The notes beneath the pieces are model-generated. The model was given only the letters and a program-made list of their open reading frames with translations. It was not told the DNA's origin and did not search any database. The position numbers were made by a program, and so were the translations under genes. Below, one piece after another: positions 1 to 64,000 of a DNA stretch of 64,000 nucleotides. The stretch is from NCBI GenBank assembly GCA_945957395.1, contig CAMFKE010000002.1, positions 1 to 64,000 of the forward strand, in the 5' to 3' direction. The DNA comes from an uncultured Opitutia bacterium (lineage in GTDB: Bacteria; Verrucomicrobiota; Verrucomicrobiia; Opitutales; UBA953). Every line of letters begins with the position of its first letter. The first letter of the stretch is position 1.

Positions 1-71
1 CCTTCCACCTTCCACCTTCCACCTTCCACCTTCCACCTTCCACCTTCCACCTTCCCCAACCTTCCACCTCC
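1..71. repeat. Tandem heptanucleotide repeat (CTTCCAC)n
   Basis: About seven head-to-tail copies of CTTCCAC run from the window edge to about position 50, followed by degenerate copies to about 71. The array may extend upstream of the window. It lies about 75 bp before secG and is the purest example of the 7-nt-period sequences found before many starts in the first 25 kb. Confidence 0.9.
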
Positions 72-146
72 CTCGGCCGCCTTCCGCGCCCGAATCGCAT
101 TTTCTCGGTTGAAATCCCGGCAAGGGCGCATGAAGTGCGCGCCGAC

Positions 147-536
147 ATGGAATTTCTGCTCTACACCGGTGTGCTCGTCCTCGCCTTCGTCTGCGCGCTG
201 ACGGTGATCATCATCCTCATGCAGCGCCCCAGCGCGAACGCGGGCATGGGCGCGGCCCTCGGCGGCGGCGCGGCCGAACAGGCCTTCGGCGGCGAGGCCG
301 GCAATGTGCTCACCCGCTTCACCACGATCCTCATCATCGCCTTCTTCCTGCTCTCCTTCGGCCTCTTCCTCGGCTTCAAGGGCAAGTTCGGCAAGCATGT
401 CGCCAAGCCGGAATCGGGCGTCCTCACCGACCTCACCAAGGCCGCCCCCGCCGCGACCACCCCCGTCGCCCCTGCGAAGACCGAGACCCCCGCGCCCGGC
501 GCCACGGCCCCGACGCCCGCTCCCGCCGCGAAGTAA
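147..536 (+). CDS. secG: Preprotein translocase subunit SecG
   Basis: This 129-aa protein is the small SecG subunit of the SecYEG inner-membrane channel, which helps SecA-driven protein export. It has two hydrophobic segments (about residues 3-23 and 53-75) flanking the typical loop with QRPS and a Gly/Ala-rich stretch ending in AFGG. The C-terminal 45 residues are an Ala/Pro/Thr-rich tail, longer than in Escherichia coli SecG and of no known function. I chose the ATG at 147 because the GTG at 135 only adds four residues before the first membrane segment. A strong hairpin terminator follows 35 bp downstream, so it is probably transcribed alone or last in an operon. Confidence 0.9.
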   Translation: MEFLLYTGVLVLAFVCALTVIIILMQRPSANAGMGAALGGGAAEQAFGGEAGNVLTRFTTILIIAFFLLSFGLFLGFKGKFGKHVAKPESGVLTDLTKAAPAATTPVAPAKTETPAPGATAPTPAPAAK

Positions 537-570
537 TTGCAGCGCATCGGCCCGATTCCGGGCCGGAAAG

Positions 571-610
571 AGGCCGCCCACGGATTCACTCCGTCGGCGG
601 CCTTGTTTTT
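571..610 (+). terminator. Rho-independent terminator of secG
   Basis: The stem AGGCCGCC/GGCGGCCT (571-578 and 596-603) encloses a second stem ACGGA/TCCGT, and a T-run follows at 606-610. Confidence 0.85.
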
Positions 611-779
611 CGCCCGCCCTCGGCCCCCGTCGCCGGGGCGACCGCCGTCGAAACCGGCGAACCCGGGGGGGAGCGACGCCCGAACCGACGCCCCGTGCGC
701 AAAAGCGAAAGGCGAAGTTGTCATTTGTTTAACAAAGGCCTGAGTACGCGACGCTTTCAGAACAAGCCACGCTCCCCCG

Positions 780-1160
780 ATGTCCGCCGCCCAAGCCCCC
801 AAGCCCGCCAAAACCAACCCGCGCGCCGCCGCCCCCGCCAACGCCGCCGGTCGCCGCCCCGCCGCGCCCCGGGTGCAGGTGGGCACCGTGGCCGCCAAAC
901 GCGCCTCGGATATGAAGATGATCCTCGCCGGCATGCTGCTACTCGCGCTCCTCGGCTATGTCGGATACCGCACCCAGGTGCGCGGCGAAACGCTGGCCGA
1001 AATCATTCCCTTCCTCGGCACCAAGCAGACCGAAGCCCCGACGGACACCCCGAACGACCCGGCCAAGTCCACCTACAAGCCGGGCACGCTCAAGCCCGCC
1101 AAGCCTGCGGAAGAGGAGAACACCCTCTTCGGCCGCCGTCACGCGGCCCCCGCCAACTGA
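780..1160 (+). CDS. Small single-pass membrane protein of unknown function
   Basis: This predicted 126-aa protein has a basic, Ala/Pro-rich N-terminus (residues 1-40), one hydrophobic segment at about residues 47-62, and a polar Pro/Lys-rich C-terminal part. I recognise no family. The charge distribution (many Lys/Arg before the segment) suggests an N-in, C-out topology. Codon use is like that of its neighbours. It lies between secG and the RNase P RNA gene on the same strand. The start follows a C-rich tract, as in most genes here. It could be a lineage-specific protein; existence as a gene is likely but not certain. Confidence 0.6.
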   Translation: MSAAQAPKPAKTNPRAAAPANAAGRRPAAPRVQVGTVAAKRASDMKMILAGMLLLALLGYVGYRTQVRGETLAEIIPFLGTKQTEAPTDTPNDPAKSTYKPGTLKPAKPAEEENTLFGRRHAAPAN

Positions 1161-1237
1161 TTCGCCCCAAGCGACGCGCGCAAAAACTCGGCCAAACGCC
1201 GGCTTGCCAACGGGCCCGTATGCCCTCCTAGTGCGCG

Positions 1238-1632
1238 GCGGTTCCAAGGTGCGCGCCTTCGCCCGGTCAAACGGGAGGAAAGTCCGGACACCACAGGGCG
1301 GGATTCCCTTCGAAAGCGGGGGCGGCGCGGGTCAAGACGCGTCGACGGACAGTGCAACAGAGAATATACCGCCACGCCGGATTCGTCCGGCGGGGTAAGG
1401 GTGAAAAGGTGGGGTAAGAGCCCACCGCGCCGGCGGCAACGACGGCGGCACGGTAAACCCAATCCGGTGCAAGGCCAAATAGGGGAGCGGGCGGCCCGTC
1501 CCATGCTCCCGGGTGTGCTGCACCGTCGCATCGGCGGCGGGGCCGGGAAACCGGCCAGAGGAATGAAGGTGACCGTCGGGACCGCGAGGTCACGGCGGTA
1601 CAAAATCCGGCTTACAGCACCTTGGAACCCCC
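1238..1632 (+). ncRNA. rnpB: RNase P RNA (bacterial type A)
   Basis: This is the catalytic RNA that matures tRNA 5' ends. The conserved 5' core GAGGAAAGTCCGGAC lies at 1275-1289, followed by CACAGGGC. GGGTAAGAGCCCACCG-like sequence and the GGTAAACCC box lie in the middle, a CCAAATAGGGG element at about 1474, and the 3' core with AAATCCGGCTTA at 1603-1614. The two ends pair through a perfect 13-bp P1 helix (1240-1252 with 1617-1629), which fixes the limits. The ends are uncertain by a few bases. The RNA lies between a small membrane protein gene and the TrpG-like gene, on the same strand. Confidence 0.95.
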
Positions 1633-1643
1633 GACTTTTCAAA

Positions 1644-1745
1644 TTGCGGAATGGTGATTGCGGATTGCGGATTTGCTCATGACGGCCCACGGCGAGCCCC
1701 ACCACGGCTCAATCCAAAATCCGAAATCAACAATCCGAAATCCCT
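1644..1745. repeat. Heptad-period inverted repeat upstream of the TrpG-like gene
   Basis: The left arm consists of 7-nt units TTGCGGA, ATGGTGA, TTGCGGA, TTGCGGA (1644-1671). The right arm consists of AATCCAA, AATCCGA, AATCAAC, AATCCGA, AATCCCT (1711-1745). The arms are partly complementary (GGATT with AATCC), so a hairpin is possible. It lies directly after RNase P RNA. Confidence 0.75.
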
Positions 1746-1823
1746 GCGCCGCCCCCTCTTATTCACAACGGCCCCCGGCGGCTTGACGCTCCCGAGGCGG
1801 ACCACACGGTGGGCCCTCCCGCC

Positions 1824-2387
1824 ATGTTGCTCGTCATCGATAACTTCGACTCGTTCACCTACAACCTCGTCCAGTATTTCGGACGCCTGGGTATCGAGCA
1901 GCGCGTTTTCCGCAACAACGCCATCACCGTCGAGGAGGCCCTCGCGCTCAACCCCGACCGCATCCTCATCTCGCCCGGCCCGTGCACCCCGAGCGACGCC
2001 GGCGTCAGTTGCGACATGATCAAGGCTTTCGCCGGAAGGAAGCCCGTGCTCGGCGTGTGCCTCGGACACCAGGCCATCGGGCAGGTGTTCGGCGGCAAGG
2101 TCATCCGCGCCCCCTACCTCATGCACGGCAAGACCTCGCAGATCCACCACAAGGACACCGACCTCTTCGCCGGCCTGCCCAACCCGTTCACCGCCGCGCG
2201 CTACCACTCCCTGCTCGTCGAGCGCAGCTCCCTGCCCGACTGCCTGGAGGTCACCGCCGAGACCGACGACGGGCTCATCATGGGCCTGCGCCACAAGACC
2301 CTGCCGGTCTACGGCGTGCAATTCCACCCCGAGTCTTTCGCCACCGACGGCGGCATCCGGATTTTGGAAAACTTCCTGCGGCTTTAA
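1824..2387 (+). CDS. trpG: Glutamine amidotransferase, anthranilate/aminodeoxychorismate synthase component II
   Basis: The 187-aa protein is a class I glutamine amidotransferase that releases ammonia from glutamine for a chorismate-using partner (TrpE for tryptophan, or PabB for folate). The N-terminus [17 protein letters not shown] is diagnostic for the TrpG/PabA family. The oxyanion loop [12 protein letters not shown] is at 49-60, the nucleophile Cys79 is in [11 protein letters not shown], and His168 and Glu170 in QFHPES complete the triad. The start at 1824 gives the canonical N-terminus; an upstream GTG at 1809 would add five residues. No trpE or pabB is next to it, and trpD lies 36 kb away, so whether it serves tryptophan, folate or both cannot be told. 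Confidence 0.93.
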
Positions 2388-2397
2388 GCCGAGGTGT

Positions 2398-2468
2398 AAG
2401 TTGATGGGTGGCCGTTGCCGAACCCCACCGCCCGAAGCCCTATCAACTATCAACCGACAACTCTCAAC
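2398..2468. repeat. Heptad-period repeat upstream of nrdR
   Basis: Units TATCAAC, TATCAAC, CGACAAC, TCTCAAC occupy 2441-2468. A partly complementary left arm, AAGTTGATGGGTGG, is at 2398-2411. The repeat ends 13 bp before the nrdR start. Confidence 0.65.
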
Positions 2469-2481
2469 CCCTCCTCGCCCC

Positions 2482-2937
2482 ATGCAGTGCCCCAAGTGCG
2501 GACATCCCGACTCCAAGGTCCTTGAGACCCGCATCGGCAAGGACAACAAGTCGCTGCGCCGGCGCCGCGAATGCTCCAAGTGCGAGTATCGCTTCACCAC
2601 CGTCGAGGAAATCCTGCGCGAGGAGCTCATGGTCGTGAAGCGCGACGGCACGCGCCAGGAGTTCGACCGCCAGAAGATTCTCAACGGCCTGCGCAAGGCC
2701 ACCGTCAAGCGCCCCATCCCCGTCGAGACCATCAACCAGCTCGTCTCCGATGTCGTCGACGCCATCCAGCGCAAATTCGACGCCGAGGTGCCCGGCTCCG
2801 CCATCGGCGAGGAGGTCATGTCCCGACTCAAAGAGGTCGACCACATCGCCTATGTCCGCTTCGCCTGCGTCTATCGCGACTTCGACGACATCGACGACCT
2901 CACCCAGGCCATCAAGGAGCTGAAGCGCAAAAAATAG
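2482..2937 (+). CDS. nrdR: Transcriptional repressor NrdR
   Basis: NrdR is a zinc-binding, ATP/dATP-sensing repressor of ribonucleotide reductase genes. This 151-aa protein has the usual length. The N-terminal zinc ribbon is visible as CPKCG (residues 3-7) and CSKCEYRFTT (about 31-40), joined by the conserved SKVLETR and basic RRRRE segments. The ATP-cone domain fills residues 49-140 (VVKRDGTRQEFDRQKI). The ATG at 2482 gives the canonical MQCPKCG start. No nrd gene is in the window, so its targets lie elsewhere. Confidence 0.97.
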   Translation: MQCPKCGHPDSKVLETRIGKDNKSLRRRRECSKCEYRFTTVEEILREELMVVKRDGTRQEFDRQKILNGLRKATVKRPIPVETINQLVSDVVDAIQRKFDAEVPGSAIGEEVMSRLKEVDHIAYVRFACVYRDFDDIDDLTQAIKELKRKK

Positions 2938-2975
2938 CGCCCGCCCCCATCCGCCTACTTTCGCCCCCCTTTCCC

Positions 2976-3470
2976 ATGAACCCGGTCACCCGCAGCCACG
3001 AACCCCGCACCCTGCGCACGCTCAACCGCGTGCTCGCGGCCTGGCTCGGCTCCGACCCGGCCACCGCCGACAACCTCAACGCCGCCCTCGCCCTCCTGGA
3101 ATCCGAGGACGACCCGTCCGCCGCCTCCCCCTGGGATTCCGGCCGGCTCGGCGACGCCGCCCGGCACCTGCTTCGCCTGCACGCCCCGCCCCGCCGCATC
3201 GGCGGCACCGAACTGGGCCTGGTCGACTTCCGCGGCGAGCCCTTCGACCCGCTTTTCGCCCGCATCCGCGTCCTGGATGCGCTGGCCGCCATGCCCGCCG
3301 CCGCCGAGCCGCTGCTGTGGGTCACCGGCCTGCGCGAGGCCTTCGTGCCCAACACGCGCAAGCGCAGCCCGCGCGCCGTGGCCGAGTACCTGGCGGCCCA
3401 GGCCCTCATCGAGGACATCGCGCTTCGCAACAACCTGCGCGGCCGCGCCGTCAAGCTGGTGTTCCTCTGA
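2976..3470 (+). CDS. Hypothetical protein
   Basis: This 164-aa protein has no signal peptide or membrane segment and I recognise no family. It is Ala/Leu/Arg-rich, with a predicted helical N-terminal half and a short conserved-looking motif near residue 85 (LGLVDFRGEPFDPLFARIRVLDAL). It lies between nrdR (38 bp upstream) and a HIT-family gene (21 bp downstream) on the same strand and is probably co-transcribed with them. A C-rich tract, not a Shine-Dalgarno sequence, precedes the ATG. Coding periodicity and the tight spacing support it as a gene. Confidence 0.7.
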   Translation: MNPVTRSHEPRTLRTLNRVLAAWLGSDPATADNLNAALALLESEDDPSAASPWDSGRLGDAARHLLRLHAPPRRIGGTELGLVDFRGEPFDPLFARIRVLDALAAMPAAAEPLLWVTGLREAFVPNTRKRSPRAVAEYLAAQALIEDIALRNNLRGRAVKLVFL

Positions 3471-3491
3471 GCCCCCCGCCCCCTTCGCCCC

Positions 3492-3836
3492 ATGAGCGCC
3501 AAAACCATTTTCCAGAAAATCGCCGACAAGGAGATTCCGGCGAAGTTCGAGCACGAGGACGAGCTGTGCGTGGCCATCCGCGACATCAACCCGCAGGCCC
3601 CCACCCACATCCTCATCATCCCCCGCAAGCCCATCGCCCGCGTCGAGCAGATGCAGCCTGAGGACGCCGCCATCGTCGGCCACCTCGTCCTGACCGCCCG
3701 CAATCTCGCGCAAAAACTGCATCTCACCCACGGCTTCCGTCTGGTCATCAACAACGGCAGGCAGGCAGGCGAAACCGTGCCGCACCTGCATGTGCACCTG
3801 CTCGCCGGACGCGACCTCGACTGGCCCCCCGGATAA
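3492..3836 (+). CDS. HIT family protein (HinT-like purine nucleoside phosphoramidase)
   Basis: The 114-aa protein matches the size of bacterial HinT, which hydrolyses nucleoside phosphoramidates such as aminoacyl-adenylates. The N-terminus (TIFQKIADKEIPAKFEHEDE) is characteristic. INPQAPTHILIIPRKPI forms the core, and the histidine triad HLHVHLL is near residues 97-103, within GETVPHLHVHLLAGR. It lies 21 bp after the preceding hypothetical gene and shares its strand. The assignment to the family is firm; the exact substrate is inferred from homologues. Confidence 0.95.
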   Translation: MSAKTIFQKIADKEIPAKFEHEDELCVAIRDINPQAPTHILIIPRKPIARVEQMQPEDAAIVGHLVLTARNLAQKLHLTHGFRLVINNGRQAGETVPHLHVHLLAGRDLDWPPG

Positions 3837-4102
3837 GCCGAAGTCAGCGCCAAGCCCTCCCGGCACACAAAGGCCTCCGTGCCCGCGACCATCGAACTCG
3901 CGGATGCCACGGCGGCCTTTCCCCTTTTGGCGCCGGCGACGCGTATCCGCGGCGTCCCTATATCCCCCCGCCGAAATCCGCACTCCGACATCCTTTCCCC
4001 TTGCCCGCCCGGCTTAATTCATCACAAGCCAAGTCAACATTTCCGCGCCCTCCGCCCGGCACGGTTCGTCCCCCTTCCCCAGCCCGAGTTTCCCCCAACG
4101 CC

Positions 4103-5170
4103 ATGCAAGCGCAACTTGCCTCCATCATCGCCGACGCCGAAGCCGCCGCCGCGTCCGTCACCAACCGCCCCGAATTCGAGGCTTTCAAGGCCCGCCTGGT
4201 TGGCCCCAACGGCAGCCTCACCGCCGCCATGAAGGCCATGGGCGCCGTGCCCAAGGAGGACAAGCCGGCCATGGGCAAGCTGCTCAACCAGACCAAGGTG
4301 AGCGTGGAGGCCGTGCTCGCCGACACCCTCCGCCGCGTCGAGGACGCCGAACTGCTCGCCAAGCTCGGTCCCGCCATCGATGTCACCCTGCCGGTCGCCT
4401 CCGACGAAGAGGGTATCCGCCATCCCCTTACGCAAACGCGCGAACGCATCGTGGGCGTCTTCCGCAAGCTCGGTTTCACCGTCGCCGACGGCCCCGAGAT
4501 CGAAAGCGAATGGACCTGCTTCGACGCCCTCGGCACCCCGCCCGACCACCCGGCGCGCGACATGCAGGACACCCTCTACATGCCCAAGTCCTTCACCGCC
4601 AAGGACTCCCCGCGCCGCTCCGACGAGGAGCTTTGCCTGCGCACCCACACCTCGTCCGTCCAGATCCGCACCATGCTCGCCGCCGTCGCCGCGCAGGCCA
4701 AGACCGGCTCGCTGCCGCCCGTGCGCATCGTCGCCCCCGGCCGCTGCTTCCGCCGCGACACCGTGGACGCCACGCACTCCGCCAACTTCCACCAGGTCGA
4801 GGGCCTCTGGGTCGGCAAGGGCGTGACGCTGCGCGACCTCAAGAGCGTGCTCGACGCGTTCGTGAAGGAGACCTTCGGCAGCAAGGCGCAGATCCGCTTC
4901 CGCCCCAGCTACTTCCCGTTCACCGAGCCGTCCTTCGAGATGGACATCAAGGTGCCCGACATGGGCCGCCTCTCCGACCGCTGGCTCGAAATCATGGGCT
5001 GCGGCCTCGTGGACCCCAAGGTCTTCGACAATGTCGGCATCGACTCGCGCGAGTACTCCGGCCTGGCCTTCGGCATGGGTGTGGAGCGCATCGCCATGCT
5101 CCAGCACGGCATCGACGACATCCGCCACTTCTACGCCAACGACCTGCGCTTCCTGCGCCAGTTCGCGTAA
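4103..5170 (+). CDS. pheS: Phenylalanine--tRNA ligase alpha subunit
   Basis: PheS is the catalytic alpha subunit of the alpha2-beta2 phenylalanyl-tRNA synthetase. The 355-aa protein has the N-terminal coiled-coil tRNA-binding region (1-85) and then the class II catalytic core: HPLTQTRERIVGVFRKLGF, the substrate-binding TDATHSANFHQVEG-type motif (here DTVDATHSANFHQVEGL), PSYFPFTEPSFEMDIK, and motif 3 SGLAFGMGVERIAMLQHGIDDIR. The ATG at 4103 gives the usual length; upstream in-frame codons would add an unrelated Pro-rich leader. pheT is not adjacent, although the two genes often form an operon. A GC-rich hairpin (5171-5190) follows the stop. Confidence 0.96.
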   Translation: MQAQLASIIADAEAAAASVTNRPEFEAFKARLVGPNGSLTAAMKAMGAVPKEDKPAMGKLLNQTKVSVEAVLADTLRRVEDAELLAKLGPAIDVTLPVASDEEGIRHPLTQTRERIVGVFRKLGFTVADGPEIESEWTCFDALGTPPDHPARDMQDTLYMPKSFTAKDSPRRSDEELCLRTHTSSVQIRTMLAAVAAQAKTGSLPPVRIVAPGRCFRRDTVDATHSANFHQVEGLWVGKGVTLRDLKSVLDAFVKETFGSKAQIRFRPSYFPFTEPSFEMDIKVPDMGRLSDRWLEIMGCGLVDPKVFDNVGIDSREYSGLAFGMGVERIAMLQHGIDDIRHFYANDLRFLRQFA

Positions 5171-5190
5171 GGCGCCGCACACGCGGCGCC

Positions 5191-5308
5191 GTGAGAAAGA
5201 ACAGACAGTGAAAGGCGGGCAAGCGACGCCGCCGAACCGCTTCGGCGATTTCGTTCAGCGCTCACCGCCCCTCTCACCGCTCACTCGCTCCCCCCTCACC
5301 TCCGCCCC
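5191..5308. repeat. Heptad-like inverted repeat between pheS and the Rrf2 gene
   Basis: A purine-rich left arm (5191-5224, with GTGAGAA, AGAACAG, ACAGTGA) and a CTCACC-rich right arm (5260-5308) flank a short central hairpin. The right arm ends at the Rrf2 start codon, which thus has a pure C/T-rich leader. Confidence 0.55.
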
Positions 5309-5719
5309 ATGAAAGTTTCATTCCGCCTCGAATACGCCTGCAGGGTACTCACCGCTCTCGCCAACCACTACGGACGCTCCCGCCTCGCCCGTATCGAGGA
5401 CCTCGCGCGCGACGAGGCCGTCCCCGCCAACTACCTCGTTCGCATCCTCAACGACCTTCGCGAGGCCGGCCTTCTCGAGAGCAAGCGCGGCACGCGCGGC
5501 GGCTACACCCTCGCCCGCCCGCCCGAGGACATCTCGCTCAGCGACATCGCCGCGGCCATCGAGCCCGACATGGTGTCCACCGTGAACTCCCAGCCCGGCG
5601 CCTCCGGCCCTCGCGTCGCCGAAGCCTTCCGACGCATCGCCGAGGCGCACGCATCCGAACTCGCCCGGGTCACCCTGCGCGACCTGGCCGGAACCGGCCA
5701 GATGAACTACGACATCTGA
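5309..5719 (+). CDS. Rrf2 family transcriptional regulator lacking cluster cysteines
   Basis: The 136-aa protein has the winged-helix fold of the Rrf2/IscR family: MKVSFRLEYACRVLTALA at the N-terminus, the recognition region VPANYLVRILNDLREAGLLESKRGTRGGYTLAR (about 33-69), and the following EDISLSDIAAAIE. IscR and NsrR bind an iron-sulfur cluster through three cysteines in the segment after the wing. Here that segment (about 90-106) has none; the only cysteine is Cys11. It therefore probably does not carry such a cluster, or it senses something else. It is followed by an Lrp-type regulator gene 112 bp downstream. Confidence 0.88.
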   Translation: MKVSFRLEYACRVLTALANHYGRSRLARIEDLARDEAVPANYLVRILNDLREAGLLESKRGTRGGYTLARPPEDISLSDIAAAIEPDMVSTVNSQPGASGPRVAEAFRRIAEAHASELARVTLRDLAGTGQMNYDI

Positions 5720-5731
5720 CCGTCTCCCGTT

Positions 5732-5759
5732 TTCGCAATTCAGCATTCAAATTTCAGGA
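5732..5759. repeat. Heptad-period repeat upstream of the Lrp-type gene
   Basis: Four 7-nt units, TTCGCAA, TTCAGCA, TTCAAAT, TTCAGGA, lie in line. A looser partner arm with CTGAAAA is near 5791-5811. Confidence 0.6.
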
Positions 5760-5831
5760 AATCCGCACAGCGTGCGCCGTCCTATTCCCCTGAAAACCCG
5801 AAGTCCTTAACCGGACAACACCCATTCCCCC

Positions 5832-6314
5832 ATGAACGCCGTTCTCAAGCTCATCCTCCAGGGCGAAGCCCTCGACGCCGGCAAGCTCGCCGACCTTCTC
5901 GCACTCCCCCAGATCGAAATCGACCGCCAGATCGCCGACCTCAAGCGCGACGGCATCCTGCTGGGCTGGCGCCCCGTCATCAACCCCGACTACGAGGCCG
6001 ACAACGCCGTGCGCGCCCACATCGAGGTGCGCGTTCGCCCCGAGGGCGGCCTGGGCTTCGATCGCCTCGCCGAGCGCATCGCCCAGTTCGAGCAGGTCGA
6101 AACCTGCTACCTGATGTCCGGCGCCTTCGACCTGCTCGTCATCGTCAAGGACACCAACCTGCGCAAGGTCGCCGCCTTCGTGCACGACCGCCTCGCCAAG
6201 CTCGAGGGCGTCCAGTCCACCGCCACCTGCTTCATGCTGCGCGCCTACAAGGAGCACGGCCACCTCATCACGGTCACCCGCCCCGGCGCCGACCAGCCCT
6301 CCGTCAGCCCCTGA
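5832..6314 (+). CDS. Lrp/AsnC family transcriptional regulator
   Basis: This 160-aa protein has a short N-terminal helix-turn-helix region (residues 1-50, LADLLALPQIEIDRQIADLKRDGILLGWRPVINPD) and a C-terminal RAM/AsnC ligand-binding domain (about 60-150) with VETCYLMSGAFDLLVIVKD. Such regulators form octameric complexes and respond to amino acids. An aminotransferase gene follows 87 bp downstream on the same strand, so control of amino-acid metabolism, perhaps of that gene, is likely but inferred. Confidence 0.9.
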   Translation: MNAVLKLILQGEALDAGKLADLLALPQIEIDRQIADLKRDGILLGWRPVINPDYEADNAVRAHIEVRVRPEGGLGFDRLAERIAQFEQVETCYLMSGAFDLLVIVKDTNLRKVAAFVHDRLAKLEGVQSTATCFMLRAYKEHGHLITVTRPGADQPSVSP

Positions 6315-6318
6315 ACAT

Positions 6319-6401
6319 CGAAGAGCCGGATAACGAAGAACCAAGAACCGCCCCCCCCCTGTATCCGGTTCTTAATTCATAGTTCTCCCTTCTTACTTTC
6401 C
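6319..6401. repeat. Heptad-period inverted repeat abutting the aminotransferase start
   Basis: The left arm is CGAAGAG, CCGGATA, ACGAAGA, ACCAAGA (6319-6346). The right arm is GGTTCTT, AATTCAT, AGTTCTC, CCTTCTT, ACTTTCC (6367-6401) and ends exactly at the ATG. The arms are partly complementary (AAGAACC with GGTTCTT), so the leader of the mRNA could fold. Confidence 0.75.
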
Positions 6402-7604
6402 ATGAGCTCCTCCCGTTTCGTCGCCCACCATGTGGCGGCGCTCCCGAAGTCCGGCATCCGCGACTTCTTCGCCATCGTGCAGCAGATGAAGGACGCCATC
6501 TCGCTGGGCATCGGCGAGCCCGACTTCGTCACCCCCTACAACATCCGCGAGGCCGGCATCACGGCGCTCGAGCGCGGCAAGACCAGCTACACCGACAACC
6601 GCGGCCTCAAGGCTCTGCGCGAGGCCATCGCCGACTATGTGGCGGGCAACTTCGATGTGAGCTACGACCCGGAGACCCAGATCATCACCACCATCGGCGT
6701 CTCCGAGGCCCTCGACATCGCCCTGCGCGCGGTGCTCAACCCGGGCGACAAGGTGATGTACCACGAGCCCTGCTACGTCTCCTACGCGCCCAGCATCAAG
6801 CTCTGCCACGCCATCCCGGTGCCCGTCGCCACGCGCCCCGAGGACAACTTCGCGCTCAACATCGACATGTTGCGCGCCGCCTGGGAACCGGGCTGCAAGG
6901 TGCTGCTCATCAACTTCCCGACCAACCCGACCGGCGGCACCGCCGACCGCGCCCTGCTCACGCAGATCGCCGACTTCGCCAAGGAGAAGGACATGCTCGT
7001 GCTCTCCGACGAAATCTACTCGGAGCTCACCTTCGAGGGCGTGCACACCAGCATCGCCTCGCTTCCCGGCATGCGCGAGCGCACCGTGTTCCTTCACGGC
7101 TTCTCCAAGGCCTTCGCGATGACCGGCTTCCGCGTCGGCTACGCCTGCGGCCCGGCCGAGGTCATCGACGGCATGCTGAAGATCCATCAGTACGCCATCA
7201 TGTGCGCGCCCATCATGTGCCAGGAGGCCGCCATCGAGGCCCTCCGCCACGGCGGCGAATCCGTGACACGCATGCGCGACCAGTACCGCGAGCGGCGCGA
7301 CTACATCGTGCGCCGACTCAACGGCATGGGCCTGCCCTGCCACCTGCCCCGCGGCGCCTTCTACGCCTTCCCCCGTGTGGACGGCACAGGACTCGACGCG
7401 ATGACCTTCGCCAAGTCCCTGCTGCACGACCAGCGCGTGGCCATCGTGCCCGGAACGGCCTTCGGCCCCGCCGGCGCCGGTTTCTGCCGCGCCAGCTTCG
7501 CCACGGGACTGGGCAACATCCAGGAAGCCATGGACCGCCTCGACCGTTTCATGAACACCCGGCTCCCGCTAGTCGTCGCGGAACAGCAGGCCCTCAAGTC
7601 GTAA
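6402..7604 (+). CDS. Pyridoxal-phosphate aminotransferase, class I/II
   Basis: The 400-aa protein is a fold-type I aminotransferase of the aspartate/alanine branch. Visible are ISLGIGEPDFVTP at the N-terminus, NFPTNPTGG (171-179), SDEIYSEL (202-209), the PLP-binding Lys236 in HGFSKAFAMTGFRVGY, and the final Arg region RASFATG. It transfers amino groups between an amino acid and a 2-oxo acid; the specific substrate cannot be read. It follows an Lrp-type regulator gene, an arrangement common for amino-acid aminotransferases. A terminator follows at 7630-7660. Confidence 0.93.
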   Translation: MSSSRFVAHHVAALPKSGIRDFFAIVQQMKDAISLGIGEPDFVTPYNIREAGITALERGKTSYTDNRGLKALREAIADYVAGNFDVSYDPETQIITTIGVSEALDIALRAVLNPGDKVMYHEPCYVSYAPSIKLCHAIPVPVATRPEDNFALNIDMLRAAWEPGCKVLLINFPTNPTGGTADRALLTQIADFAKEKDMLVLSDEIYSELTFEGVHTSIASLPGMRERTVFLHGFSKAFAMTGFRVGYACGPAEVIDGMLKIHQYAIMCAPIMCQEAAIEALRHGGESVTRMRDQYRERRDYIVRRLNGMGLPCHLPRGAFYAFPRVDGTGLDAMTFAKSLLHDQRVAIVPGTAFGPAGAGFCRASFATGLGNIQEAMDRLDRFMNTRLPLVVAEQQALKS

Positions 7605-7931
7605 GCGAATTTCGCCTACACCCGAAGCCGCCGCCGAATCCTTTCGGACGGCGGCTTTTTCGCGCCCGGGTGGCCCGCACGACCCTCGGCCAACCGCGCA
7701 ATCTTTACACTCCCGAGCGGCTCCCCGGCTTTTAACATCAGGCGGCGCCCATTAAATGTCCGCCAAGCGCCATGAGTCATGACCCGACAACGGTGCCCCC
7801 TCCCGATGTCGCACCATGGCAGTTCCCCATGACTTTCCATCCCTTTCGCCACGCCCTCCCGAGATCAAGTGGAGTCTTGACGCAGCAATATAACCGAGCA
7901 CTCATACTGGAATAAACAAGCCCACTCCCCC
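7605..7931. other. Intergenic region: terminator, then the TolC operon leader
   Basis: The first 55 bp hold the aminotransferase terminator. The remaining 270 bp show no gene. The region just before the TolC gene is less GC-rich and holds TTGACG (7877-7882) and TATAAC (7889-7894), which could belong to a promoter, but the two boxes are not spaced as a standard pair. Confidence 0.5.
7630..7660 (+). terminator. Rho-independent terminator of the aminotransferase gene
   Basis: The stem GCCGCCG/CGGCGGC (7630-7636 and 7649-7655) is followed by TTTTT. Confidence 0.88.
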
Positions 7932-9308
7932 ATGGCAGCACGACATCCGCCACTCCTCATGAGACATATCCCGACACTGATTCTCGCGCTCGCCCCGTTG
8001 CTGGCCGCTGCGACGACCGATTCGCCGACCAAGGTCGTGCGGATCACCCTCGCCGAAGCCGTGACCCGGGCGCGCGAGGCGAATCCGGCCACGCTCATGG
8101 CGCAGGCCCGCATCGACGCCGCCGAAGCCCTTTATGAGCAGGCCTCCGCCTCCGGATCGCCCACCGTGTATGTGGCCGGCGGTTACGAAGCCACCAACTA
8201 CGGCGGCGCCGCCTTCGGCCACATCCTCAACCAGCGCGCCTTCTCGCCGACCATCGACTTCAACAATGTCGGCACCACCGACAACCTGGGCGTCGCGCTC
8301 GGCGCCCGTTACATGCTCTACGACGGCGGACGCACGCGCGCCTCGAAGCGCGCCGCCGAAGCCGGCGCTCGCGCCGCACGCCGTCGCGCCGACGGCACGG
8401 AGCTGGATTTGTCAGCACGCGCGGCCGAGCTCTGGTTCGCCAACGCCGCCGCCGGCCGCTTCATCGAGGCCGCGCGCGCACAGGTGGCCGCGCTCGAAGG
8501 CTCGGTCGACCAGGCCAAAGCACGCGTCGAGGCCGGCGCGTTGCTCCGGGCCGACCGGCTGATGCTGGAGGTGCGCCTCGCCCGCGCCCGCGAGGCGCTC
8601 GTGAACGCCGAGGCCGCCCGGCAGCTCGCCGCGCGCGCCCTGCTGACCCTGCTCGACCGCGAAGGCGAATCCGTCGAGACCGTCGCGGGCGCCCCCGGCC
8701 CCGCGATTCCCGACCCCGTTGCGACAGACATCACCGCACACCCGTTGGTGGCCGCCATGCGCGAGCGCATCCTGGCAGCCGAAGGCGCCGAGGACGCAGC
8801 GAAGTCGGGCCGCCTGCCCCGCGTCATGCTCCAGGGCGAATACGGCTACAACCACGGCTTCGACACCGGCCAGGCCGCGCCGGGCTTCGCCGCCGGCGTA
8901 CGCGTCGAGTACGACCTCTTCGACGGCGACCTCGTGTCGGGCCGCGTGGGCGAAGCGCGCGCTCGCCGTCGCGAGGCCGAGGCCGCCCTGCGCGCCGCCG
9001 AACTGGAGGTGCGCCGCATGGCCGACGAGGCCAGGATCGGCGCCGAACGCGCACGCGCCGCCCTGCGCGTGACCGAACACGCCGTCGCCGCCGCCGAGGA
9101 GAGCGCCCGCGTGACGCGCGAACGATTCGCCGCCGGATCGGCCACCGCGCTGCAAGTCGCCGACGCCGAGGCCGCTCTCCTCGAAACACGAGCCGGACGC
9201 ATCCGCGCCGAAACAGCCGAGCGCGCCTCGGTGGTGAACTGGCGCACGGCGCTCGGCCTCACGCCCGTTCCCGAAATTTCCACCGCCCACCCCACGGCCC
9301 GCCCATGA
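7932..9308 (+). CDS. TolC family outer-membrane efflux protein
   Basis: The 458-aa protein is a TolC-type channel that spans outer membrane and periplasm. A signal peptide is visible (MRHIPTLILALAPLLAAATT if translation starts at the second ATG, 7959). The long alpha-helical Ala/Glu/Arg-rich repeats (about residues 60-230 and 270-440) with two similar halves are typical of outer-membrane efflux proteins (LTLAEAV..ANP motif near the start). The stop overlaps the start of the adaptor gene by 4 bp (ATGA), and the RND pump gene follows. The three make a tripartite efflux system. The start could be 7932 or 7959; the latter gives a cleaner signal peptide. Confidence 0.93.
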   Translation: MAARHPPLLMRHIPTLILALAPLLAAATTDSPTKVVRITLAEAVTRAREANPATLMAQARIDAAEALYEQASASGSPTVYVAGGYEATNYGGAAFGHILNQRAFSPTIDFNNVGTTDNLGVALGARYMLYDGGRTRASKRAAEAGARAARRRADGTELDLSARAAELWFANAAAGRFIEAARAQVAALEGSVDQAKARVEAGALLRADRLMLEVRLARAREALVNAEAARQLAARALLTLLDREGESVETVAGAPGPAIPDPVATDITAHPLVAAMRERILAAEGAEDAAKSGRLPRVMLQGEYGYNHGFDTGQAAPGFAAGVRVEYDLFDGDLVSGRVGEARARRREAEAALRAAELEVRRMADEARIGAERARAALRVTEHAVAAAEESARVTRERFAAGSATALQVADAEAALLETRAGRIRAETAERASVVNWRTALGLTPVPEISTAHPTARP

Positions 9309-10342
9309 ACACGATTCTGAAAACATCCCTCGCTCTCACGGCGCTCGCCACGCTCGCCGGATGCGGCGAATGCGAAACGCCCCGAGCGGGCAACGCCCGC
9401 AAACCCGCGCCCATCGCCGCGGTCGCCATCAAACTTACACGCGCCGATTCGTCCGCGGCCGACGCGCTGCCGGCGTCCGTGCGTTCCGCCCGAACCGCGG
9501 CCTTGGCGCCGCGCATCCCCGGCACCTATGACGAGATTGCCGTGCGCGAAGGCGACACCGTGAAACAGGGCGACACGCTTGCGCGCCTGCACGCCCCCGA
9601 GTGGGCTTCGCGCCGCGCCGCCGCCGCCGCCGCTCTCGACCTGGCCCGCGCCGAACACACGCGCACGGTTCGCCTCAACCTCACCGGAGCAGCCACACCC
9701 GCCGAGCTCGATGCGGCGAACTCCCGTCTTCGCGCCGCCGAGGCCGCGCTCACGGAAGCCGACACGCACCTCGCCGACACCCGGCTGACCGCGCCGTTTG
9801 CCGGAGTCGTCTCACGCAAGCACGCCGAAGCCGGCGACGCCGCCCTGCCCGGCATGCCCGCCGTCACACTGGAAGACCCACGCAGTCTGGAAATCGAAGT
9901 CGCGCTGCCCGAGTCGCAATCCGCCTGGGCCAAACCCGGCGCGCCGCTTTCCGTGGAGCTGCGCGGCGTGACGCTGCGCCCCGCCATCACCGAGGTCACG
10001 CCCGCCGCCGACCCGGCGAGCCGCACGCGCACCGTGCGCGCCCGGCTCACGCCCGAGGAACTGGCGAAGCTTCCCGCAACGCCCGCCCCGGGCGAGTTCG
10101 CGCGCGTCACGCCCGAAGCCGCCACGCGCGGCGAAGGCGCGGTGATCGCGCCGGCCGAGGCCGTCATGCGCCGGGGCCAGGTGGAGTCCGTCTGGGTGAA
10201 CGCGGACGGCAAGGCCTCGCTGCGCCTCGTGCGCACCGGCCGCACCGCCGGCACCTCGGTGGAAATCCTCTCCGGCCTCTCAGGAAGCGAAACCCTGCTC
10301 AAGCCCGCCCCCGAACTCACGGAGGGCGCGGCGGTGCGCTGA
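9305..10342 (+). CDS. RND efflux periplasmic adaptor (membrane fusion lipoprotein)
   Basis: The 345-aa protein links an RND pump to TolC. The N-terminus carries a lipobox (TLAGC, Cys20), so it is probably a lipoprotein anchored in the inner membrane. The first lipoyl half has VREGDTVKQGDTLARL, the alpha-hairpin spans about 100-160, and the second lipoyl half includes LTAPFAGVVSRKHAEAGD. Beta-barrel and membrane-proximal domains follow. It overlaps the TolC gene by 4 bp. The pump gene starts 182 bp downstream, after a heptad-type inverted repeat. Confidence 0.93.
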   Translation: MNTILKTSLALTALATLAGCGECETPRAGNARKPAPIAAVAIKLTRADSSAADALPASVRSARTAALAPRIPGTYDEIAVREGDTVKQGDTLARLHAPEWASRRAAAAAALDLARAEHTRTVRLNLTGAATPAELDAANSRLRAAEAALTEADTHLADTRLTAPFAGVVSRKHAEAGDAALPGMPAVTLEDPRSLEIEVALPESQSAWAKPGAPLSVELRGVTLRPAITEVTPAADPASRTRTVRARLTPEELAKLPATPAPGEFARVTPEAATRGEGAVIAPAEAVMRRGQVESVWVNADGKASLRLVRTGRTAGTSVEILSGLSGSETLLKPAPELTEGAAVR

Positions 10343-10520
10343 AGGCAAAAGGAAGAATGCAAAATGCAAAAGTGGCCTCGTTTCACTCGGCGCGTGTTGA
10401 ACCCTTTTGAAAGGTCACCCGGCGGGCCGGACAAGGTCCGGCCCCACTTCTGCCTTTTGCCTTCCGCCCTTTGCATTTCGCCCGACTTCCCCGACAAACC
10501 CGATCCCCAAGTGATTCCTT
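10343..10520. repeat. Heptad-period inverted repeat between the adaptor and RND pump genes
   Basis: The left arm reads AGGCAAA, AGGAAGA, ATGCAAA, ATGCAAA (10343-10370). The right arm reads TTCTGCC, TTTTGCC, TTCCGCC, CTTTGCA, TTTCGCC (10448-10482). The arms are partly complementary. Inside lies a second hairpin with GGGCCGGAC and GTCCGGCCC near 10423-10444. The element sits inside the operon and could affect readthrough or mRNA stability. Confidence 0.8.
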
Positions 10521-10524
10521 TTCC

Positions 10525-13500
10525 ATGAGCCACGACAACCCCCACGGCTTCGACTTCGCCGGAAAACTCGCGGCGATGTTCACGAGCTCCAAGCTCACGC
10601 CGCTGATCATCGGCGTCTCCATCCTGCTGGGCGCGGCGGCCACGCTGCTGCTGCCGCGCGAGGAGGAGCCGCAGATCCGCGTGCCGATGATGGATGTCTA
10701 CGCCGCCATGCCCGGCGCCACCGCCGCCGAGGTGGAGACGCGCGTGGTGCGCCCCATGGAGCAGCTGCTCAGCGAGGTGCCCGGCGTCGAGTATGTGTAC
10801 GGCACCTCGCAGCCCGGCGGCGGCATGGTCATCGTGCGCTTCAAGGTCGGCGAGGATGTCGAAAAGAGCCTGGTGAAGCTCAACCAGAAGCTGCAGACGA
10901 ACTTCGACCGCATCCCCTCCGGCGTGTCGTTCCCGCTGGTGAAGCCGGCGTCCATCGACGATGTGCCCATCCTCGCGCTCACCCTGCATTCCGCGCACCA
11001 CGACGAGTCCTCGCTGCGCCGCGCCGCCGTGCAGCTTCATGACGAGATCAAGCGGCTGCCGGATGTGGCCGAGATCCGCATCAGCGGCGGCAAGCGCCGC
11101 GAAATCCGCATCGAGCCCGACCTCGCCGCGCTCGCCGCGCGCGGTCTCGCGTGGGACGACCTCGTGGCGCGACTCGGCGCCGAGAACCGCCGGGGCGACG
11201 CCACGCCCCTCGCCTCGCCCGCCGGCTCCGTCGCCGTGCAAGCCGGCCGCTTCTGGCGCGACGCGCGCGATGTGCGCTCGACGATTCTGAGCGTGCGCGA
11301 CGGCAAGCCGGTGCGACTCGGCGATGTCGCGACCGTGACCGACGGGCCCGAAGATGTTTCCGGATACGCCTATTTCGGCTCGCCCGGCCTGAGCGCCGAG
11401 GAGCCCGCCGTCACGCTGTCCGTGGCGAAGCGCCCGGGCGCCAACGCCATCACGGTGGTCAAGGAGGTGCGCGGCATGGTTGATAACCTGCGCGGACGCG
11501 TGCTACCGAAGGACATCGCCGTATCGGTGGCGCGCGATTACGGCCGGACGGCCGCGGAGAAGAGCGACGAGCTGCTGCTGCACATGGGCCTGGCCGTGCT
11601 GGGGGTGTCCGCCATCGTGTGGGCGTTCCTCGGACGGCGCGGCTCGCTCATCGTGGCCATCGCCATCCCGGTCACCCTGGGCCTGACGCTGATGGTGTTC
11701 CACCTGCTCGGCTACACGCTTAACCGCATCACGCTTTTCGCGCTCATCTTCTCCATCGGCATCCTGGTGGACGACGCCATCGTGGTCGTCGAAAATATCG
11801 TGCGCCACCGCGCGCTGCCGGAGAACGCGGACAAGTCGCTCGCCGCCATCACGGTGGAGGCGGTGCGCGAGGTGGGCAACCCGACCATCCTGGCCACCTG
11901 GGCGGTCATCGGCGCCATCCTGCCCATGGCGTTTGTCGGCGGCCTGATGGGCCCGTACATGCGCCCCATCCCGATCGGCTCCAGCGCCGCCATGGCGTTC
12001 TCGCTCATCGTCGCGTTCACCGTCACCCCGTGGGCGGCGTCGCGCCTTCTGAAAAACGACACGAGCCACCTGCACCACCACGGCGGACACGACGACCCGT
12101 TCACCCGGCTCTACCACCGCGTGATGGATCCGCTGCTCGCGAAACGCCGCTGGCGCTTCGCATTCCTCGGCGGCATCAGCGCGCTGCTGCTCGCGGCGCT
12201 GGCGCTGGTCCCGGCCGGCGTGGTGAAGGTGAAGATGCTGCCGTTCGACAACAAGTCGGAGCTCCAGCTCATCCTCAACATGCCCGAATCCTCCAACGCG
12301 GAGCAGACCGCGGCCGTCGCGCGCGAGCTCGCGCAGGTGCTGCGCGGCGACGCCGCCGTGTCGGACTACCAGTGGTATGTGGGCTCGCCCGCGCCGTTCA
12401 ATTTCAACGGGCTCGTGCGCCACTACTACCTGCGCAACCGCCCGCACCAGGCGGACATCCAGGTGAACCTGCTCCCGCGCGAGGCGCGCGAGGAGACGAG
12501 CCACCAGATCGCGCTGCGACTGCGCCCCGCGCTCGCCTCCATCGCCAAGAAACACGGTGCGCGCCTCACGGTCGCCGAGGTGCCCCCGGGCCCTCCCGTG
12601 CTTCAGACGCTTGTCGCCGAAATCTACGCGCCCGACGACGCCGGCCGCGCGGCGCTCGCCGCCGAGGTGATGCGCCTCTTTGAAAACACGCCCGGCGTGA
12701 CCGACATCGACAGCTACGACGAGGCGCCGCCGCCCACCACGCTGCTCGCGCCCGACGCACCCAAGGCAGCCGCCCATGGCGTGACGCCCGCCGGCGTCGC
12801 GCGCACGGTGGATCAGGCGGTCAACGGCGCGACGCTCTCGCTGCTGCACGACCCCGTCGCGGGCGAGGAGGTTCCGGTGCGCGTGCGCCTCGCGCGCGCC
12901 GACCGCGCGCGGCCGGAGTCGCTGCTCAACCTCGATGTGCGCGGCGAGCCCGGCGCGCCGGCGGTGAAGCTGCGGGAGATCGCCACGGTGGAGACGCGCC
13001 CCGGCGACGCGGCGCGTTACCGCAAGAACCAGTTGCCCGCGAAGTATGTCATCGCCGATGTGGCCGGCGCAGTGGAAGGTCCGGCCTACGCCATCGCGCC
13101 GCTCACCAAAGCGATTGAGCAGCTCGACGCGCGCAAGTTCGGCGGGCCCGACGCGCGCGTGGACCAGTACCACCTGAACCAGCCGGGCAGCGACCTGCGC
13201 CCGGCGGTGAAGTGGGACGGCGAGTGGCACATCACGCTGGAGGTGTTCCGCGACCTGGGCGCGGCGTTCGCGGTGGTGCTCGTCATCATCTACGCGCTGA
13301 TGGTCGGTTGGTTCCGCTCGTTCGCCACGCCGCTGGTGGTGATGGCCGCCATCCCGTTCTCGCTCATCGGCATCCTGCCCGCGCACGCCGGCATGGGAGC
13401 GTTCTTCACCGCCACCTCCATGATCGGGTTCATGGCCGGCGCCGGCATCGTGGTGCGCAACTCCATCATCCTCGTGGACTTCATCGAGCTGCGCCGCAGC

Positions 13501-13734
13501 CACGGCGTGCCTCTCGCGGAGGCGGTGACCGAGGCCGGCGCGGTGCGCTTCCGCCCCATGCTGCTCACCGCGCTCGCCGTGGTCGTGGGCGCAGCGGTCA
13601 TCCTGAAGGATCCCATCTTTCAGGGCCTCGCCATCTCGCTGCTTGCCGGCGAAATCGCCTCGCTGCTCATCAGCCGCATGGCCGTCCCGGTGCTCTACTA
13701 CATGCAGGAGTCGCGACGGGAGAAGGCGCATTAA
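10525..13734 (+). CDS. RND family efflux permease
   Basis: This 1069-aa protein is the inner-membrane proton-driven pump of the tripartite system. It has twelve predicted membrane segments and two large periplasmic loops, with the first segment near residues 28-48. TM4 carries the proton-relay sequence GILVDDAIVVVENIVRH (around residue 415-440), with the two Asp residues typical of the AcrB/MexB superfamily. The ATG at 10525 follows CCTTTTCC. A His-rich stretch (HLHHHGGHDD, about residue 515-525) lies in the cytoplasmic loop after TM6; a role in metal sensing is possible, not shown. Substrates cannot be read. A bidirectional terminator follows. Confidence 0.94.
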   Translation: MSHDNPHGFDFAGKLAAMFTSSKLTPLIIGVSILLGAAATLLLPREEEPQIRVPMMDVYAAMPGATAAEVETRVVRPMEQLLSEVPGVEYVYGTSQPGGGMVIVRFKVGEDVEKSLVKLNQKLQTNFDRIPSGVSFPLVKPASIDDVPILALTLHSAHHDESSLRRAAVQLHDEIKRLPDVAEIRISGGKRREIRIEPDLAALAARGLAWDDLVARLGAENRRGDATPLASPAGSVAVQAGRFWRDARDVRSTILSVRDGKPVRLGDVATVTDGPEDVSGYAYFGSPGLSAEEPAVTLSVAKRPGANAITVVKEVRGMVDNLRGRVLPKDIAVSVARDYGRTAAEKSDELLLHMGLAVLGVSAIVWAFLGRRGSLIVAIAIPVTLGLTLMVFHLLGYTLNRITLFALIFSIGILVDDAIVVVENIVRHRALPENADKSLAAITVEAVREVGNPTILATWAVIGAILPMAFVGGLMGPYMRPIPIGSSAAMAFSLIVAFTVTPWAASRLLKNDTSHLHHHGGHDDPFTRLYHRVMDPLLAKRRWRFAFLGGISALLLAALALVPAGVVKVKMLPFDNKSELQLILNMPESSNAEQTAAVARELAQVLRGDAAVSDYQWYVGSPAPFNFNGLVRHYYLRNRPHQADIQVNLLPREAREETSHQIALRLRPALASIAKKHGARLTVAEVPPGPPVLQTLVAEIYAPDDAGRAALAAEVMRLFENTPGVTDIDSYDEAPPPTTLLAPDAPKAAAHGVTPAGVARTVDQAVNGATLSLLHDPVAGEEVPVRVRLARADRARPESLLNLDVRGEPGAPAVKLREIATVETRPGDAARYRKNQLPAKYVIADVAGAVEGPAYAIAPLTKAIEQLDARKFGGPDARVDQYHLNQPGSDLRPAVKWDGEWHITLEVFRDLGAAFAVVLVIIYALMVGWFRSFATPLVVMAAIPFSLIGILPAHAGMGAFFTATSMIGFMAGAGIVVRNSIILVDFIELRRSHGVPLAEAVTEAGAVRFRPMLLTALAVVVGAAVILKDPIFQGLAISLLAGEIASLLISRMAVPVLYYMQESRREKAH

Positions 13735-13775
13735 AAAGCACAAGGCCGCCCGGGGACGGGCGGCCTTGGTTTTTA
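13735..13775. terminator. Bidirectional terminator between the RND pump gene and metY
   Basis: The 12-bp stem CAAGGCCGCCCG/CGGGCGGCCTTG (13741-13752 and 13757-13768) is flanked by A-run and T-run, and the two genes converge on it. Confidence 0.92.
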
Positions 13776-13793
13776 AGCGTATGGCGAAACCGG

Positions 13794-15089
13794 TTACGCC
13801 TTGGCGAGCGCCTGCTCGAGGTCGGCGATGATGTCGGTGACATCCTCGATGCCGACGCACAGGCGGATGTAGTCGTCCGTGACGCCGGAAGCGGCGCGCT
13901 CCTCGGAGGTGAGCTGGGAGTGCGTGGTGCTGGCCGGGTGGATGGCGAGCGAGCGGGCGTCGCCGATGTTGGCCACATGGCTGTGCAGCTTGAGCGCGTC
14001 AATGAAGTTGCGGCCGCCCTCGTAGCCGGACTTGAGGCCGAAGCCGACCATGCCGCCGAAGCCGCCCTTCAGGTACTTCTTGGCGAGGTCGTGGTACTTG
14101 GAGGACTTCAGGCCCGGGTAGTTCGCCCACTTCACCTTCGGGTGCGACTCGAGGAACTCGGCCACCTTCTGCGCGTTCGCGCAGTGGCGCTCCATGCGCA
14201 GGTGCAGGGTTTCGAGGCCCTGGATGAGCATGAAGGAGTTGAAGGGAGAGATGGCCGTGCCCACATCGCGCAGGAACTGCAGGCGCTGCTTGAGAATGTA
14301 GGCGACATTGGCGTCACCGGCGGGCGGGAAGGCCTTGAAGGTGGGCCAGTAGGTGAGGCCGTGGTAGGAGGCGTCGGGCTGGGTCATGCAGGCGAAGCGA
14401 CCGGAGCCCCAGTCGAAGTTGCCGCCGTCGACGACGATGCCGCCGATGGAGGTGCCGTGGCCGCCCATGTACTTGGTGGCGCTGTGCACGACGATGTTGG
14501 CGCCCCACTCGAACGGGCGGTTCAGGAACGGGGTGAGCGTGGTGTTGTCCACCATCAGGGGCACGCCGGCCTCGCGGGCGATCTTGGCGACCTCCTCGAA
14601 GGCGAAGATGTTCAGGCGCGGGTTGCCCATGCCTTCGCCGTAGAAGAGCTTGGTGTTGGACTTGAGCGCCTTGCGGAAGTTTTCCGGATCGTCGCCGTCC
14701 ACGAAGCTCACCTCGATGCCGAGCTTGGGCAGAGTGTGGTGGAAGAGGTTGTAGGTGCCGCCATAGAGCTGGGAGACGGACACCACATGGTCGCCGGCGC
14801 CCGCGATGTTGAGGATGGCGGCGGTGATGGCGGCCTGGCCGGAGGCGTGCGCGAGCGCGCCGGAGCCGCCTTCGAGGGCGGCCACGCGCTGCTCGAACAC
14901 ATCCGTCGTGGGATTGCCGATACGCGTGTAGATGTTGCCCAGTTCCTTCAGCGAGAACAGGTTCGCGGCGTGCTCGGTGTCGCGGAACTGGTAGCTGGTC
15001 GTCTGATAGATGGGCACGGCGCGCGCGCCGGTGGTGGGATCGGGCTTCTGCCCGGCGTGAATGGCGAGGGTGGCGAACTTGTGGGACAT
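13794..15089 (-). CDS. metY: O-acetylhomoserine sulfhydrylase / aminocarboxypropyltransferase
   Basis: The 431-aa protein is a Cys/Met-metabolism PLP enzyme that joins O-acetylhomoserine with sulfide to form homocysteine. The N-terminus [33 protein letters not shown] and [22 protein letters not shown] are typical. Lys206 in [13 protein letters not shown] binds PLP. DVFE and the length around 430 favour MetY over MetB or MetC. I placed the start at 15089 since upstream codons give an unrelated Arg/Pro-rich leader. A SAM riboswitch, often found before such genes, was not seen in the 344-bp upstream region. Confidence 0.94.
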
Positions 15090-15433
15090 GAGATTCGTTT
15101 TGATGTTGGTGGCTAAAACGCGGCCCCCTGTTTGCCCGATGAACCGCCGCCGGCAACCGGGTTTCATCGCGGCCTCATCAGGCGTTCGAAATGGCCCGTC
15201 ACCGACGGCGACTACCCGGGCCGGCAGCCGGAAAAACCCGCCCAAAACCCATTAGCAAAACTTGAGGGCCAACATCCGCTGCTTAAAACCCCCTTATCCG
15301 CCCCCATCTTCAGAGGTTTTTACCAAGTCAGACTCGCCAAGAGCGAAAAGTTAGTCGGATAAAGATAAGGGTCCGAGGATGCGATTGGGACAGCAAGCAA
15401 CCGGACATCTCATCAAACCACTTCCTCACCACC
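15090..15433. other. Divergent intergenic region, metY / PEPCK-like gene
   Basis: This 344-bp region must hold both promoters. The right half (15255-15400) is less GC-rich than the genes around it. I see no open frame, riboswitch core or clear repeat. A CTGATGAG...GAAAC string on the minus strand resembles a hammerhead core but does not fold as one. Confidence 0.6.
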
Positions 15434-18400
15434 ATGAACGACACCACCCCCGCCTGCCCGCTCAATGCGACCAATGACATCCGGGACGCCGTCAATATCC
15501 GCCTCGCCTCCCTGGGCGAAGCGTATCCTGCCGGCCCCTGCGAAGGAGCCCTCGCCCCCGCCCGCGGCATCCTCGAGGTGCTTCGCGAACAGGACCGCAT
15601 CCTGACCTCGCACCTGTGCCCTGTGGACGCTCGCATCCAAAGCTTCCTGGAGAGCTACCTCAAGGATTGCGGCGCCCCGGTGGTGAAGCTGCCCAGCCGC
15701 ACCTTCGTGCTCGACCAGCCCGGCATGGCCCGCGAACTCTCGCTGCCACCCGCTCACGACACCTACGAGTCGCCCATCCTGAAGAGCTTCCGCGTCAAGC
15801 AGGGCGTGCTGCACAACCCCGCCAAGGACCGCCGCACCACCGTCGGCGTCTTCCACGTCGCCGAGGACGGCCTGCCCATCCCGGACGACAAGCTCGCCGT
15901 GCCGCGCAAGGTGTTCGCGAACATCCTGTCCGCCGCACTCACCCAGACGCCCGACGCCAACCTGGTCGTCCCCTACACCGCCGACACCGAGAAGCCCGCC
16001 CGCCTGTGGATCTCGCTGCTGCTTCGCCCGCTCGTCGTGCCCGAAGTGCCCGGCTTCATCCATGAGCGCCGCATGGAAGTGCGCTTCTTCGCGCCCTCCT
16101 CGCTGGTGTCCAACCTCGACTTCGTCGAAAGCATCTTCGGCAACGGCGGCGACCCCCGCCTGGCCGCCAACGACGCGACCCTCGACCCGCTGCACTGGAC
16201 CGGCCACACCGGCTGCGTCATCCTGGCCCCCCACCTCATCACCAAGCGCAAGAAGGACCTGGGCCTGCCCCACGTGTCCGAAGCCACCGAGCGCCAGAAG
16301 CGCGACGGCATGTGCTGGGAGAAGGAGGACGAGCTCTACAACGGCGGCAACGCCTTCAAGCTCACCGCCCGTGACGCGCGCGGCGTGATCGTGACCATCA
16401 TCGCCGACAACTACTACGGCTACTGCAAGAAGGAGGTTAAGACCATGATCTCCTACTCGGCCAACCTCCACGGCCTGGCCGAAGAGGAACACGCCGGCGG
16501 CGCCATCGCCCGCCCCTCCTACGACCTCGGCGAAGAGTTCTCCGAGAAGGACCTCGGCCTGACGACCTCGCACACCTTCGCCGACCTCGTGGCGAAGAAC
16601 CCGGACCTGATGACCCTCCAGCCCGAAGGCTACGGCATCGACAAGCGCTTCGACAACATCGCCTACATCCCCGAGGGCGCCCGCTTCAGCATGACGAAGC
16701 AGTCCATCACCTGGACGACCGCCGACGGCAAGAGCCCCTCCGTCTACCTCACCCCCGAGGTCACCTACATCCTTCCCTCCGGCTACCAGGTCGAGATGGT
16801 GAAGTCCGAAATCGACGGCGACTGGCACCTCGTCGGCACCGTCGCCGAAGGCACCTTCTGCCACAAGCCCTGCACCGTCTCCGGCGGCGGCAAGTCCGAG
16901 ATCTCCAAGAGCATCTCCGACGCCGTCATCGCCGGCCGCGTGTTCGTCGCCGACTACCAGAAGGACTTCGACCTCGTCGACACCCTGCTGACCCGCGACT
17001 ACTCGGACCGCTTCCGCGACGCCGCCAAGCGCGGCAAGGACAAGCGCGCCATCCTCTCCCCCGACCGCTCCATCGGCTCGCTGGTGAAGCTGCTCACGCC
17101 CTCGTCCGAGTTCTCCGACGAGTACAACGCCTGGCTGACCGCCATCCCGGCGCATGTGAAGGAGCTCATCTTCGTCATCAAGCGCGTGCACAAGGCCGGC
17201 TCCACCGAGTCCTGGCGCACCCGCTTCGGCGTCGACCTCATCAACGGCATCAACGGCAACGAGCTCAACTACAACGACCGTCCGCTGTCCAACCGCTACC
17301 TGCGCGTCGGCTACACCCCCGCCGGCTCCTGGCGCACCTTCTCGCTGCGCCCGGACTTCATGCCCGCCGCCAAGCTGCAGACCGAGGACGACATCACGGC
17401 CTCCGTGATCGTCCCCACCCGCCACCTGCAGGGCAAGCCCGCCGGCGTGACCAACCCCTCGGTCAAGATCGCCGAAAACTGCGAAATGCGCCTGTTCCAG
17501 CGCCCGGACGACGCCATCCACCGCGGTTACGACAAGCAGACCGAGTCGGACATGTCCCGCATGGGCTGCTTCCTGTCCAACTACCAGCCCCTCACCCGCA
17601 CGGAAGTGCGCGGCATGGCCCGCGACGTGGTCGGCTTCAACAAGTTCACCGGCCCGATGCGCAACCACCTCGCCGAGTTCGCCTCCGGCGTCGGCCCCGA
17701 GTACTGCGCCTCCTCCGCCAACCCGCGCATCGTGGACGGCAAGCCCTCCAAGAACCCGCGCTACCTGCAGGACCGCCAGGACATCACCCGTCCGCGCGAC
17801 AAGTACATGACCGAGACCGTGGCCCGCATCAACCGCGGCCTGCCCGCCGGCTCGCCCACGCCCATCCCGGTCACCGCCGTGCTCTCCGGCCGCCGCAACA
17901 ACCCGCCTGAAAAGGGTGTGCACCCGCTGTCCGTCCACGGCCCCATCCACTACATGGACCTGCCCGAGCTCTTCGCCGAGTTCGCCACCTCCATGACCGG
18001 CAAGTCGCCCTCCACCACGGGCGCCGGCTCCGAAGGCGCGCTCACCAAGGGCCCCTTCAACGCGCTGCCCCCGGTCGTCGACCTCAACAACGCGCTGCTC
18101 TCCTACCTGCTCACCGGCTACCAGGGCTTCGTCACCTCCGCCGGCTGCCTCGGCCCCGACATGCGCGTCGACCACGACATCTCCCTCCTCGTTCCCGAGG
18201 TGTGGGGCCGCATGAAGCCCGAAGAGCGCGACCCGCAGTGGCTCATCGCCCAGGGCCTCATGGAGCGCGTGCCCGATGTGACCGTCAACGGCAAGACCTA
18301 CCCCGGCTCGCGCCTCGGCTACCGCATCACGCGTGACTTCGCCGTGCGCTTCTTCGGCCGCGTCTTCGCCAACCCGGGCGTCGTGCTCTCCGAAGGCATG

Positions 18401-18874
18401 CTCAAGCCCGAGCTGCAGAGCGCCGAGGTCTACGCCGAGTCCATGGAAACCATCCTGGTGACCGACAAGCGCGTCGCCCAGCTGTACTTCGCCGACGGTT
18501 CCATCGAAGGCGCCTGCCCGCCCATCCGCGCCCTCCTGGGCATCATGGCCCACGGAGAGTTCGAAGGCATGACCTGGAACAGCCCGAAGTTCCGCGCGCT
18601 CTTCACGCCCGAAGCCGTGCTGAACTCGGACTGGTACAAGGCCCGTCTCGAAGCCCGCCGCCAGGTGGAGCTCAAGCACCTCGACGCCGGCATCGCCCGC
18701 CTTCAGGCCTTCATCGCCAACGCCGAATACGCTTCGGTGGTCGAGCAGCAGGGCATGAAGCAGCGCCTCGCCGAAGCGCAGGCCGAACGCGCCAAGGTCG
18801 CCTCGCCCGACTACGCCGAGTTCCTCAAGGGCTCGCTGGGCACCGACCCCTGGCTGTACACCGCCAAGAAGTAA
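15434..18874 (+). CDS. Large cytosolic protein, possibly PPi-type phosphoenolpyruvate carboxykinase
   Basis: The predicted protein has 1146 residues, no signal peptide and no membrane segment. Its size and several segments, notably DNYYGYCKKEVKTMISYSAN (about residue 320-340), a Gly/Ser-rich GKSPSTTGAGSEGALTKG segment (about 855-873) and GCLGPDMRVDHDISLLVPEV (about 905-925), match my recollection of the PPi-dependent PEP carboxykinase family. That family interconverts PEP + CO2 + phosphate with oxaloacetate + pyrophosphate, is about 1100-1150 aa long, and is unrelated in length to ATP- or GTP-type enzymes. I cannot align it here, so the call is tentative. It is a single gene with its own terminator; codon use is strongly optimised (C-ending codons), suggesting high expression. 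acnA and mdh elsewhere in the window would fit C4 metabolism. Confidence 0.55.
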   Translation: MNDTTPACPLNATNDIRDAVNIRLASLGEAYPAGPCEGALAPARGILEVLREQDRILTSHLCPVDARIQSFLESYLKDCGAPVVKLPSRTFVLDQPGMARELSLPPAHDTYESPILKSFRVKQGVLHNPAKDRRTTVGVFHVAEDGLPIPDDKLAVPRKVFANILSAALTQTPDANLVVPYTADTEKPARLWISLLLRPLVVPEVPGFIHERRMEVRFFAPSSLVSNLDFVESIFGNGGDPRLAANDATLDPLHWTGHTGCVILAPHLITKRKKDLGLPHVSEATERQKRDGMCWEKEDELYNGGNAFKLTARDARGVIVTIIADNYYGYCKKEVKTMISYSANLHGLAEEEHAGGAIARPSYDLGEEFSEKDLGLTTSHTFADLVAKNPDLMTLQPEGYGIDKRFDNIAYIPEGARFSMTKQSITWTTADGKSPSVYLTPEVTYILPSGYQVEMVKSEIDGDWHLVGTVAEGTFCHKPCTVSGGGKSEISKSISDAVIAGRVFVADYQKDFDLVDTLLTRDYSDRFRDAAKRGKDKRAILSPDRSIGSLVKLLTPSSEFSDEYNAWLTAIPAHVKELIFVIKRVHKAGSTESWRTRFGVDLINGINGNELNYNDRPLSNRYLRVGYTPAGSWRTFSLRPDFMPAAKLQTEDDITASVIVPTRHLQGKPAGVTNPSVKIAENCEMRLFQRPDDAIHRGYDKQTESDMSRMGCFLSNYQPLTRTEVRGMARDVVGFNKFTGPMRNHLAEFASGVGPEYCASSANPRIVDGKPSKNPRYLQDRQDITRPRDKYMTETVARINRGLPAGSPTPIPVTAVLSGRRNNPPEKGVHPLSVHGPIHYMDLPELFAEFATSMTGKSPSTTGAGSEGALTKGPFNALPPVVDLNNALLSYLLTGYQGFVTSAGCLGPDMRVDHDISLLVPEVWGRMKPEERDPQWLIAQGLMERVPDVTVNGKTYPGSRLGYRITRDFAVRFFGRVFANPGVVLSEGMLKPELQSAEVYAESMETILVTDKRVAQLYFADGSIEGACPPIRALLGIMAHGEFEGMTWNSPKFRALFTPEAVLNSDWYKARLEARRQVELKHLDAGIARLQAFIANAEYASVVEQQGMKQRLAEAQAERAKVASPDYAEFLKGSLGTDPWLYTAKK

Positions 18875-18916
18875 GCCGAAGCCGGCCGGACACTCCTCCC
18901 CGGCCGACTTCTTCCC

Positions 18917-18953
18917 AAAAGGCCCGGGCGCCCCATGCGCCCGGGCCTTTTTG
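18917..18953 (+). terminator. Rho-independent terminator of the PEPCK-like gene
   Basis: A 14-bp perfect stem (18918-18931 with 18937-18950, AAAGGCCCGGGCGC) closes a 5-nt loop and runs into TTTTT. Confidence 0.92.
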
Positions 18954-19004
18954 CGTCCGCGGAAGACGCTCCGCGGCGTCAACGCGATTCGGGCGACTCC
19001 CGGC

Positions 19005-19030
19005 TTGCCCCCATGTCCGACATGGGGCAA
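19005..19030 (+). promoter_or_regulatory. Hairpin just upstream of the 135-aa gene
   Basis: TTGCCCCCATG (19005-19015) pairs with CATGGGGCAA (19021-19030) with one bulged C and a 5-nt loop. It ends 14 bp before the ATG at 19045, so it could influence translation. A regulatory role is only inferred. Confidence 0.4.
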
Positions 19031-19044
19031 AGAATCGCCCCGCC

Positions 19045-19452
19045 ATGTCCTCGTCCATCAACACCCCTTCCCAGAAAAACGCCGCGGCCGCCGCGGGCTC
19101 GCTCACCCTCGAACGCGGCACGATCAAGCTCTTCGCCAAGTATCCGCCGCACAACAACTACTTCTGCAGCTACGAGGTGTTCGTGGAGAGCGACCTGTTC
19201 AAGCCCGACACCGGCCGCTCCGCGATGATCTACTTCGTCGCCGACACCACCCTGGAAAAGTCCTACTTCGACTACGGCCGCTTCTGCTTCTTCCTTCAGA
19301 AGAGCGTGCAGCCCGTCATCGAGGAGGCCCTCACCAACAAGGCGCTTCAGCTCTCCGTCCAGTTCCTCGTCGAGGGCAACCGCCCCTTCAAGGACCAGAC
19401 CGAGGCCGTCTTCCAGCTCAAGCCCCGCTCGGACGCCCAGGCCGTGCGCTAA
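19045..19452 (+). CDS. Hypothetical protein
   Basis: The 135-aa soluble protein has a disordered Ser/Ala-rich start (1-18) followed by a compact region with many aromatics (YPPHNNYFCSYEVFVESDLFKPDTG, then SYFDYGRFCFFLQKSVQPVIEEAL). I recognise no family. It lies between two terminators and so forms its own transcription unit. A hairpin sits right before the start. The codon pattern matches highly expressed neighbours. The existence of the gene is likely; the function is unknown. Confidence 0.75.
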   Translation: MSSSINTPSQKNAAAAAGSLTLERGTIKLFAKYPPHNNYFCSYEVFVESDLFKPDTGRSAMIYFVADTTLEKSYFDYGRFCFFLQKSVQPVIEEALTNKALQLSVQFLVEGNRPFKDQTEAVFQLKPRSDAQAVR

Positions 19453-19480
19453 GGACGCAAGCCGCGTCCGCCCATGAAAC

Positions 19481-19510
19481 AAGGAGACCGCGAAGCGGCC
19501 TCCTTTTTTC
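19481..19510 (+). terminator. Rho-independent terminator of the 135-aa gene
   Basis: AAGGAG-A-CCGC pairs with GCGG-C-CTCCTT around a GAA loop (one mismatch), followed by a T-run. Confidence 0.85.
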
Positions 19511-19585
19511 ATGCCCGAACCACCCCGCTCGCGACGGCCGCGACGCCATTGACCCGCCGCGACCTCCCCTCCAACATAGGCGCCG

Positions 19586-21037
19586 ATGCCGCTTCCGATC
19601 GCCCAAGACCTTGATGCCGCGCAAGTGTTCACGCGACTGCTCTCCGTGTTCTGGAACGAGGCGGTCACGCCCCACTGGAACACCGTGCTGGGCGCCTCCC
19701 TCGCCCTTTATGTCGCGGGCCGCCAACTCGCCGAGCGCCGGCCTCCGGGCAATGTCATGGCCTGGGGCCTGCTCATGCTCGTCTCCCCGGTCGCAGGACT
19801 CCTCCTCTTCATCCTCTTCGGCGTGCGCAAACGCCACGAGATGGCGCGCCTTCGCCTCTCCGTGGCCCGCGTGGCCGGCCGCGTGCGCGCCACCGACGCC
19901 GCGGGTGATTTCGCCGACGACACCACCACGGCCGGCAACCGCGTCACGCTCCTGGCCGACGCCGGCGGCACCGACACCTTCCTCGCCCTGCGCGAACGCA
20001 TCGCCAAGGCCACGGAGAGCATCCATGTACTCACCTACATCTTCGGCTCCGACGCGACCGGTCGCGAGCTGGTGCGCCTGCTCGCCGCCCGCGCCCGCGA
20101 AGGCGTGAAGGTGCGCGTGCTCATCGACGACCTCGGCTCGCGCGACGCCGACGCGGCGCTGTTCCGCGAGCTCACCGACGCCGGCGGCGAAGTGGCCCGC
20201 TTCATGCCCGTGGCGCCCTGGCACCCGCGCCACTCGGCCAACCTGCGCAACCACCGCAAGCTCGCCGTGTTCGACGGGACATCCGCCATCGTGGGCGGCC
20301 AGAACCTCGCCGCCGAGTACACCGGGCCCACGCCGATGAACGGGCGTTTCCGCGATTTCGGCGCCCTCGTCGAAGGCCCGGCCGTCGGCGCCTTCGCCCG
20401 CCTCTTCGCCGCCGACTGGTGCTTCGCCACCGCCCGCTCACCGGAGACGCTGCGCGCCGACCTCGCCGTGCAGCCCGCTCCCGTCGGCACCTCCTCCATC
20501 GAGGTCGTCGGCGGCGGTCCGGACTTCGTCAACGACCCGATCTGGGACAAGCTCGTCACCCTCGCCGCCGACTGCCGCCGAGAGCTCATCATCGTCACGC
20601 CCTACATCGTGCCCGACGAGGTGCTGCTGCGCCTCATCGCCGCCAAAGCCAGGTCCGGGCGCCGCGTGCGCATCATCACCCCGCGCAAGTCCGACCACCG
20701 CTTCCTCGATTTCGCCCGCCGCCACCACCTGCGCATCCTTCGCGACGCCGGCGCCAAAATCTTTTTCCACGAGGGTCCCATGTTGCACGGCAAGCTCTTC
20801 GTCGTGGACGGCGAGGTGGGCGTGCTCGGGTCGGCCAACCTCGACATGCGCAGCCTCTTCGTGAACTTCGAACTCGCGACGGTCGTGCGGGACGAGGCGG
20901 TGGTCGCGCGCATGCGCGCCCTGGCCGACGAGCTGCAGGCGCAAAGCAAGCCGGCGTCGCGCCCGCGCAGCCGCGCCATGTCGCTGAAGGAGCGCACGTT
21001 GGAAAACCTCGCGCACCTGGCGGCCCCCCTGCTTTGA
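19586..21037 (+). CDS. cls: Cardiolipin synthase (phospholipase D family)
   Basis: The 483-aa protein condenses phospholipids to cardiolipin at the inner membrane. It has two N-terminal hydrophobic segments (about 32-45 and 58-78), typical of ClsA-type enzymes, and two HKD motifs: H223-x-K225-x4-D230 in NHRKLAVFDGTSAIVGGQN and H401-x-K403-x4-D408 in HGKLFVVDGEVGVLGSAN. The spacing and total length match bacterial Cls. The gene stands alone between a terminator and hemL (70 bp). Confidence 0.93.
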   Translation: MPLPIAQDLDAAQVFTRLLSVFWNEAVTPHWNTVLGASLALYVAGRQLAERRPPGNVMAWGLLMLVSPVAGLLLFILFGVRKRHEMARLRLSVARVAGRVRATDAAGDFADDTTTAGNRVTLLADAGGTDTFLALRERIAKATESIHVLTYIFGSDATGRELVRLLAARAREGVKVRVLIDDLGSRDADAALFRELTDAGGEVARFMPVAPWHPRHSANLRNHRKLAVFDGTSAIVGGQNLAAEYTGPTPMNGRFRDFGALVEGPAVGAFARLFAADWCFATARSPETLRADLAVQPAPVGTSSIEVVGGGPDFVNDPIWDKLVTLAADCRRELIIVTPYIVPDEVLLRLIAAKARSGRRVRIITPRKSDHRFLDFARRHHLRILRDAGAKIFFHEGPMLHGKLFVVDGEVGVLGSANLDMRSLFVNFELATVVRDEAVVARMRALADELQAQSKPASRPRSRAMSLKERTLENLAHLAAPLL

Positions 21038-21106
21038 GCGCGCGCCCCCGGTGTCGGCGAAAACCGGATTTGCGCCCCGCAGGCATCACTCTAAATCGGG
21101 GCCGAC

Positions 21107-22387
21107 ATGAATCGCTCCGAAGCTCTGTTTGAAAAGGCCAAGACCCTCATCCCCGGCGGTGTGAACTCGCCGGTGCGTGCCTTCCGCCATGTGGGCGGCA
21201 CCCCCTTCTTCACCGAATCCGCCGACGGTTGCCGCCTGCGCACCGTGGACGGCAAGGAGCTCATCGATTATGTGCTCACCTGGGGCCCCGCCATCCACGG
21301 TCACAACGACGCGGAAATCCGCGCCGCGCTGCACGCCGCGGTGGACCAAGGCACGGCCTTCGGCACGCCCGGCCCGCTCGAAGTGGACATGGCGGAGCTG
21401 GTGAAATCCTGTTTCCCCAAAAGCATCCAGAAGGTGCGCATGTGCAACAGCGGCACCGAAGCCACCATGTCCGCGCTGCGCCTCGCGCGCGGCCACACCG
21501 GCCGCAGCAAGATCATCAAGTTCTCCGGCTGTTTCCACGGCGCGGTGGATGCACTGCTCATCAAGGCCGGCTCCGGCGCCCTCACCTTCGGCAACCCCGA
21601 CAGCGCGGGCGTCACGGCCGGCGTGGCGGCGGACACCCTCGTGCTCACCTTCAATGACTTCGCGGGACTCGAGGCGGCGTTCGCCTCGCACGGCGCGGAG
21701 ATCGCGGGGGTGATCCTCGAGCCCTACCTGGGCAATGTGGGCCTCATCCCGCCGCTCCCGGGCTTTTTGGAAAAGCTGCGCGAGCTGTGCACCGCGCACG
21801 GCAGCGTGCTCATCTTCGACGAGGTGATGACCGGGTTCCGCCTCTCCATTTCCGGCGCGCAGGGGCTCACGAGTGTGGTGCCCGACCTGGTTTGCCTGGG
21901 CAAAATCATCGGTGGCGGCCTGCCCGTGGGCGCCTTCGGCGGCAAAGCCGAGATCATGGACAAACTCGCGCCGCTGGGCCCCGTGTATCAGGCGGGCACC
22001 AGCTCCGGCAACCCGCTCGCCATGGCCGCCGGCCTCGCCTCGGTGCGCAAGCTGCAGCGCCTGAACCCCTACGCGGAACTCGACCGCAAGGGCCGCGTGC
22101 TGCGCGACGCGCTGCTGGACGCCGCGAAGCGCAAGGGCGTGCCGCTGCAGGTGCCGCAGGTGGGCTCGATGTTCTCCCTCTATTTCTCGGAAACGCCGGT
22201 GCACAACTACGCGCAGGCCACCGCCACGCAGGGCGAACTGTTTAAAAAACTCTTCCGCCACGCGCTCGACGCCGGCGTGTTCCTGCCGCCCTCCCCCTAC
22301 GAGGCCGCCTTCCTCTCCACCGCCCACGACGACGCCGCGCTGGCCAAGACCTGCGAGGTGCTCTCCGCCGGCATCGCCGCGCTCTGA
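21107..22387 (+). CDS. hemL: Glutamate-1-semialdehyde 2,1-aminomutase
   Basis: HemL converts glutamate-1-semialdehyde to 5-aminolevulinate in the C5 route of tetrapyrrole synthesis, using pyridoxamine phosphate. The 426-aa protein starts with [23 protein letters not shown], a hallmark of the family, and carries [28 protein letters not shown] (237-245) and the cofactor Lys266 in [17 protein letters not shown]. Length is normal. No other hem gene is adjacent. Confidence 0.96.
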
Positions 22388-22396
22388 GTTCGCGCC

Positions 22397-22500
22397 CGGA
22401 AAGCCGGAACCAAGGACGGCAGGCGGAAATCGCGCGCCCGGCTCCATTTCCCGCCTCTTGCCCTTAATTCTTACTTTCCCTCCCGGCATTCCCCCGCCCT
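22397..22500. repeat. Heptad-period inverted repeat upstream of fabZ
   Basis: Left units CGGAAAG, CCGGAAC, CAAGGAC, GGCAGGC, GGAAATC (22397-22431) and right units ATTTCCC, GCCTCTT, GCCCTTA, ATTCTTA, CTTTCCC (22446-22480) are partly complementary. The right arm runs on into the C/T-rich leader of fabZ. Confidence 0.65.
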
Positions 22501-22529
22501 CCTTTCTCACTCCCAACACCGACTTCCCC

Positions 22530-22970
22530 ATGTCCCACGCCGACGTCCTCGCCACCATCCCGCACCGCCCGCCCTTCCTGTTCGTCGACGACATCGTCGA
22601 GCTGCGCGACAACGGCGCCACCTGCGTGCGCACCTTCAAAGCCGAAGAGAATTTCTACGCCGGTCACTACCCGGGCAACCCCATCACCCCCGGCGTGCTC
22701 CTGTGCGAGGCCGTCTTCCAGACCGGCGCCATCTACCTGGTGAAGAAGATGCAGGCCGCCGGCCAGTCCGGCGAAGGCAAGACGCCCGTGCTCTGCCGCA
22801 TCGAGGACGCCAAGTTCAAGGCCATGGTGCTGCCCGGCGACACCATCACCATCGAGGTCACCATGGGCGAGACCATGCAGGCCTTCCACTCCATGAAGGG
22901 CGTCATCAAGAAGGACGGCAAACTGGCCCTCGCCATCAACTTCACCCTCGCCCTCATCGACAAGAAGTAA
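22530..22970 (+). CDS. fabZ: 3-hydroxyacyl-ACP dehydratase FabZ
   Basis: FabZ dehydrates 3-hydroxyacyl-ACP to trans-2-enoyl-ACP in fatty-acid elongation. The 146-aa hot-dog fold protein shows the start motif IPHRPPFLFVDDIVEL and the catalytic stretch GHYPGNPITPGVLLCEAVFQTGA, with catalytic His and Glu. The ATG at 22530 gives the usual length. A gene for enoyl-ACP reductase follows on the same strand 103 bp downstream, the next step of the same cycle. Confidence 0.95.
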   Translation: MSHADVLATIPHRPPFLFVDDIVELRDNGATCVRTFKAEENFYAGHYPGNPITPGVLLCEAVFQTGAIYLVKKMQAAGQSGEGKTPVLCRIEDAKFKAMVLPGDTITIEVTMGETMQAFHSMKGVIKKDGKLALAINFTLALIDKK

Positions 22971-22977
22971 CGAAACG

Positions 22978-23070
22978 GGATAAAGGAGCCAAGGCACATG
23001 GGCGCAAAGTGGATACACCGGCCCGCGGCCACACCGGCGACTTTTCCCCTCTGCTCCTTTGCCCCTCGCT
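22978..23070. repeat. Heptad-like inverted repeat upstream of fabI
   Basis: The left arm has TAAAGGA, GCCAAGG, CACATGG, GCGCAAA (22981-23008). The right arm has CTTTTCC, CCTCTGC, TCCTTTG, CCCCTCG (23041-23068), ending 5 bp before fabI. AAAGGAG in the left arm can pair with CTCCTTT in the right. Confidence 0.65.
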
Positions 23071-23073
23071 GTA

Positions 23074-23871
23074 ATGTCCTTCCTCAAACTCGCCGGTAAA
23101 ACCTTCCTCGTCGCGGGCGTCGCCAACAAGAAGAGCGTCGCCTGGCACATCGCCAAGACACTGGAGGAGGAGGGCGCCAAGGTCGTCTACGCCGTGCGCT
23201 CCCAGTCCCGCGCCGACTCCCTCGCCAAGCTGCTGGGCGACCGCCCCGTTTACCTGTGCGATGTCGAGCACGAGGATCAGATCGCGCGCCTCGCGGCCGA
23301 AGCCGGACCCGCACACGGCCCTTTCCACGGTCTCGTCCACTCCATCGCCTTCGCCAACTATTCCGAAGGCCTAAAACCCTTCCACGAGACCAAGCGCGCC
23401 GACTTCCTCCAGGCCACCGCCATCTCGTGCTTCTCGCTCGTCGAGCTCGCGCGCGCCTTCAAGCCGTACTTCGCGAAGGACGCCTCCGTCGTGTCCATCG
23501 GCATCTCCGCGCAGGTCACCGCCGCCAGCTACGGGTACATGTCGCCCATCAAGGCCGCCTTGGAATCCGCCACGCGCTTCCTCGCCAAGTCGTTCGCCGA
23601 GGACCGCGTGCGGTTCAACTCGGTCAACGCCGGCCCGCTCAAGACCTCCGCTTCCGCCGGCATCCCCGGCTACCTGGAAAACTACCTCTTCGCCGAGAAG
23701 CTCACCATGCGTAAGGAGAATCTCACCACGCAGGAGGTGGCCGACACCGCCGTCTTCCTGCTCTCGCCGCGCAGCTCCGGCATCAACGCGCAAGGCGTGG
23801 TGGTGGACGCCGGCATGGGCTGCAACTTCTTCGACGAATCCGCCGTCAAGGCGGCGACCAAGCTGGCCTAA
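23074..23871 (+). CDS. fabI: Enoyl-ACP reductase (NADH), FabI type
   Basis: This 265-aa short-chain dehydrogenase-like protein reduces trans-2-enoyl-ACP, the last step of each elongation cycle. It shows the FabI-type nucleotide-binding start ([25 protein letters not shown]), HSIAFA in place of the usual SDR NNAG, the catalytic Tyr/Lys in [14 protein letters not shown], and [13 protein letters not shown]. The ATG at 23074 is preferred over a TTG five codons upstream. fabZ precedes it. A hairpin terminator follows. Confidence 0.94.
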
Positions 23872-23902
23872 GCGTTCCTCGGACCTTTGGCCAAAGAACA
23901 TC

Positions 23903-23948
23903 ACCGGCGCGCCGCGGGCCCCCACCCCGGCGCGCCGCGCTTTTTTTC
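23903..23948 (+). terminator. Rho-independent terminator of fabI
   Basis: CGGCGCGCC (23904-23912) pairs with GGCGCGCCG (23929-23937), followed by seven T residues at 23941. Confidence 0.8.
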
Positions 23949-24065
23949 CCGTCCTCTAAATTCTCCCTTCACTCCCGACAGGCGGCCACCATTCCTGCCC
24001 GGCCACATCTGACGCACGCCCCCCCCCGAGGGCCCCGTCAATCGCACCGATTCGCCCAGCCGCCC

Positions 24066-24602
24066 ATGTCATCCCGTCAGGACAAATTCAAACTAGGCCT
24101 CGAAGCCGTCGCCGCCGGATTCGTCGCCGCCTTCATCTACGGCTTCGCCTATGTCTGCCTGAGCCACGGGGGCGCCGACTCTTTCCGCCTCATGTGGATG
24201 GCCTACGCCCTGGCCTTCCTCGCGCCGCTCATCATCCCGCTCTCCCTGCTGGCGCAGGCGACCCTGGTGCGCTACGCCTTCGGCGATTCCGCCCGGTTCT
24301 CGCTCTGGCGCGCCGCGCTGCTGGGAGCGCTCACCGGAGAGCTGCTCATCCTGCCCGGCACGGCCGCCTATGTCCTGCACGACGGCAGGGACATCGAGTT
24401 CGCCCATGCGGCCGACTTCCTCGCCTTCGGCATCACCTCCGGCCTCGTCCCCTGGTGCGCCGCCTTCTTCATGACCTGGGCCTTCTTCAAAAACGCACGG
24501 CTCGCCCGGATACGCCGAGCGGAAGCCAGGGCCGCCGCGGCCCGCCTCGCCGAACGCGTGGCCCGCACCGACGGCGCGACACCGCCCGACCGCGCGGCCT
24601 GA
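24066..24602 (+). CDS. Integral membrane protein of unknown function
   Basis: The 178-aa protein has four predicted membrane segments (about 13-33, 43-66, 79-104 and 115-142) and a basic Ala/Arg-rich tail. I recognise no family. It lies between fabI and oleA on the same strand, separated from both by more than 100 bp, so a link to lipid metabolism is only positional. A C-rich tract precedes the start. Confidence 0.7.
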   Translation: MSSRQDKFKLGLEAVAAGFVAAFIYGFAYVCLSHGGADSFRLMWMAYALAFLAPLIIPLSLLAQATLVRYAFGDSARFSLWRAALLGALTGELLILPGTAAYVLHDGRDIEFAHAADFLAFGITSGLVPWCAAFFMTWAFFKNARLARIRRAEARAAAARLAERVARTDGATPPDRAA

Positions 24603-24767
24603 TCGGGCCCAAGACCGGCGAACCCGGCCCGGCCGTCCTCGTTTGGCGAATCCGAGTTTTCGCATCCGGCGAAAACGAACCCTCGCACTCCGCGCCCACA
24701 TGCTTTCCGTGCGTGCGTTGCCGGCGGCGCCAGCCCGTCCGGGCACCTTCCGCAATCACTCTCCGCA

Positions 24768-25802
24768 ATGCGTTTTTCTCGCGTCGTCCTCGCCTCCCTT
24801 GAAGCCGAACTTCCCGACGAAGTATGGTCGTCCGACCTGCTGGAGCAAAAGCTCGCCCCGGTGTACGAGCGGCTGAAGCTGCCCGCCGGCCGGCTGGAGC
24901 TGATGACCGGCATCCGCGAGCGCCGCTTCTGGTCGCGCCCCGTGCGTCCCTCCGAGGCCTCCGCCATGGCCGGACGCAAGGCGCTCGCCAAGGCCGGCGT
25001 CGCCCCCGGCGACATCGATGCGCTCATGCACTGCGGCGTGTGCCGCGACCGTCTCGAACCCTCCACCGCCGCGTATGTCCACGGCTTCACCGGCCTCGGT
25101 CCGGACTGCCAGATCTTCGACGTCTCCAACGCCTGCCTGGGCTTCCTCAACGGCCTTGTGCTCGCCGCCTCCATGATCGAGGCCGGCGTCATCCGCCGCG
25201 CCCTCGTGTGCTCCGGCGAGAACGGCCGCCCGCTCATCGAGGGCACCCTCGCCAAGCTCAACGGCGACACCTCTCTGACGCGCAACTCCATCAAGCCCTT
25301 CTTCGCCAACCTCACCATCGGCGCCGGCGCCGTGGCCGCCGTGGTGTGCCGCGACGACCTCGCCCCTTCCGGCTCCCCCCGCCTGCTCGGCGGCGCCGTG
25401 GAGACCGACTCCTCCGCCAACACCCTCTGCGAAGGCGACACCGCCGGCGATGTGCTCGCCATGCAGACCGACTCCGAAGCGCTCCTGGCCGCCGGCATGG
25501 GCGTGGCCTCGCGCTGCTGGCGCAAGTTCAAGGCCGAGACCGGCTGGGACGAATCCACCCCCGACCGCATCGTCACCCACCAGGTGGGCCGCCGCCACTC
25601 CACCGAATTGTTCAAGGCGCTCGCCCTCGACCCCGCCAAGGACCGCGCCAGCTTCGACACCCTCGGCAACGTCGGCTCCGTCTCCTGCCCCGCCACCTTC
25701 GCGCTCGCCCGCGACTCCGGCGAGATCCGCCCGGGGCACAAGGTCGCCCTGCTCGGCATCGGCTCCGGCCTGTCCTCCCTCATGCTCGCCGTTCAGGCGT
25801 GA
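24768..25802 (+). CDS. oleA: OleA-type 3-oxoacyl-ACP synthase III (fatty acyl-CoA condensing enzyme)
   Basis: The 344-aa protein belongs to the thiolase-fold KAS III group. The sequence is closer to OleA than to FabH: DVSNACLGFLNG, RLEPSTAAYVHG, VTHQVGRRHS and HKVALLGIGSGLSS resemble the corresponding segments of Xanthomonas OleA as I remember them. Cys123, His271 and Asn301 form the catalytic triad. OleA condenses two fatty acyl-CoAs head-to-head to a 2-alkyl-3-oxoacid, the first step of long-chain olefin synthesis. The next gene is an OleB-like hydrolase. OleC and OleD are not in the window. Confidence 0.85.
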   Translation: MRFSRVVLASLEAELPDEVWSSDLLEQKLAPVYERLKLPAGRLELMTGIRERRFWSRPVRPSEASAMAGRKALAKAGVAPGDIDALMHCGVCRDRLEPSTAAYVHGFTGLGPDCQIFDVSNACLGFLNGLVLAASMIEAGVIRRALVCSGENGRPLIEGTLAKLNGDTSLTRNSIKPFFANLTIGAGAVAAVVCRDDLAPSGSPRLLGGAVETDSSANTLCEGDTAGDVLAMQTDSEALLAAGMGVASRCWRKFKAETGWDESTPDRIVTHQVGRRHSTELFKALALDPAKDRASFDTLGNVGSVSCPATFALARDSGEIRPGHKVALLGIGSGLSSLMLAVQA

Positions 25803-25823
25803 TTGTTATCGCATCGATTCCGC

Positions 25824-25850
25824 GCCCTCCGTGTCTTCCGTGGCAAAACA
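25824..25850. repeat. CCGTG-type short repeat before oleB
   Basis: CCTCCGTGTCTTCCGTGG (25826-25843) is repeated in inverse orientation with three changes at 44136-44153. Confidence 0.5.
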
Positions 25851-25865
25851 ATCCCCCCTCTTCCC

Positions 25866-26738
25866 GTGACTCCCGTCCTCCCGCCCGAAGTCCAAGCCCT
25901 GTATCCGTTCCGGTCTCACTGGCTGGAGCTGCCCGAGGGCCGCATGCACTATGTCGACACCGGCGGCGACGGCCCCGTGGTCGTGCTGCTGCACGGCAAC
26001 CCCTCCTGGTCGTTCCTCTGGCGCGACCTCATCAAGGCTCTCGCCGCCCAGGGTTACCGCTGCCTCGCGCCCGACCACCTCGGCATGGGCCTCTCCGACA
26101 AGCCCGCCCGCTACCTCGGCCTGGCCGACCGTATCCGGCATGTGGAGACGCTTCTGGACACCCTCGGAGTCAAGGCCTTCCACCTCGGCGTACACGACTG
26201 GGGCGGCGCCATCGGTTTCGGCGTCGCCGTGCGCCGTCCCGACGCCGTGCGCAAGCTGCTTGTCACGAACACCGCCGCCTTCCGCTCGCAGGACATCCCG
26301 CCCAGCATCGCGATCTGCAAGATCCCCTGTTTCGGGCCGTTCATCGTGCGCGCCTTCAACGCCTTCGCCTGGCCGGCCACCTTCATGGCCGTGAACAAGC
26401 CCCTTCCCCTGCCCGCCAAGGCCGGCTTCCTGTTCCCCTACGACTCCTTCGCCAACCGCCGCGCCGTGGCGAACTTCGTGCGAGACATCCCGCTGTCCCC
26501 CCGGCACCCCTCGTATGCGGCGCTCACCGAGGTCGAGACAGGGCTGACCCGCCTCCTGACCAAGCCCATGCTCATCGAATGGGGCGGCCGCGACTTCTGC
26601 TTCAACGACAAGTTCCTGGCGCGCTGGCGCGAACTCTTCCCGGCCGCCACGGTGCGCCACCATGCCGACGCCGGCCACTACCTGCTGGAGGACGCCGGCT
26701 CCGTCATCATCCCCGAGGTGATCGAGTTCCTCCGCTGA
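25866..26738 (+). CDS. oleB: OleB-type alpha/beta hydrolase (haloalkane dehalogenase-like)
   Basis: The 290-aa protein has the alpha/beta hydrolase fold of the haloalkane-dehalogenase group: GRMHYVDTGGDGPVVVLLHGNPSWSFLWR, DHLGMGLSDKP, and the nucleophile Asp in VHDWGGAIGFG (about residue 105). Acid IEWGGRDFCF and His in HADAGHYLLED complete the site. In the olefin pathway OleB decarboxylates the beta-lactone made by OleC. Its place right after oleA supports that role. I chose the GTG at 25866; the in-frame TTG at 25803 would add 21 residues. A true dehalogenase cannot be fully excluded. Confidence 0.82.
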   Translation: MTPVLPPEVQALYPFRSHWLELPEGRMHYVDTGGDGPVVVLLHGNPSWSFLWRDLIKALAAQGYRCLAPDHLGMGLSDKPARYLGLADRIRHVETLLDTLGVKAFHLGVHDWGGAIGFGVAVRRPDAVRKLLVTNTAAFRSQDIPPSIAICKIPCFGPFIVRAFNAFAWPATFMAVNKPLPLPAKAGFLFPYDSFANRRAVANFVRDIPLSPRHPSYAALTEVETGLTRLLTKPMLIEWGGRDFCFNDKFLARWRELFPAATVRHHADAGHYLLEDAGSVIIPEVIEFLR

Positions 26739-26750
26739 TTCCCGTCCCCC

Positions 26751-26787
26751 CGCGGCGGCGAGCCCCCGCTCGCCGCCGTTTCAATTT
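26751..26787 (+). terminator. Rho-independent terminator of the oleAB unit
   Basis: CGGCGGCGAG (26753-26762) pairs with CTCGCCGCCG (26769-26778), followed by TTTCAATTTT. Confidence 0.82.
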
Positions 26788-26805
26788 TGCTCCCAGGGCA
26801 CTCCC

Positions 26806-27423
26806 ATGAAAATTCCCAGCGCCGTCGCACTTTCGATTCTCGCCGCATCAGCCGCCTTCGCAGAGCCCGCCCCCGCCACGGCCCCGACTCCGCCCAACGC
26901 GCATACCGAACGCCCCGCGTCCTGGGCGACGCCGCTGAAGATGGACGGCCTGCCCAATCTGCACAGGGTGAGCGACACGCTCTTCCGCAGCGCTCAGCCG
27001 ACAAAACAGGGCATGAGGAACCTCAGCCCGCTCAAAGTGAAGACGGTGGTGAACCTGCGCGCCTTCCACTCCGACCGCGACGAGCTCGGCGACACCAAGG
27101 TCGGCTACGAGCACATCTTCATGAAGACCTGGCACCCGGAGCGCGAGGACGCCGTGCGTTTCCTAAAAATCGTCACCGACCCGTCGAAAGCCCCGGTGCT
27201 CGTACACTGCCAGCACGGCGCCGACCGCACCGGGACGATGTGCGCCATCTACCGCGTGGCGGTCCAGGGATGGACGAAGGAGGAGGCGCTGCGCGAAATG
27301 ACCGCGGGCGGCTTCGGCTATCACGAGATCTGGGCCAACCTGCCCCCCTGGTTCAAGGACCTTGATATCGAAGCGCTGCGCCAGGAGGCGGGAATCGCAG
27401 CACCGACCGCGGCGAAAAACTGA
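26806..27423 (+). CDS. Exported dual-specificity/tyrosine phosphatase-like protein
   Basis: The 205-aa protein begins with a signal peptide (MKIPSAVALSILAASAAFAE) and carries the phosphatase signature HCQHGADRTG, with Cys135 and Arg141 in the CX5R loop. FRSAQPTKQGMRNL and VKTVVNLR match the DSP/PTP-like group found in many bacteria. The general-acid region is likely around TWHPERED. It acts outside the cytoplasm, in the periplasm. The substrate is unknown. A terminator lies just before the gene, so it has its own promoter. Confidence 0.88.
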   Translation: MKIPSAVALSILAASAAFAEPAPATAPTPPNAHTERPASWATPLKMDGLPNLHRVSDTLFRSAQPTKQGMRNLSPLKVKTVVNLRAFHSDRDELGDTKVGYEHIFMKTWHPEREDAVRFLKIVTDPSKAPVLVHCQHGADRTGTMCAIYRVAVQGWTKEEALREMTAGGFGYHEIWANLPPWFKDLDIEALRQEAGIAAPTAAKN

Positions 27424-27429
27424 CCCGCC

Positions 27430-27813
27430 TTACGCCTCGCCGCGCGCCGCGCGCAATCCGTCCGGAGAGAGGATGGAGGAGCGCGAGGATTTCGCCACAC
27501 CCGCGGCCTCCGCGGCGCGCCGCAGCGCCGCCTCCAGCGCCTCGAGGTAATCGAGGAACTTCGCCCGCCCGGCATCCGTGATCTCCACGCGCGTGCGCGC
27601 CCGGTCGTTGTGAATCTCCTTGCGCAGGGACACCACGCCGGCGGCTTCCAAGGCGCGCAGGTGCGATTGCAGATTGCCGTCGGTCAGGCCGCAGGCCGTC
27701 TTAAGACCGGTGAAGGAAGCGGCCTCGGGCGTCTCCAGCAGCGCCGACAACAGGGCGAGCCGGGTGGGGTCGTGGAACAGGCGCTCCAGCGGTTCAAGCG
27801 TTTCGTTATTCAT
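27430..27813 (-). CDS. Winged-helix transcriptional regulator (HTH_34/MarR-like)
   Basis: The 127-aa protein holds one winged helix: FHDPTRLALLSALLETPEAASFTGLKTACGLTDGNLQSHLRALEAAGVV (about 12-60), followed by a wing with ARTRVEITDAGRAKFLDYLEALE. This fits the small regulators often found next to membrane-protein genes. I placed the start at 27813 (MNNETLEPLERLFHDPTR). It is the last gene of a three-gene operon with two membrane proteins (27854-28504 and 28501-30018) and probably controls it. Confidence 0.85.
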   Translation of the reverse strand: MNNETLEPLERLFHDPTRLALLSALLETPEAASFTGLKTACGLTDGNLQSHLRALEAAGVVSLRKEIHNDRARTRVEITDAGRAKFLDYLEALEAALRRAAEAAGVAKSSRSSILSPDGLRAARGEA

Positions 27814-27853
27814 GTGTGACCTGCGGTAAAAAGCCCCCGGTAATCGACCGGTT

Positions 27854-28504
27854 TCAACGATGGGCGGACTCCTCGTCTCGCGGGGAACGTCCGACGCCGA
27901 AAAGAAAGGCCAGGACCCCACCCTCGTGGTGGGCGCGAAAAAGAAACCATCCGCCGGCCCACTCGCCGACGAAGAACACCAACCCGGGCAGCCACGGCGT
28001 CCTCCAGATTACCTCCGAATACGCCAACATCATCGCGCCGGCGGCGACATACCACCATCCCACCGCCCTCAACCCTCGCGGAATCGCGTACTTCGCCGTG
28101 AAGTGTGTGAGCGCCAGCACCGACGCCCACATGCCCGGCAGCGATGCGATGGAGCCACGCAAAAACAAATGCACCGTCAGCACCCCGCCCACCACGAACA
28201 CCGGCAGATTCTCCAACGCCGGACTCAGCGGCGAACGACGCCGTTGATCGGAGGTCAAGAGCAGCCACCAGCGCAGCACGGCGCCGTAGTTGAGCAGAAA
28301 GGCGAAAATGAACACGCACCCCCAGACGACGGGCAGCGCGACATGCATCATCCCCTCCGGCACCCAGCGCAACGCCAGCGCACCCGCCAGCGCCGCGCAT
28401 CCGCCCAAAGCTCGCGCGCGCCCCGAGTAGCCCCGAAACTTTTGGGATTCGAGGATACGCAACCGCATGTCGGCCACGCGTTCAAGCGACTCTCTAAGAT
28501 TCAT
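27854..28504 (-). CDS. Membrane protein of unknown function
   Basis: The 216-aa protein has about six hydrophobic segments (near 32-48, 53-78, 98-116, 122-135, 147-163 and 168-190) and basic or polar ends. I recognise no family. Its start codon overlaps the stop of the larger membrane-protein gene by 4 bp, and a regulator gene follows after 40 bp, so the three form an operon. Function unknown. Confidence 0.75.
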   Translation of the reverse strand: MNLRESLERVADMRLRILESQKFRGYSGRARALGGCAALAGALALRWVPEGMMHVALPVVWGCVFIFAFLLNYGAVLRWWLLLTSDQRRRSPLSPALENLPVFVVGGVLTVHLFLRGSIASLPGMWASVLALTHFTAKYAIPRGLRAVGWWYVAAGAMMLAYSEVIWRTPWLPGLVFFVGEWAGGWFLFRAHHEGGVLAFLFGVGRSPRDEESAHR

Positions 28505-30018
28505 CGGGCCCCGTTGTCGGCACTTTCCCCACCCCCGGCAAGATAACGCTCAGCCACGCCGTCCCTTCTCAGACTGCGCACGCGCCAGTCGAGACGCGCT
28601 CCGGAGCCCGCCCGACCTTGCTCGATGCGCGCGCGCTCCTCGACGCCGCGCGCCGTGTTCGGCTCCGCCTTGGCGACGGCCTCGGATAGCCGCCGGCCCT
28701 CGGCGCCCACCATGGCGTGGTAGGCGTCGTCAAAACGCCACTCCGGCCGGGCGGCGAAAAGAGCCAGGTTCAGGTCCACGCTCAACACGGCGGGAGGCCG
28801 GAACTGCACGAGCGCCAGCAGACCGAGCGCGCTCCACGCCGAAAGCCGGGCGAAGGCGAGCGGCGACGGGACGCCGCGCAAGTGGCGCACCACGCCGACG
28901 ATGCCGACCGCGCCCCACACCAGCAGTACGACGCCCCACACGCGCACAGGGGTGAACCCGAATTTGTTCATCTGCAACGCCAGCCGGCCGGCCACGCCAA
29001 GGCCCAGCCACGCGCACTGCGCGGCGAGCGCCACCCCCGCCCATCGCGCCGCACGCGAGCCTCGCGCCGCGCCGCCATTGCGAAACAGGAACAACAGCAG
29101 CGCTGCGGCGACGGCGGCGTCGGCCATGAGCGCGTAGGCGCCGGAATACAGGTATTCGGTGGTCGAAACTCCCTCGGGTGCGCCGCGCCGCAGTCCGAGC
29201 CAGTAGGTGTCGACAAGGTTCGACGCCAGAAACGCCAGATTGGCGCCAAGCAGCGCGGCCAAAGGCACCGGCGCGGCCTTCTCGGACGGCGCCTCGTAGG
29301 CGCGCTCGCTCATCCGCGTTGGGCGGCCGGCGGCGAACACGCCGAACACCAGGATGCCGGCGCACCAGAAGAACACGCGCGCGATATCGGCGGAGTCGAG
29401 GTCGATGGCGCGACGCAGCACGCCCGTCACATCCTCAAGATACTTGGCCAGCGCGGCGTTGCCCGTCGCCAGCAGGATCAGGAAAAACGCTCCGACGACG
29501 AGCGCCGCCGCCCACGCGCCGCCCCTGCCGCGAAACACCCGCGAGCCCGCGTCGCGCACGGCGCACGCCAACTCATCCGCCCAGCGCGACACCGCCTCAT
29601 AATACGCCGGCGCCACCGGAACCGATGAAGACTGCGCCGCGGGTCGGCTGACGGCGATGCCCGGCGCCGCCGCGCTCAGGGCCACGCTCAGCCAGCCGCC
29701 CTCGATCACGGACGCGACGATGGCGGAAGCGAGCAGCCCCCACTCGGGCCTGCGGAAATCCAAGTCGCGCCGCATCGCCGCCAGCGCCGAAGCGCCGAGC
29801 AGGCCGCCCAAGGCGGCGCCGTAGCCGCCGTAGCCCACACTCAGGCCGTCGCCCGTCCACAGCGTGGCGTCGGCGGCGACCGCTGCGCCGACGGCGGACA
29901 AAAGCAGAAGCGGACGCTGACGCAGGTGGCCCGGACGGCTCCGGATATCCGGAGAGATGTTCGCCTCGGCCGGAAGCGGCGGAGGCGTGCAGGAATTTTC
30001 CATCGTGGTGATATTCAT
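28501..30018 (-). CDS. Large multi-pass membrane protein (DUF4153/DUF4173-like)
   Basis: The 505-aa protein has about eleven or twelve hydrophobic segments and a C-terminal polar domain (about 420-505). The layout, the segment YLYSGAYALMADAAVAAALLLFLF and the C-terminal LFAARPEWRFDDAYHAM fit DUF4153/DUF4173-type membrane proteins, which often stand next to a small winged-helix regulator, as here. The function of that family is unknown. I start it at 30018; an ATG five codons later (30003) is also possible. It is the first gene of the operon. Confidence 0.75.
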   Translation of the reverse strand: MNITTMENSCTPPPLPAEANISPDIRSRPGHLRQRPLLLLSAVGAAVAADATLWTGDGLSVGYGGYGAALGGLLGASALAAMRRDLDFRRPEWGLLASAIVASVIEGGWLSVALSAAAPGIAVSRPAAQSSSVPVAPAYYEAVSRWADELACAVRDAGSRVFRGRGGAWAAALVVGAFFLILLATGNAALAKYLEDVTGVLRRAIDLDSADIARVFFWCAGILVFGVFAAGRPTRMSERAYEAPSEKAAPVPLAALLGANLAFLASNLVDTYWLGLRRGAPEGVSTTEYLYSGAYALMADAAVAAALLLFLFRNGGAARGSRAARWAGVALAAQCAWLGLGVAGRLALQMNKFGFTPVRVWGVVLLVWGAVGIVGVVRHLRGVPSPLAFARLSAWSALGLLALVQFRPPAVLSVDLNLALFAARPEWRFDDAYHAMVGAEGRRLSEAVAKAEPNTARGVEERARIEQGRAGSGARLDWRVRSLRRDGVAERYLAGGGESADNGAR

Positions 30019-30053
30019 GGGATAAAAAATGAGGCGCCGAAATCGGCGCGGAT

Positions 30054-30380
30054 TCAGTCGAGGGATTCCACGGCGAACGGCTCGCCGACATAGCGGAAGA
30101 CGATGAGGTTGTCGGTGCGTCGATCCACGATCTCCACACACAGCGCGCGCACGCGCCCGGATTCCTCCGCGAAGTCGATGACACGCATCGGGTCGTCCGC
30201 ATGCTGACGCACCAGGCTGAAACGCCCCAGAATCTCCCGCCAGCGACCCGCGCGCGGCCAGCCCGTGAACCACACCCCGCCCGGCGACTCCGTATAGTAT
30301 CGGCACGCCCCGGTTTCCGGGTGACGCTCGCTCACCTCCACGGGGGCGGATTCGGCATTCGGCGGCGGGGTGAACGGCAT
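30054..30380 (-). CDS. Hypothetical protein
   Basis: The 108-aa protein is soluble and has no recognised family. It shows a regular alternation of charged and hydrophobic residues with EVSERHPETGACRYYTESPGGVWFTGWPRAGRWREIL, suggesting a small beta-rich domain. It lies 35 bp upstream of the DUF4153-like gene on the same strand and could be the first gene of that operon. The start at 30380 is preceded by a less GC-rich stretch that could hold a promoter shared with the divergent hexosaminidase gene. Confidence 0.6.
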   Translation of the reverse strand: MPFTPPPNAESAPVEVSERHPETGACRYYTESPGGVWFTGWPRAGRWREILGRFSLVRQHADDPMRVIDFAEESGRVRALCVEIVDRRTDNLIVFRYVGEPFAVESLD

Positions 30381-30485
30381 GCGGAGCAACTTTGCATCAC
30401 ATAGTGGCTTTGCAATAGAAATAATCAAAACCTCCGGAAAGAGTGGCGGGTGCGAAGGAAAGGCGGTTGAACGGGGTGCGCCCCC

Positions 30486-32138
30486 ATGAACCGCACCGCC
30501 CTGCACCTGCTGACCTTCGCCCTGACCGCGCTTTTCTCGCCGCCGGCGAGCGCGCTCGACATCATCCCGCGTCCGGCCTCGGTGGAAACGGCGCCGAACG
30601 GGCCTGCGTCGCGCCCCGTGCGCGTGCGAATCGCCGAAGAATCTCCGCCCGCGTTGCGCGAGGTCGCCGCCCTCATCGCGGAGGAACTGGGTGCTATTTC
30701 GGGAAAGGCCGCCCCGGTCAGACTCGGCGACACTTCGGGCGCGGTGCTGCGCCTGACGCTCGAGACGGCCGCCTCCACATCCCCGGAAGGCTACACGCTG
30801 CGCACGGATCGCGACGGCGCGCATCTCGAGTCCCCCACGCCCGCCGGACTGTACCGCGGGTGGCAGACCCTGCGCGCCGCGCTTGAGCAACACTGCGACC
30901 TCGGGTCGTTCACCGTGCGCGACGCGCCTCGCTTCCGTTGGCGCGGGCTGCACCTGGACGAATCGCGCCACTTCTTCGGCAAGGCCTTCGTGAAACGCAC
31001 GCTCGACCTCATGGCGCGCCACAAGCTCAACACTTTCCACTGGCACCTCACCGACGGGCCGGGCTGGCGTCTCGAGATCCCCGAGTACCCGCGGCTCACC
31101 GGCGTCGGCGCCTGGAGGCGAGACAAGACCGACCGACCGTGGGACTGGCGCGCCACCGAGCTGAGCTTCGAAGGAGGCCGCCCGGGCGACTACGGCGGCT
31201 TTTACACCGAGTCCGACATCCGCGAAATCCTCGCCTACGCCAAGGCGCGCTTCATCACCGTCGTTCCGGAAATCGAGATGCCCGGCCACGCCTACGCCGC
31301 GCTCGTCGCGTATCCGGAATTCGCCTGCGAGAACAACGCCGTGCACACCGAGGGCCTGCGCGGCAAGGATGTGTTTTGCGCCGGAAACCCGGCCACCTTC
31401 GCCTTCGCCGAGACCGTGCTGCGTCGCGTATGCGAACTGTTTGCAGACGCCCCCTACATCCACATCGGCGGCGACGAGGTGTCCCCTCTCGCCTGGAACG
31501 ACTGCCCGAAGTGCCGCGAGCGACTCCGGAGCATCGGCGGCAAGGACGCGCACGACCTGCAGGCGGATTTCACGCGACGCATCGCCGGACTCCTGCGCGA
31601 TCGCGGGCGCCGCGCCATGGGATGGGATGAGATCGCCGCCGGCCCGCCCATCCCCTCGGACGCCGCGGTGATGGTCTGGCGCGACGCCGCCTTCGCCCGC
31701 CGGGCGCTGGAGCGCGGGCACGACGTGGTGCTCACGCCCATCAGCCACCTTTACTTCGACCTGCCGGAGCGCCGCGGCCCTGGCGAGCCGCGGGGCGCCG
31801 ACGGAATTACGCCGCTGGAAAAAGTCTACGGCTACGAACCCGTGGAGCCGGGGCTGCCCGAGCCTCTCGCGAATAATATCCTGGGCGTGCAGGCCTGTCT
31901 GTGGACGGAACACATCACCACCCCCGCCCTGGCCGACCACCGCTTGCTGCCCCGCCTGTGCGCTCTCTCAGAAATCGCCTGGTCGCCGGCCGCCTCGCGC
32001 GACACGGGCGATTTTCTCCGCAGACTCGGCCCTTGGTCGGAGACCCTGAGACAAGCCGGCTATCGGTGCAAGCCGCGGGCGGAAGATGCGTCCGCCCCAA
32101 AATCCGCCACGCCGAAGCCAAAAGCCGCGAGCCGCTGA
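30486..32138 (+). CDS. Beta-N-acetylhexosaminidase (glycoside hydrolase family 20)
   Basis: The 550-aa exported enzyme removes terminal N-acetylglucosamine or N-acetylgalactosamine from glycans, probably in the periplasm. It has a signal peptide (1-25), the GH20 N-terminal domain 2 (about 25-145), and the TIM-barrel starting at RFRWRGLHLDESRHFF. HWHLTDGPGWR (185-195) and the catalytic pair Asp330-Glu331 in HIGGDEVSPLAW are intact. The C-terminal tail is Lys/Ala/Pro-rich. It stands alone, so a role in host-glycan or peptidoglycan turnover is only inferred. Confidence 0.94.
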   Translation: MNRTALHLLTFALTALFSPPASALDIIPRPASVETAPNGPASRPVRVRIAEESPPALREVAALIAEELGAISGKAAPVRLGDTSGAVLRLTLETAASTSPEGYTLRTDRDGAHLESPTPAGLYRGWQTLRAALEQHCDLGSFTVRDAPRFRWRGLHLDESRHFFGKAFVKRTLDLMARHKLNTFHWHLTDGPGWRLEIPEYPRLTGVGAWRRDKTDRPWDWRATELSFEGGRPGDYGGFYTESDIREILAYAKARFITVVPEIEMPGHAYAALVAYPEFACENNAVHTEGLRGKDVFCAGNPATFAFAETVLRRVCELFADAPYIHIGGDEVSPLAWNDCPKCRERLRSIGGKDAHDLQADFTRRIAGLLRDRGRRAMGWDEIAAGPPIPSDAAVMVWRDAAFARRALERGHDVVLTPISHLYFDLPERRGPGEPRGADGITPLEKVYGYEPVEPGLPEPLANNILGVQACLWTEHITTPALADHRLLPRLCALSEIAWSPAASRDTGDFLRRLGPWSETLRQAGYRCKPRAEDASAPKSATPKPKAASR

Positions 32139-32161
32139 TCCCGACCGCCCGAGAATGCCGC

Positions 32162-32752
32162 TCACGCGAGCGTCTTCACCCAGAACTCCATGACCTTGGA
32201 CGACTCGGCTTCCTCGCCGATCTCGCGCCAGGAGAACTCCGTCCGGATGTCGGGTCGGCAAAGGTAGCCGCGGTGGCGCCAGAAGTCGTCGAGGTCGCGC
32301 GCATCGGCGGGACGGCGAGGGTGGTCTTTCGCGCGCACAACCCGGCAAAAGGCGACATGACGCAGACCCAGCGCGCGGGCGTGGCGCTCCCTCTCCTCGA
32401 AAAAACGGACGCCGACGCCCAGTCCGCGGTAGCGCGCGTCGAGCACGGATTCGCCGCAATAAAGGGTTTTGCTAGGCTCGAATCCGGCGGCCAGCAAGGG
32501 CGCCTTCACCTCTTCGGGCGCTTCGTCCAGTCGCAGCGCGGTGGACGCACCGACCACTTGGTCGCCGTCCAGAGCCAGCACGATGAGCGCCGTGGGCGAC
32601 TCGGCGTACGGCAGCAGATATTTCCGCTCATACGCCACATCGCCCTCATAAAGGTAGGGCCAGTCGCGAAACACGCTCACGCGCAGATTCGCCAGAGCGG
32701 GGATATGGCGGACAACCTCGGGGCCGGATACGGCCATGACGACGGGAGACAT
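32162..32752 (-). CDS. GNAT-like acetyltransferase
   Basis: The 196-aa protein shows a GNAT-type acetyl-CoA-binding stretch, VLDARYRGLGVGVRFFEERERHARALG (about 110-137), with the RGLGVG pattern of motif A, and an upstream beta-strand ALIVLALDGDQVVGAST. I chose the start at 32752 because upstream codons give an unrelated Arg-rich leader. The substrate is unknown. It converges on the hexosaminidase gene and is divergent from the DUF1800 gene. Confidence 0.8.
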   Translation of the reverse strand: MSPVVMAVSGPEVVRHIPALANLRVSVFRDWPYLYEGDVAYERKYLLPYAESPTALIVLALDGDQVVGASTALRLDEAPEEVKAPLLAAGFEPSKTLYCGESVLDARYRGLGVGVRFFEERERHARALGLRHVAFCRVVRAKDHPRRPADARDLDDFWRHRGYLCRPDIRTEFSWREIGEEAESSKVMEFWVKTLA

Positions 32753-32956
32753 CGGGAAAGAGTCGGATAAAAAAGGGCGGGCGCCGGCGGCGACGCGCGA
32801 GACGCCCTGTATCCGAACGATTCGGCGCAAACGCAAGCCCGGCGGTCTCGCCGCCGCCAATCACGAACCGCCAAACGCGCCGTTGTCGTAAAAAACCCGG
32901 ATACAAACCGCCACCGCGAAACCCGCGAAGCCCGCAGGCGTTCTCCCCCCGCACCC

Positions 32957-34456
32957 ATGGCCACTCCCTCCGCCCCGCTCCGTCTGCCTCCGCCCGATGT
33001 CGCCTTCCGGCCGCTCGACCCAGCGCGATTCGACCGGGCAGCCGCGCGTCACCTGCTCAGGCGCATCGGCTACGCCGCCACCCCGGCGGCCGTGGAGGCG
33101 GCGGTCCGCGACGGCGCGGCGGCCACCCTGCGGAATGCCTACGGCGTCGAGCGCCCCATGCCGCTGCCGCCCGACCTGGAGCATTTCGACGAGGAACAGG
33201 CCGACCTTCGCAAACGCATGCGCGAGCTGCCCGAAGCGCAGCGCAAGGAACTGGCCGACGAGGCGCGACGCAAGGGAAGGCAGGCCTTCAACGATTACGC
33301 CCTTCGCTGGCTGGCCTTCGCCAGGGAACCGGAAAACAGCCCTCAGGAAAAGGCCGTCGCCTGGCTTCAGGACATCGTCGTGGTCGGGGCGCAAAAGGTG
33401 AAAAGCCCGACGGCGCTGTTCGACTACCAGGCGACTTTGCGTCGCGGACTCTACGGAGACTACCCGTCGCTGCTGAGGTCCGTCATGCGCCATCCGGCCA
33501 TGATACGCTACCTCGACCTCAACCAGAGCCGGGCGGGCGCACCCAATGAGAACTTCGCTCGGGAGCTTTTCGAACTCTTCTCGTTGGGACAAAACAACTA
33601 CACGGAACAGGACATCAAGGAGGCGGCCCGAGCACTCACCGGCATCCACATCCGCAACGACGCCTTCGCCTTCGACCCGAAACGCCACGACGCCGGCGAA
33701 AAGACGGTGTTCGGGCGGTCCGGGCGGTGGACGCCCGACGACCTCATCGTGCTGGTCAGCGAGCACCCGTCGCTCCCGACCTTCGTCGCCGACGATTTCC
33801 TTCGCCAATTCGTCGCGCGCGAGGGGCTGCCGCCCGCCTACGCGCAGAGGCTCGGCGCCCGCTGGAAAGAGGGCGGGTTCAAGGTCGCGGACCTGCCCCG
33901 CATCGTCTTCGCCTCCGAACTTTTCTACGCCCCGGCGCTGCGCGGCAACCGCATCAAAAGCCCGCACGAATACTACCTGGGCCTTTGCCAGGACCTGGAA
34001 CTCGACACGGCGCCGACACCCGGCGCCATACTCGGCACGCTGCGCGCCATGGGCCAGGCCTTCTACGAACCCCCGAATGTGCGCGGGTGGGTCGGCGGCA
34101 AAAACTGGATCAACTCCTCCACCCTCGCGGCGCGCCGGCAGCTCGCGCGCAGCCTTTTCCGTCCGATCAATGAGAACCAGCTCAACGCCGACGACAGGCG
34201 CGCGCTGGAGGAGGCGCGCAAGGCCGGGCGCGGTCGAATCACCGTGTCCGACGAGCGACTGAGTCGTCTCGCCGGGGCCGGGCCGCGCGAGGCCGTGGCG
34301 CGCAACCTCGCCGAAGGCCTGCTGCCCGCGCCGGCCTCGCCGGAGTTTCTGGCCGCCCTGGCGGAAGCCCTGCCGCAGGAGGAGGAGAAGCGGCTTGCCG
34401 CGCTAAGGGAGGCGGTGGTGGCGGTGCTGCAGTGCCCCGCATACCAACTCGGCTGA
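32957..34456 (+). CDS. DUF1800 family protein
   Basis: The 499-aa protein has the layout of DUF1800: FDRAAARHLLRRIGYAATP near the N-terminus, MIRYLDLNQSRAGAPNENFARELFELFSLG (about 180-210), YTEQDIKEAARALTG, and AFYEPPNVRGWVGGKNWINSSTL. The function of the family is unknown. It is typically encoded together with a DUF1501 protein, as here (43 bp downstream), and the pair is common in Planctomycetes and Verrucomicrobia. No clear signal peptide is visible. Confidence 0.93.
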   Translation: MATPSAPLRLPPPDVAFRPLDPARFDRAAARHLLRRIGYAATPAAVEAAVRDGAAATLRNAYGVERPMPLPPDLEHFDEEQADLRKRMRELPEAQRKELADEARRKGRQAFNDYALRWLAFAREPENSPQEKAVAWLQDIVVVGAQKVKSPTALFDYQATLRRGLYGDYPSLLRSVMRHPAMIRYLDLNQSRAGAPNENFARELFELFSLGQNNYTEQDIKEAARALTGIHIRNDAFAFDPKRHDAGEKTVFGRSGRWTPDDLIVLVSEHPSLPTFVADDFLRQFVAREGLPPAYAQRLGARWKEGGFKVADLPRIVFASELFYAPALRGNRIKSPHEYYLGLCQDLELDTAPTPGAILGTLRAMGQAFYEPPNVRGWVGGKNWINSSTLAARRQLARSLFRPINENQLNADDRRALEEARKAGRGRITVSDERLSRLAGAGPREAVARNLAEGLLPAPASPEFLAALAEALPQEEEKRLAALREAVVAVLQCPAYQLG

Positions 34457-34499
34457 AAAGGCGCACACTCGAATCCAAAAAACAACGACAGGCCTTCCC

Positions 34500-35768
34500 A
34501 TGCTCACACCTTACACCCGCCGCGAATTTCTCCGCACCGCCGGCAAGGGGCTCGGCCTCGTGGCCTTCGCGAGCGTCGCCCCGCGATTCCTCACCGACTC
34601 CGTGCTGGCGGGCGCGCCGGCGCCGCTCAAGGACATGCCGGTGATGGTCATCATCCAGCTCGCCGGAGGCAACGACGGGCTCAACACCCTCATTCCGTTC
34701 GAGGACGACAACTATCACCGACTGCGCCCCACGCTGGGCATCAAACAAGGCGCGCCCATGCACCGGCTCGCCGACAACCTCGCCTTTCACCCCGGCTGCG
34801 GCAAGCTCGCCGAGCTCTGGAAGAACGGGGGGCTGTCCATCATCCGCAATGTGGGCTACCCAAATCCGAACCGTTCGCACTTCCGCTCCACCGAAATCTG
34901 GGAGACCGCCACGGACGCGCATGTGAACGGCGACACGGGCTGGGTCGGCCGCTACTTCGACGCCGCCTGCGACGGACAGGGAAGCGACCCCGCCGGCGTC
35001 CACACCACGGGCATCCTGCCCCAGAGCTTTTTCTCCGCATCGCCGCACAACACCTTCGGCCTCACCGGCGACGCCGGACGCGGGGGCAAAAGACGACCGG
35101 GGGCGCAGCGCGGTCGCCTGCCCGACTCCGCGGAAATACTCGCGACGCTCAACGACGCGCCGCCGCCGCCGTCGCTTGCCGGCGACGACAACGCGGAATA
35201 CCTGAGGCACACGCTCATGGACGCGCTGGTCACCGAGTCGCGCGTGCAGGACATCCTTTCCAAGGACAAGCCGGAGGCCGAATACCCGCCGACCGCGCTG
35301 GGCCAGTCGCTCAGGCGCATCGCGGCGCTCATCGCCTCGAACCTGGAGACGCGGGTCTACTTCACCTCGCACGGCGGCTTCGACACGCACGCCAACCAGC
35401 TTGGCACGCACGCGCGGCTGCTCACCGAGCTGTCCGACGCCATGGCGGCGTTCCAACTCGACCTGGAGCGGCGCAAAATCGCCGGGCGCGTGCTGACCAT
35501 GACCTTCTCCGAATTCGGCCGGCGTCCGTCGGAAAACGGTAGCGCCGGCACGGACCACGGCACCGCCGCGCCGCTGTTCATCATGGGCTCCGGCCTGCGC
35601 AACAACCTGGTCGGGCAGGCGCCGGACCTGAACATCGAGAAGAACAAGGACATCACCTTCTCGACCGATTTCCGTCAGGTCTACGCCACGATCCTGCGCA
35701 AGCGTCTCGGCGTGGATCCCGCCGCCATCCTGCCGGGGCGCAAGTTCGGCGAACTCGACTTCCTCTGA
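34500..35768 (+). CDS. DUF1501 family protein with Tat-type signal
   Basis: The 422-aa protein begins with a twin-arginine signal (TRREFLRTAGKGLGLVAFASVAPRF), so it is probably exported folded. It belongs to the DUF1501 group, distantly related to the sulfatase/alkaline phosphatase fold: VMVIIQLAGGNDGLNTLIPF, RSHFRSTEIWETA, TMTFSEFGRRPSENGSAGTDHGTAAPLFIMG. It is the second gene of the DUF1800-DUF1501 pair. The activity is not known. Confidence 0.93.
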   Translation: MLTPYTRREFLRTAGKGLGLVAFASVAPRFLTDSVLAGAPAPLKDMPVMVIIQLAGGNDGLNTLIPFEDDNYHRLRPTLGIKQGAPMHRLADNLAFHPGCGKLAELWKNGGLSIIRNVGYPNPNRSHFRSTEIWETATDAHVNGDTGWVGRYFDAACDGQGSDPAGVHTTGILPQSFFSASPHNTFGLTGDAGRGGKRRPGAQRGRLPDSAEILATLNDAPPPPSLAGDDNAEYLRHTLMDALVTESRVQDILSKDKPEAEYPPTALGQSLRRIAALIASNLETRVYFTSHGGFDTHANQLGTHARLLTELSDAMAAFQLDLERRKIAGRVLTMTFSEFGRRPSENGSAGTDHGTAAPLFIMGSGLRNNLVGQAPDLNIEKNKDITFSTDFRQVYATILRKRLGVDPAAILPGRKFGELDFL

Positions 35769-35804
35769 GCCGGCGCGAACCGACCCGGAAGGGCGCGGGC
35801 GCGC

Positions 35805-37211
35805 TCAGAACTTGGGGAAGCCGCCGCCCGGGAAACCGCCGGGGCCGCCGAGGCCCTTGGGCATGCCGCCCTTGCGCGCCATGGCCTCGGCCTGGCGCAT
35901 GAGTTCGCGGCCCTTGCCGCCCTTCATGCCGCCCTTGAGCATGCGCATCATGTCGCGCATGCCGTTGAAATTCTTGAGCATCACATTGAGCTCGCTGACC
36001 GGCACGCCGGCGCCCTTGGCGATGCGGTGGCGTCGCGAGCCGTTGATGATGTCGGGCTTGCGGCGCTCGGCGGGGGTCATGGAGAGGATGAGCGCCTCGG
36101 TGCGCTTCATCTGCTTCTCCTCCTTGTCGCCGATGTTCAGGTTGTGACCGCCGGGCATCATCTTCATGAGCCCGCCGAGCGACCCGAGCTTCTTCATCTG
36201 GCGCATCTGCGCGAGCATGTCCTCCAGGTCGAAGTCCGCCTTCTTCATCTTTTCGGCGAGACGCTCGGCCTCCTTCTGATCGATGGCCTCCTGCGCCTTC
36301 TCGACGAGCGACACGACATCGCCCATGCCCAGGATGCGCTGGGCCATGCGGTCGGGGTGGAACACGTCGAAGTCGCCGGTCTTCTCGCCCAGGCCCATGA
36401 ACTTGATGGGCACGCCCGTGATGGCCTTCATGGAGAGCGCCGCGCCGCCGCGCGCGTCGCCGTCGAGCTTGGTGAGGATGATGCCGGTGAGGTTCACCGC
36501 CTCGTGGAAGTGCTTCGCGACATTCACGGCCTCCTGTCCCAGCGCGGCGTCGGCGACGAGCAGCACCTCGTCGGGCTGCACGATGTCGCGCAGTCGCTTG
36601 ATCTCGGCGATGAGGTCGTTGTCGATCTGCAGGCGGCCGGCGGTGTCGAAGACGACGAGGTCGGCGTGATGCTGCTGCGCGAACCTGAGGCCGGCCTCGC
36701 CGATGGCGGGCACGTCGCGAGAGGCGCGGTCGGCGTGGAAGAGGGCGCCCTCGGCCTTGGCGAGGATCTCGAGCTGGTCGATGGCGGCGGGGCGGTAGAT
36801 GTCGCAGGCCACGAGGCAGGGCGTGCGCACGCCCTCCTTCTTCGCCATGAACTTGGCGAGCTTGGCGGCGGAGGTGGTCTTGCCGGAGCCGTGCAGGCCC
36901 ACGAGCATCACGCGCAACGGGCGCTTGGGGCTGAGCCCGACGCGGCCCTCGCCGAGGAGTTTCACCAGTTCGTCGTGGATGATTTTCACGGCCTGCTGGC
37001 CGGGCTCGACCGACGCGAGGACCGCCTTGCCCACGCACTCCGCCTTCACCTTCTCGACAAACTCGCGCGCCACGCGGAAATGCACATCGGCGGAAAGCAG
37101 CGCGGTGCGCACCTCGGCGAGCGACTCGGCGATATTGTCCTCGGTGATCTTGTCCACGCCGCGCAGCTTGCGCAGGGCGTTGGACATGCGGTCGGTAAGG
37201 GACTCGAACAT
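35805..37211 (-). CDS. ffh: Signal recognition particle protein Ffh
   Basis: Ffh binds 4.5S RNA and signal peptides and targets nascent membrane proteins through FtsY. The 468-aa protein has the N domain (1-90, starting [18 protein letters not shown]), the GTPase G domain with P-loop [22 protein letters not shown] and [13 protein letters not shown], and the methionine-rich M domain (about 300-430) with [17 protein letters not shown]. The tail is Gly/Pro-rich ([14 protein letters not shown]), as in many Ffh proteins. I chose the start at 37211. It faces the DUF1501 gene. Confidence 0.97.
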
Positions 37212-37249
37212 GGGCGCGAAGTAAGCGCGCGCCCGCCGACGCCGGGAAG

Positions 37250-37290
37250 CGAAAAAAGAAAACCCGGCAGGCGTGAAGCCGGCCGGGCCG
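37250..37290 (-). terminator. Rho-independent terminator of the 102-aa gene
   Basis: On the minus strand, CCCGGCCGGC pairs with GCCTGCCGGG (37278-37287 and 37263-37272, one mismatch), followed by TTTTCTTTTTT. Confidence 0.8.
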
Positions 37291-37309
37291 TCGCGGAGCA
37301 GAGCCGAAA

Positions 37310-37618
37310 CTATCGGGTGGGAGCGGTCGTGGCGCCGGGGGCGGGAGCCTTGGACTTGCCCTTCTGGTAGGTGCCTTCGTCGTTCACCTCGGTGGCACCC
37401 TCCAGGCAGCCGCTGTTCTGATTCATGACATACAGGGCGCCGATGATCACGGCCGGCACGGCGATGGCGACCACGCCGACTTTGCGAATCAGGGCGATGG
37501 TGAAGACCAGCAGGAGCACGCCGCCCACGATGGCCACGAGAGCCTTGGTGCGCGGTTCCCATTGGCTGAACCCCTTCAGTTCCAGCGCCAGATAAAGGTC
37601 GATAAGGGCGAGCGGCAT
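37310..37618 (-). CDS. Small membrane protein of unknown function
   Basis: The 102-aa protein has two hydrophobic segments (about 26-43 and 47-66) and a polar C-terminal tail ending in Ala/Pro/Thr. I recognise no family. It is divergent from the MBL-fold gene and has its own terminator just upstream of ffh. The start at 37618 gives [16 protein letters not shown]. Confidence 0.65.
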
Positions 37619-37718
37619 AGTGGTCCGAACGCTAGCCCGCCCCCCTCGCCAGGCAAGCGCATTCCCGGCGGATGAGTCCGGACAACGCGGTAAAAACGCC
37701 CTCACTCAAGCCGTCCCC

Positions 37719-38501
37719 ATGGAATTGATCTTTCTCGGCTGCGGCACCTCCCAAGGCGTGCCGCTCATCGCCCACCCCAACGAGGGCCTGGACCTCTCCG
37801 ACCGGCGCAACCACCGCACGCGCTCGAGCGTGCATGTCGTGCTGGACGGCCTGCATGTGCAGGTGGACTGCGGGCCGGAGTTCCGCCTGCAATGCCTGTG
37901 GAACGACATCCGGCACATCGACCTGGTGCTGCTCACGCACGGACACGCCGACCACATGATGGGCTTCGACGACCTGCGCCGCTTCTGCGAGATGCGCGGC
38001 GGGCACGCCATGCCCGTCTACACCACCGACGAGGGCGAACAGCGCCTGCGCACCTGCTTCCCCTACGCCATCACGGAAAAGGCCATCAGCGGAGGCTATG
38101 TCGCGCTGCGCCCCCTGCGCATGCCCCCGGTGCTGGAGCTGCCCAACGGCTGCCGCATCCGCTCCGCCCTGCTTCCCCACGGCTCCATCAGCTCCCTCGG
38201 GCTGGTCTTCGAGGAGAAATCCTCCGGCAAGAAGCTCGCCTACTTCAACGACTGCCACCGCGTCACCGACGAGGCTCTCGAAATGGGCATGCACGCCGAT
38301 GTGGCGGTGCTCGACGGGCTGCGGCCGCTGCCGCACCCCACGCACATGACCATCGACGCCGCCTGCGAGGCGGCGCTGGCGATGCGCGCGCGCCGGGCCT
38401 TCATCACGCACATGACCCAGCTCGTGGACTACGCCACCTGGAAGAAAAAGCTGCCCGCACCGGTCGAGCCGGCGTACGACGGCCTGCGCGTCACGCTCTG
38501 A
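37719..38501 (+). CDS. MBL-fold metallo-hydrolase (PhnP-like)
   Basis: The 260-aa protein is a metallo-beta-lactamase-fold hydrolase. It starts MELIFLGCGTSQGVPL, typical of the PhnP-like phosphodiesterase branch, and carries the metal site H74-x-H76-x-D78-H79 in LLTHGHADHMMGFDDL, with further ligands in LPHGSISSLG and YFNDCHRV. PhnP cleaves cyclic phosphate in phosphonate use, but no phn gene is nearby, so the substrate is open. The 3' end overlaps the convergent trpD by 11 bp. Confidence 0.9.
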   Translation: MELIFLGCGTSQGVPLIAHPNEGLDLSDRRNHRTRSSVHVVLDGLHVQVDCGPEFRLQCLWNDIRHIDLVLLTHGHADHMMGFDDLRRFCEMRGGHAMPVYTTDEGEQRLRTCFPYAITEKAISGGYVALRPLRMPPVLELPNGCRIRSALLPHGSISSLGLVFEEKSSGKKLAYFNDCHRVTDEALEMGMHADVAVLDGLRPLPHPTHMTIDAACEAALAMRARRAFITHMTQLVDYATWKKKLPAPVEPAYDGLRVTL

Positions 38502-39573
38502 CGCCCGCCGCGGCACCGCCTTGTGTATAAAAACTCCGGATACGCACGAGCAGCGACGACAGGGCGCCGGACCGGAGCGCCTCGCGCGCCAGCACCACGC
38601 CCTCGCGCACGCCCGGAGCTCGACCGGCCACCCACAGCGCGACACCGGCGTTGAACAGCACGGAGTCGGTCAGTCCGGCCGGAGCGCGACCCGCCAGGAG
38701 GGCGTCGAGCAAAGCCAGGTTCTCCTGCGAATCGCCGCCGGCCAGGTCGGCGAAGGGCGCGGGGCGCAGGCCGAAGTCCTCGGCGCTCCAGACGCCGTCG
38801 ACCTCGCGCAGTTCGCCCACGCCTTTGACCCGGCAGGGGCCGCAAACGCTGAACTCGTCGAGCGCCACGCCGCCCGGAGCGGTGCCGTGCACGACCAGGG
38901 CGCGACGCAGGCCCAGACGCTCGAGCGTCTCGGCCATGGGGGCGACCCAACGCTCGGCGAAGACCCCCAGGAGAAGGTGCGCGGGCCGGCCGGGGTTGAT
39001 GAGCGGCCCGAGCAGGTTGAACACCGACTTGCGCCCCTCCGCGGCGAGCGCCTTGCGAGCCGGCCCCACGGACTTGAACGCCGGGTGGAATTCGGGGGCG
39101 AAGAAGAAGGTGAAGCCGTTCTCGGCCAGGGCGCGCGCGTGCGTGGCGTCGTCGGCGTGCAGGTTCACCCCGAGCCGCTCCAGGAAATCGGCGCTGCCGG
39201 ACTTCGAGGACACCGAGCGCCCGCCGTGCTTCATCACCGGCACCCCGCAGCCGGCGACGAGCAAGGCCGTGCCGGTGGAGATGTTGAAGGTGTTGGCGTT
39301 GTCCCCCCCGGTGCCGACGATGTCGATGGCCGCATCGGCGTAGGCGGACACGGGCGGACGCCTTGAAAGCTCGCGGAAAACGCCGGCGAACTCCGCGACC
39401 TCCGCGGCCGCCTCGCCCTTCTCGTTGAGCGCGCGCAGGAAATCCATGCGCGCCTCGTCGGCCACGCCGGGTTCGGCCAGCCGGCGGGCCGCGTCGGCCG
39501 CCTCGCCCGGAGCCAGGGCGGATCGGGCGCGAAGCTTGGCGGTGAGCGGGGCGAGCACAGGGTCGGCGGACAT
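38491..39573 (-). CDS. trpD: Anthranilate phosphoribosyltransferase
   Basis: TrpD transfers the phosphoribosyl group to anthranilate in tryptophan synthesis. The 360-aa protein has the N-terminal helical domain and the PRPP/Mg site DIVGTGGDNANTFNISTGTALLVAG, followed by KHGGRSVSSKSGSADFLERLG, NLLGPLINPGRPAHLLLGV and the DEFSVCGPC stretch. I placed the start at 39573 (MSADPVLAPLTAKL). The trpG-like gene lies 36 kb away, so the tryptophan genes are not in one operon here. Confidence 0.95.
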   Translation of the reverse strand: MSADPVLAPLTAKLRARSALAPGEAADAARRLAEPGVADEARMDFLRALNEKGEAAAEVAEFAGVFRELSRRPPVSAYADAAIDIVGTGGDNANTFNISTGTALLVAGCGVPVMKHGGRSVSSKSGSADFLERLGVNLHADDATHARALAENGFTFFFAPEFHPAFKSVGPARKALAAEGRKSVFNLLGPLINPGRPAHLLLGVFAERWVAPMAETLERLGLRRALVVHGTAPGGVALDEFSVCGPCRVKGVGELREVDGVWSAEDFGLRPAPFADLAGGDSQENLALLDALLAGRAPAGLTDSVLFNAGVALWVAGRAPGVREGVVLAREALRSGALSSLLVRIRSFYTQGGAAAGVRA

Positions 39574-39680
39574 GATGCCGCTCACGAAAGCCGAGGGATT
39601 CCGGCCCGCAAGGGGAAACCCGGTTTTCGGTTTGCACACCCGGCCCGATGCGACACCGTTCCGGCCCCCTTTGACCATCC

Positions 39681-40382
39681 ATGAGTTCCTCCGACAACAA
39701 CGGCAACGCATCCGGCTCCCCCGACGGCAACTCGGGCGACGCCCGCGGCGAGCTGCGTTGGAACGAGCAGGAATGGCTGCGTTTCCTGCGTCGTAACCAC
39801 GGCGACCAGCTCAAGTACCTTTCCCTCCACCACCGCTTCCGCGACACGCCCGAGCGGCTCGACCACTGCGCGCGCCGCATGGGGTGGGACACCGGCGAAT
39901 GGGTGCCGGCCGACGACAACGCCGACATCGTGCCGGAGGCGGCCGACGAGCCGCCGCCGCCCACCGCGCCCTACTGCATCCACAACCACCCGGTCTTCAT
40001 CGTCACGCGCGCCCTGTGCGGACACCTGGTGCGCGCCTGGCACTTCTACTGCGACAAGCCCGGCAACGGCGTGGGCCCCACCCTGGCCATCGCCTTCGGC
40101 GACGCCGTGCGCGACACCGAGCACCACATGGTCATGGCCGTCAACGGCATGGACACGCGCGACTGGGCCCTGGGCCTCGCGCAGATGAAGCTCGCGCATG
40201 TCTCGCTCAACAACGCCTTCGGCTCGCTCGAACGACTGCCCGACAGCATGTCGCCCCTGCGAGAGCCCTTCCTGACCGAGGCGCGCCTGTGCCTGCACGA
40301 CCTGCGCGAGCTCACCCTGCGCGTGATGAACGACTGCCGTTTCGAGCTCGACCCTCCCGCCCCCGAGGAGGAGCAGGACTGA
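39681..40382 (+). CDS. Hypothetical protein
   Basis: The 233-aa soluble protein has a disordered Ser/Gly/Asn-rich start (1-25) and an acidic tail (PAPEEEQD). The central part (about 95-215) is rich in His and aromatic residues, for example CIHNHPVFIVTRALCGHLVRAWHFYCDKPG and DTEHHMVMAVNGMDTRDW, and looks like a helical bundle; metal binding is possible but not shown. I recognise no family. It is divergent from trpD and followed by a bidirectional terminator. Confidence 0.72.
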   Translation: MSSSDNNGNASGSPDGNSGDARGELRWNEQEWLRFLRRNHGDQLKYLSLHHRFRDTPERLDHCARRMGWDTGEWVPADDNADIVPEAADEPPPPTAPYCIHNHPVFIVTRALCGHLVRAWHFYCDKPGNGVGPTLAIAFGDAVRDTEHHMVMAVNGMDTRDWALGLAQMKLAHVSLNNAFGSLERLPDSMSPLREPFLTEARLCLHDLRELTLRVMNDCRFELDPPAPEEEQD

Positions 40383-40403
40383 TCCGGCCGTCGCGTCCGG
40401 TTT

Positions 40404-40448
40404 GAAAAAGCGAGGCCCGCCGGGGATTTCCGGCGGGCCCCGTTTTTA
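40404..40448. terminator. Bidirectional terminator
   Basis: GGCCCGCCGG (40414-40423) pairs with CCGGCGGGCC (40430-40439), with AAAAAG before and TTTTT after. It separates the 233-aa gene from the convergent CDF transporter gene. Confidence 0.88.
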
Positions 40449-40468
40449 TCCGAAGATCGGATACGCGG

Positions 40469-41416
40469 TCAGTCGTTCACGCCGCTGACACCCACGCGCT
40501 TGCCCAGGTGGTGAGGCGAGTCCGGTTCGACATGGATGAGCGCCTCGAGCACCTCCGGATGGCGCGAGAGCAGCTCGGCCTTCACCTTCGTGGCGATCTC
40601 ATGCCCGGCCTCCACGCTGATGTCGCCGGAGACCTGCAGGTGGAAATCGACCTCGATCATGTCGCCCACGCGACGCGCGCGGAAGGCGTGAAAGCCCCTC
40701 ACGCCGGCGACCGGCAGGATGTGCTCGGAAAGGTCGCGCATCACGATGCCCGCCGGAGCGGTGTCCGTGAGGTCCACAAAGCTCTGATAACACAGTTTCA
40801 CGGCCTCCAGCCCGAGCCAGCCGGCGAGCAGCAGACCGGCCACCGAGTCGGCCGCCGCCCACTCGGGGCCGCCATAGCGCACCGCCAGCAGCGCGATGAG
40901 CGCGAGCAGCGAGGCGATGGCGTCGGTGCGGTGGTCCATGGCGTTGGCCATGAGCAGGCCCGACTTCAGCCGGCGCGCCTGACGGATGGCGAAACGATAG
41001 AAGCCCTCCTTGATCACGAGCGCGGCCGCGGCCACGCCGATGGCGCCCCATCCCGCCTCCACGCCGGGCGCCTCGCCCCACTGCAGCAGCCGCTCCACCG
41101 AGTGGCGGCCGAGCCCCAGGCAGAACATCAGCACGGACATCGAGATGCCCAGCGTGATGATCGTGACGAAACGATGGTGCCCGTACGGGTGGTTCTCGTC
41201 GCTGGGCTTGGCCGCCAGCTTCAGCCCGAAAAACGCCGCGATGTCCGACCCCAGGTCCACGATGCTGTGGATACCGTCGGCGATGAGCGCCTGGGAGTTG
41301 GAAATCCAGCCCGCCGTGCACTTGGCGACAATCAGCAGGAGGTTCACGACGATGCTGCCCAGCGTGACGGTCACGCCCTCCCGGGTGCGCAAGGCGTTGT
41401 TGGTTGGCGTATCCAT
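40469..41416 (-). CDS. Cation diffusion facilitator family transporter
   Basis: The 315-aa protein exports divalent metal ions (Zn, Fe, Mn or Co) from the cytoplasm in exchange for protons. It has six membrane segments; TM2 holds [12 protein letters not shown] with the metal-binding Asp pair, TM5 holds HRTDAIAS with His and Asp. [13 protein letters not shown] is the loop typical of CDF proteins. The C-terminal cytoplasmic domain (about 215-310) has the ferredoxin-like fold with [23 protein letters not shown]. The metal specificity cannot be read with certainty. Confidence 0.93.
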
Positions 41417-41541
41417 AAGCGTAAGGGCGCGACATCACAACGCGCCGCCGCCTCGCATCAACCGAGAAAAACCCGGTCGTCGCCCGAAGCGGGTCCGAAA
41501 CTTCGACGCGCGCCGCATTAGAACTTTCCCCCGGATGACCG

Positions 41542-41991
41542 ATGCCTATTTCCAAGCCCCTCATGCTTTCCACTTCGGTCGACATCCGCGTCCGCTACGC
41601 CGAAACCGACGCCATGGGCGTGGTGTACCACGCCAACTACCTGACCTGGTTCGAGATCGCGCGCATCGCGCTGCTCGACAAGGCCGGGTTGTCCTATCGC
41701 GAGCTCGACGACCAGGGCTTCCTGCTCCCGGTGCTCGAGGCGAACCTCAAGTACATCGCCCCGGCCCGCTTCGACGATGTGGTGAGCGTGACGGCCACGA
41801 TGAACGAACTGCCCCGCGTGCGCATCCGCATCGACTACGAGATCGTCTGCGCCGGCAAGGTCATCAACCGCGGCCACACCCTGCACGCCTTCATGGACCG
41901 CCAGGCCCGCGCCATCAAACCGCCTCCCGTCGTGACCGAGCGCCTCGCCGCCGCCTTCGCGCAGTGGGAGCGCACCAACCTGGGCGAGTGA
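41542..41991 (+). CDS. Acyl-CoA thioesterase, YbgC/4-hydroxybenzoyl-CoA type
   Basis: The 149-aa hot-dog protein shows [36 protein letters not shown], with the catalytic Asp in the [10 protein letters not shown] motif of YbgC-like thioesterases. YbgC often acts with the Tol-Pal system, but no tol gene is here. Start at 41542; an internal ATG at 41563 would give a shorter form. apt follows 38 bp downstream, likely in one operon. Confidence 0.92.
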
Positions 41992-42029
41992 GGGAAACCC
42001 GCGCGCCGCAACACCCGAGACACTTCGTC

Positions 42030-42593
42030 ATGCCCATCGCCGACCTGCTTCATTCCTCCGCCGAGGAATACCTCAAAAGCCACATCCGCACCGTGCCCGA
42101 CTGGCCCAAGCCCGGCATCCAGTTCCGCGACATCACGCCGCTTCTGGGCACGCCCAAGACGCTGCGCGTGCTCATCGACCTGTTCGTGCACCGCTACATG
42201 GACGCCGACCTCAAGTATGTCGCCGGGCTCGACGCGCGCGGCTTCATCCTGGGCTCCATCGTCGCCTACGAGCTCAACCTCGGCTTCATCCCCATCCGCA
42301 AGAAGGGCAAGCTGCCCTTCTCCACCGTGCAGGCCCACTACGAGCTCGAGTACGGCAGCGCCACGGTCGAGATCCACACCGACGCCTGCCGCCGGGGAGA
42401 CCGCGTGGTGATCATCGACGACCTCATCGCCACCGGCGGCACCATGCTCGCCGGCAGACGCCTCCTGGAGGAGCTGGGCGCCACGGTCGTGGAAGGCGCG
42501 GCCATCGTCGACCTGCCCGACCTGGGCGGTTCGCGCCGGATACGCGAAGCCGGCCTCCCGCTCTACACCCTGTGCGACTTCAGCGGCCACTAA
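42030..42593 (+). CDS. apt: Adenine phosphoribosyltransferase
   Basis: Apt salvages adenine to AMP using PRPP. The 187-aa protein has the typical N-terminus ([26 protein letters not shown]), [31 protein letters not shown], and the PRPP loop [17 protein letters not shown]. The ATG at 42030 gives the usual length. It follows the thioesterase gene by 38 bp; a terminator follows. Confidence 0.96.
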
Positions 42594-42645
42594 GCCGCCG
42601 CCCCATCCTCGAAAAAACACGCCCGCGGCCCCCGCGGTGCGCCAC

Positions 42646-42673
42646 GCGCCGGCCTCCTCGCCGGCGCTTTTTT
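42646..42673 (+). terminator. Rho-independent terminator of apt
   Basis: GCGCCGGC (42646-42653) pairs with GCCGGCGC (42660-42667), followed by six T residues. Confidence 0.9.
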
Positions 42674-42743
42674 CGTGCCCGCGCAGGAGGCGTGCAACTT
42701 TGCGACACGACTCGCGTTGTACCTGACGAATCCACCCCACCCC

Positions 42744-43541
42744 ATGATTACCGCACGCCTCCTGTTGAAGTCCTGCCTTGTCGCCGCCCTCACCCTCGCC
42801 GTGTCCGCCGAACTTTCCGCCCGGGGTGCGCACGGCGGCGGCCGCCCCTCCGGCGCCGGCCGGGATGGCGCTCGAAACTCCGGCGAGCGCGCCGGCGCCG
42901 AACGGCGGGAAAAGGCCGGCGAGGCTCGCGAAAAGGCCCGCCGAAATCGTGAGGACGCCCGCGAACGCGAGGCCTCCGGCAGCGTCGAATCCTCGACCGG
43001 GAAATCCGCCACTTGGAATAGCCGCACCGAGCGCGAACCCGGCAAGACCGACAGGACGACCACCTGGACCGGCTCCGACGGCAAGACCGGCACGCACACC
43101 TCGACCAACACCTACGACAAATCCACGGGAACCGGCACGCACACCGGCACCACCACCCTGCCCGACGGTCGCACCGTGTCCTCCCAAGGCACCTTCACCA
43201 AAACCGACACCGGCGCCACCTACTCGGGCACCCGCACCGGTCCCTCCGGCAACACGCAGACCGTCAACGGCACGATGACCAAAACCGACACCGGAGCGAC
43301 CGTCTCGCGCACCGTCACCGGCGAAAACGGCCGCACGACGACCGCCGAAAAAACCATCACCAAGACCGACACCGGCCGCACCTCAAACACGATCGTCACC
43401 GGCCCCGACGGCGCCAGCGCCACCGCCCAATCGACCGTCACGCGCGACGGCGCCACGCTCACCCGCACCACCGACATCACCCGCCCCGACGGCACCGGCG
43501 TCACGCGCACATCCACAGGTACGGTGACCTCGTCGAAGTGA
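42744..43541 (+). CDS. Exported Thr/Gly-rich repeat protein
   Basis: The 265-aa protein has a signal peptide (about 1-28), then a charged, helix-prone Arg/Glu/Gly-rich stretch (30-90), and then imperfect repeats of about 28-30 residues to the C-terminus. The repeat core is TKTDTGxT...TxTGPxGxT, seen at about 150-180, 180-208 and 208-238. Such Thr/Asp/Gly repeats suggest a stalk-like or beta-structured surface protein. I recognise no family. It is a single gene between two terminators. Confidence 0.8.
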   Translation: MITARLLLKSCLVAALTLAVSAELSARGAHGGGRPSGAGRDGARNSGERAGAERREKAGEAREKARRNREDAREREASGSVESSTGKSATWNSRTEREPGKTDRTTTWTGSDGKTGTHTSTNTYDKSTGTGTHTGTTTLPDGRTVSSQGTFTKTDTGATYSGTRTGPSGNTQTVNGTMTKTDTGATVSRTVTGENGRTTTAEKTITKTDTGRTSNTIVTGPDGASATAQSTVTRDGATLTRTTDITRPDGTGVTRTSTGTVTSSK

Positions 43542-43564
43542 CGCAGCCCGCGCGCCCGGCAGTC

Positions 43565-43605
43565 AGGCCCCGCCGCCGCACCCTCGCGGCGCCGGGGCCT
43601 TTTTT
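43565..43605 (+). terminator. Rho-independent terminator of the repeat-protein gene
   Basis: AGGCCCCG-type left arm (43565-43572) pairs with CGGGGCCT (about 43592-43599), followed by a T-run. Confidence 0.82.
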
Positions 43606-43653
43606 ATGCGAAGCCGAAAAAGGCCGACGCCGGTTCCTCTTCAATCTTCCCCT

Positions 43654-44079
43654 TTATTCGCCCACAAGCGCCGCGGCGGCGGCGTGCAGGCGCAGTTCCT
43701 CCGGTGTCTCGGGCGAGACGGTCACGCCGTGCGCGAGGGATGCGCCGGAGGCGTCCACATGCACGAATGTCATGGTGGACTCGATGGTCGGCTCGGTGTC
43801 GTCGTCGCGGCGAGCCTCGACGCGCGCGACGAGCCGGCTGCGCCCGGCGAGCACGATGCGAGCGCTCAGGCGAAGCAGGCGCCCCTTGGCCACGGGCCGG
43901 TGGAAGTCCATGCCGTGAACTTTCTTGCAGACGATGCGGGCGGGGTCGGTCATCGCGGCGGCGGCGATGAACCCGGCCTCGATCATCCACTCCGACGCGC
44001 GCCCGGCGAACAGCGTGCCGTGGTGGTTGAGGTCCTCGCCCTTCACCAACCGGAGCGTCTCAAAACTGCGTAGTGACAT
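43654..44079 (-). CDS. Acyl-CoA thioesterase (hot-dog fold)
   Basis: The 141-aa protein belongs to the YciA/BFIT-like acyl-CoA hydrolases: MSLRSFETLRLVKGEDLNHHGTLFAGRASEWMIEAGFIAAA, with NHHGTLFAG as the catalytic stretch, and VCKKVHGMDFHRPVAKG. It hydrolyses acyl-CoA to the free acid and CoA in the cytosol. The start at 44079 is preferred to one 12 codons upstream. It converges on the repeat-protein gene. Confidence 0.85.
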   Translation of the reverse strand: MSLRSFETLRLVKGEDLNHHGTLFAGRASEWMIEAGFIAAAAMTDPARIVCKKVHGMDFHRPVAKGRLLRLSARIVLAGRSRLVARVEARRDDDTEPTIESTMTFVHVDASGASLAHGVTVSPETPEELRLHAAAAALVGE

Positions 44080-44130
44080 ACGCGCGAGTGCGCCCGATAT
44101 CGCCCCCGGGCGCAAGCATGCGCAGCTTCG

Positions 44131-44164
44131 GGAAAACCACGGGGAGCACGGAGGTCACGGGAAG
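44131..44164. repeat. CCGTG-type short repeat
   Basis: Units of about 8-10 nt with CACGG (CCACGGGGAG, CACGGAGGT, CACGGGAAG) lie in line. The sequence is the inverse of the one at 25824-25850 with few changes. Confidence 0.5.
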
Positions 44165-44223
44165 ATAAACCGGCCCGACACCGAGCCGACAGGGCCCGCC
44201 GGGCGACCGGGCGTCCACGATTT

Positions 44224-44318
44224 CTCACGCCAAGACGCCAATGCGCCAAGAAGAACGAACAACCGCCGGGCGCGCATAATCCCACTGCCACTTTGGCGAC
44301 TTGGCGTCTTGGCGTGAG
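44224..44318. repeat. 8-nt-period inverted repeat, copy A
   Basis: The left arm (44224-44253) is CTC followed by ACGCCAAG, ACGCCAAT, GCGCCAAG. The right arm (44291-44318) is its near-perfect reverse complement with CTTGGCGT units. The arms can form a stem of about 28 bp. The right arm recurs exactly in copy C. Confidence 0.9.
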
Positions 44319-44420
44319 CCTATCGACGCCCCATTCGCGCCCTGAGCCGGGTTGTTGTGAAAATGCGCGGGTGGCCTTTGTCGGTTTGGCGACGGAACAG
44401 GCCCGTCCCAACTTTCGCGC

Positions 44421-44822
44421 ATGTCGCAAAAATCGTCGCAGGAAATTGACCGCATCGCCTCCGTCATCGTCGACACGGCCTACAACCTGCACCGTGAGCT
44501 CGGCCCCGGGTTGCTGGAATCCGTTTACGAAGCCGTGTTGGCCAAAGTGCTCACCGAACGGGGATTCAAAGTGGAACGCCAAAAGCCGGTCGCCATCCGT
44601 TATGCGGAACTGGTTTTCGACGAGGGATTCCGGGTCGATTTACTGGTCGAGGATGCCGTGGTCGTGGAGTTGAAGTCCGTCGAGGAACTGAAAGCCGTAC
44701 ACGGGAAGCAGACCCTGACCTACTTGAGGCTGCTCAACCTGCCCGTAGGACTGCTCATCAACTTCGGCGCCGCCCAGTTCAAAGATGGCATCAAGCGCGT
44801 GGCGAACGGGCACCGGGATTGA
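44421..44822 (+). CDS. GxxExxY protein
   Basis: The 133-aa protein belongs to the GxxExxY family, named after the motif seen here as GLLESVYEAVL (about residues 30-40). RVDLLVEDAVVVELKSVEELKAVHGKQTLTYLRLLNLPVGLLINFG has the D-x-n-E-x-K pattern (Asp/Glu-Leu-Lys) of a PD-(D/E)XK nuclease-like core, with ExK in VELKSV. The function of the family is not established. The gene is bracketed by 8-nt-period inverted repeats (44224-44318 and 44839-44938), a setting that suggests it travels or co-evolves with them. Confidence 0.92.
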   Translation: MSQKSSQEIDRIASVIVDTAYNLHRELGPGLLESVYEAVLAKVLTERGFKVERQKPVAIRYAELVFDEGFRVDLLVEDAVVVELKSVEELKAVHGKQTLTYLRLLNLPVGLLINFGAAQFKDGIKRVANGHRD

Positions 44823-44838
44823 AGACGGGGCTAACTTT

Positions 44839-44938
44839 GCACGCCCAGGCGCCAAATCCCCAAGAAGCGCGAATCCACGAGCGTGCGCACACAATCCCGG
44901 CCGCCTTGTCTTGGCGACTTGGCGGCTTGGCGTGAAAC
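44839..44938. repeat. 8-nt-period inverted repeat, copy B
   Basis: The left arm (44839-44873) is a degenerate GCCAA-type series. The right arm (44905-44938) has CTTGGCGA, CTTGGCGG, CTTGGCGT. It starts 17 bp after the GxxExxY stop codon. Confidence 0.85.
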
Positions 44939-44983
44939 GCTCCGCTTTGGGTTTATCCAACCAGCCCATAATCGTCGCGGCCA

Positions 44984-45011
44984 CTTTGGCGACTTGGCGT
45001 CTTGGCGTGAG
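44984..45011. repeat. 8-nt-period repeat, copy C (right arm only)
   Basis: This 28-bp sequence is identical to the right arm of copy A (44291-44318). It lies 41 bp before the DTW-domain gene. Confidence 0.9.
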
Positions 45012-45052
45012 TCGCCCTATATCGGTGGTTTTCTCCCCAACCCTCCCGCACC

Positions 45053-45817
45053 ATGAGCCGTGAGATGTGTTATCGCTGCAACTGGCCGGCCCGCCTGTGT
45101 TGGTGCGGGTCGATCACGCCCCTGCGTGTGCGCACCAAGTTCGTGTTTTTGATGCACCCGCATGAGCACAAACATGTGCGCAACGGCACCGGCCGGCTCA
45201 CGCACCTGAGCCTGCTCGACAGCGAACTGCACATCGGGTCGCGCTTCGACAAAGACCCGGCCGTGCAGGCGCTGCTCGCCGACCCGCACAACCACTGCGT
45301 GCTGCTCTACCCCAGCCCCACGGCGGTGAACCTGTCCACGGCGACCCCGGGCGACCCGCTCCCGGCGCTGGGCGAGCGGCGCCTCGTCGTGTTCCTGCTC
45401 GACGCCACCTGGAACCTCGCCCGCGTGATGCTGCGCGACAACCCCGGCCTGCGCGCCCTGCCGCACATCATGTTCTCCGGCGCGGCCCCGAGCCGGTTCG
45501 TCATCAAAAAGCAGCCGGAGCCGGGCTGCCTCTCCACGCTGGAAGCCACGCACGAGCTGCTCGTCGCCCTCGACCGATCGGGCCTCGATTCGTACGCGGG
45601 CGATTCGTCACCGTTGCTCGACCTGTTCCGGCGCATGCAGGAGTTCCAGGTGCGTTGCGCCACCGAGCTCAACAACCGCCGGCATGTCTACAAAAAGACC
45701 CCCGAGGAACGCGCCGCCGCCGCGCTGCTCCAAGGCGAGAAGCGCCGCAAGGTCTTCACGCCCTCCGTGCTGAAACAGCCCGAGGGCGGAACATCCGGAA
45801 ACACTCCGGCGGAGTAA
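45053..45817 (+). CDS. DTW-domain protein, probable tRNA-uridine aminocarboxypropyltransferase
   Basis: DTW-domain proteins of the TapT/TuaA (YfiP) type transfer the aminocarboxypropyl group from SAM to uridine of tRNA (acp3U). The 254-aa protein has CYRCNWPARLCWCG at the N-terminus (zinc-ribbon-like cysteines), HPHEHKHVRNGTGRLTHLSL, the signature DATWNLARVM (the DTW motif, with DATW) and SRFVIKKQPEPGCLSTLEA. The C-terminal tail (about 215-254) is Lys/Ala-rich and is the part found again, decayed, at 48225-48617. An inverted repeat starts 5 bp after the stop. Confidence 0.9.
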   Translation: MSREMCYRCNWPARLCWCGSITPLRVRTKFVFLMHPHEHKHVRNGTGRLTHLSLLDSELHIGSRFDKDPAVQALLADPHNHCVLLYPSPTAVNLSTATPGDPLPALGERRLVVFLLDATWNLARVMLRDNPGLRALPHIMFSGAAPSRFVIKKQPEPGCLSTLEATHELLVALDRSGLDSYAGDSSPLLDLFRRMQEFQVRCATELNNRRHVYKKTPEERAAAALLQGEKRRKVFTPSVLKQPEGGTSGNTPAE

Positions 45818-45821
45818 GGGC

Positions 45822-45894
45822 CCACGCCAAGCCGCCAATGCGCCAAGGATTCCGCCGGCGCCCTGTTTTCTTGGCGTCTTGGCGACTTGGCGTG
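45822..45894. repeat. 8-nt-period inverted repeat, copy D
   Basis: The left arm (45822-45849) has CACGCCAAG, CCGCCAAT, GCGCCAAG. The right arm (45866-45894) has CTTGGCGT, CTTGGCGA, CTTGGCGTG. It starts right after the DTW stop codon, and its left junction is duplicated with copy F at 48618. Confidence 0.9.
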
Positions 45895-45925
45895 CCCGAT
45901 CGGCGTTTCGCACCGTGGCCGCGCG

Positions 45926-45965
45926 CAAAAAAAGCCCTTGGGGCGAACCCCAAGGACTTTTGTTG
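45926..45965 (-). terminator. Rho-independent terminator of the RRM gene
   Basis: CCTTGGGG (45936-45943) pairs with CCCCAAGG (45948-45955) around a short loop. On the minus strand it is followed by a T-run (A-run 45927-45933 on the plus strand). Confidence 0.85.
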
Positions 45966-46020
45966 CGGCCCGTTCTTGCGTCAGGGCCGGCGTGGACTTC
46001 TTGGCGAAGCCCGACCGGTT

Positions 46021-46518
46021 TTAGCGGCCGTAGCCGCCGCCGAAGCCGCCGGAGCGACCTCCGCCTTGGTAACCGCCGCGCTCGCCGCCGCCGAAGCCGC
46101 CGGAGCGGCCGCCGCCCTGGTAGCCGCCGGAGCGACCGCCGCCGAAGCCGCCGCGATCACCGCCGCGGAAACCGCCGCGATCACCGCCGCCGAAGCCGCC
46201 GGAGCGACCGCCGCCGAAACCGCCTTCGCGGGGTCCGTCGAACGAACGACGGGGACGCTCGGCGCCCTCTTCGCGAGGACGCGCGATGTTCACCTTCATG
46301 GGGCGACCCATCAGGTCCTGGCCGTCGGTGCCGGCCACGGCAGCCGTGGCCTGCTCGGCCGTCGACATCGTGACGAACGCGAAACCGCGGGCGCGGCCGG
46401 TGAATTTATCCTTGAGAACCTCGACGTTCTCAACGGTGCCGAAACGGCTGAAAAGTTGGTTGAGGTCTTCCTCAGTGGCAGCCCAAGGCAGGTTGCCGAC
46501 GAACATTTTGTTATCCAT
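46021..46518 (-). CDS. RNA-binding protein (RRM domain, Gly/Arg-rich tail)
   Basis: The 165-aa protein has one RRM (about 1-80) with RNP2 (MFVGNLPW, residues 5-12) and RNP1 (RGFAFVTM, about 44-51), followed by a Gly-rich tail of GGFGGG, GGYQGGG and RSGG repeats (about 95-165). This layout matches bacterial glycine-rich RNA-binding proteins, often cold-induced, which bind single-stranded RNA. The gene has a long upstream region and a strong terminator. Confidence 0.94.
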   Translation of the reverse strand: MDNKMFVGNLPWAATEEDLNQLFSRFGTVENVEVLKDKFTGRARGFAFVTMSTAEQATAAVAGTDGQDLMGRPMKVNIARPREEGAERPRRSFDGPREGGFGGGRSGGFGGGDRGGFRGGDRGGFGGGRSGGYQGGGRSGGFGGGERGGYQGGGRSGGFGGGYGR

Positions 46519-47065
46519 GTACTACTAGCGTTTGTGTGTGCAAAATCCCTTGTGGGACGCGTAGGACCATCCGGTGTCCCCGTCGACATACAACCGCAAT
46601 CGCTCGGGCCTCGAATAATAACCGCCAGGCGAGCACCGGGGCCGAACCGCGGTCGACTCACCCGCGCAAAACCGGCCCGAAAAGGACGCAATCGCCTCTC
46701 TCGCCGCCCTCAAAACACCCTTCGGGGGGGCTCGCCGGCGCCGCCGGGCGTGCCGCCTTCGTCGCGAAAATGCCTCACGCGAAAACCGGCAAAGGCCGCC
46801 AAAAACCACAGGGGTGGCCATCGCCCTGCCCTCCTTTCGCGGCTTTTCTCGGCTTTGGCGTGAACAGTCTGCTCCGACTGTTCGCTTCGGGGCGCGCGGG
46901 AATTCCGGGTTCCGGTGCGCCGCCGCGCTCAACAACCGCCGCGACCGACCGGCCCCAGGGCGGATATCCGCCGGCGATGCCGGGGCTCACGCCAAGCCGC
47001 CAAGTCCGCCAAGGGGGCGACAAGATCCGGGCTTGATTCCACCGGGGATCGATCATCCCGACGGC
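46519..47065. other. Intergenic region upstream of the RRM gene
   Basis: This 547-bp stretch holds no convincing gene. It contains the promoter and leader of the RRM gene on the minus strand. A loose inverted repeat with CGAAAACCGGCAAAGGC (46767-46783) and a CTTTCGCGGC/CTCGGCTTTGG series (46834-46860) lies in the middle, and copy E of the 8-nt-period repeat at 46986-47014. Confidence 0.6.
46986..47014. repeat. 8-nt-period repeat, copy E (left arm only)
   Basis: CTC followed by ACGCCAAG, CCGCCAAG, TCCGCCAAG. No right arm is seen nearby. Confidence 0.8.
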
Positions 47066-47479
47066 ATGGAGAACAAAAACTTTCCCGAGCGAAAAGCGTC
47101 CGAGGCCGAGGTGCTGACGGTGTATTACGAACTGAAGCGCTGGCGCCCCCGGGGATTCCTCGTCGTCTACAGCGACCGTTCCGATGGCGACCATGACTTG
47201 GTGGCGATAGTCGATACCTGCGATGGCGACGAAGACCGGTTGCGCATCGTGCGCGCCGTGATTCGCGCCGTGCGCTCCGATTGCATCATCGTCGCGGAGC
47301 GCGATGCCGAGGCCGTGCAAATCCTGGAGGATGGCGCCCGGCGTGCGCTGAGCCTGTCGGAGTGGCGGTTCCTGTTCAGGACTTACCGGAAAGAACAAGC
47401 CCGGTCACTTGCCCGGAACACCGTGCCGCGATGCTCCAAACGGTATCGGGAGTTGTTCGCCCGCGCTTTCGGGGATTGA
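47066..47479 (+). CDS. Hypothetical protein in accessory region
   Basis: This predicted 137-aa protein is charged and soluble (EVLTVYYELKRWRPRGFLVVYSDRSDGDHDLVAIVDTCDGDEDRLRIVRAVIRAV). I recognise no family. The alternating hydrophobic pattern in residues 30-75 suggests an alpha/beta domain. The C-terminus is basic. Third-position GC is lower than in the housekeeping genes, fitting an accessory gene. It starts 51 bp after copy E of the 8-nt-period repeat and ends 31 bp before a frameshifted nuclease-like gene. Confidence 0.5.
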   Translation: MENKNFPERKASEAEVLTVYYELKRWRPRGFLVVYSDRSDGDHDLVAIVDTCDGDEDRLRIVRAVIRAVRSDCIIVAERDAEAVQILEDGARRALSLSEWRFLFRTYRKEQARSLARNTVPRCSKRYRELFARAFGD

Positions 47480-47510
47480 TCCGGAAAAACCGCCGGCGAG
47501 GCTGGCGCCG

Positions 47511-48049
47511 ATGAGCTCCGCCGGTGACCATGAGAAATCCGCCAAGAACCGTGTGACCGAAAAGGCCGGGCTGGCGGTGTTGCTCGCCGACGCCAAGGGG
47601 CGTTTCCAAGCCCCGGATACGGCGACGAAGAAGGAGCTGCTGAAGCATCTCGGACTTAAGGACGAAACCGCGAACTACGGTGCCCAGAGTTTCGATGCGG
47701 TTTACTCGGACAAGCCGGTGCCGGCGCTCACCCCGGAGAATGTCGGCCGGTACGCCGACCGCCTGCACATCGTGGAGATGAAGACCACGAAGAAGCCGAT
47801 TCCCGACTCGTCGCTGGCGGGGTTCTTTTTCGGCGCCACCGAGCGCGAATACAAACTGGCCGAAAACTCGGCGACCGGTTCCGCTTCGCCTTCGTGGTGC
47901 TCAACGACGACAACGCCCTCGGGCGTCCGTTCGCCGTGCTGCTCACGCACGAGGAACTCGAAGCGCGCACGCAAACCAAGCGGGTGCAGTTCCAGGTGAA
48001 CCGCCGCAAAGCCGGAGCCAAAGCCTCGCCGCAGGATTTTGTGGTGTAA
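47511..48049 (+). pseudogene. Frameshifted DUF3883-like (nuclease-like) gene
   Basis: The first frame runs from ATG 47511 and encodes residues up to KLAEN near 47867. From there the protein continues sensibly in another frame as GDRFRFAFVVLNDDNALGRP and ends at TAA 48047-48049. One missing base just before 47868 explains the shift. The restored protein would be about 180 aa, with LHIVEMKTTKK (an ExK motif) and GDRFRFAFV, as in the DUF3883-type domain found in restriction-like proteins. The second half stays open, so the break is recent or an assembly error. Confidence 0.65.
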
Positions 48050-48064
48050 CGGCGCATTGCCATA

Positions 48065-48212
48065 GGGGCGGAATCTTGCTGCGCCCGCGACGAGGGCCGA
48101 TTTGCGAAGGCTGTCGCTCTCGCCCGGGCGATTCCCGCCGTACGCCGAGGATGGGCGGATTTGAGGCGAACAGGTTTTCCCCTTGCTCGCGGGCGGAACA
48201 AGATTCCGCCCC
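48065..48212. repeat. Inverted repeat flanking a 96-bp core (possible MITE-like element)
   Basis: GGGGCGGAATCTTG (48065-48078) is the perfect reverse complement of 48199-48212. The similarity extends, with few mismatches, to about 26 bp per arm (to 48090 and from 48187). No transposase is present, so it may be a small non-autonomous element or a structured remnant. Confidence 0.55.
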
Positions 48213-48224
48213 GACAACGAGACC

Positions 48225-48617
48225 GTCGCCGCTGCTCGACCTGTTCCAGCCCAGGCAAGAGTTCCAGGCCGCCAAACGACCCGGCCGGGATCGCTCCGGT
48301 CGGGGCCAGCCTTGGCTGCGGCCTCAATGACGGTCAGGCCTGGAGGTCGTTTTTACTCGGCTTTGGCCTGTCCAATTCAAGGTCCTCCCGGCGGGCGATG
48401 CGCTCCCGGCAAATCGGGCCCGGTCCGATCAAAAATCCTTCGCGCGCACCGCCCAACCGCCGAAAACCGGCCCCCGCTCGGCAAGCCCAAGAAGCCGCCG
48501 GAGGAACGCGCCGCCGCCCGCCTCCAAGGCTGGAAACGCCGGAAAATCTTCCCCCCCGCCAGCAGTGCCCGACCGGCCCGAGGCGGGAAAAACTGGAAAC
48601 ACGCCGTCGGAGTAAAG
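48225..48617 (+). pseudogene. Decayed partial copy of the DTW gene 3' end
   Basis: CCGCTGCTCGACCTGTTCC (48231-48249) and the following CAAGAGTTCCAGGC match the DTW gene at 45611-45653. A second block, 48487-48617 (with GAGGAACGCGCCGCCGCC and ...GTCGGAGTAA), matches its last 120 bp including the stop, at 45700-45817. Between the blocks the copy carries about 150 bp of extra sequence. Encoded residues such as PEERAAA..LQG.KRRK are still readable. The 8-nt repeat after the stop is duplicated too. Confidence 0.75.
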
Positions 48618-48643
48618 GCTCACGCCAAGCCGTCAAAGCGAGC
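48618..48643. repeat. 8-nt-period repeat, copy F (degenerate left arm)
   Basis: GGCTCACGCCAAGCCGTCAA and onward. It follows the decayed DTW copy in the same relative place as copy D follows the intact gene. Confidence 0.75.
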
Positions 48644-48929
48644 CATCTCTCTCGCCGCACCAGCGGCGGCAACAACCTCTTCGTATCCACAGAAACAATA
48701 CTCCGTTAGTTTTTCGCAAAGTCTCGCGCGCACCAGGCTGCACTTGATGCAGTCCGCCACTGGCTTCACCAGAAGCGCTCCAGCCTTAGCTTGCCGCGTC
48801 GCTTGCGCACTCGGGCGAACCATTCGCTGAACCAAATTTTCAAAAATCGACCATTGTCCTCCAATGAGGACTTGCCCACGGCAGTTTTTCCTCGATTAGG
48901 ACACAAAACCAACCTTTGCAGTCACGAGA

Positions 48930-49970
48930 ATGACAAGAATCTGTGCAGTAGACTTTTTTTGCGGAGCAGGAGGCCTAACCCGAGGACTTCTTGACGCTGG
49001 CATTGAAGTATTGGCTGGATATGACATTGATGAAGAATGCAGATACCCATATGAATACAACAACAACACCAAGTTCATAAAAAAAGACATTCATCAAATA
49101 ACAAAAGAGGAAGTTGAAAATCACTTCCCAAAGAATTGCATTAAAGTTTTAGCTGGCTGCGCGCCCTGTCAACCATTCTCTAAATACACGCAGGGGATTG
49201 ACACAAAAAGCAATCATAAATGGGGCCTCATGGGTGAATTCGCACGCCTAATCAAACAAATAAACCCTGATGTAGTCAGCATGGAAAATGTGCCTGAATC
49301 GACCAGGCATGAAATTTTTAAATTCTTCCTCGAAACACTCAATGAATTAAACTACAAAATTGACTACAAAATTGCATACTGCCCAGATTACGGCATCCCC
49401 CAAAACAGAAGGCGATTAATTTTAATCGCATCAAAGAAATCAAAAATAGAAATATTGCCCCCAACGCACAAACCTTGCGACTACCCAACGGTAAGGGATG
49501 CGATTGGACATTTGCCAAAAATAAAAGCAGGAGAATCTCACCCAACTGATCCGCTTCACAAATCCAGTCGCCTAAGTGATATAAACTTAAAAAGGATCAA
49601 AGCAAGCAAACCAGGAAACTCTTGGCGAAACTGGAGCGATGATTTAATTTTAAAGTGCCACAAAAGTAAAACAGGAAAAACATACCCAAGTGTCTACGGA
49701 AGAATGTCATGGGATAAACCAGCCCCAACAATAACAACACAGTTCTTTGGATTTGGCAATGGTCGCTTTGGTCACCCAGAACAAAATAGGGCAATCTCCC
49801 TGCGTGAGGGTGCAATATTTCAATCATTCCCCAACAATTACCAGTTCACAAAACCAGACACCACGCACACAATTAGAAACATCGGTAGAATGATTGGCAA
49901 CGCAGTTCCCGTTAAGCTAGGAAAAATAATAGGCGAAAGCATAGTAAAAACAGAAAAGGCCGAAGTTTAA
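48930..49970 (+). CDS. DNA (cytosine-5) methyltransferase
   Basis: The 346-aa protein methylates C5 of cytosine in DNA. All key motifs are present: motif I DFFCGAGGLTRG (8-19), the catalytic PCQ of motif IV (Pro79-Cys80-Gln81 in CAPCQPFSKY), motif VI ENV (119-121), motif VIII QNRRR (158-162), motifs IX and X with GNAVPVKLGKIIGESI near the C-terminus. The gene is AT-rich, unlike its GC-rich surroundings, so it was probably acquired. It converges on the HEPN gene, and the two stop codons overlap within a palindrome. It probably protects the host against the facing HEPN/DUF262 genes. Confidence 0.96.
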   Translation: MTRICAVDFFCGAGGLTRGLLDAGIEVLAGYDIDEECRYPYEYNNNTKFIKKDIHQITKEEVENHFPKNCIKVLAGCAPCQPFSKYTQGIDTKSNHKWGLMGEFARLIKQINPDVVSMENVPESTRHEIFKFFLETLNELNYKIDYKIAYCPDYGIPQNRRRLILIASKKSKIEILPPTHKPCDYPTVRDAIGHLPKIKAGESHPTDPLHKSSRLSDINLKRIKASKPGNSWRNWSDDLILKCHKSKTGKTYPSVYGRMSWDKPAPTITTQFFGFGNGRFGHPEQNRAISLREGAIFQSFPNNYQFTKPDTTHTIRNIGRMIGNAVPVKLGKIIGESIVKTEKAEV

Positions 49971-49990
49971 CCTTCGGCCTTTTCTGTTTT
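49947..49990. terminator. 19-bp perfect palindrome: shared bidirectional terminator
   Basis: The arm AAAACAGAAAAGGCCGAAG (49947-49965) is the exact reverse complement of 49972-49990, with a 6-nt loop holding both stop codons. It carries A/T-runs on both sides and so can end transcription from either side. Because of the palindrome, both proteins end in KTEKAE plus one residue. Confidence 0.9.
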
Positions 49991-50713
49991 ATTGAGCCAC
50001 GCTTTCTCTAAAATCGTCTTTTCAACGCCAGCAACAAATTGCTCAAGAACCTTCTTTGAGTCATCAAAGTAAATTTTCAACTCAGCGCCAGTTAAATTAG
50101 CACCCTTGTCTGAAAACGAAAGATTTCCATGGGCCAAATCATGCCGAGCCTTCATAATCACATGCAACACACCATCCTCCTTATCTCTAGGCACAACTAT
50201 ATTGCAATCAATCAATCCATACTTTTTAGAAAAAATATCCAACTTACCTTCATCAACAGCACCCATTGGTGGAACTATTTTAAAACCAGCAGGAAGCTCC
50301 TTTTCGAAGTTGATACAAAAATCCAGCAAAGTCCTGATGTTTTTAATCTTAAAAGACTCCAAACCATTTCCCTCAACCTGAACACTAACCGTATCAGCAA
50401 TCCTACGTCGCCATAAATTACTTAAATTAACATAAGAAACATTACTACTAACAACAGCATCAGAAAGCCCCTCAAGTGATTTAGCGACAACACTTTCGAC
50501 AATATTATACAACTGCAAGTAAACAGTAGCCTTTAAAACCTTCTCATTTCTCTTTGAAAGAACGTAACGATTGGCTAGATCTGCAGTTTCCATCGTAGAG
50601 CCGCAAGGAACAACACCATGTCCATCGCCAAAACGCTCAAGAAAAAGCACAAGCCCCAAATATTCCTCATACTCATCAAAGCGTCTATTCATTTCAGTTC
50701 TAATCTTTTCCAT
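49967..50713 (-). CDS. HEPN-domain protein (MAE_28990-like), putative RNase effector
   Basis: The 248-aa protein has the HEPN signature R-x4-H as R190-HDLA-H195 in IMKARHDLAHGNLSF, where the Arg and His form the RNase site of active HEPN toxins. The N-terminal part, RRFDEYEEYLGLVLFLERF followed by KATVYLQLYNIVESVVAKSLEGL, resembles the MAE_28990/MAE_18760 group of HEPN proteins, which occur in defence loci. It lies 7 bp downstream of the DUF262 gene, so the two form an operon. The gene is AT-rich. The RNase activity is inferred from the motif. Confidence 0.8.
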   Translation of the reverse strand: MEKIRTEMNRRFDEYEEYLGLVLFLERFGDGHGVVPCGSTMETADLANRYVLSKRNEKVLKATVYLQLYNIVESVVAKSLEGLSDAVVSSNVSYVNLSNLWRRRIADTVSVQVEGNGLESFKIKNIRTLLDFCINFEKELPAGFKIVPPMGAVDEGKLDIFSKKYGLIDCNIVVPRDKEDGVLHVIMKARHDLAHGNLSFSDKGANLTGAELKIYFDDSKKVLEQFVAGVEKTILEKAWLNKTEKAEG

Positions 50714-50720
50714 ATGGCTA

Positions 50721-51875
50721 CTATGAAACTCGCTTTAAGTCCGTAGCATCCTCGCCCAAAATCATTCTTTTTACATAATCAATTCGCTCTCTCAATCGCC
50801 TTCTCGTGTTTGCAGCACTTGACGTTGTGTGGTATTCAAAGTCTTTACCGTCAATCCATGAGTCAATTAAAACGGCAGGAGAATTTAACCCAGGGGATTG
50901 CCTCAAGGCATTATAGACGCCAACAGCAATAGCTTCGAATCTCACTTTCGGAGTAGACTTTGCCCCTGCCGTCTTCCTGAAGCCATTTTTGAAATTTCTA
51001 TCAACAAAACTCATCACAGAATTAAATCGCTCACGATAAGAAACTGCCATATTGGCGTCGCTCAGAAACACATCATTCATCTTCTCCGTATAATCATACA
51101 AGAAGTCCTTAGGTTTATCTTCATACTTAAGACTTCCCTGTTCCAATCCATCACCATATGCAAAGAATCTACCAATAACCTCCTCCCGTTGACGCAAATC
51201 AATCATTCTTTGCGTCATCGGGCAAAGCTTATTAAACAAATCATCTTTTGCAAGCTCTTCAACAAAACCAGAAAAACGCCCAGGTAATGCACCACGACGA
51301 ACCTCAACAGGAAGCGCAGTCACACTACCTGTATTAATTCTATAAAAAATATCTTGCTTATCAGATTCAGGAACATTCTTACCGAGCACGATAGTTCGAA
51401 TGCTTCGATTTAAAAACCGTCTCTTATGCTCGTCTGGTAAATCTGAGAACTTAAACCCATCCAATTCATCAAGACGCTCCAACGCTGCAACAACCAATTG
51501 ATCCTTTAGAAATTCATTGCACGAGCTAAGTCTTTGCCAACCATCAATAACCTCCATTCGGCCATCTTTATTTTCAGACAGAAAAACATACGGAATAGGC
51601 AAGCCAAGCAAAAGTGTTTCAATAAACCTGCACTTGCGCTCAAAATCCCAAATAAAATTCCTTTGATATGGCGGGCAAAAAAGATCCCCCTTTGTAATCT
51701 TATAAACCAAAAACTCCACAGTGTACTCTTTGGTTGTATAATCAACCTCATCCTGAAGCAAATTCAACTGAACCCTTGCCTTCTCTTTTTGACTATTCGA
51801 AATCACCGAACCATCAATTGATTTATCCCAAATTAAACCAAATTCGCCCTGCAAGATACTTTCGTCTGTAGTCAT
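50721..51875 (-). CDS. DUF262 domain protein (ParB/Srx-like NTPase/nuclease fold)
   Basis: The 384-aa protein has a DUF262 domain (about 50-200), recognised by CPPYQRNFIWDFERKCRFIETLLLGLPIPYVFL and the catalytic-type DGWQR (111-115). GmrS-type proteins with this domain bind nucleotides and act in type IV restriction, with a DUF1524 HNH partner; no such HNH domain is visible here. The partner is instead the HEPN gene 7 bp downstream. The gene is AT-rich and its start lies at 51875, with a 248-bp region toward acnA that must hold the promoter. Confidence 0.88.
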   Translation of the reverse strand: MTTDESILQGEFGLIWDKSIDGSVISNSQKEKARVQLNLLQDEVDYTTKEYTVEFLVYKITKGDLFCPPYQRNFIWDFERKCRFIETLLLGLPIPYVFLSENKDGRMEVIDGWQRLSSCNEFLKDQLVVAALERLDELDGFKFSDLPDEHKRRFLNRSIRTIVLGKNVPESDKQDIFYRINTGSVTALPVEVRRGALPGRFSGFVEELAKDDLFNKLCPMTQRMIDLRQREEVIGRFFAYGDGLEQGSLKYEDKPKDFLYDYTEKMNDVFLSDANMAVSYRERFNSVMSFVDRNFKNGFRKTAGAKSTPKVRFEAIAVGVYNALRQSPGLNSPAVLIDSWIDGKDFEYHTTSSAANTRRRLRERIDYVKRMILGEDATDLKRVS

Positions 51876-52046
51876 AGGATTGCTGTCTTTAGAAGTTGGG
51901 TATAGAGAAGGATTCCATTAGCAAAAAGTCGAATACAACAGATAGAGAGAAAAGGGGGAGGGCTTCGACTAAATTGGCAACGGTTTGAGGAAGGAAAACC
52001 TCAATCACCTGCACATGCAAGCCTAGGAAAATGCCAGAAAGAAAAA

Positions 52047-52082
52047 TCGCCGCCCCAGAACGGGACGGCGGATTTTGATTTT
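52047..52082 (-). terminator. Probable Rho-independent terminator of acnA
   Basis: On the minus strand CCGCCGTCCCGTTCTGGGGCGG forms a GC-rich hairpin and is followed by CGATTTTTC. It lies about 45-75 bp after the acnA stop. Confidence 0.7.
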
Positions 52083-52123
52083 TCGAGGGAAGGGCGGCCA
52101 GGGACGGCCGCGCTCCGGCAGGC

Positions 52124-54823
<2,700 letters not shown>

Positions 54824-55134
54824 GGGAGGAATGGGGGTGGGAAGACGAAGGAGGGAGACGAAGGGAGGTCGGCGCCGTTGACAAGCGGCGGCATGCAAAA
54901 GCCGGCGACCTTAGGCGGGGTGGGAGAAAAGACGGGCCGGGGCGGGCGCGTCAAGGGCCGAGGCGCAGGGGGGCGAGGCGCTCGGGTGGAGGGGATACGC
55001 GGCTGCGATCGATTCTCTTGTATCAGTTTATAAGCACTTCCGGGCGGCCGCGGCCCGCCGGGCGGGTCCTCGCCGGGCAAAAGCACGATTGCCGGATGAG
55101 GTTGCCGGCGCATAAGGCCGGACACTTTCTTTAC
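54824..55134. other. Divergent intergenic region, acnA / TRIC gene
   Basis: This 311-bp region holds both promoters. A less GC-rich stretch TTGTATCAGTTTATAAGC (55018-55035) is the best candidate for part of a promoter toward the TRIC gene. The acnA leader is C/T-rich on its coding strand. No gene or clear repeat is seen. Confidence 0.55.
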
Positions 55135-55773
55135 ATGGACACTTTCTGGTTTGTGGTCGAGGCGATCGGCACGCTGGCGTTCGCCATTTCCGGCATCATC
55201 GAGGCGAGAAGCCGCCATATGGACATGGTCGGCGTGTACGCGGCGGCGCTGCTCACGGCGTTCGGCGGGGGCACGCTGCGCGACCTGATGCTCGACGGCG
55301 TCACACCCGGAGGGCGCCCGCTGTTCTGGATCGAGCACCAGTGGTGGCCGGTGGTCATCCTCGGGCTTTGCATGGTGGCCTGGCCGCTGTTTCGCGACCC
55401 GACCAAGGCGACGAGCGAGCGCAAGATCCAGCTGTCCATCGACCTGACGGACGCTCTGGGGCTGGCCCTGTGCGCGGCGCTGGGCGCTTCGATCACGCTG
55501 CGCGTGGCGCCCGACAAGGGGTTCATCGCCGCGCTCATGGCGGTGGTCAGCAGCGTGTTCGGGGGCGTGCTGCGCGATGTGGTGTGCAACGAGATCCCGA
55601 ATGTGTTCAAGCGCAGCCAGTTGTACGCGACGGCGGCGTTCCTCGGAGGCGCCCTGTACGCCGGCATGCACGCGGCGGGCATCGCGCCGCACCTGTGCTT
55701 CGCCGCGGCCTTCGCCACGACGCTGGGACTGCGCGTCGCGGCCATCACCTTCAACCTGCGCCTGCCGGTCTGA
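55135..55773 (+). CDS. TRIC-type cation channel family protein (UPF0126, YicG/YadS-like)
   Basis: The 212-aa membrane protein has seven hydrophobic segments and the two repeated motifs of the family: LLTAFGGGTLRDLMLDG (about 40-56) and VVSSVFGGVLRDVVCNEIPNVF (about 135-156). Bacterial TRIC homologues form trimeric cation channels; an alternative suggestion for UPF0126 proteins is amino-acid transport. The start at 55135 gives MDTFWFVVEAIGTLAFAISGI. proC follows 39 bp downstream in the same direction. Confidence 0.9.
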   Translation: MDTFWFVVEAIGTLAFAISGIIEARSRHMDMVGVYAAALLTAFGGGTLRDLMLDGVTPGGRPLFWIEHQWWPVVILGLCMVAWPLFRDPTKATSERKIQLSIDLTDALGLALCAALGASITLRVAPDKGFIAALMAVVSSVFGGVLRDVVCNEIPNVFKRSQLYATAAFLGGALYAGMHAAGIAPHLCFAAAFATTLGLRVAAITFNLRLPV

Positions 55774-55812
55774 CCGCAGGCCGCCCCCACCCGACTCTCC
55801 TTTATCAACGAC

Positions 55813-56610
55813 ATGACCCACCTCGCCTTCCTCGGCGCCGGACGCATGGCCTCCGCCATGGTGCACGGCGTGATCGCCCGCGGCATCACGACCGACCATA
55901 TCGCCGTGCTCGGCGGCTCCGGCACCAGCGCCCCCGCCCTCGCGGCGCAATCCGGCGTGCGCCTCGCGTCCGACCCGGCCTCGCTGCTCGCGGGCGCCGA
56001 GGTCTTCGTGCTCGCCTGCAAACCGCAGCACCTGCCGACGCTGCCGGCCGCCCTGACCGAGCTCACCGAGGGCAAACTGGTGGTGTCGGTGCTCGCCGGC
56101 GTGACCAACGCGCGCCTGCGCGGCGTGTTTCCGAAGGCGCGCGCCGTGGTGCGCTCCATGCCCAACACGCCCGGAAGCATCGGCGCGGGCGTCACCCCGT
56201 ACTCGCCGGCCGAGCCGCTGTCGCTGGGCGACGCCGCGCTCACCGAGTCGCTGCTGGGGGCGCTGGGCAAGACCTTCCCGGTGCCGGAGGAGAAGATGGA
56301 CGCCGTGACGGCGGCGGCGGGCAGCGGGCCGGGCTTCCTGTTTGAAATCGTGGAGACGATGGAGAGGACGGCCGTAGAACTGGGGCTCACCCCGGAGGAG
56401 GCCGCCGTGCTGGTGCGCGAGACCTTCATCGGCTCGGCCAAGCTTTTGGAACACTCCCGGCGCACGCCCGGGGAACTGCGCGACGCGGTGACCTCGCCCA
56501 ACGGCACCACCTACGCCGGACTTTGCGCCATGCGAGCGAACGGGATGGCCGGGGTGCTGCGCGCGACGATGACCGCCTGCCGCGACCGCTCCCGCGAACT
56601 GGGCCGCTGA
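55813..56610 (+). CDS. proC: Pyrroline-5-carboxylate reductase
   Basis: ProC reduces pyrroline-5-carboxylate to proline. The 265-aa protein has the NAD(P)-binding start LAFLGAGRMASAMVHGVI, FVLACKPQHLPTLP, VRSMPNTPGSIGAGVTPY and the C-terminal signature TPGELRDAVTSPNGTTYAGL. It lies just after the TRIC gene and is probably co-transcribed. Confidence 0.96.
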   Translation: MTHLAFLGAGRMASAMVHGVIARGITTDHIAVLGGSGTSAPALAAQSGVRLASDPASLLAGAEVFVLACKPQHLPTLPAALTELTEGKLVVSVLAGVTNARLRGVFPKARAVVRSMPNTPGSIGAGVTPYSPAEPLSLGDAALTESLLGALGKTFPVPEEKMDAVTAAAGSGPGFLFEIVETMERTAVELGLTPEEAAVLVRETFIGSAKLLEHSRRTPGELRDAVTSPNGTTYAGLCAMRANGMAGVLRATMTACRDRSRELGR

Positions 56611-56749
56611 ACCCGCCGACCCGGCGGGACCGCCGGGCAGGTTTACTTACCAAGGCGCCCGCCATGCACCGCTCATTTGGCGCGTCTATCGCCTTGCGCG
56701 TCGCTTTAACGCCGTCGAGGATTCGCCGCTTCAAACCATTTTATCAACC

Positions 56750-57322
56750 GTGACTGCTCCGACATTCAACCCAGCCACCGGCACCACCGAGGAGTGGAAT
56801 GAGGCCTTCGCCCGTGTGGAGGATTATTTCCGCGCCCACCGCGTGCACAGCCGCATGCACCAGGCCCAGCTCGTCTATGGCATCCTGGCCCGCGCCGCCG
56901 AACGCCACGCCGCCGAGCCCGGCACGCCGCCCGTCACCCTGGCCATCGCCGAGGCCAACGTCTCCATCAACCGCTGGCTGCACCAGCAGATCGGCGAGAA
57001 CGCCATGGACATCGAGAAGGCCGGCCGACTCGGCCGCGTGGCCTTCCTGCTGGCCGACGGCCCGACGAAGCACCCGGAAATGTTCCTGGACAACGACCTG
57101 CCCGAGGATGTGCGCTCCGGCATGCGTCTGCGCCTGGAGCAGTCCGGCCCGAACATGGAGGTCTCCAGCATGGTGGGACGCGACATGGACCTGGGCCTCT
57201 TCCCCGAGGTGGCCGAGTTCGCCTGGGACTTCCTGAACAAGTGGCGCTTCCTGCCCACCATCATCCTGCTGGGCCTGTTCGCCCTCATCGCCTTCGCCAT
57301 CCTCGCCCTAATCAAACTATGA
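56750..57322 (+). CDS. Tail-anchored hypothetical protein upstream of opgH
   Basis: The 190-aa protein is soluble for about 165 residues and ends in one hydrophobic segment (about 166-188, FLPTIILLGLFALIAFAILALI). I recognise no family. The start is a GTG at 56750. The stop overlaps the start of the OpgH gene by 4 bp (ATGA), so the two are translationally coupled. In proteobacteria the gene in this place is opgG, a large periplasmic protein, which this is not. It may be a membrane partner of the glucosyltransferase. Confidence 0.75.
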   Translation: MTAPTFNPATGTTEEWNEAFARVEDYFRAHRVHSRMHQAQLVYGILARAAERHAAEPGTPPVTLAIAEANVSINRWLHQQIGENAMDIEKAGRLGRVAFLLADGPTKHPEMFLDNDLPEDVRSGMRLRLEQSGPNMEVSSMVGRDMDLGLFPEVAEFAWDFLNKWRFLPTIILLGLFALIAFAILALIKL

Positions 57323-59601
57323 TCACGGCCCAAGAATTCCGCGAGCGCCTCGTGCGCCGGCGCGGCACCTATTTCAGCCTCGTGGCCATCACGAGCATCC
57401 TGGGAGTCCTCGTGCTCGCCGCGCGCCTGTGGCGCGAAGGCAAGGGGCTCGCCGGGCTGGAGCTCGCGCTGCTGCTGGTGTTCATCCCCCTGTTCTGGCA
57501 GCTGTGCATGGGCTTCTGGATCGCCGCCCTGGGCATCTGGGTGCGCCACATCAAGGGCTCCGACGCCCTGGCCATCGACGACAAGATGACGCCCGAGGAG
57601 GAGGAAGCCATCCCCCTGGCGCCCACCGCCGTGCTCATCCCCGTGTACAACGAGGATGTGCTGCGCGTGTTCGAGGGCGTGCGCTCCGTCTACCGCTCGG
57701 TCGAGAAGACCGGCAAGCTCGACCACTTCGAGTTCTTCATCCTGTCCGACTCGGACAACCCGAACCGCTGGATCGAGGAGGAGACCGCCTGGATGGAGCT
57801 GTGCAAGCAGCTCAACGCCTTCGGCAAGATCTTCTACCGCAAGCGCCGCAAGGCCATCAACCGCAAGTCCGGCAATGTCGCCGACTTCTGCCGGCGCTGG
57901 GGCGCCAAGTACCGCTACATGGTGGTGTTCGACGCCGACTCGGTCATGTCCGGCGATACGCTGGTGAAGATGGTGCGCCTGATGGAGAAGCACCCCACGA
58001 CCGGCATCCTGCAGACCGCCCCGCGCGCGATCTTCTCGGAGACCGTGTTCGGCCGCGTGTTCCAGTTCGCCAACGCCCTGTACAGCCCGGTCTTCATGTC
58101 CGGCCTCAACTACTGGCAGGCCGGCGAATCGAGCTTCTGGGGGCACAACGCCATCATCCGCGTGAAGCCCTTCATCGAGCACTGCGACCTGCCCGAACTG
58201 CCGGGCAAGGAACCCTTCGGCGGGCGCATCCTCTCGCACGACCTGGTCGAGGCCGCCCTCATGCGCCGCGCCGGTTACGCCGTGTGGCTGGCGCCTTCGC
58301 TGCAAGGCTCGTTTGAGGAAGGTCCGCCCACCCTCATCGACAGCCTCAAGCGCGACCGGCGCTGGTGCCAGGGCAACCTGCAGCACTTCTGGCTGCTCTT
58401 CTCCCCGGCCTGGAAGGGGCTCAGCCGCATGAACCTCGCCGGCGGCGTGCTCAACTACCTGACCTCGCCCATCTGGCTCACCTTCCTGCTCCTGTCCGCC
58501 TTCCTCGCCCGCGACAACGCCCTGGGCAGGCACGCGCACCCCGAAGCCGAACCGGCGCCCATCGTGCAGCTGGCTAAGGTCACCGACAAGGCGATCGCCG
58601 ACGCCCCCCTGGCTCCCGAGAAAAAGCAGACGCTGGCCGAGGTGCGCAAGGACTTCGCCGCCATCGCCCGCGACACCAAGGTGACCCTCAAGCGCTGGTT
58701 CGACGAAGTGGGCGACGCCCCGCGCTTCCTGCTGTTCGTGGTCACCATGGTGATGCTCTTCGGCATCAAGACCGTCATCGTCGGCGCCGTGCTGCTCGAC
58801 AAGAAGCGCGTGGCCGGCTTCGGCGGGCGCTCCTCGTTCCTCGTGTCCATCGCGCTGGAGACGGTGTTCTTCGCCCTGCTCGCCCCCATCCTGATGGTCT
58901 TCCACACGCGCTTCGTGGTCATGACCGTGCTGGGTCAGGGCGTGAAGTGGGTGACGCAGCGGCGCAACATCGGCGACGGCGTGGACTGGCGCGAGCCCAT
59001 CCTCACCTTCGGCGGCGTCACGCTCATCTTCGGCTTCGGCTGGGGCGCCATCACCCTGCTGGTCACTCCCACCTTCTTCTGGTGGCTCTTCCCGGTCATC
59101 CTGGGCATCGTGCTGTCCATCCCCTTCAGCATCATCACCTCCTTCAAGATGGACGAGGAACCGGGCGCCACGGCGGGCCTGTTCCGCGTGCCCGACCTGG
59201 TGAGCGAGCCGCCCGTGCTCGCCAACCTGCGCGACCACCTGTCGAAGGCCCAAGCCCGCATCGAGCCGCACGAGATGCTGCGCGCCGACTACGGCCTCAT
59301 GCTGGTCATCCTCGACCCGTATGTGAACGCCCTGCACTGCTCCCTCCTGCGCCAGCGCAAGTCGCCCCCGCCGGAATCGCGCAAGTACTACGCCGCCATC
59401 TCCGAGCGCATGCTCGCCGAGGGCCCCGGCGCCATCAAGCGCGAGGACAAGCTCGCCCTGCTCTACGACACGGAATCCCTCAACCGGCTGCACCTGCAGG
59501 TCTGGTCCCTCCCGGCCGAGAAGGTCGCGCCCTGGTGGCGCCTCGCCATCAGCCAGTACAATGTGTTCGGACGCGAACCCGTCCGCCAGCTGTACCGCTA
59601 A
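57319..59601 (+). CDS. opgH: Glucans biosynthesis glucosyltransferase OpgH (MdoH)
   Basis: OpgH is an inner-membrane family 2 glycosyltransferase that makes the beta-1,2-glucan backbone of osmoregulated periplasmic glucans from UDP-glucose. The 760-aa protein has two N-terminal membrane segments (about 20-37 and 48-76), the GT2 core with VLIPVYNED, LSDSDNPNRWIEE, VVFDADSVMSGDTL and RDRRWCQGNLQHF, and several C-terminal membrane segments. E. coli OpgH is longer (about 847 aa). No opgG is adjacent; a TolC and a HlyD-type gene follow instead. Confidence 0.92.
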   Translation: MITAQEFRERLVRRRGTYFSLVAITSILGVLVLAARLWREGKGLAGLELALLLVFIPLFWQLCMGFWIAALGIWVRHIKGSDALAIDDKMTPEEEEAIPLAPTAVLIPVYNEDVLRVFEGVRSVYRSVEKTGKLDHFEFFILSDSDNPNRWIEEETAWMELCKQLNAFGKIFYRKRRKAINRKSGNVADFCRRWGAKYRYMVVFDADSVMSGDTLVKMVRLMEKHPTTGILQTAPRAIFSETVFGRVFQFANALYSPVFMSGLNYWQAGESSFWGHNAIIRVKPFIEHCDLPELPGKEPFGGRILSHDLVEAALMRRAGYAVWLAPSLQGSFEEGPPTLIDSLKRDRRWCQGNLQHFWLLFSPAWKGLSRMNLAGGVLNYLTSPIWLTFLLLSAFLARDNALGRHAHPEAEPAPIVQLAKVTDKAIADAPLAPEKKQTLAEVRKDFAAIARDTKVTLKRWFDEVGDAPRFLLFVVTMVMLFGIKTVIVGAVLLDKKRVAGFGGRSSFLVSIALETVFFALLAPILMVFHTRFVVMTVLGQGVKWVTQRRNIGDGVDWREPILTFGGVTLIFGFGWGAITLLVTPTFFWWLFPVILGIVLSIPFSIITSFKMDEEPGATAGLFRVPDLVSEPPVLANLRDHLSKAQARIEPHEMLRADYGLMLVILDPYVNALHCSLLRQRKSPPPESRKYYAAISERMLAEGPGAIKREDKLALLYDTESLNRLHLQVWSLPAEKVAPWWRLAISQYNVFGREPVRQLYR

Positions 59602-59612
59602 AACCCGCCAAC

Positions 59613-59648
59613 CGACGCCCCCGCCCCCACCCCGGCGGGGGCGTCGCG
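59613..59648 (+). terminator. GC-rich hairpin after opgH, possible weak terminator
   Basis: GACGCCCCCGCC (59613-59624) pairs with GGCGGGGGCGTC (59633-59645 region). No T-run follows, so it may be only partly effective or stabilise the 3' end. Confidence 0.5.
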
Positions 59649-59760
59649 TTGCCGGCTCCCGGAGCGAACGCCGAAGCCCCCTTGCGGCTTGCCTCCGCAG
59701 CCGCCCCGCCTTCCCATCGTCGCCGCCCCAAAAAGAATCCCCCCACCCGAGGGTCCCCCT

Positions 59761-61134
59761 TTGATTCCCACCCGACTCATTCCCCTTTGCGCGCTCGCCC
59801 CGCTGCTCGCCCTAGCGGCTTCGCCGGACGCAGCGCCGACCGGCGCCCCCCCGTCCGAAGACATCGCCCCGGACCCGGCGGAACCCCTCCTGCGCATCGC
59901 CGCCGCCCAATCCCCCGTGCTGCTGGAGCAGGAACTGCGCGTCGCCCAGGCCGACGCCTTCCGTTTCCGCGGCTGGCGCCAGTACATGCCGTACATCTCG
60001 GCGAGCTACCAGGCCGGCTATTTCAACCTCATCAACGCCGCCGACCAGAACTCCAAGGAGGGCGAGGGCAAATTCGGCGGCTCCTACACCATCTCCGGCT
60101 ATTACCCGCTCTACCAGTGGGGCGCCATCGAGGCCGAAAAAAAGGCCGCATTCGCCCGCGAAAACCTCTCCCGCACCGAAGCCCTCATCGCCTGGCGCAA
60201 CCTCGTCGGCGACATCCGCGCCAAGTTCAACGAGGCCGTCATCGCCAAGGCCCGCATCGGCCTCCTCGAACGCCGGCTCTCCGACATCCGCACCAAGCAG
60301 GAGGCCGCCGACAAGGACTTCAAACTCGGCCGCATCGTCGAAGCCGACCGCACCGCACAGCTCCTTTACCTGCGCAATCAGGAGATCGACCTGAACCGCC
60401 GCAAAATCGAGCTCGCCACACTCCTCTCCCGCCTTCGCGGACTCTCCGGCGCCGAATCCTTCTCCCTGGACGACCTCCCCTCCGACCTGCCCGACATCGA
60501 GTGGGACGACGAGCGCATCGCCGCCCGCCTCGCCGACTTCAAGCGCCTCGGCGTCGACGACTCCCCCGAAAACCGCCAGGCCCGCCACGCCACCGAGCTC
60601 TACGAAAACCAGCGCGTCATGGCCGAGTCGCGCGAACTGCCCACCTTCAACCTCGGCACCAGCATCAACCAGACCCCCGTCGAGCGCAACGGCGGCTTCG
60701 GCATGCAGACCTACTTCTTCGCCGGCCTCATGGGCACCTGGAACATCTTCGACCGCCAGACCACCCAGGAGAACGTGCGCTCCCTTCGCGTCGCCCAGCG
60801 CCTCGTCGAGACCCGCCTCAACTTCGGCAACCGCCAGCGCTTCACCGAACTGGAAAACGCCGCCCTCCAACTGCGCTCCGCTCGCCAGGCACGCGACCTG
60901 CGCCGCGACCTCGTCAAACTCCGCGCCGACGCCCTCGAGGCCGCGCGCCAGCGCCTCGCCCTCGGCCTGGCCAAGACCGAGGAAATCTCCGCCGCCGAGG
61001 ACGCCCTGCTCTCCGCCAAGCTCGACCTGCTCGGCGACCGCGCCGGCATCCTCAACACCTACCATGCGTTCATGGCCGGCATCCTCCTGGCCCCCTCCGA
61101 TCAATTCTACAGCGCCCCCTCCAATGATCGCTAA
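59761..61134 (+). CDS. TolC family outer-membrane protein
   Basis: The 457-aa protein is a TolC-type channel with long coiled helices (about 100-250 and 300-440) and the repeat-like ELRVAQADAFRFRGWRQYMPYISASYQAGY near the N-terminus. No ATG precedes the signal peptide; a TTG at 59761 gives a good one (IPTRLIPLCALAPLLALAA), so I chose it. The 3' end overlaps the HlyD-like adaptor gene by 11 bp. No inner-membrane pump gene belongs to this pair; opgH lies upstream in the same direction. Confidence 0.88.
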   Translation: MIPTRLIPLCALAPLLALAASPDAAPTGAPPSEDIAPDPAEPLLRIAAAQSPVLLEQELRVAQADAFRFRGWRQYMPYISASYQAGYFNLINAADQNSKEGEGKFGGSYTISGYYPLYQWGAIEAEKKAAFARENLSRTEALIAWRNLVGDIRAKFNEAVIAKARIGLLERRLSDIRTKQEAADKDFKLGRIVEADRTAQLLYLRNQEIDLNRRKIELATLLSRLRGLSGAESFSLDDLPSDLPDIEWDDERIAARLADFKRLGVDDSPENRQARHATELYENQRVMAESRELPTFNLGTSINQTPVERNGGFGMQTYFFAGLMGTWNIFDRQTTQENVRSLRVAQRLVETRLNFGNRQRFTELENAALQLRSARQARDLRRDLVKLRADALEAARQRLALGLAKTEEISAAEDALLSAKLDLLGDRAGILNTYHAFMAGILLAPSDQFYSAPSNDR

Positions 61135-62245
61135 ACGCGGCATCCTTCGCCTCCTCGCCGTCGCCGCCCTCGCCGCCCTCGCCTGGGCCGCCTTCCACGC
61201 CTCGGTCATCCCGGAAGTCCCCCTCACCTCCGCTCGCCGCGGCGTCGCCGTCCTCTCCGCCTCGGGCAATGTGACCGTCATCCCGGCGCTCGACGGCCGC
61301 GTGGTCTCCCCCGCCCAGGGCATCCTGATCAAGTTCGCCCTCAAGGAGGGCGACATCGTCAAAAAGGGCGACATCATCGCCGAGATCGACCCCGGCCCCT
61401 GGCCCTTCCGCCTCAAGGAAAGCGAACTCGAACTCAGCCGCATCGACCAGCGCCTGCGGCAGGGCTCCACCACCGACCTCGAACTGGAAAAGCGCCGCAA
61501 GGCCCACGAGAAGAACCTGGAGCTGGCCGCCTCCGGCCGCGTGCCCCAGGAGGCCATCGACCAGAGCCGGCGCGACCTCGAACAGCTCGAGTTCGCCATC
61601 AGCCAGGAGCGCGGCGACCTCAAGCTCGCCCGCGACAAGATGCTCAACGCCATCGACGAGATCAAAGGCGAGCTCGCCCGCCGCCGCATCAAGGCCGGCT
61701 ACGACGGCGTCATCATGGCCCCCGCCGTCCTCCAGGGCGACCTCATCATGCACGGCGCCGGCATCTGCAACATCACCAGCCGCAGCAAGGCCATCAAGGC
61801 CGAGGTCAACCAGGACGACCTCGACGCCGTTCGCAAGAGCCGCAAGGTCCTCGTGAAGCTCTTCTCCCACGGCGACAAGGTCTTCGCCGGCACCCTCTCG
61901 CAGGTGCTCCCCATCGGCAATCAGGGCACCCAGCGCTTCACCGTCTTCATCGACATCCCCAACCTGCCCGACGATGTGCTCAGCGGCCAGACCGGGGAGG
62001 CCACCTTCATCGCCGACGAACACCCCGACGCCCTCCTGCTGCCCCGCAGCGCCCTCGTCGGCACCGAGTGCTTCGTGCTCCAAGGCGAACGCCTCGAACG
62101 GCGCAAACTCAAGCTCGGCTTCTCCACGCTCACCGAAACCGAGATCCTCGCCGGCATCGCCGAAGGCGAACAGGTGGTCGCCAAGGACCCCGATCTGCGC
62201 CGCGACAAGGAACGCGTGAAGCCCGCCGCCCCCGCCTCCCGCTGA
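61124..62245 (+). CDS. HlyD/RND-type periplasmic adaptor
   Basis: The 373-aa protein has an N-terminal membrane anchor or signal (about 7-24), a first lipoyl half (IPALDGRVVSPAQGILIKFALKEGDIVKKGDIIAEIDPG), a long alpha-hairpin (about 95-185), the second lipoyl half with IKAGYDGVIMAP, and beta-barrel domains. It connects an inner-membrane export engine to TolC. The start at 61124 overlaps the TolC gene by 11 bp. No ABC, MFS or RND gene follows, so its partner is unknown; OpgH is a candidate by position only. Confidence 0.9.
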   Translation: MIAKRGILRLLAVAALAALAWAAFHASVIPEVPLTSARRGVAVLSASGNVTVIPALDGRVVSPAQGILIKFALKEGDIVKKGDIIAEIDPGPWPFRLKESELELSRIDQRLRQGSTTDLELEKRRKAHEKNLELAASGRVPQEAIDQSRRDLEQLEFAISQERGDLKLARDKMLNAIDEIKGELARRRIKAGYDGVIMAPAVLQGDLIMHGAGICNITSRSKAIKAEVNQDDLDAVRKSRKVLVKLFSHGDKVFAGTLSQVLPIGNQGTQRFTVFIDIPNLPDDVLSGQTGEATFIADEHPDALLLPRSALVGTECFVLQGERLERRKLKLGFSTLTETEILAGIAEGEQVVAKDPDLRRDKERVKPAAPASR

Positions 62246-62341
62246 AGCCCCCTGCGCGCCTCCTTTTTCGGTTTGCACGCGCCCGCCTTCACGCCTTTCT
62301 CCACACTCCCTCACCGGAAAATACACCCCGCCCATACACCC

Positions 62342-63346
62342 ATGCCCTCCACGAAAGCCCCCATTCGCGTCGCCGTGACCGGCGCCGCCGGCAACATCGG
62401 TTACGCCGCCATCTTCCGCATCGCCTCCGGCGCCGTCTTCGGCCCCGACCAGCCCGTCGCCCTCAACCTCATCGAAGTCGGCCCCGGCCTCAACGCCCTC
62501 AAGGGCGTCGTCATGGAGCTCGAAGACTGCGCCTTCCCCCTCCTCACCGATGTCGTCGCCACCGGCGACCTCAACGAGGGCTTCAAGGACGCCGACTGGT
62601 GCCTGCTCATCGGCGCCGTGCCCCGCAAGCAGGGCATGGAACGCAAGGACCTCCTGGGCATCAACGGCAAGATCTTCACCGGCCAGGGCGAAGCCATCGG
62701 CAAGAACGCCAAGAAGACCGTCAAGGTCCTCGTGGTCGGCAACCCCTGCAACACCAACGCCCTCATCGCCCTGCGCTCCGCCTCCGGCATCCCCGAGCAG
62801 AACTTCTTCGCGATGACCCGCCTCGACGAGAACCGCGCCAAGAGCCAGCTCGCCGCCAAGTCCGGCACGCACAACTCCGTCGTGAAGAACATGGTCATCT
62901 GGGGCAACCACTCCGCCACCCAGTATCCGGACTTCACCAACGCCACCATCGGCGGCAAGAAGGCCACCGACGTCATCACCGACTCCGCCTGGCTCAAGGA
63001 AACCTTCATCCCGACCGTGCAGAAGCGCGGCGCCGCCGTGATCGAAGCCCGCGGCGCCTCCTCCGCCGCCTCCGCCGCCAACGCCGCGCTGGACACCGTG
63101 CGCAGCCTGCACTTCCCCACCCCCGCCGGCGACTGGCACTCCGTCGCCGTGCTCTCCAAGGGCGAATACGGCATCACCCCCGGCATCCTCTTCGGCTACC
63201 CCATCCGCACCAAGGCCGACGGCTCCTGGGAAATCGTCCAGGGTCTGCCCATCGACGAGTTCTCCCGCTCCAAGATCAAGATCACCGAGACCGAACTGCT
63301 CGAAGAGCGCGCCCAGGCTTCCGAAGCCCTCGGCATCAAGCTCTAA
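62342..63346 (+). CDS. mdh: Malate dehydrogenase
   Basis: Mdh interconverts malate and oxaloacetate with NAD. The 334-aa protein has the MDH type 2 (cytosolic-like) layout: [83 protein letters not shown] and the catalytic His in [12 protein letters not shown]. The ATG at 62342 gives the usual N-terminus. The gene is followed by a terminator. Confidence 0.96.
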
Positions 63347-63368
63347 GCCCCGGCCGACCCCTCCATCC

Positions 63369-63404
63369 AAGCCGCGTCCCGTTTCCCGGGGCGCGGCTTT
63401 TTTT
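63369..63404 (+). terminator. Rho-independent terminator of mdh
   Basis: AAGCCGCG-T-CCCG pairs with CGGG-G-CGCGGCTT, followed by seven T residues. Confidence 0.88.
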
Positions 63405-63464
63405 GCGCCCGCGATCGACTCTGAAACGGCCGCACCGCCCCCTAAATCCGATTGTTGCATTGAC

Positions 63465-63492
63465 TTTAAATGTTCATTTTAAATGCTCATTT
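63465..63492. promoter_or_regulatory. Probable operator of the TetR-type gene
   Basis: Two palindromes AAATGTTCATTT (63468-63479) and AAATGCTCATTT (63481-63492) stand 13 bp apart, directly before the TetR start codon. The stretch is markedly AT-rich. TetR regulators usually bind such dyads in front of their own gene. Confidence 0.6.
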
Positions 63493-63495
63493 AAC

Positions 63496-64000
63496 ATGAG
63501 TACAAACAAGGCGCAGACGAAGAAGGAAAGACTCCTGGAGGCGGCCGGGCAGGTCTTTGTGGAAAAGGGGTTTCGCGAGGCGACGGTCGCGGAAATCTGC
63601 GACATCGCCGAAGCGAATGTCGCCTCCGTCAGCTATTACTTCGGCAGCAAGGAAGCCCTCTATAAGGAGGCCTGGCGTCACTCGCTGACGGAATCGCTGA
63701 GGGCGTACCCGATCGACGGGGGCGTGCCCCCCGGCGCACCTGCCGAGGAACGCCTGCGCGGACACCTCTGCTCCCTCATCCGCCGCTTTTCAGACGACAG
63801 GAACATCGATTTCCATATCGCCCGCATGGAAATGATCAACCCTACCGGGCTGCTCCGCGAGGTCATGGAGAGCGAACTCCTCCCCATGCGCCGGCAAACG
63901 GTCGCGCTCGTGCGGGAACTGCTCGGCCCCGACGCCACCGAGCGGCAGGTCAACCACTGCGAGGCCATCGTCGCCTCGATGTGTATCCACCCGGTGATGA
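63496..64000 (+). CDS. TetR family transcriptional regulator (CecR-like), 3' end beyond window
   Basis: Only the first 168 codons are in the window. The N-terminal helix-turn-helix is typical: KERLLEAAGQVFVEKGFREATVAEICDIAEANVASVSYYFGSKEALY. The following part (HIARMEMINPTGLLREVMESELLPMRRQTVALVRELLG) fits the CecR (DUF1956) ligand-binding domain. Such proteins repress genes for efflux or membrane functions and often their own gene; a double palindrome lies right upstream. The downstream gene is not visible. Confidence 0.9.
   Translation, partial: MSTNKAQTKKERLLEAAGQVFVEKGFREATVAEICDIAEANVASVSYYFGSKEALYKEAWRHSLTESLRAYPIDGGVPPGAPAEERLRGHLCSLIRRFSDDRNIDFHIARMEMINPTGLLREVMESELLPMRRQTVALVRELLGPDATERQVNHCEAIVASMCIHPVM

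Follow-up and report, generated by a model that had tools for sequence, protein, structure and literature searches.

Two eroded copies of the 3' end of a DTW-domain gene in an uncultured Opitutia bacterium

The DTW gene and its displaced tails

Why should the end of an intact gene turn up twice more, in broken form, within the next 3 kb of DNA? The question is raised by a stretch of 64,000 nucleotides (the window) from an uncultured Opitutia bacterium, in which a DTW-domain gene (45053-45817, plus strand) is followed by two colinear copies of its 3' end on the same strand, T2 (about 46863-47012) and T3 (48224-48640). We regard both as probable relics without function, left when the 3' end of the gene, with the start of the repeat behind it, was long ago duplicated locally.

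The source of the copies is intact. Its ORF of 254 aa matches PF03942 with an E value of 2.6e-50 and 171.3 bits, the curated cut-off being 33.7; its 3' end (45606-45817, plus strand) is referred to here as tail T1. DTW proteins are enzymes that form acp3U in tRNA (PMC6895100, PMC7026641). None of the 36 other genomes of its own family had a DTW match at E <= 0.001. Such matches were present in 66 of the 372 genomes of the order, its own genome included, and the remaining 65 all came from one other family, f14, in which genomes often have at least two matches. No closer DTW gene came from a wider sample, 384 genomes of the class. In a midpoint-rooted tree the window gene formed a long branch between two f14 clades, inside neither of them, and its codon use was native-like (better than that of 89 of 113 sampled ORFs). 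A recent import from f14 was rejected on these two grounds; an old import and loss in relatives fit the data alike and cannot be told apart. Synteny was of no use here, since no neighbourhood is shared: the thioesterase adjoining the DTW gene had weak matches in 5 of 41 family genomes, its own among the five, and the neighbours of the DTW gene in one f14 genome, G324, recurred neither in 39 other stretches nor in the window at E 1e-15.

T3 is made up of two blocks in the order and on the strand of the gene, as the preliminary description had claimed. Block A (48224-48268, plus strand) copies 45606-45650 with 39 of 45 positions identical (87%), and block B (48474-48640, plus strand) copies 45676-45842 with 131 of 172 aligned columns identical (76%; pairwise E 5e-30). 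Scored without the trailing repeat, blocks A and B reached 33 and 62.5; the best of 1000 dinucleotide shuffles reached 20.5 and 22.5, respectively, and no other 125-nt piece of the window, of 447 scored, exceeded 22, so the alignment exceeds what random high-GC sequence provides. The copy starts at nt 554 of the 765-nt gene. Its stop codon, TAA, lies at 48613-48615 and homology continues for about 25 bp past it into the first arm of the CGCCAAG hairpin that follows the gene, which bears out the earlier statement that both had been duplicated. The sequence splitting the copy had been put at about 150 bp; it measured about 205 bp (48269-48473), in place of 25 bp of the gene, with a right edge uncertain by some 30 bp, where a weak extension was matched by 206 of 2000 shuffles. 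When the genome was queried with 48050-48480, the matches were that piece, the DTW counterpart of block A and a hairpin arm on contig C8, with no other significant copy of the splitting sequence.

A second, more eroded copy had been overlooked. T2 starts at about nt 563 of the DTW gene, runs on the plus strand into the first repeat arm and has lost about 100 bp of the tail internally. Its two alignments pair 45615-45681 with 46870-46941 (75%) and 45742-45848 with 46917-47014 (68%), and it scored 33.5 against 20.5 for the best of 1000 shuffles. In a global alignment the stop codon itself was not preserved, and T2 alone is weak at the protein level. When the whole gene was used as the query, only block B, block A and T2 were found in the window at E < 1e-6, the next match having an E value of 1e-3. 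No other piece of codons 1-184 was present in the window, nor in the genome at E <= 0.001. A query with the tail and repeat (45590-45900) found eight places in the genome: six at C2:44.2-48.7 kb, among them the gene itself and a repeat arm upstream of it, and elsewhere only two 25-nt repeat-arm matches, both on C8.

Neither tail shows a clear codon-position bias, and T2, like T3, lacks roughly the first 184 codons. T3 is truncated and disrupted in frame, as these codons are absent, the insert splits it, and indels put its two ends in different reading frames. Differences between gene and T3 at codon positions 1, 2 and 3 numbered 9/59, 9/59 and 15/61 (a single pair), a weak third-position excess which appears close to neutral and would fit drift. 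Nevertheless T3 can be assigned to its lineage. The tail of the window DTW protein differs in length and text from 42 other aligned DTW proteins, and T3 shares its SPLLDLF and KKxPEERAAA..LQG features, which are absent from all 42. T3 is therefore a copy of the DTW gene of this lineage rather than of a distant paralogue. It also retains Q, I and P, the residues of most relatives with an alignable tail, where R, V and T stand in the present gene; at two further residues it is the present gene, not T3, that has the consensus. The gene has thus changed too, and decay of a copy of the present gene does not by itself account for T3.

The sequences around the tails are rich in hairpins. Directly after the DTW stop codon lies the CGCCAAG-type repeat (45823-45894, arms 45823-45847 and 45870-45894), with a DNA fold z score of -4.2 and none of 200 shuffles as stable. 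It is followed by a gene with an RRM Pfam domain on the strand opposite to DTW (46021-46518) and then by a hairpin of another type (CGCGAAA..., 46774-46863), the right end of which touches the left edge of T2. This second hairpin is weak (z -1.75; 13 of 200 shuffles matched its stability), and arms of similar text occur on C8 (L006). Between T2 and T3 are a 137-aa ORF (47066-47479), which has no family and was matched, weakly, by 2 of the other 371 genomes in the order, a frameshifted ORF (about 47511-48050) with its N-terminal part in ORF 47409-47999 and its C-terminal part in the P0001 frame, and a 148-bp hairpin element (48065-48212) whose right end is 11 bp before T3. The frameshifted ORF had been likened to DUF3883, a resemblance that could not be recovered: 47409-47996 and P0001, with the frames taken separately, matched no Pfam family at E <= 0.01. 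The 148-bp element has 26-nt arms that are 92% complementary and a fold z score of -5.6. Thus both tails end on the right in a CGCCAAG arm and begin on the left at hairpins of two different types (46863 and 48212). Behind neither tail could a second CGCCAAG arm be found, and without one no such hairpin would form. T3 is directly followed by a low-GC block (48930-51875).

Partial DTW copies in other genomes

We surveyed 40 other stretches carrying 41 DTW genes from 33 f14 genomes, which do not represent every f14 match. Strong partial DTW copies near the gene were found at 1 of these 40 loci, that of G324 (L044, G324:C117:72000-91900). DTW genes also had weaker matches, at E 1e-6 to 1e-3, elsewhere in their own stretches. 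At the G324 locus three pieces of DTW (10949-11159, 13949-13999 and 15254-15368 of L044) lie downstream of an intact DTW gene and on its strand, at distances of 0.9, 3.9 and 5.2 kb, and the last of them reaches the stop codon. The G324 locus thus resembles the window in having broken, same-strand pieces downstream of an intact gene. It differs in its end points (nt 343-566 and 630-744), in lacking any CGCCAAG repeat and in a third-position bias, the summed differences at codon positions 1, 2 and 3 being 22/107, 11/110 and 30/108; this bias suggests that the pieces probably once coded. A search of the whole G324 genome found the two longer pieces only at the DTW locus, besides one paralogue. 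In another genome, G241, DTW occurs as a pair of full-length paralogues; a repeat near DTW in that genome (L067) was rejected as a DTW piece because it proved to be a palindromic repeat.

As a control, 444 ORFs with a length of 150 aa or more from 41 stretches (612,767 bases) were searched for copies within 10 kb at E <= 1e-12, 70% identity and 80 bp, a filter for which T2 is too short. Twelve rows passed. Two came from G324, three from the T3 event, two from one tandem gene pair, three from the palindromic repeat of L067, one from an inverted 81-bp match in L052 and one from L069, where the 3' end of a small ORF is copied. Partial local copies are therefore uncommon but not special to DTW. 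Moreover, the window was chosen for having relics, so that 1 of 40 other DTW stretches is no evidence of a hotspot. Partial copies of DTW have arisen in at least two families. The small ORF of L069 (G324:C52:143400-152200) is a comparable case in its own right, its 3' end (313-462 and 2383-2532) being copied 2 kb away at 83% identity.

Origin of the tails

Most likely the copies are ordinary genome debris which does nothing now. The extra tails may have been made by template switching, or by ectopic recombination or unequal exchange, in a repeat-rich accessory spot; insertions and deletions would then have disrupted them, with drift following. That a past duplication has since decayed had already been proposed, and both the homology and the lineage-specific tail text uphold this. 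Recombination between repeat copies, which had also been suggested, is a possible route. The intervals between the tails share no significant similarity, which excludes a simple tandem duplication of one unit, and the left edges lie at different hairpins. Like gene remnants beside a parent gene elsewhere, T2 and T3 are partial, frameshifted neighbour copies on the same strand that may be free of selection; they stand apart in coming as two in succession, both taken from the 3' end and both carrying the beginning of the hairpin repeat behind it. Several observations count against debris, among them the consensus residues that T3 has and the present gene lacks. The near-identical start of T2 and T3 within the gene (about nt 563 and nt 554 of 765) is unexpected under random duplication and would be predicted by an attachment site inside the gene. 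In addition, the left edges are at two hairpin types, one of them weak, and the genome had no match to the Y1 (REP-type) transposase PF01797. Transposases of the Y1 type move palindromic repeats. If they are debris, T2 and T3 are ordinary and matter little, except as a warning for annotation: ORFs called over 48161-48830 are not genes.

With a smaller but appreciable chance, the genome once had a full second DTW gene as a tandem paralogue, and T3, perhaps T2 as well, is what remained after deletion of its 5' part. The frequency of multiple DTW matches per genome in f14 speaks for such a gene, as do the second- and third-position differences of the G324 relics, which look as if the pieces had diverged while coding, and the family-consensus residues that T3 has kept and the present gene has lost. 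It would, however, be expected to leave traces of codons 1-184, of which the window and the genome hold none outside the intact gene at the threshold given above, and more codon-position bias than the little seen in T3; T2 and T3 would also each have to have lost the same 5' part.

We consider it rather unlikely that the 3' end of DTW is an attachment site, at which an integrating element brought in the present tail and old tails were displaced twice. The model for such an arrangement is the E. coli prophage e14, which displaced the 3' end of icd (PMC6379469); for icd, att identity blocks as long as about 250 bp, with a replacement sequence, are described in PMC10111431 and PMC6379469. Here too the end of a housekeeping gene is copied on the same strand, from an internal start, beyond other sequence. 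The tails run from one internal position to the gene end and enclose different genes, as the mechanism predicts, and the three T3 residues nearer to the family consensus than those of the present tail would be those of a displaced original; at the two other residues, though, the consensus is in the present gene. The differences are that here no integrase or prophage genes were found, that identity is only 76-87% and that there are two displaced tails. ORFs scanned in the intervals and on either side of the tails showed no integrase or recombinase domain. The 10 interval ORFs had no Pfam domain and among the main ORFs only the RRM gene has one, so that the intervals (the RRM gene, the 137-aa ORF and the frameshifted ORF) contain nothing phage-like by Pfam. 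The low-GC island is outside T3 and not between the tails, the G324 relics have other end points, and 39 of the 40 other loci are without a strong displaced tail. Since neither an integrase nor an element was found, we rank this model below debris. More doubtful still is its extended form, in which the 3' end of DTW would be a recurrent landing site entered at least twice by small elements carrying replacement tails, leaving three successive versions of the tail and, later, the repeat cluster and captured defence genes. If DTW did contain an attachment site, it would be a further example of a protein gene used at its 3' end for integration.

It is very improbable that the tails persist because they serve some purpose, such as signalling the end of transcription or providing recombination sites through which the DTW tail could be exchanged. 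The region of the stop codon and a hairpin arm were copied with each tail, but the second CGCCAAG arm is missing from both, 43500-52500 contained no Rfam match, and the longest identical runs are only 18 nt (gene and T3) and 15 nt (gene and T2). Chance similarity can practically be dismissed despite the GC-rich region and the weakness of T2 in protein terms, as 0 of 1000 shuffles attained any of the three scores, other window pieces scored at most 22 against 33-62.5, and the copies are colinear, on the same strand and include the stop codon and trailing repeat.

Repeat clusters and low-GC blocks

The CGCCAAG arm pattern had 15 matches in the 2.79-Mb genome, where the backward control had none, and no match in 548,767 bases of f14 stretches. 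All 15 fall into two clusters, seven at C2:44.2-45.9 kb and eight at C8:146.0-153.0 kb. The C8 cluster (8256-18300 of L095, G000:C8:135000-154766) is a nest of many degenerate self-copies, 60-93% alike, so that here, too, DNA has been copied locally. It is adjoined by the one further copy of the 148-bp element, at about C8:145.8-145.95 kb (C8:145928-145948, seen in L043). As short hairpins between genes these repeats resemble REP and similar palindromic intergenic repeats (PMC3733652); they differ in length (70-150 bp), in the confinement of the CGCCAAG type to two clusters and in the lack of a Y1 transposase. A brief look at the literature on palindromic repeats in Verrucomicrobia and on truncated copies at islands found nothing on this locus.

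A GxxExxY (PDDEXK_3) gene at 44421-44822 (TIGR04256) has CGCCAAG hairpins on both sides (44224-45011). Mobilisation of hairpins by the GxxExxY nuclease was rejected as a general link, as the flanks of other GxxExxY genes are not richer in palindromes than those of DTW genes: a palindrome score of at least 14 was reached by 6 of 56 GxxExxY flanks and 5 of 57 DTW flanks, flanks under 250 bases and short loci being left out.

The low-GC block after T3 encodes a C5 cytosine methyltransferase, a HEPN (MAE_28990-like) protein and a GmrSD_N/NsnA-like protein, and precedes a gene (52124-54898) which we take to encode aconitase. By codon use all three genes are foreign (0 of 113 for each), and the methyltransferase and GmrSD_N genes match defence models. 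No tRNA gene was found at 40-56 kb. The C8 cluster adjoins a low-GC gene of 800 aa with weak NTPase matches, located after gatB; this block had no PADLOC match. One-kb windows below 50% GC numbered 6 of 127 in the window and 4 of 38 in the C8 stretch, which was picked for its repeats; 11 other stretches, chosen by round coordinates, had none among 428. Each of the two CGCCAAG clusters thus stands next to a low-GC gene block, although no rule can be drawn from two cases. Within the block of the window a near-perfect 22-nt palindrome (49947-49990) covers the ends of the methyltransferase and HEPN genes, which converge here, and is probably their shared terminator.
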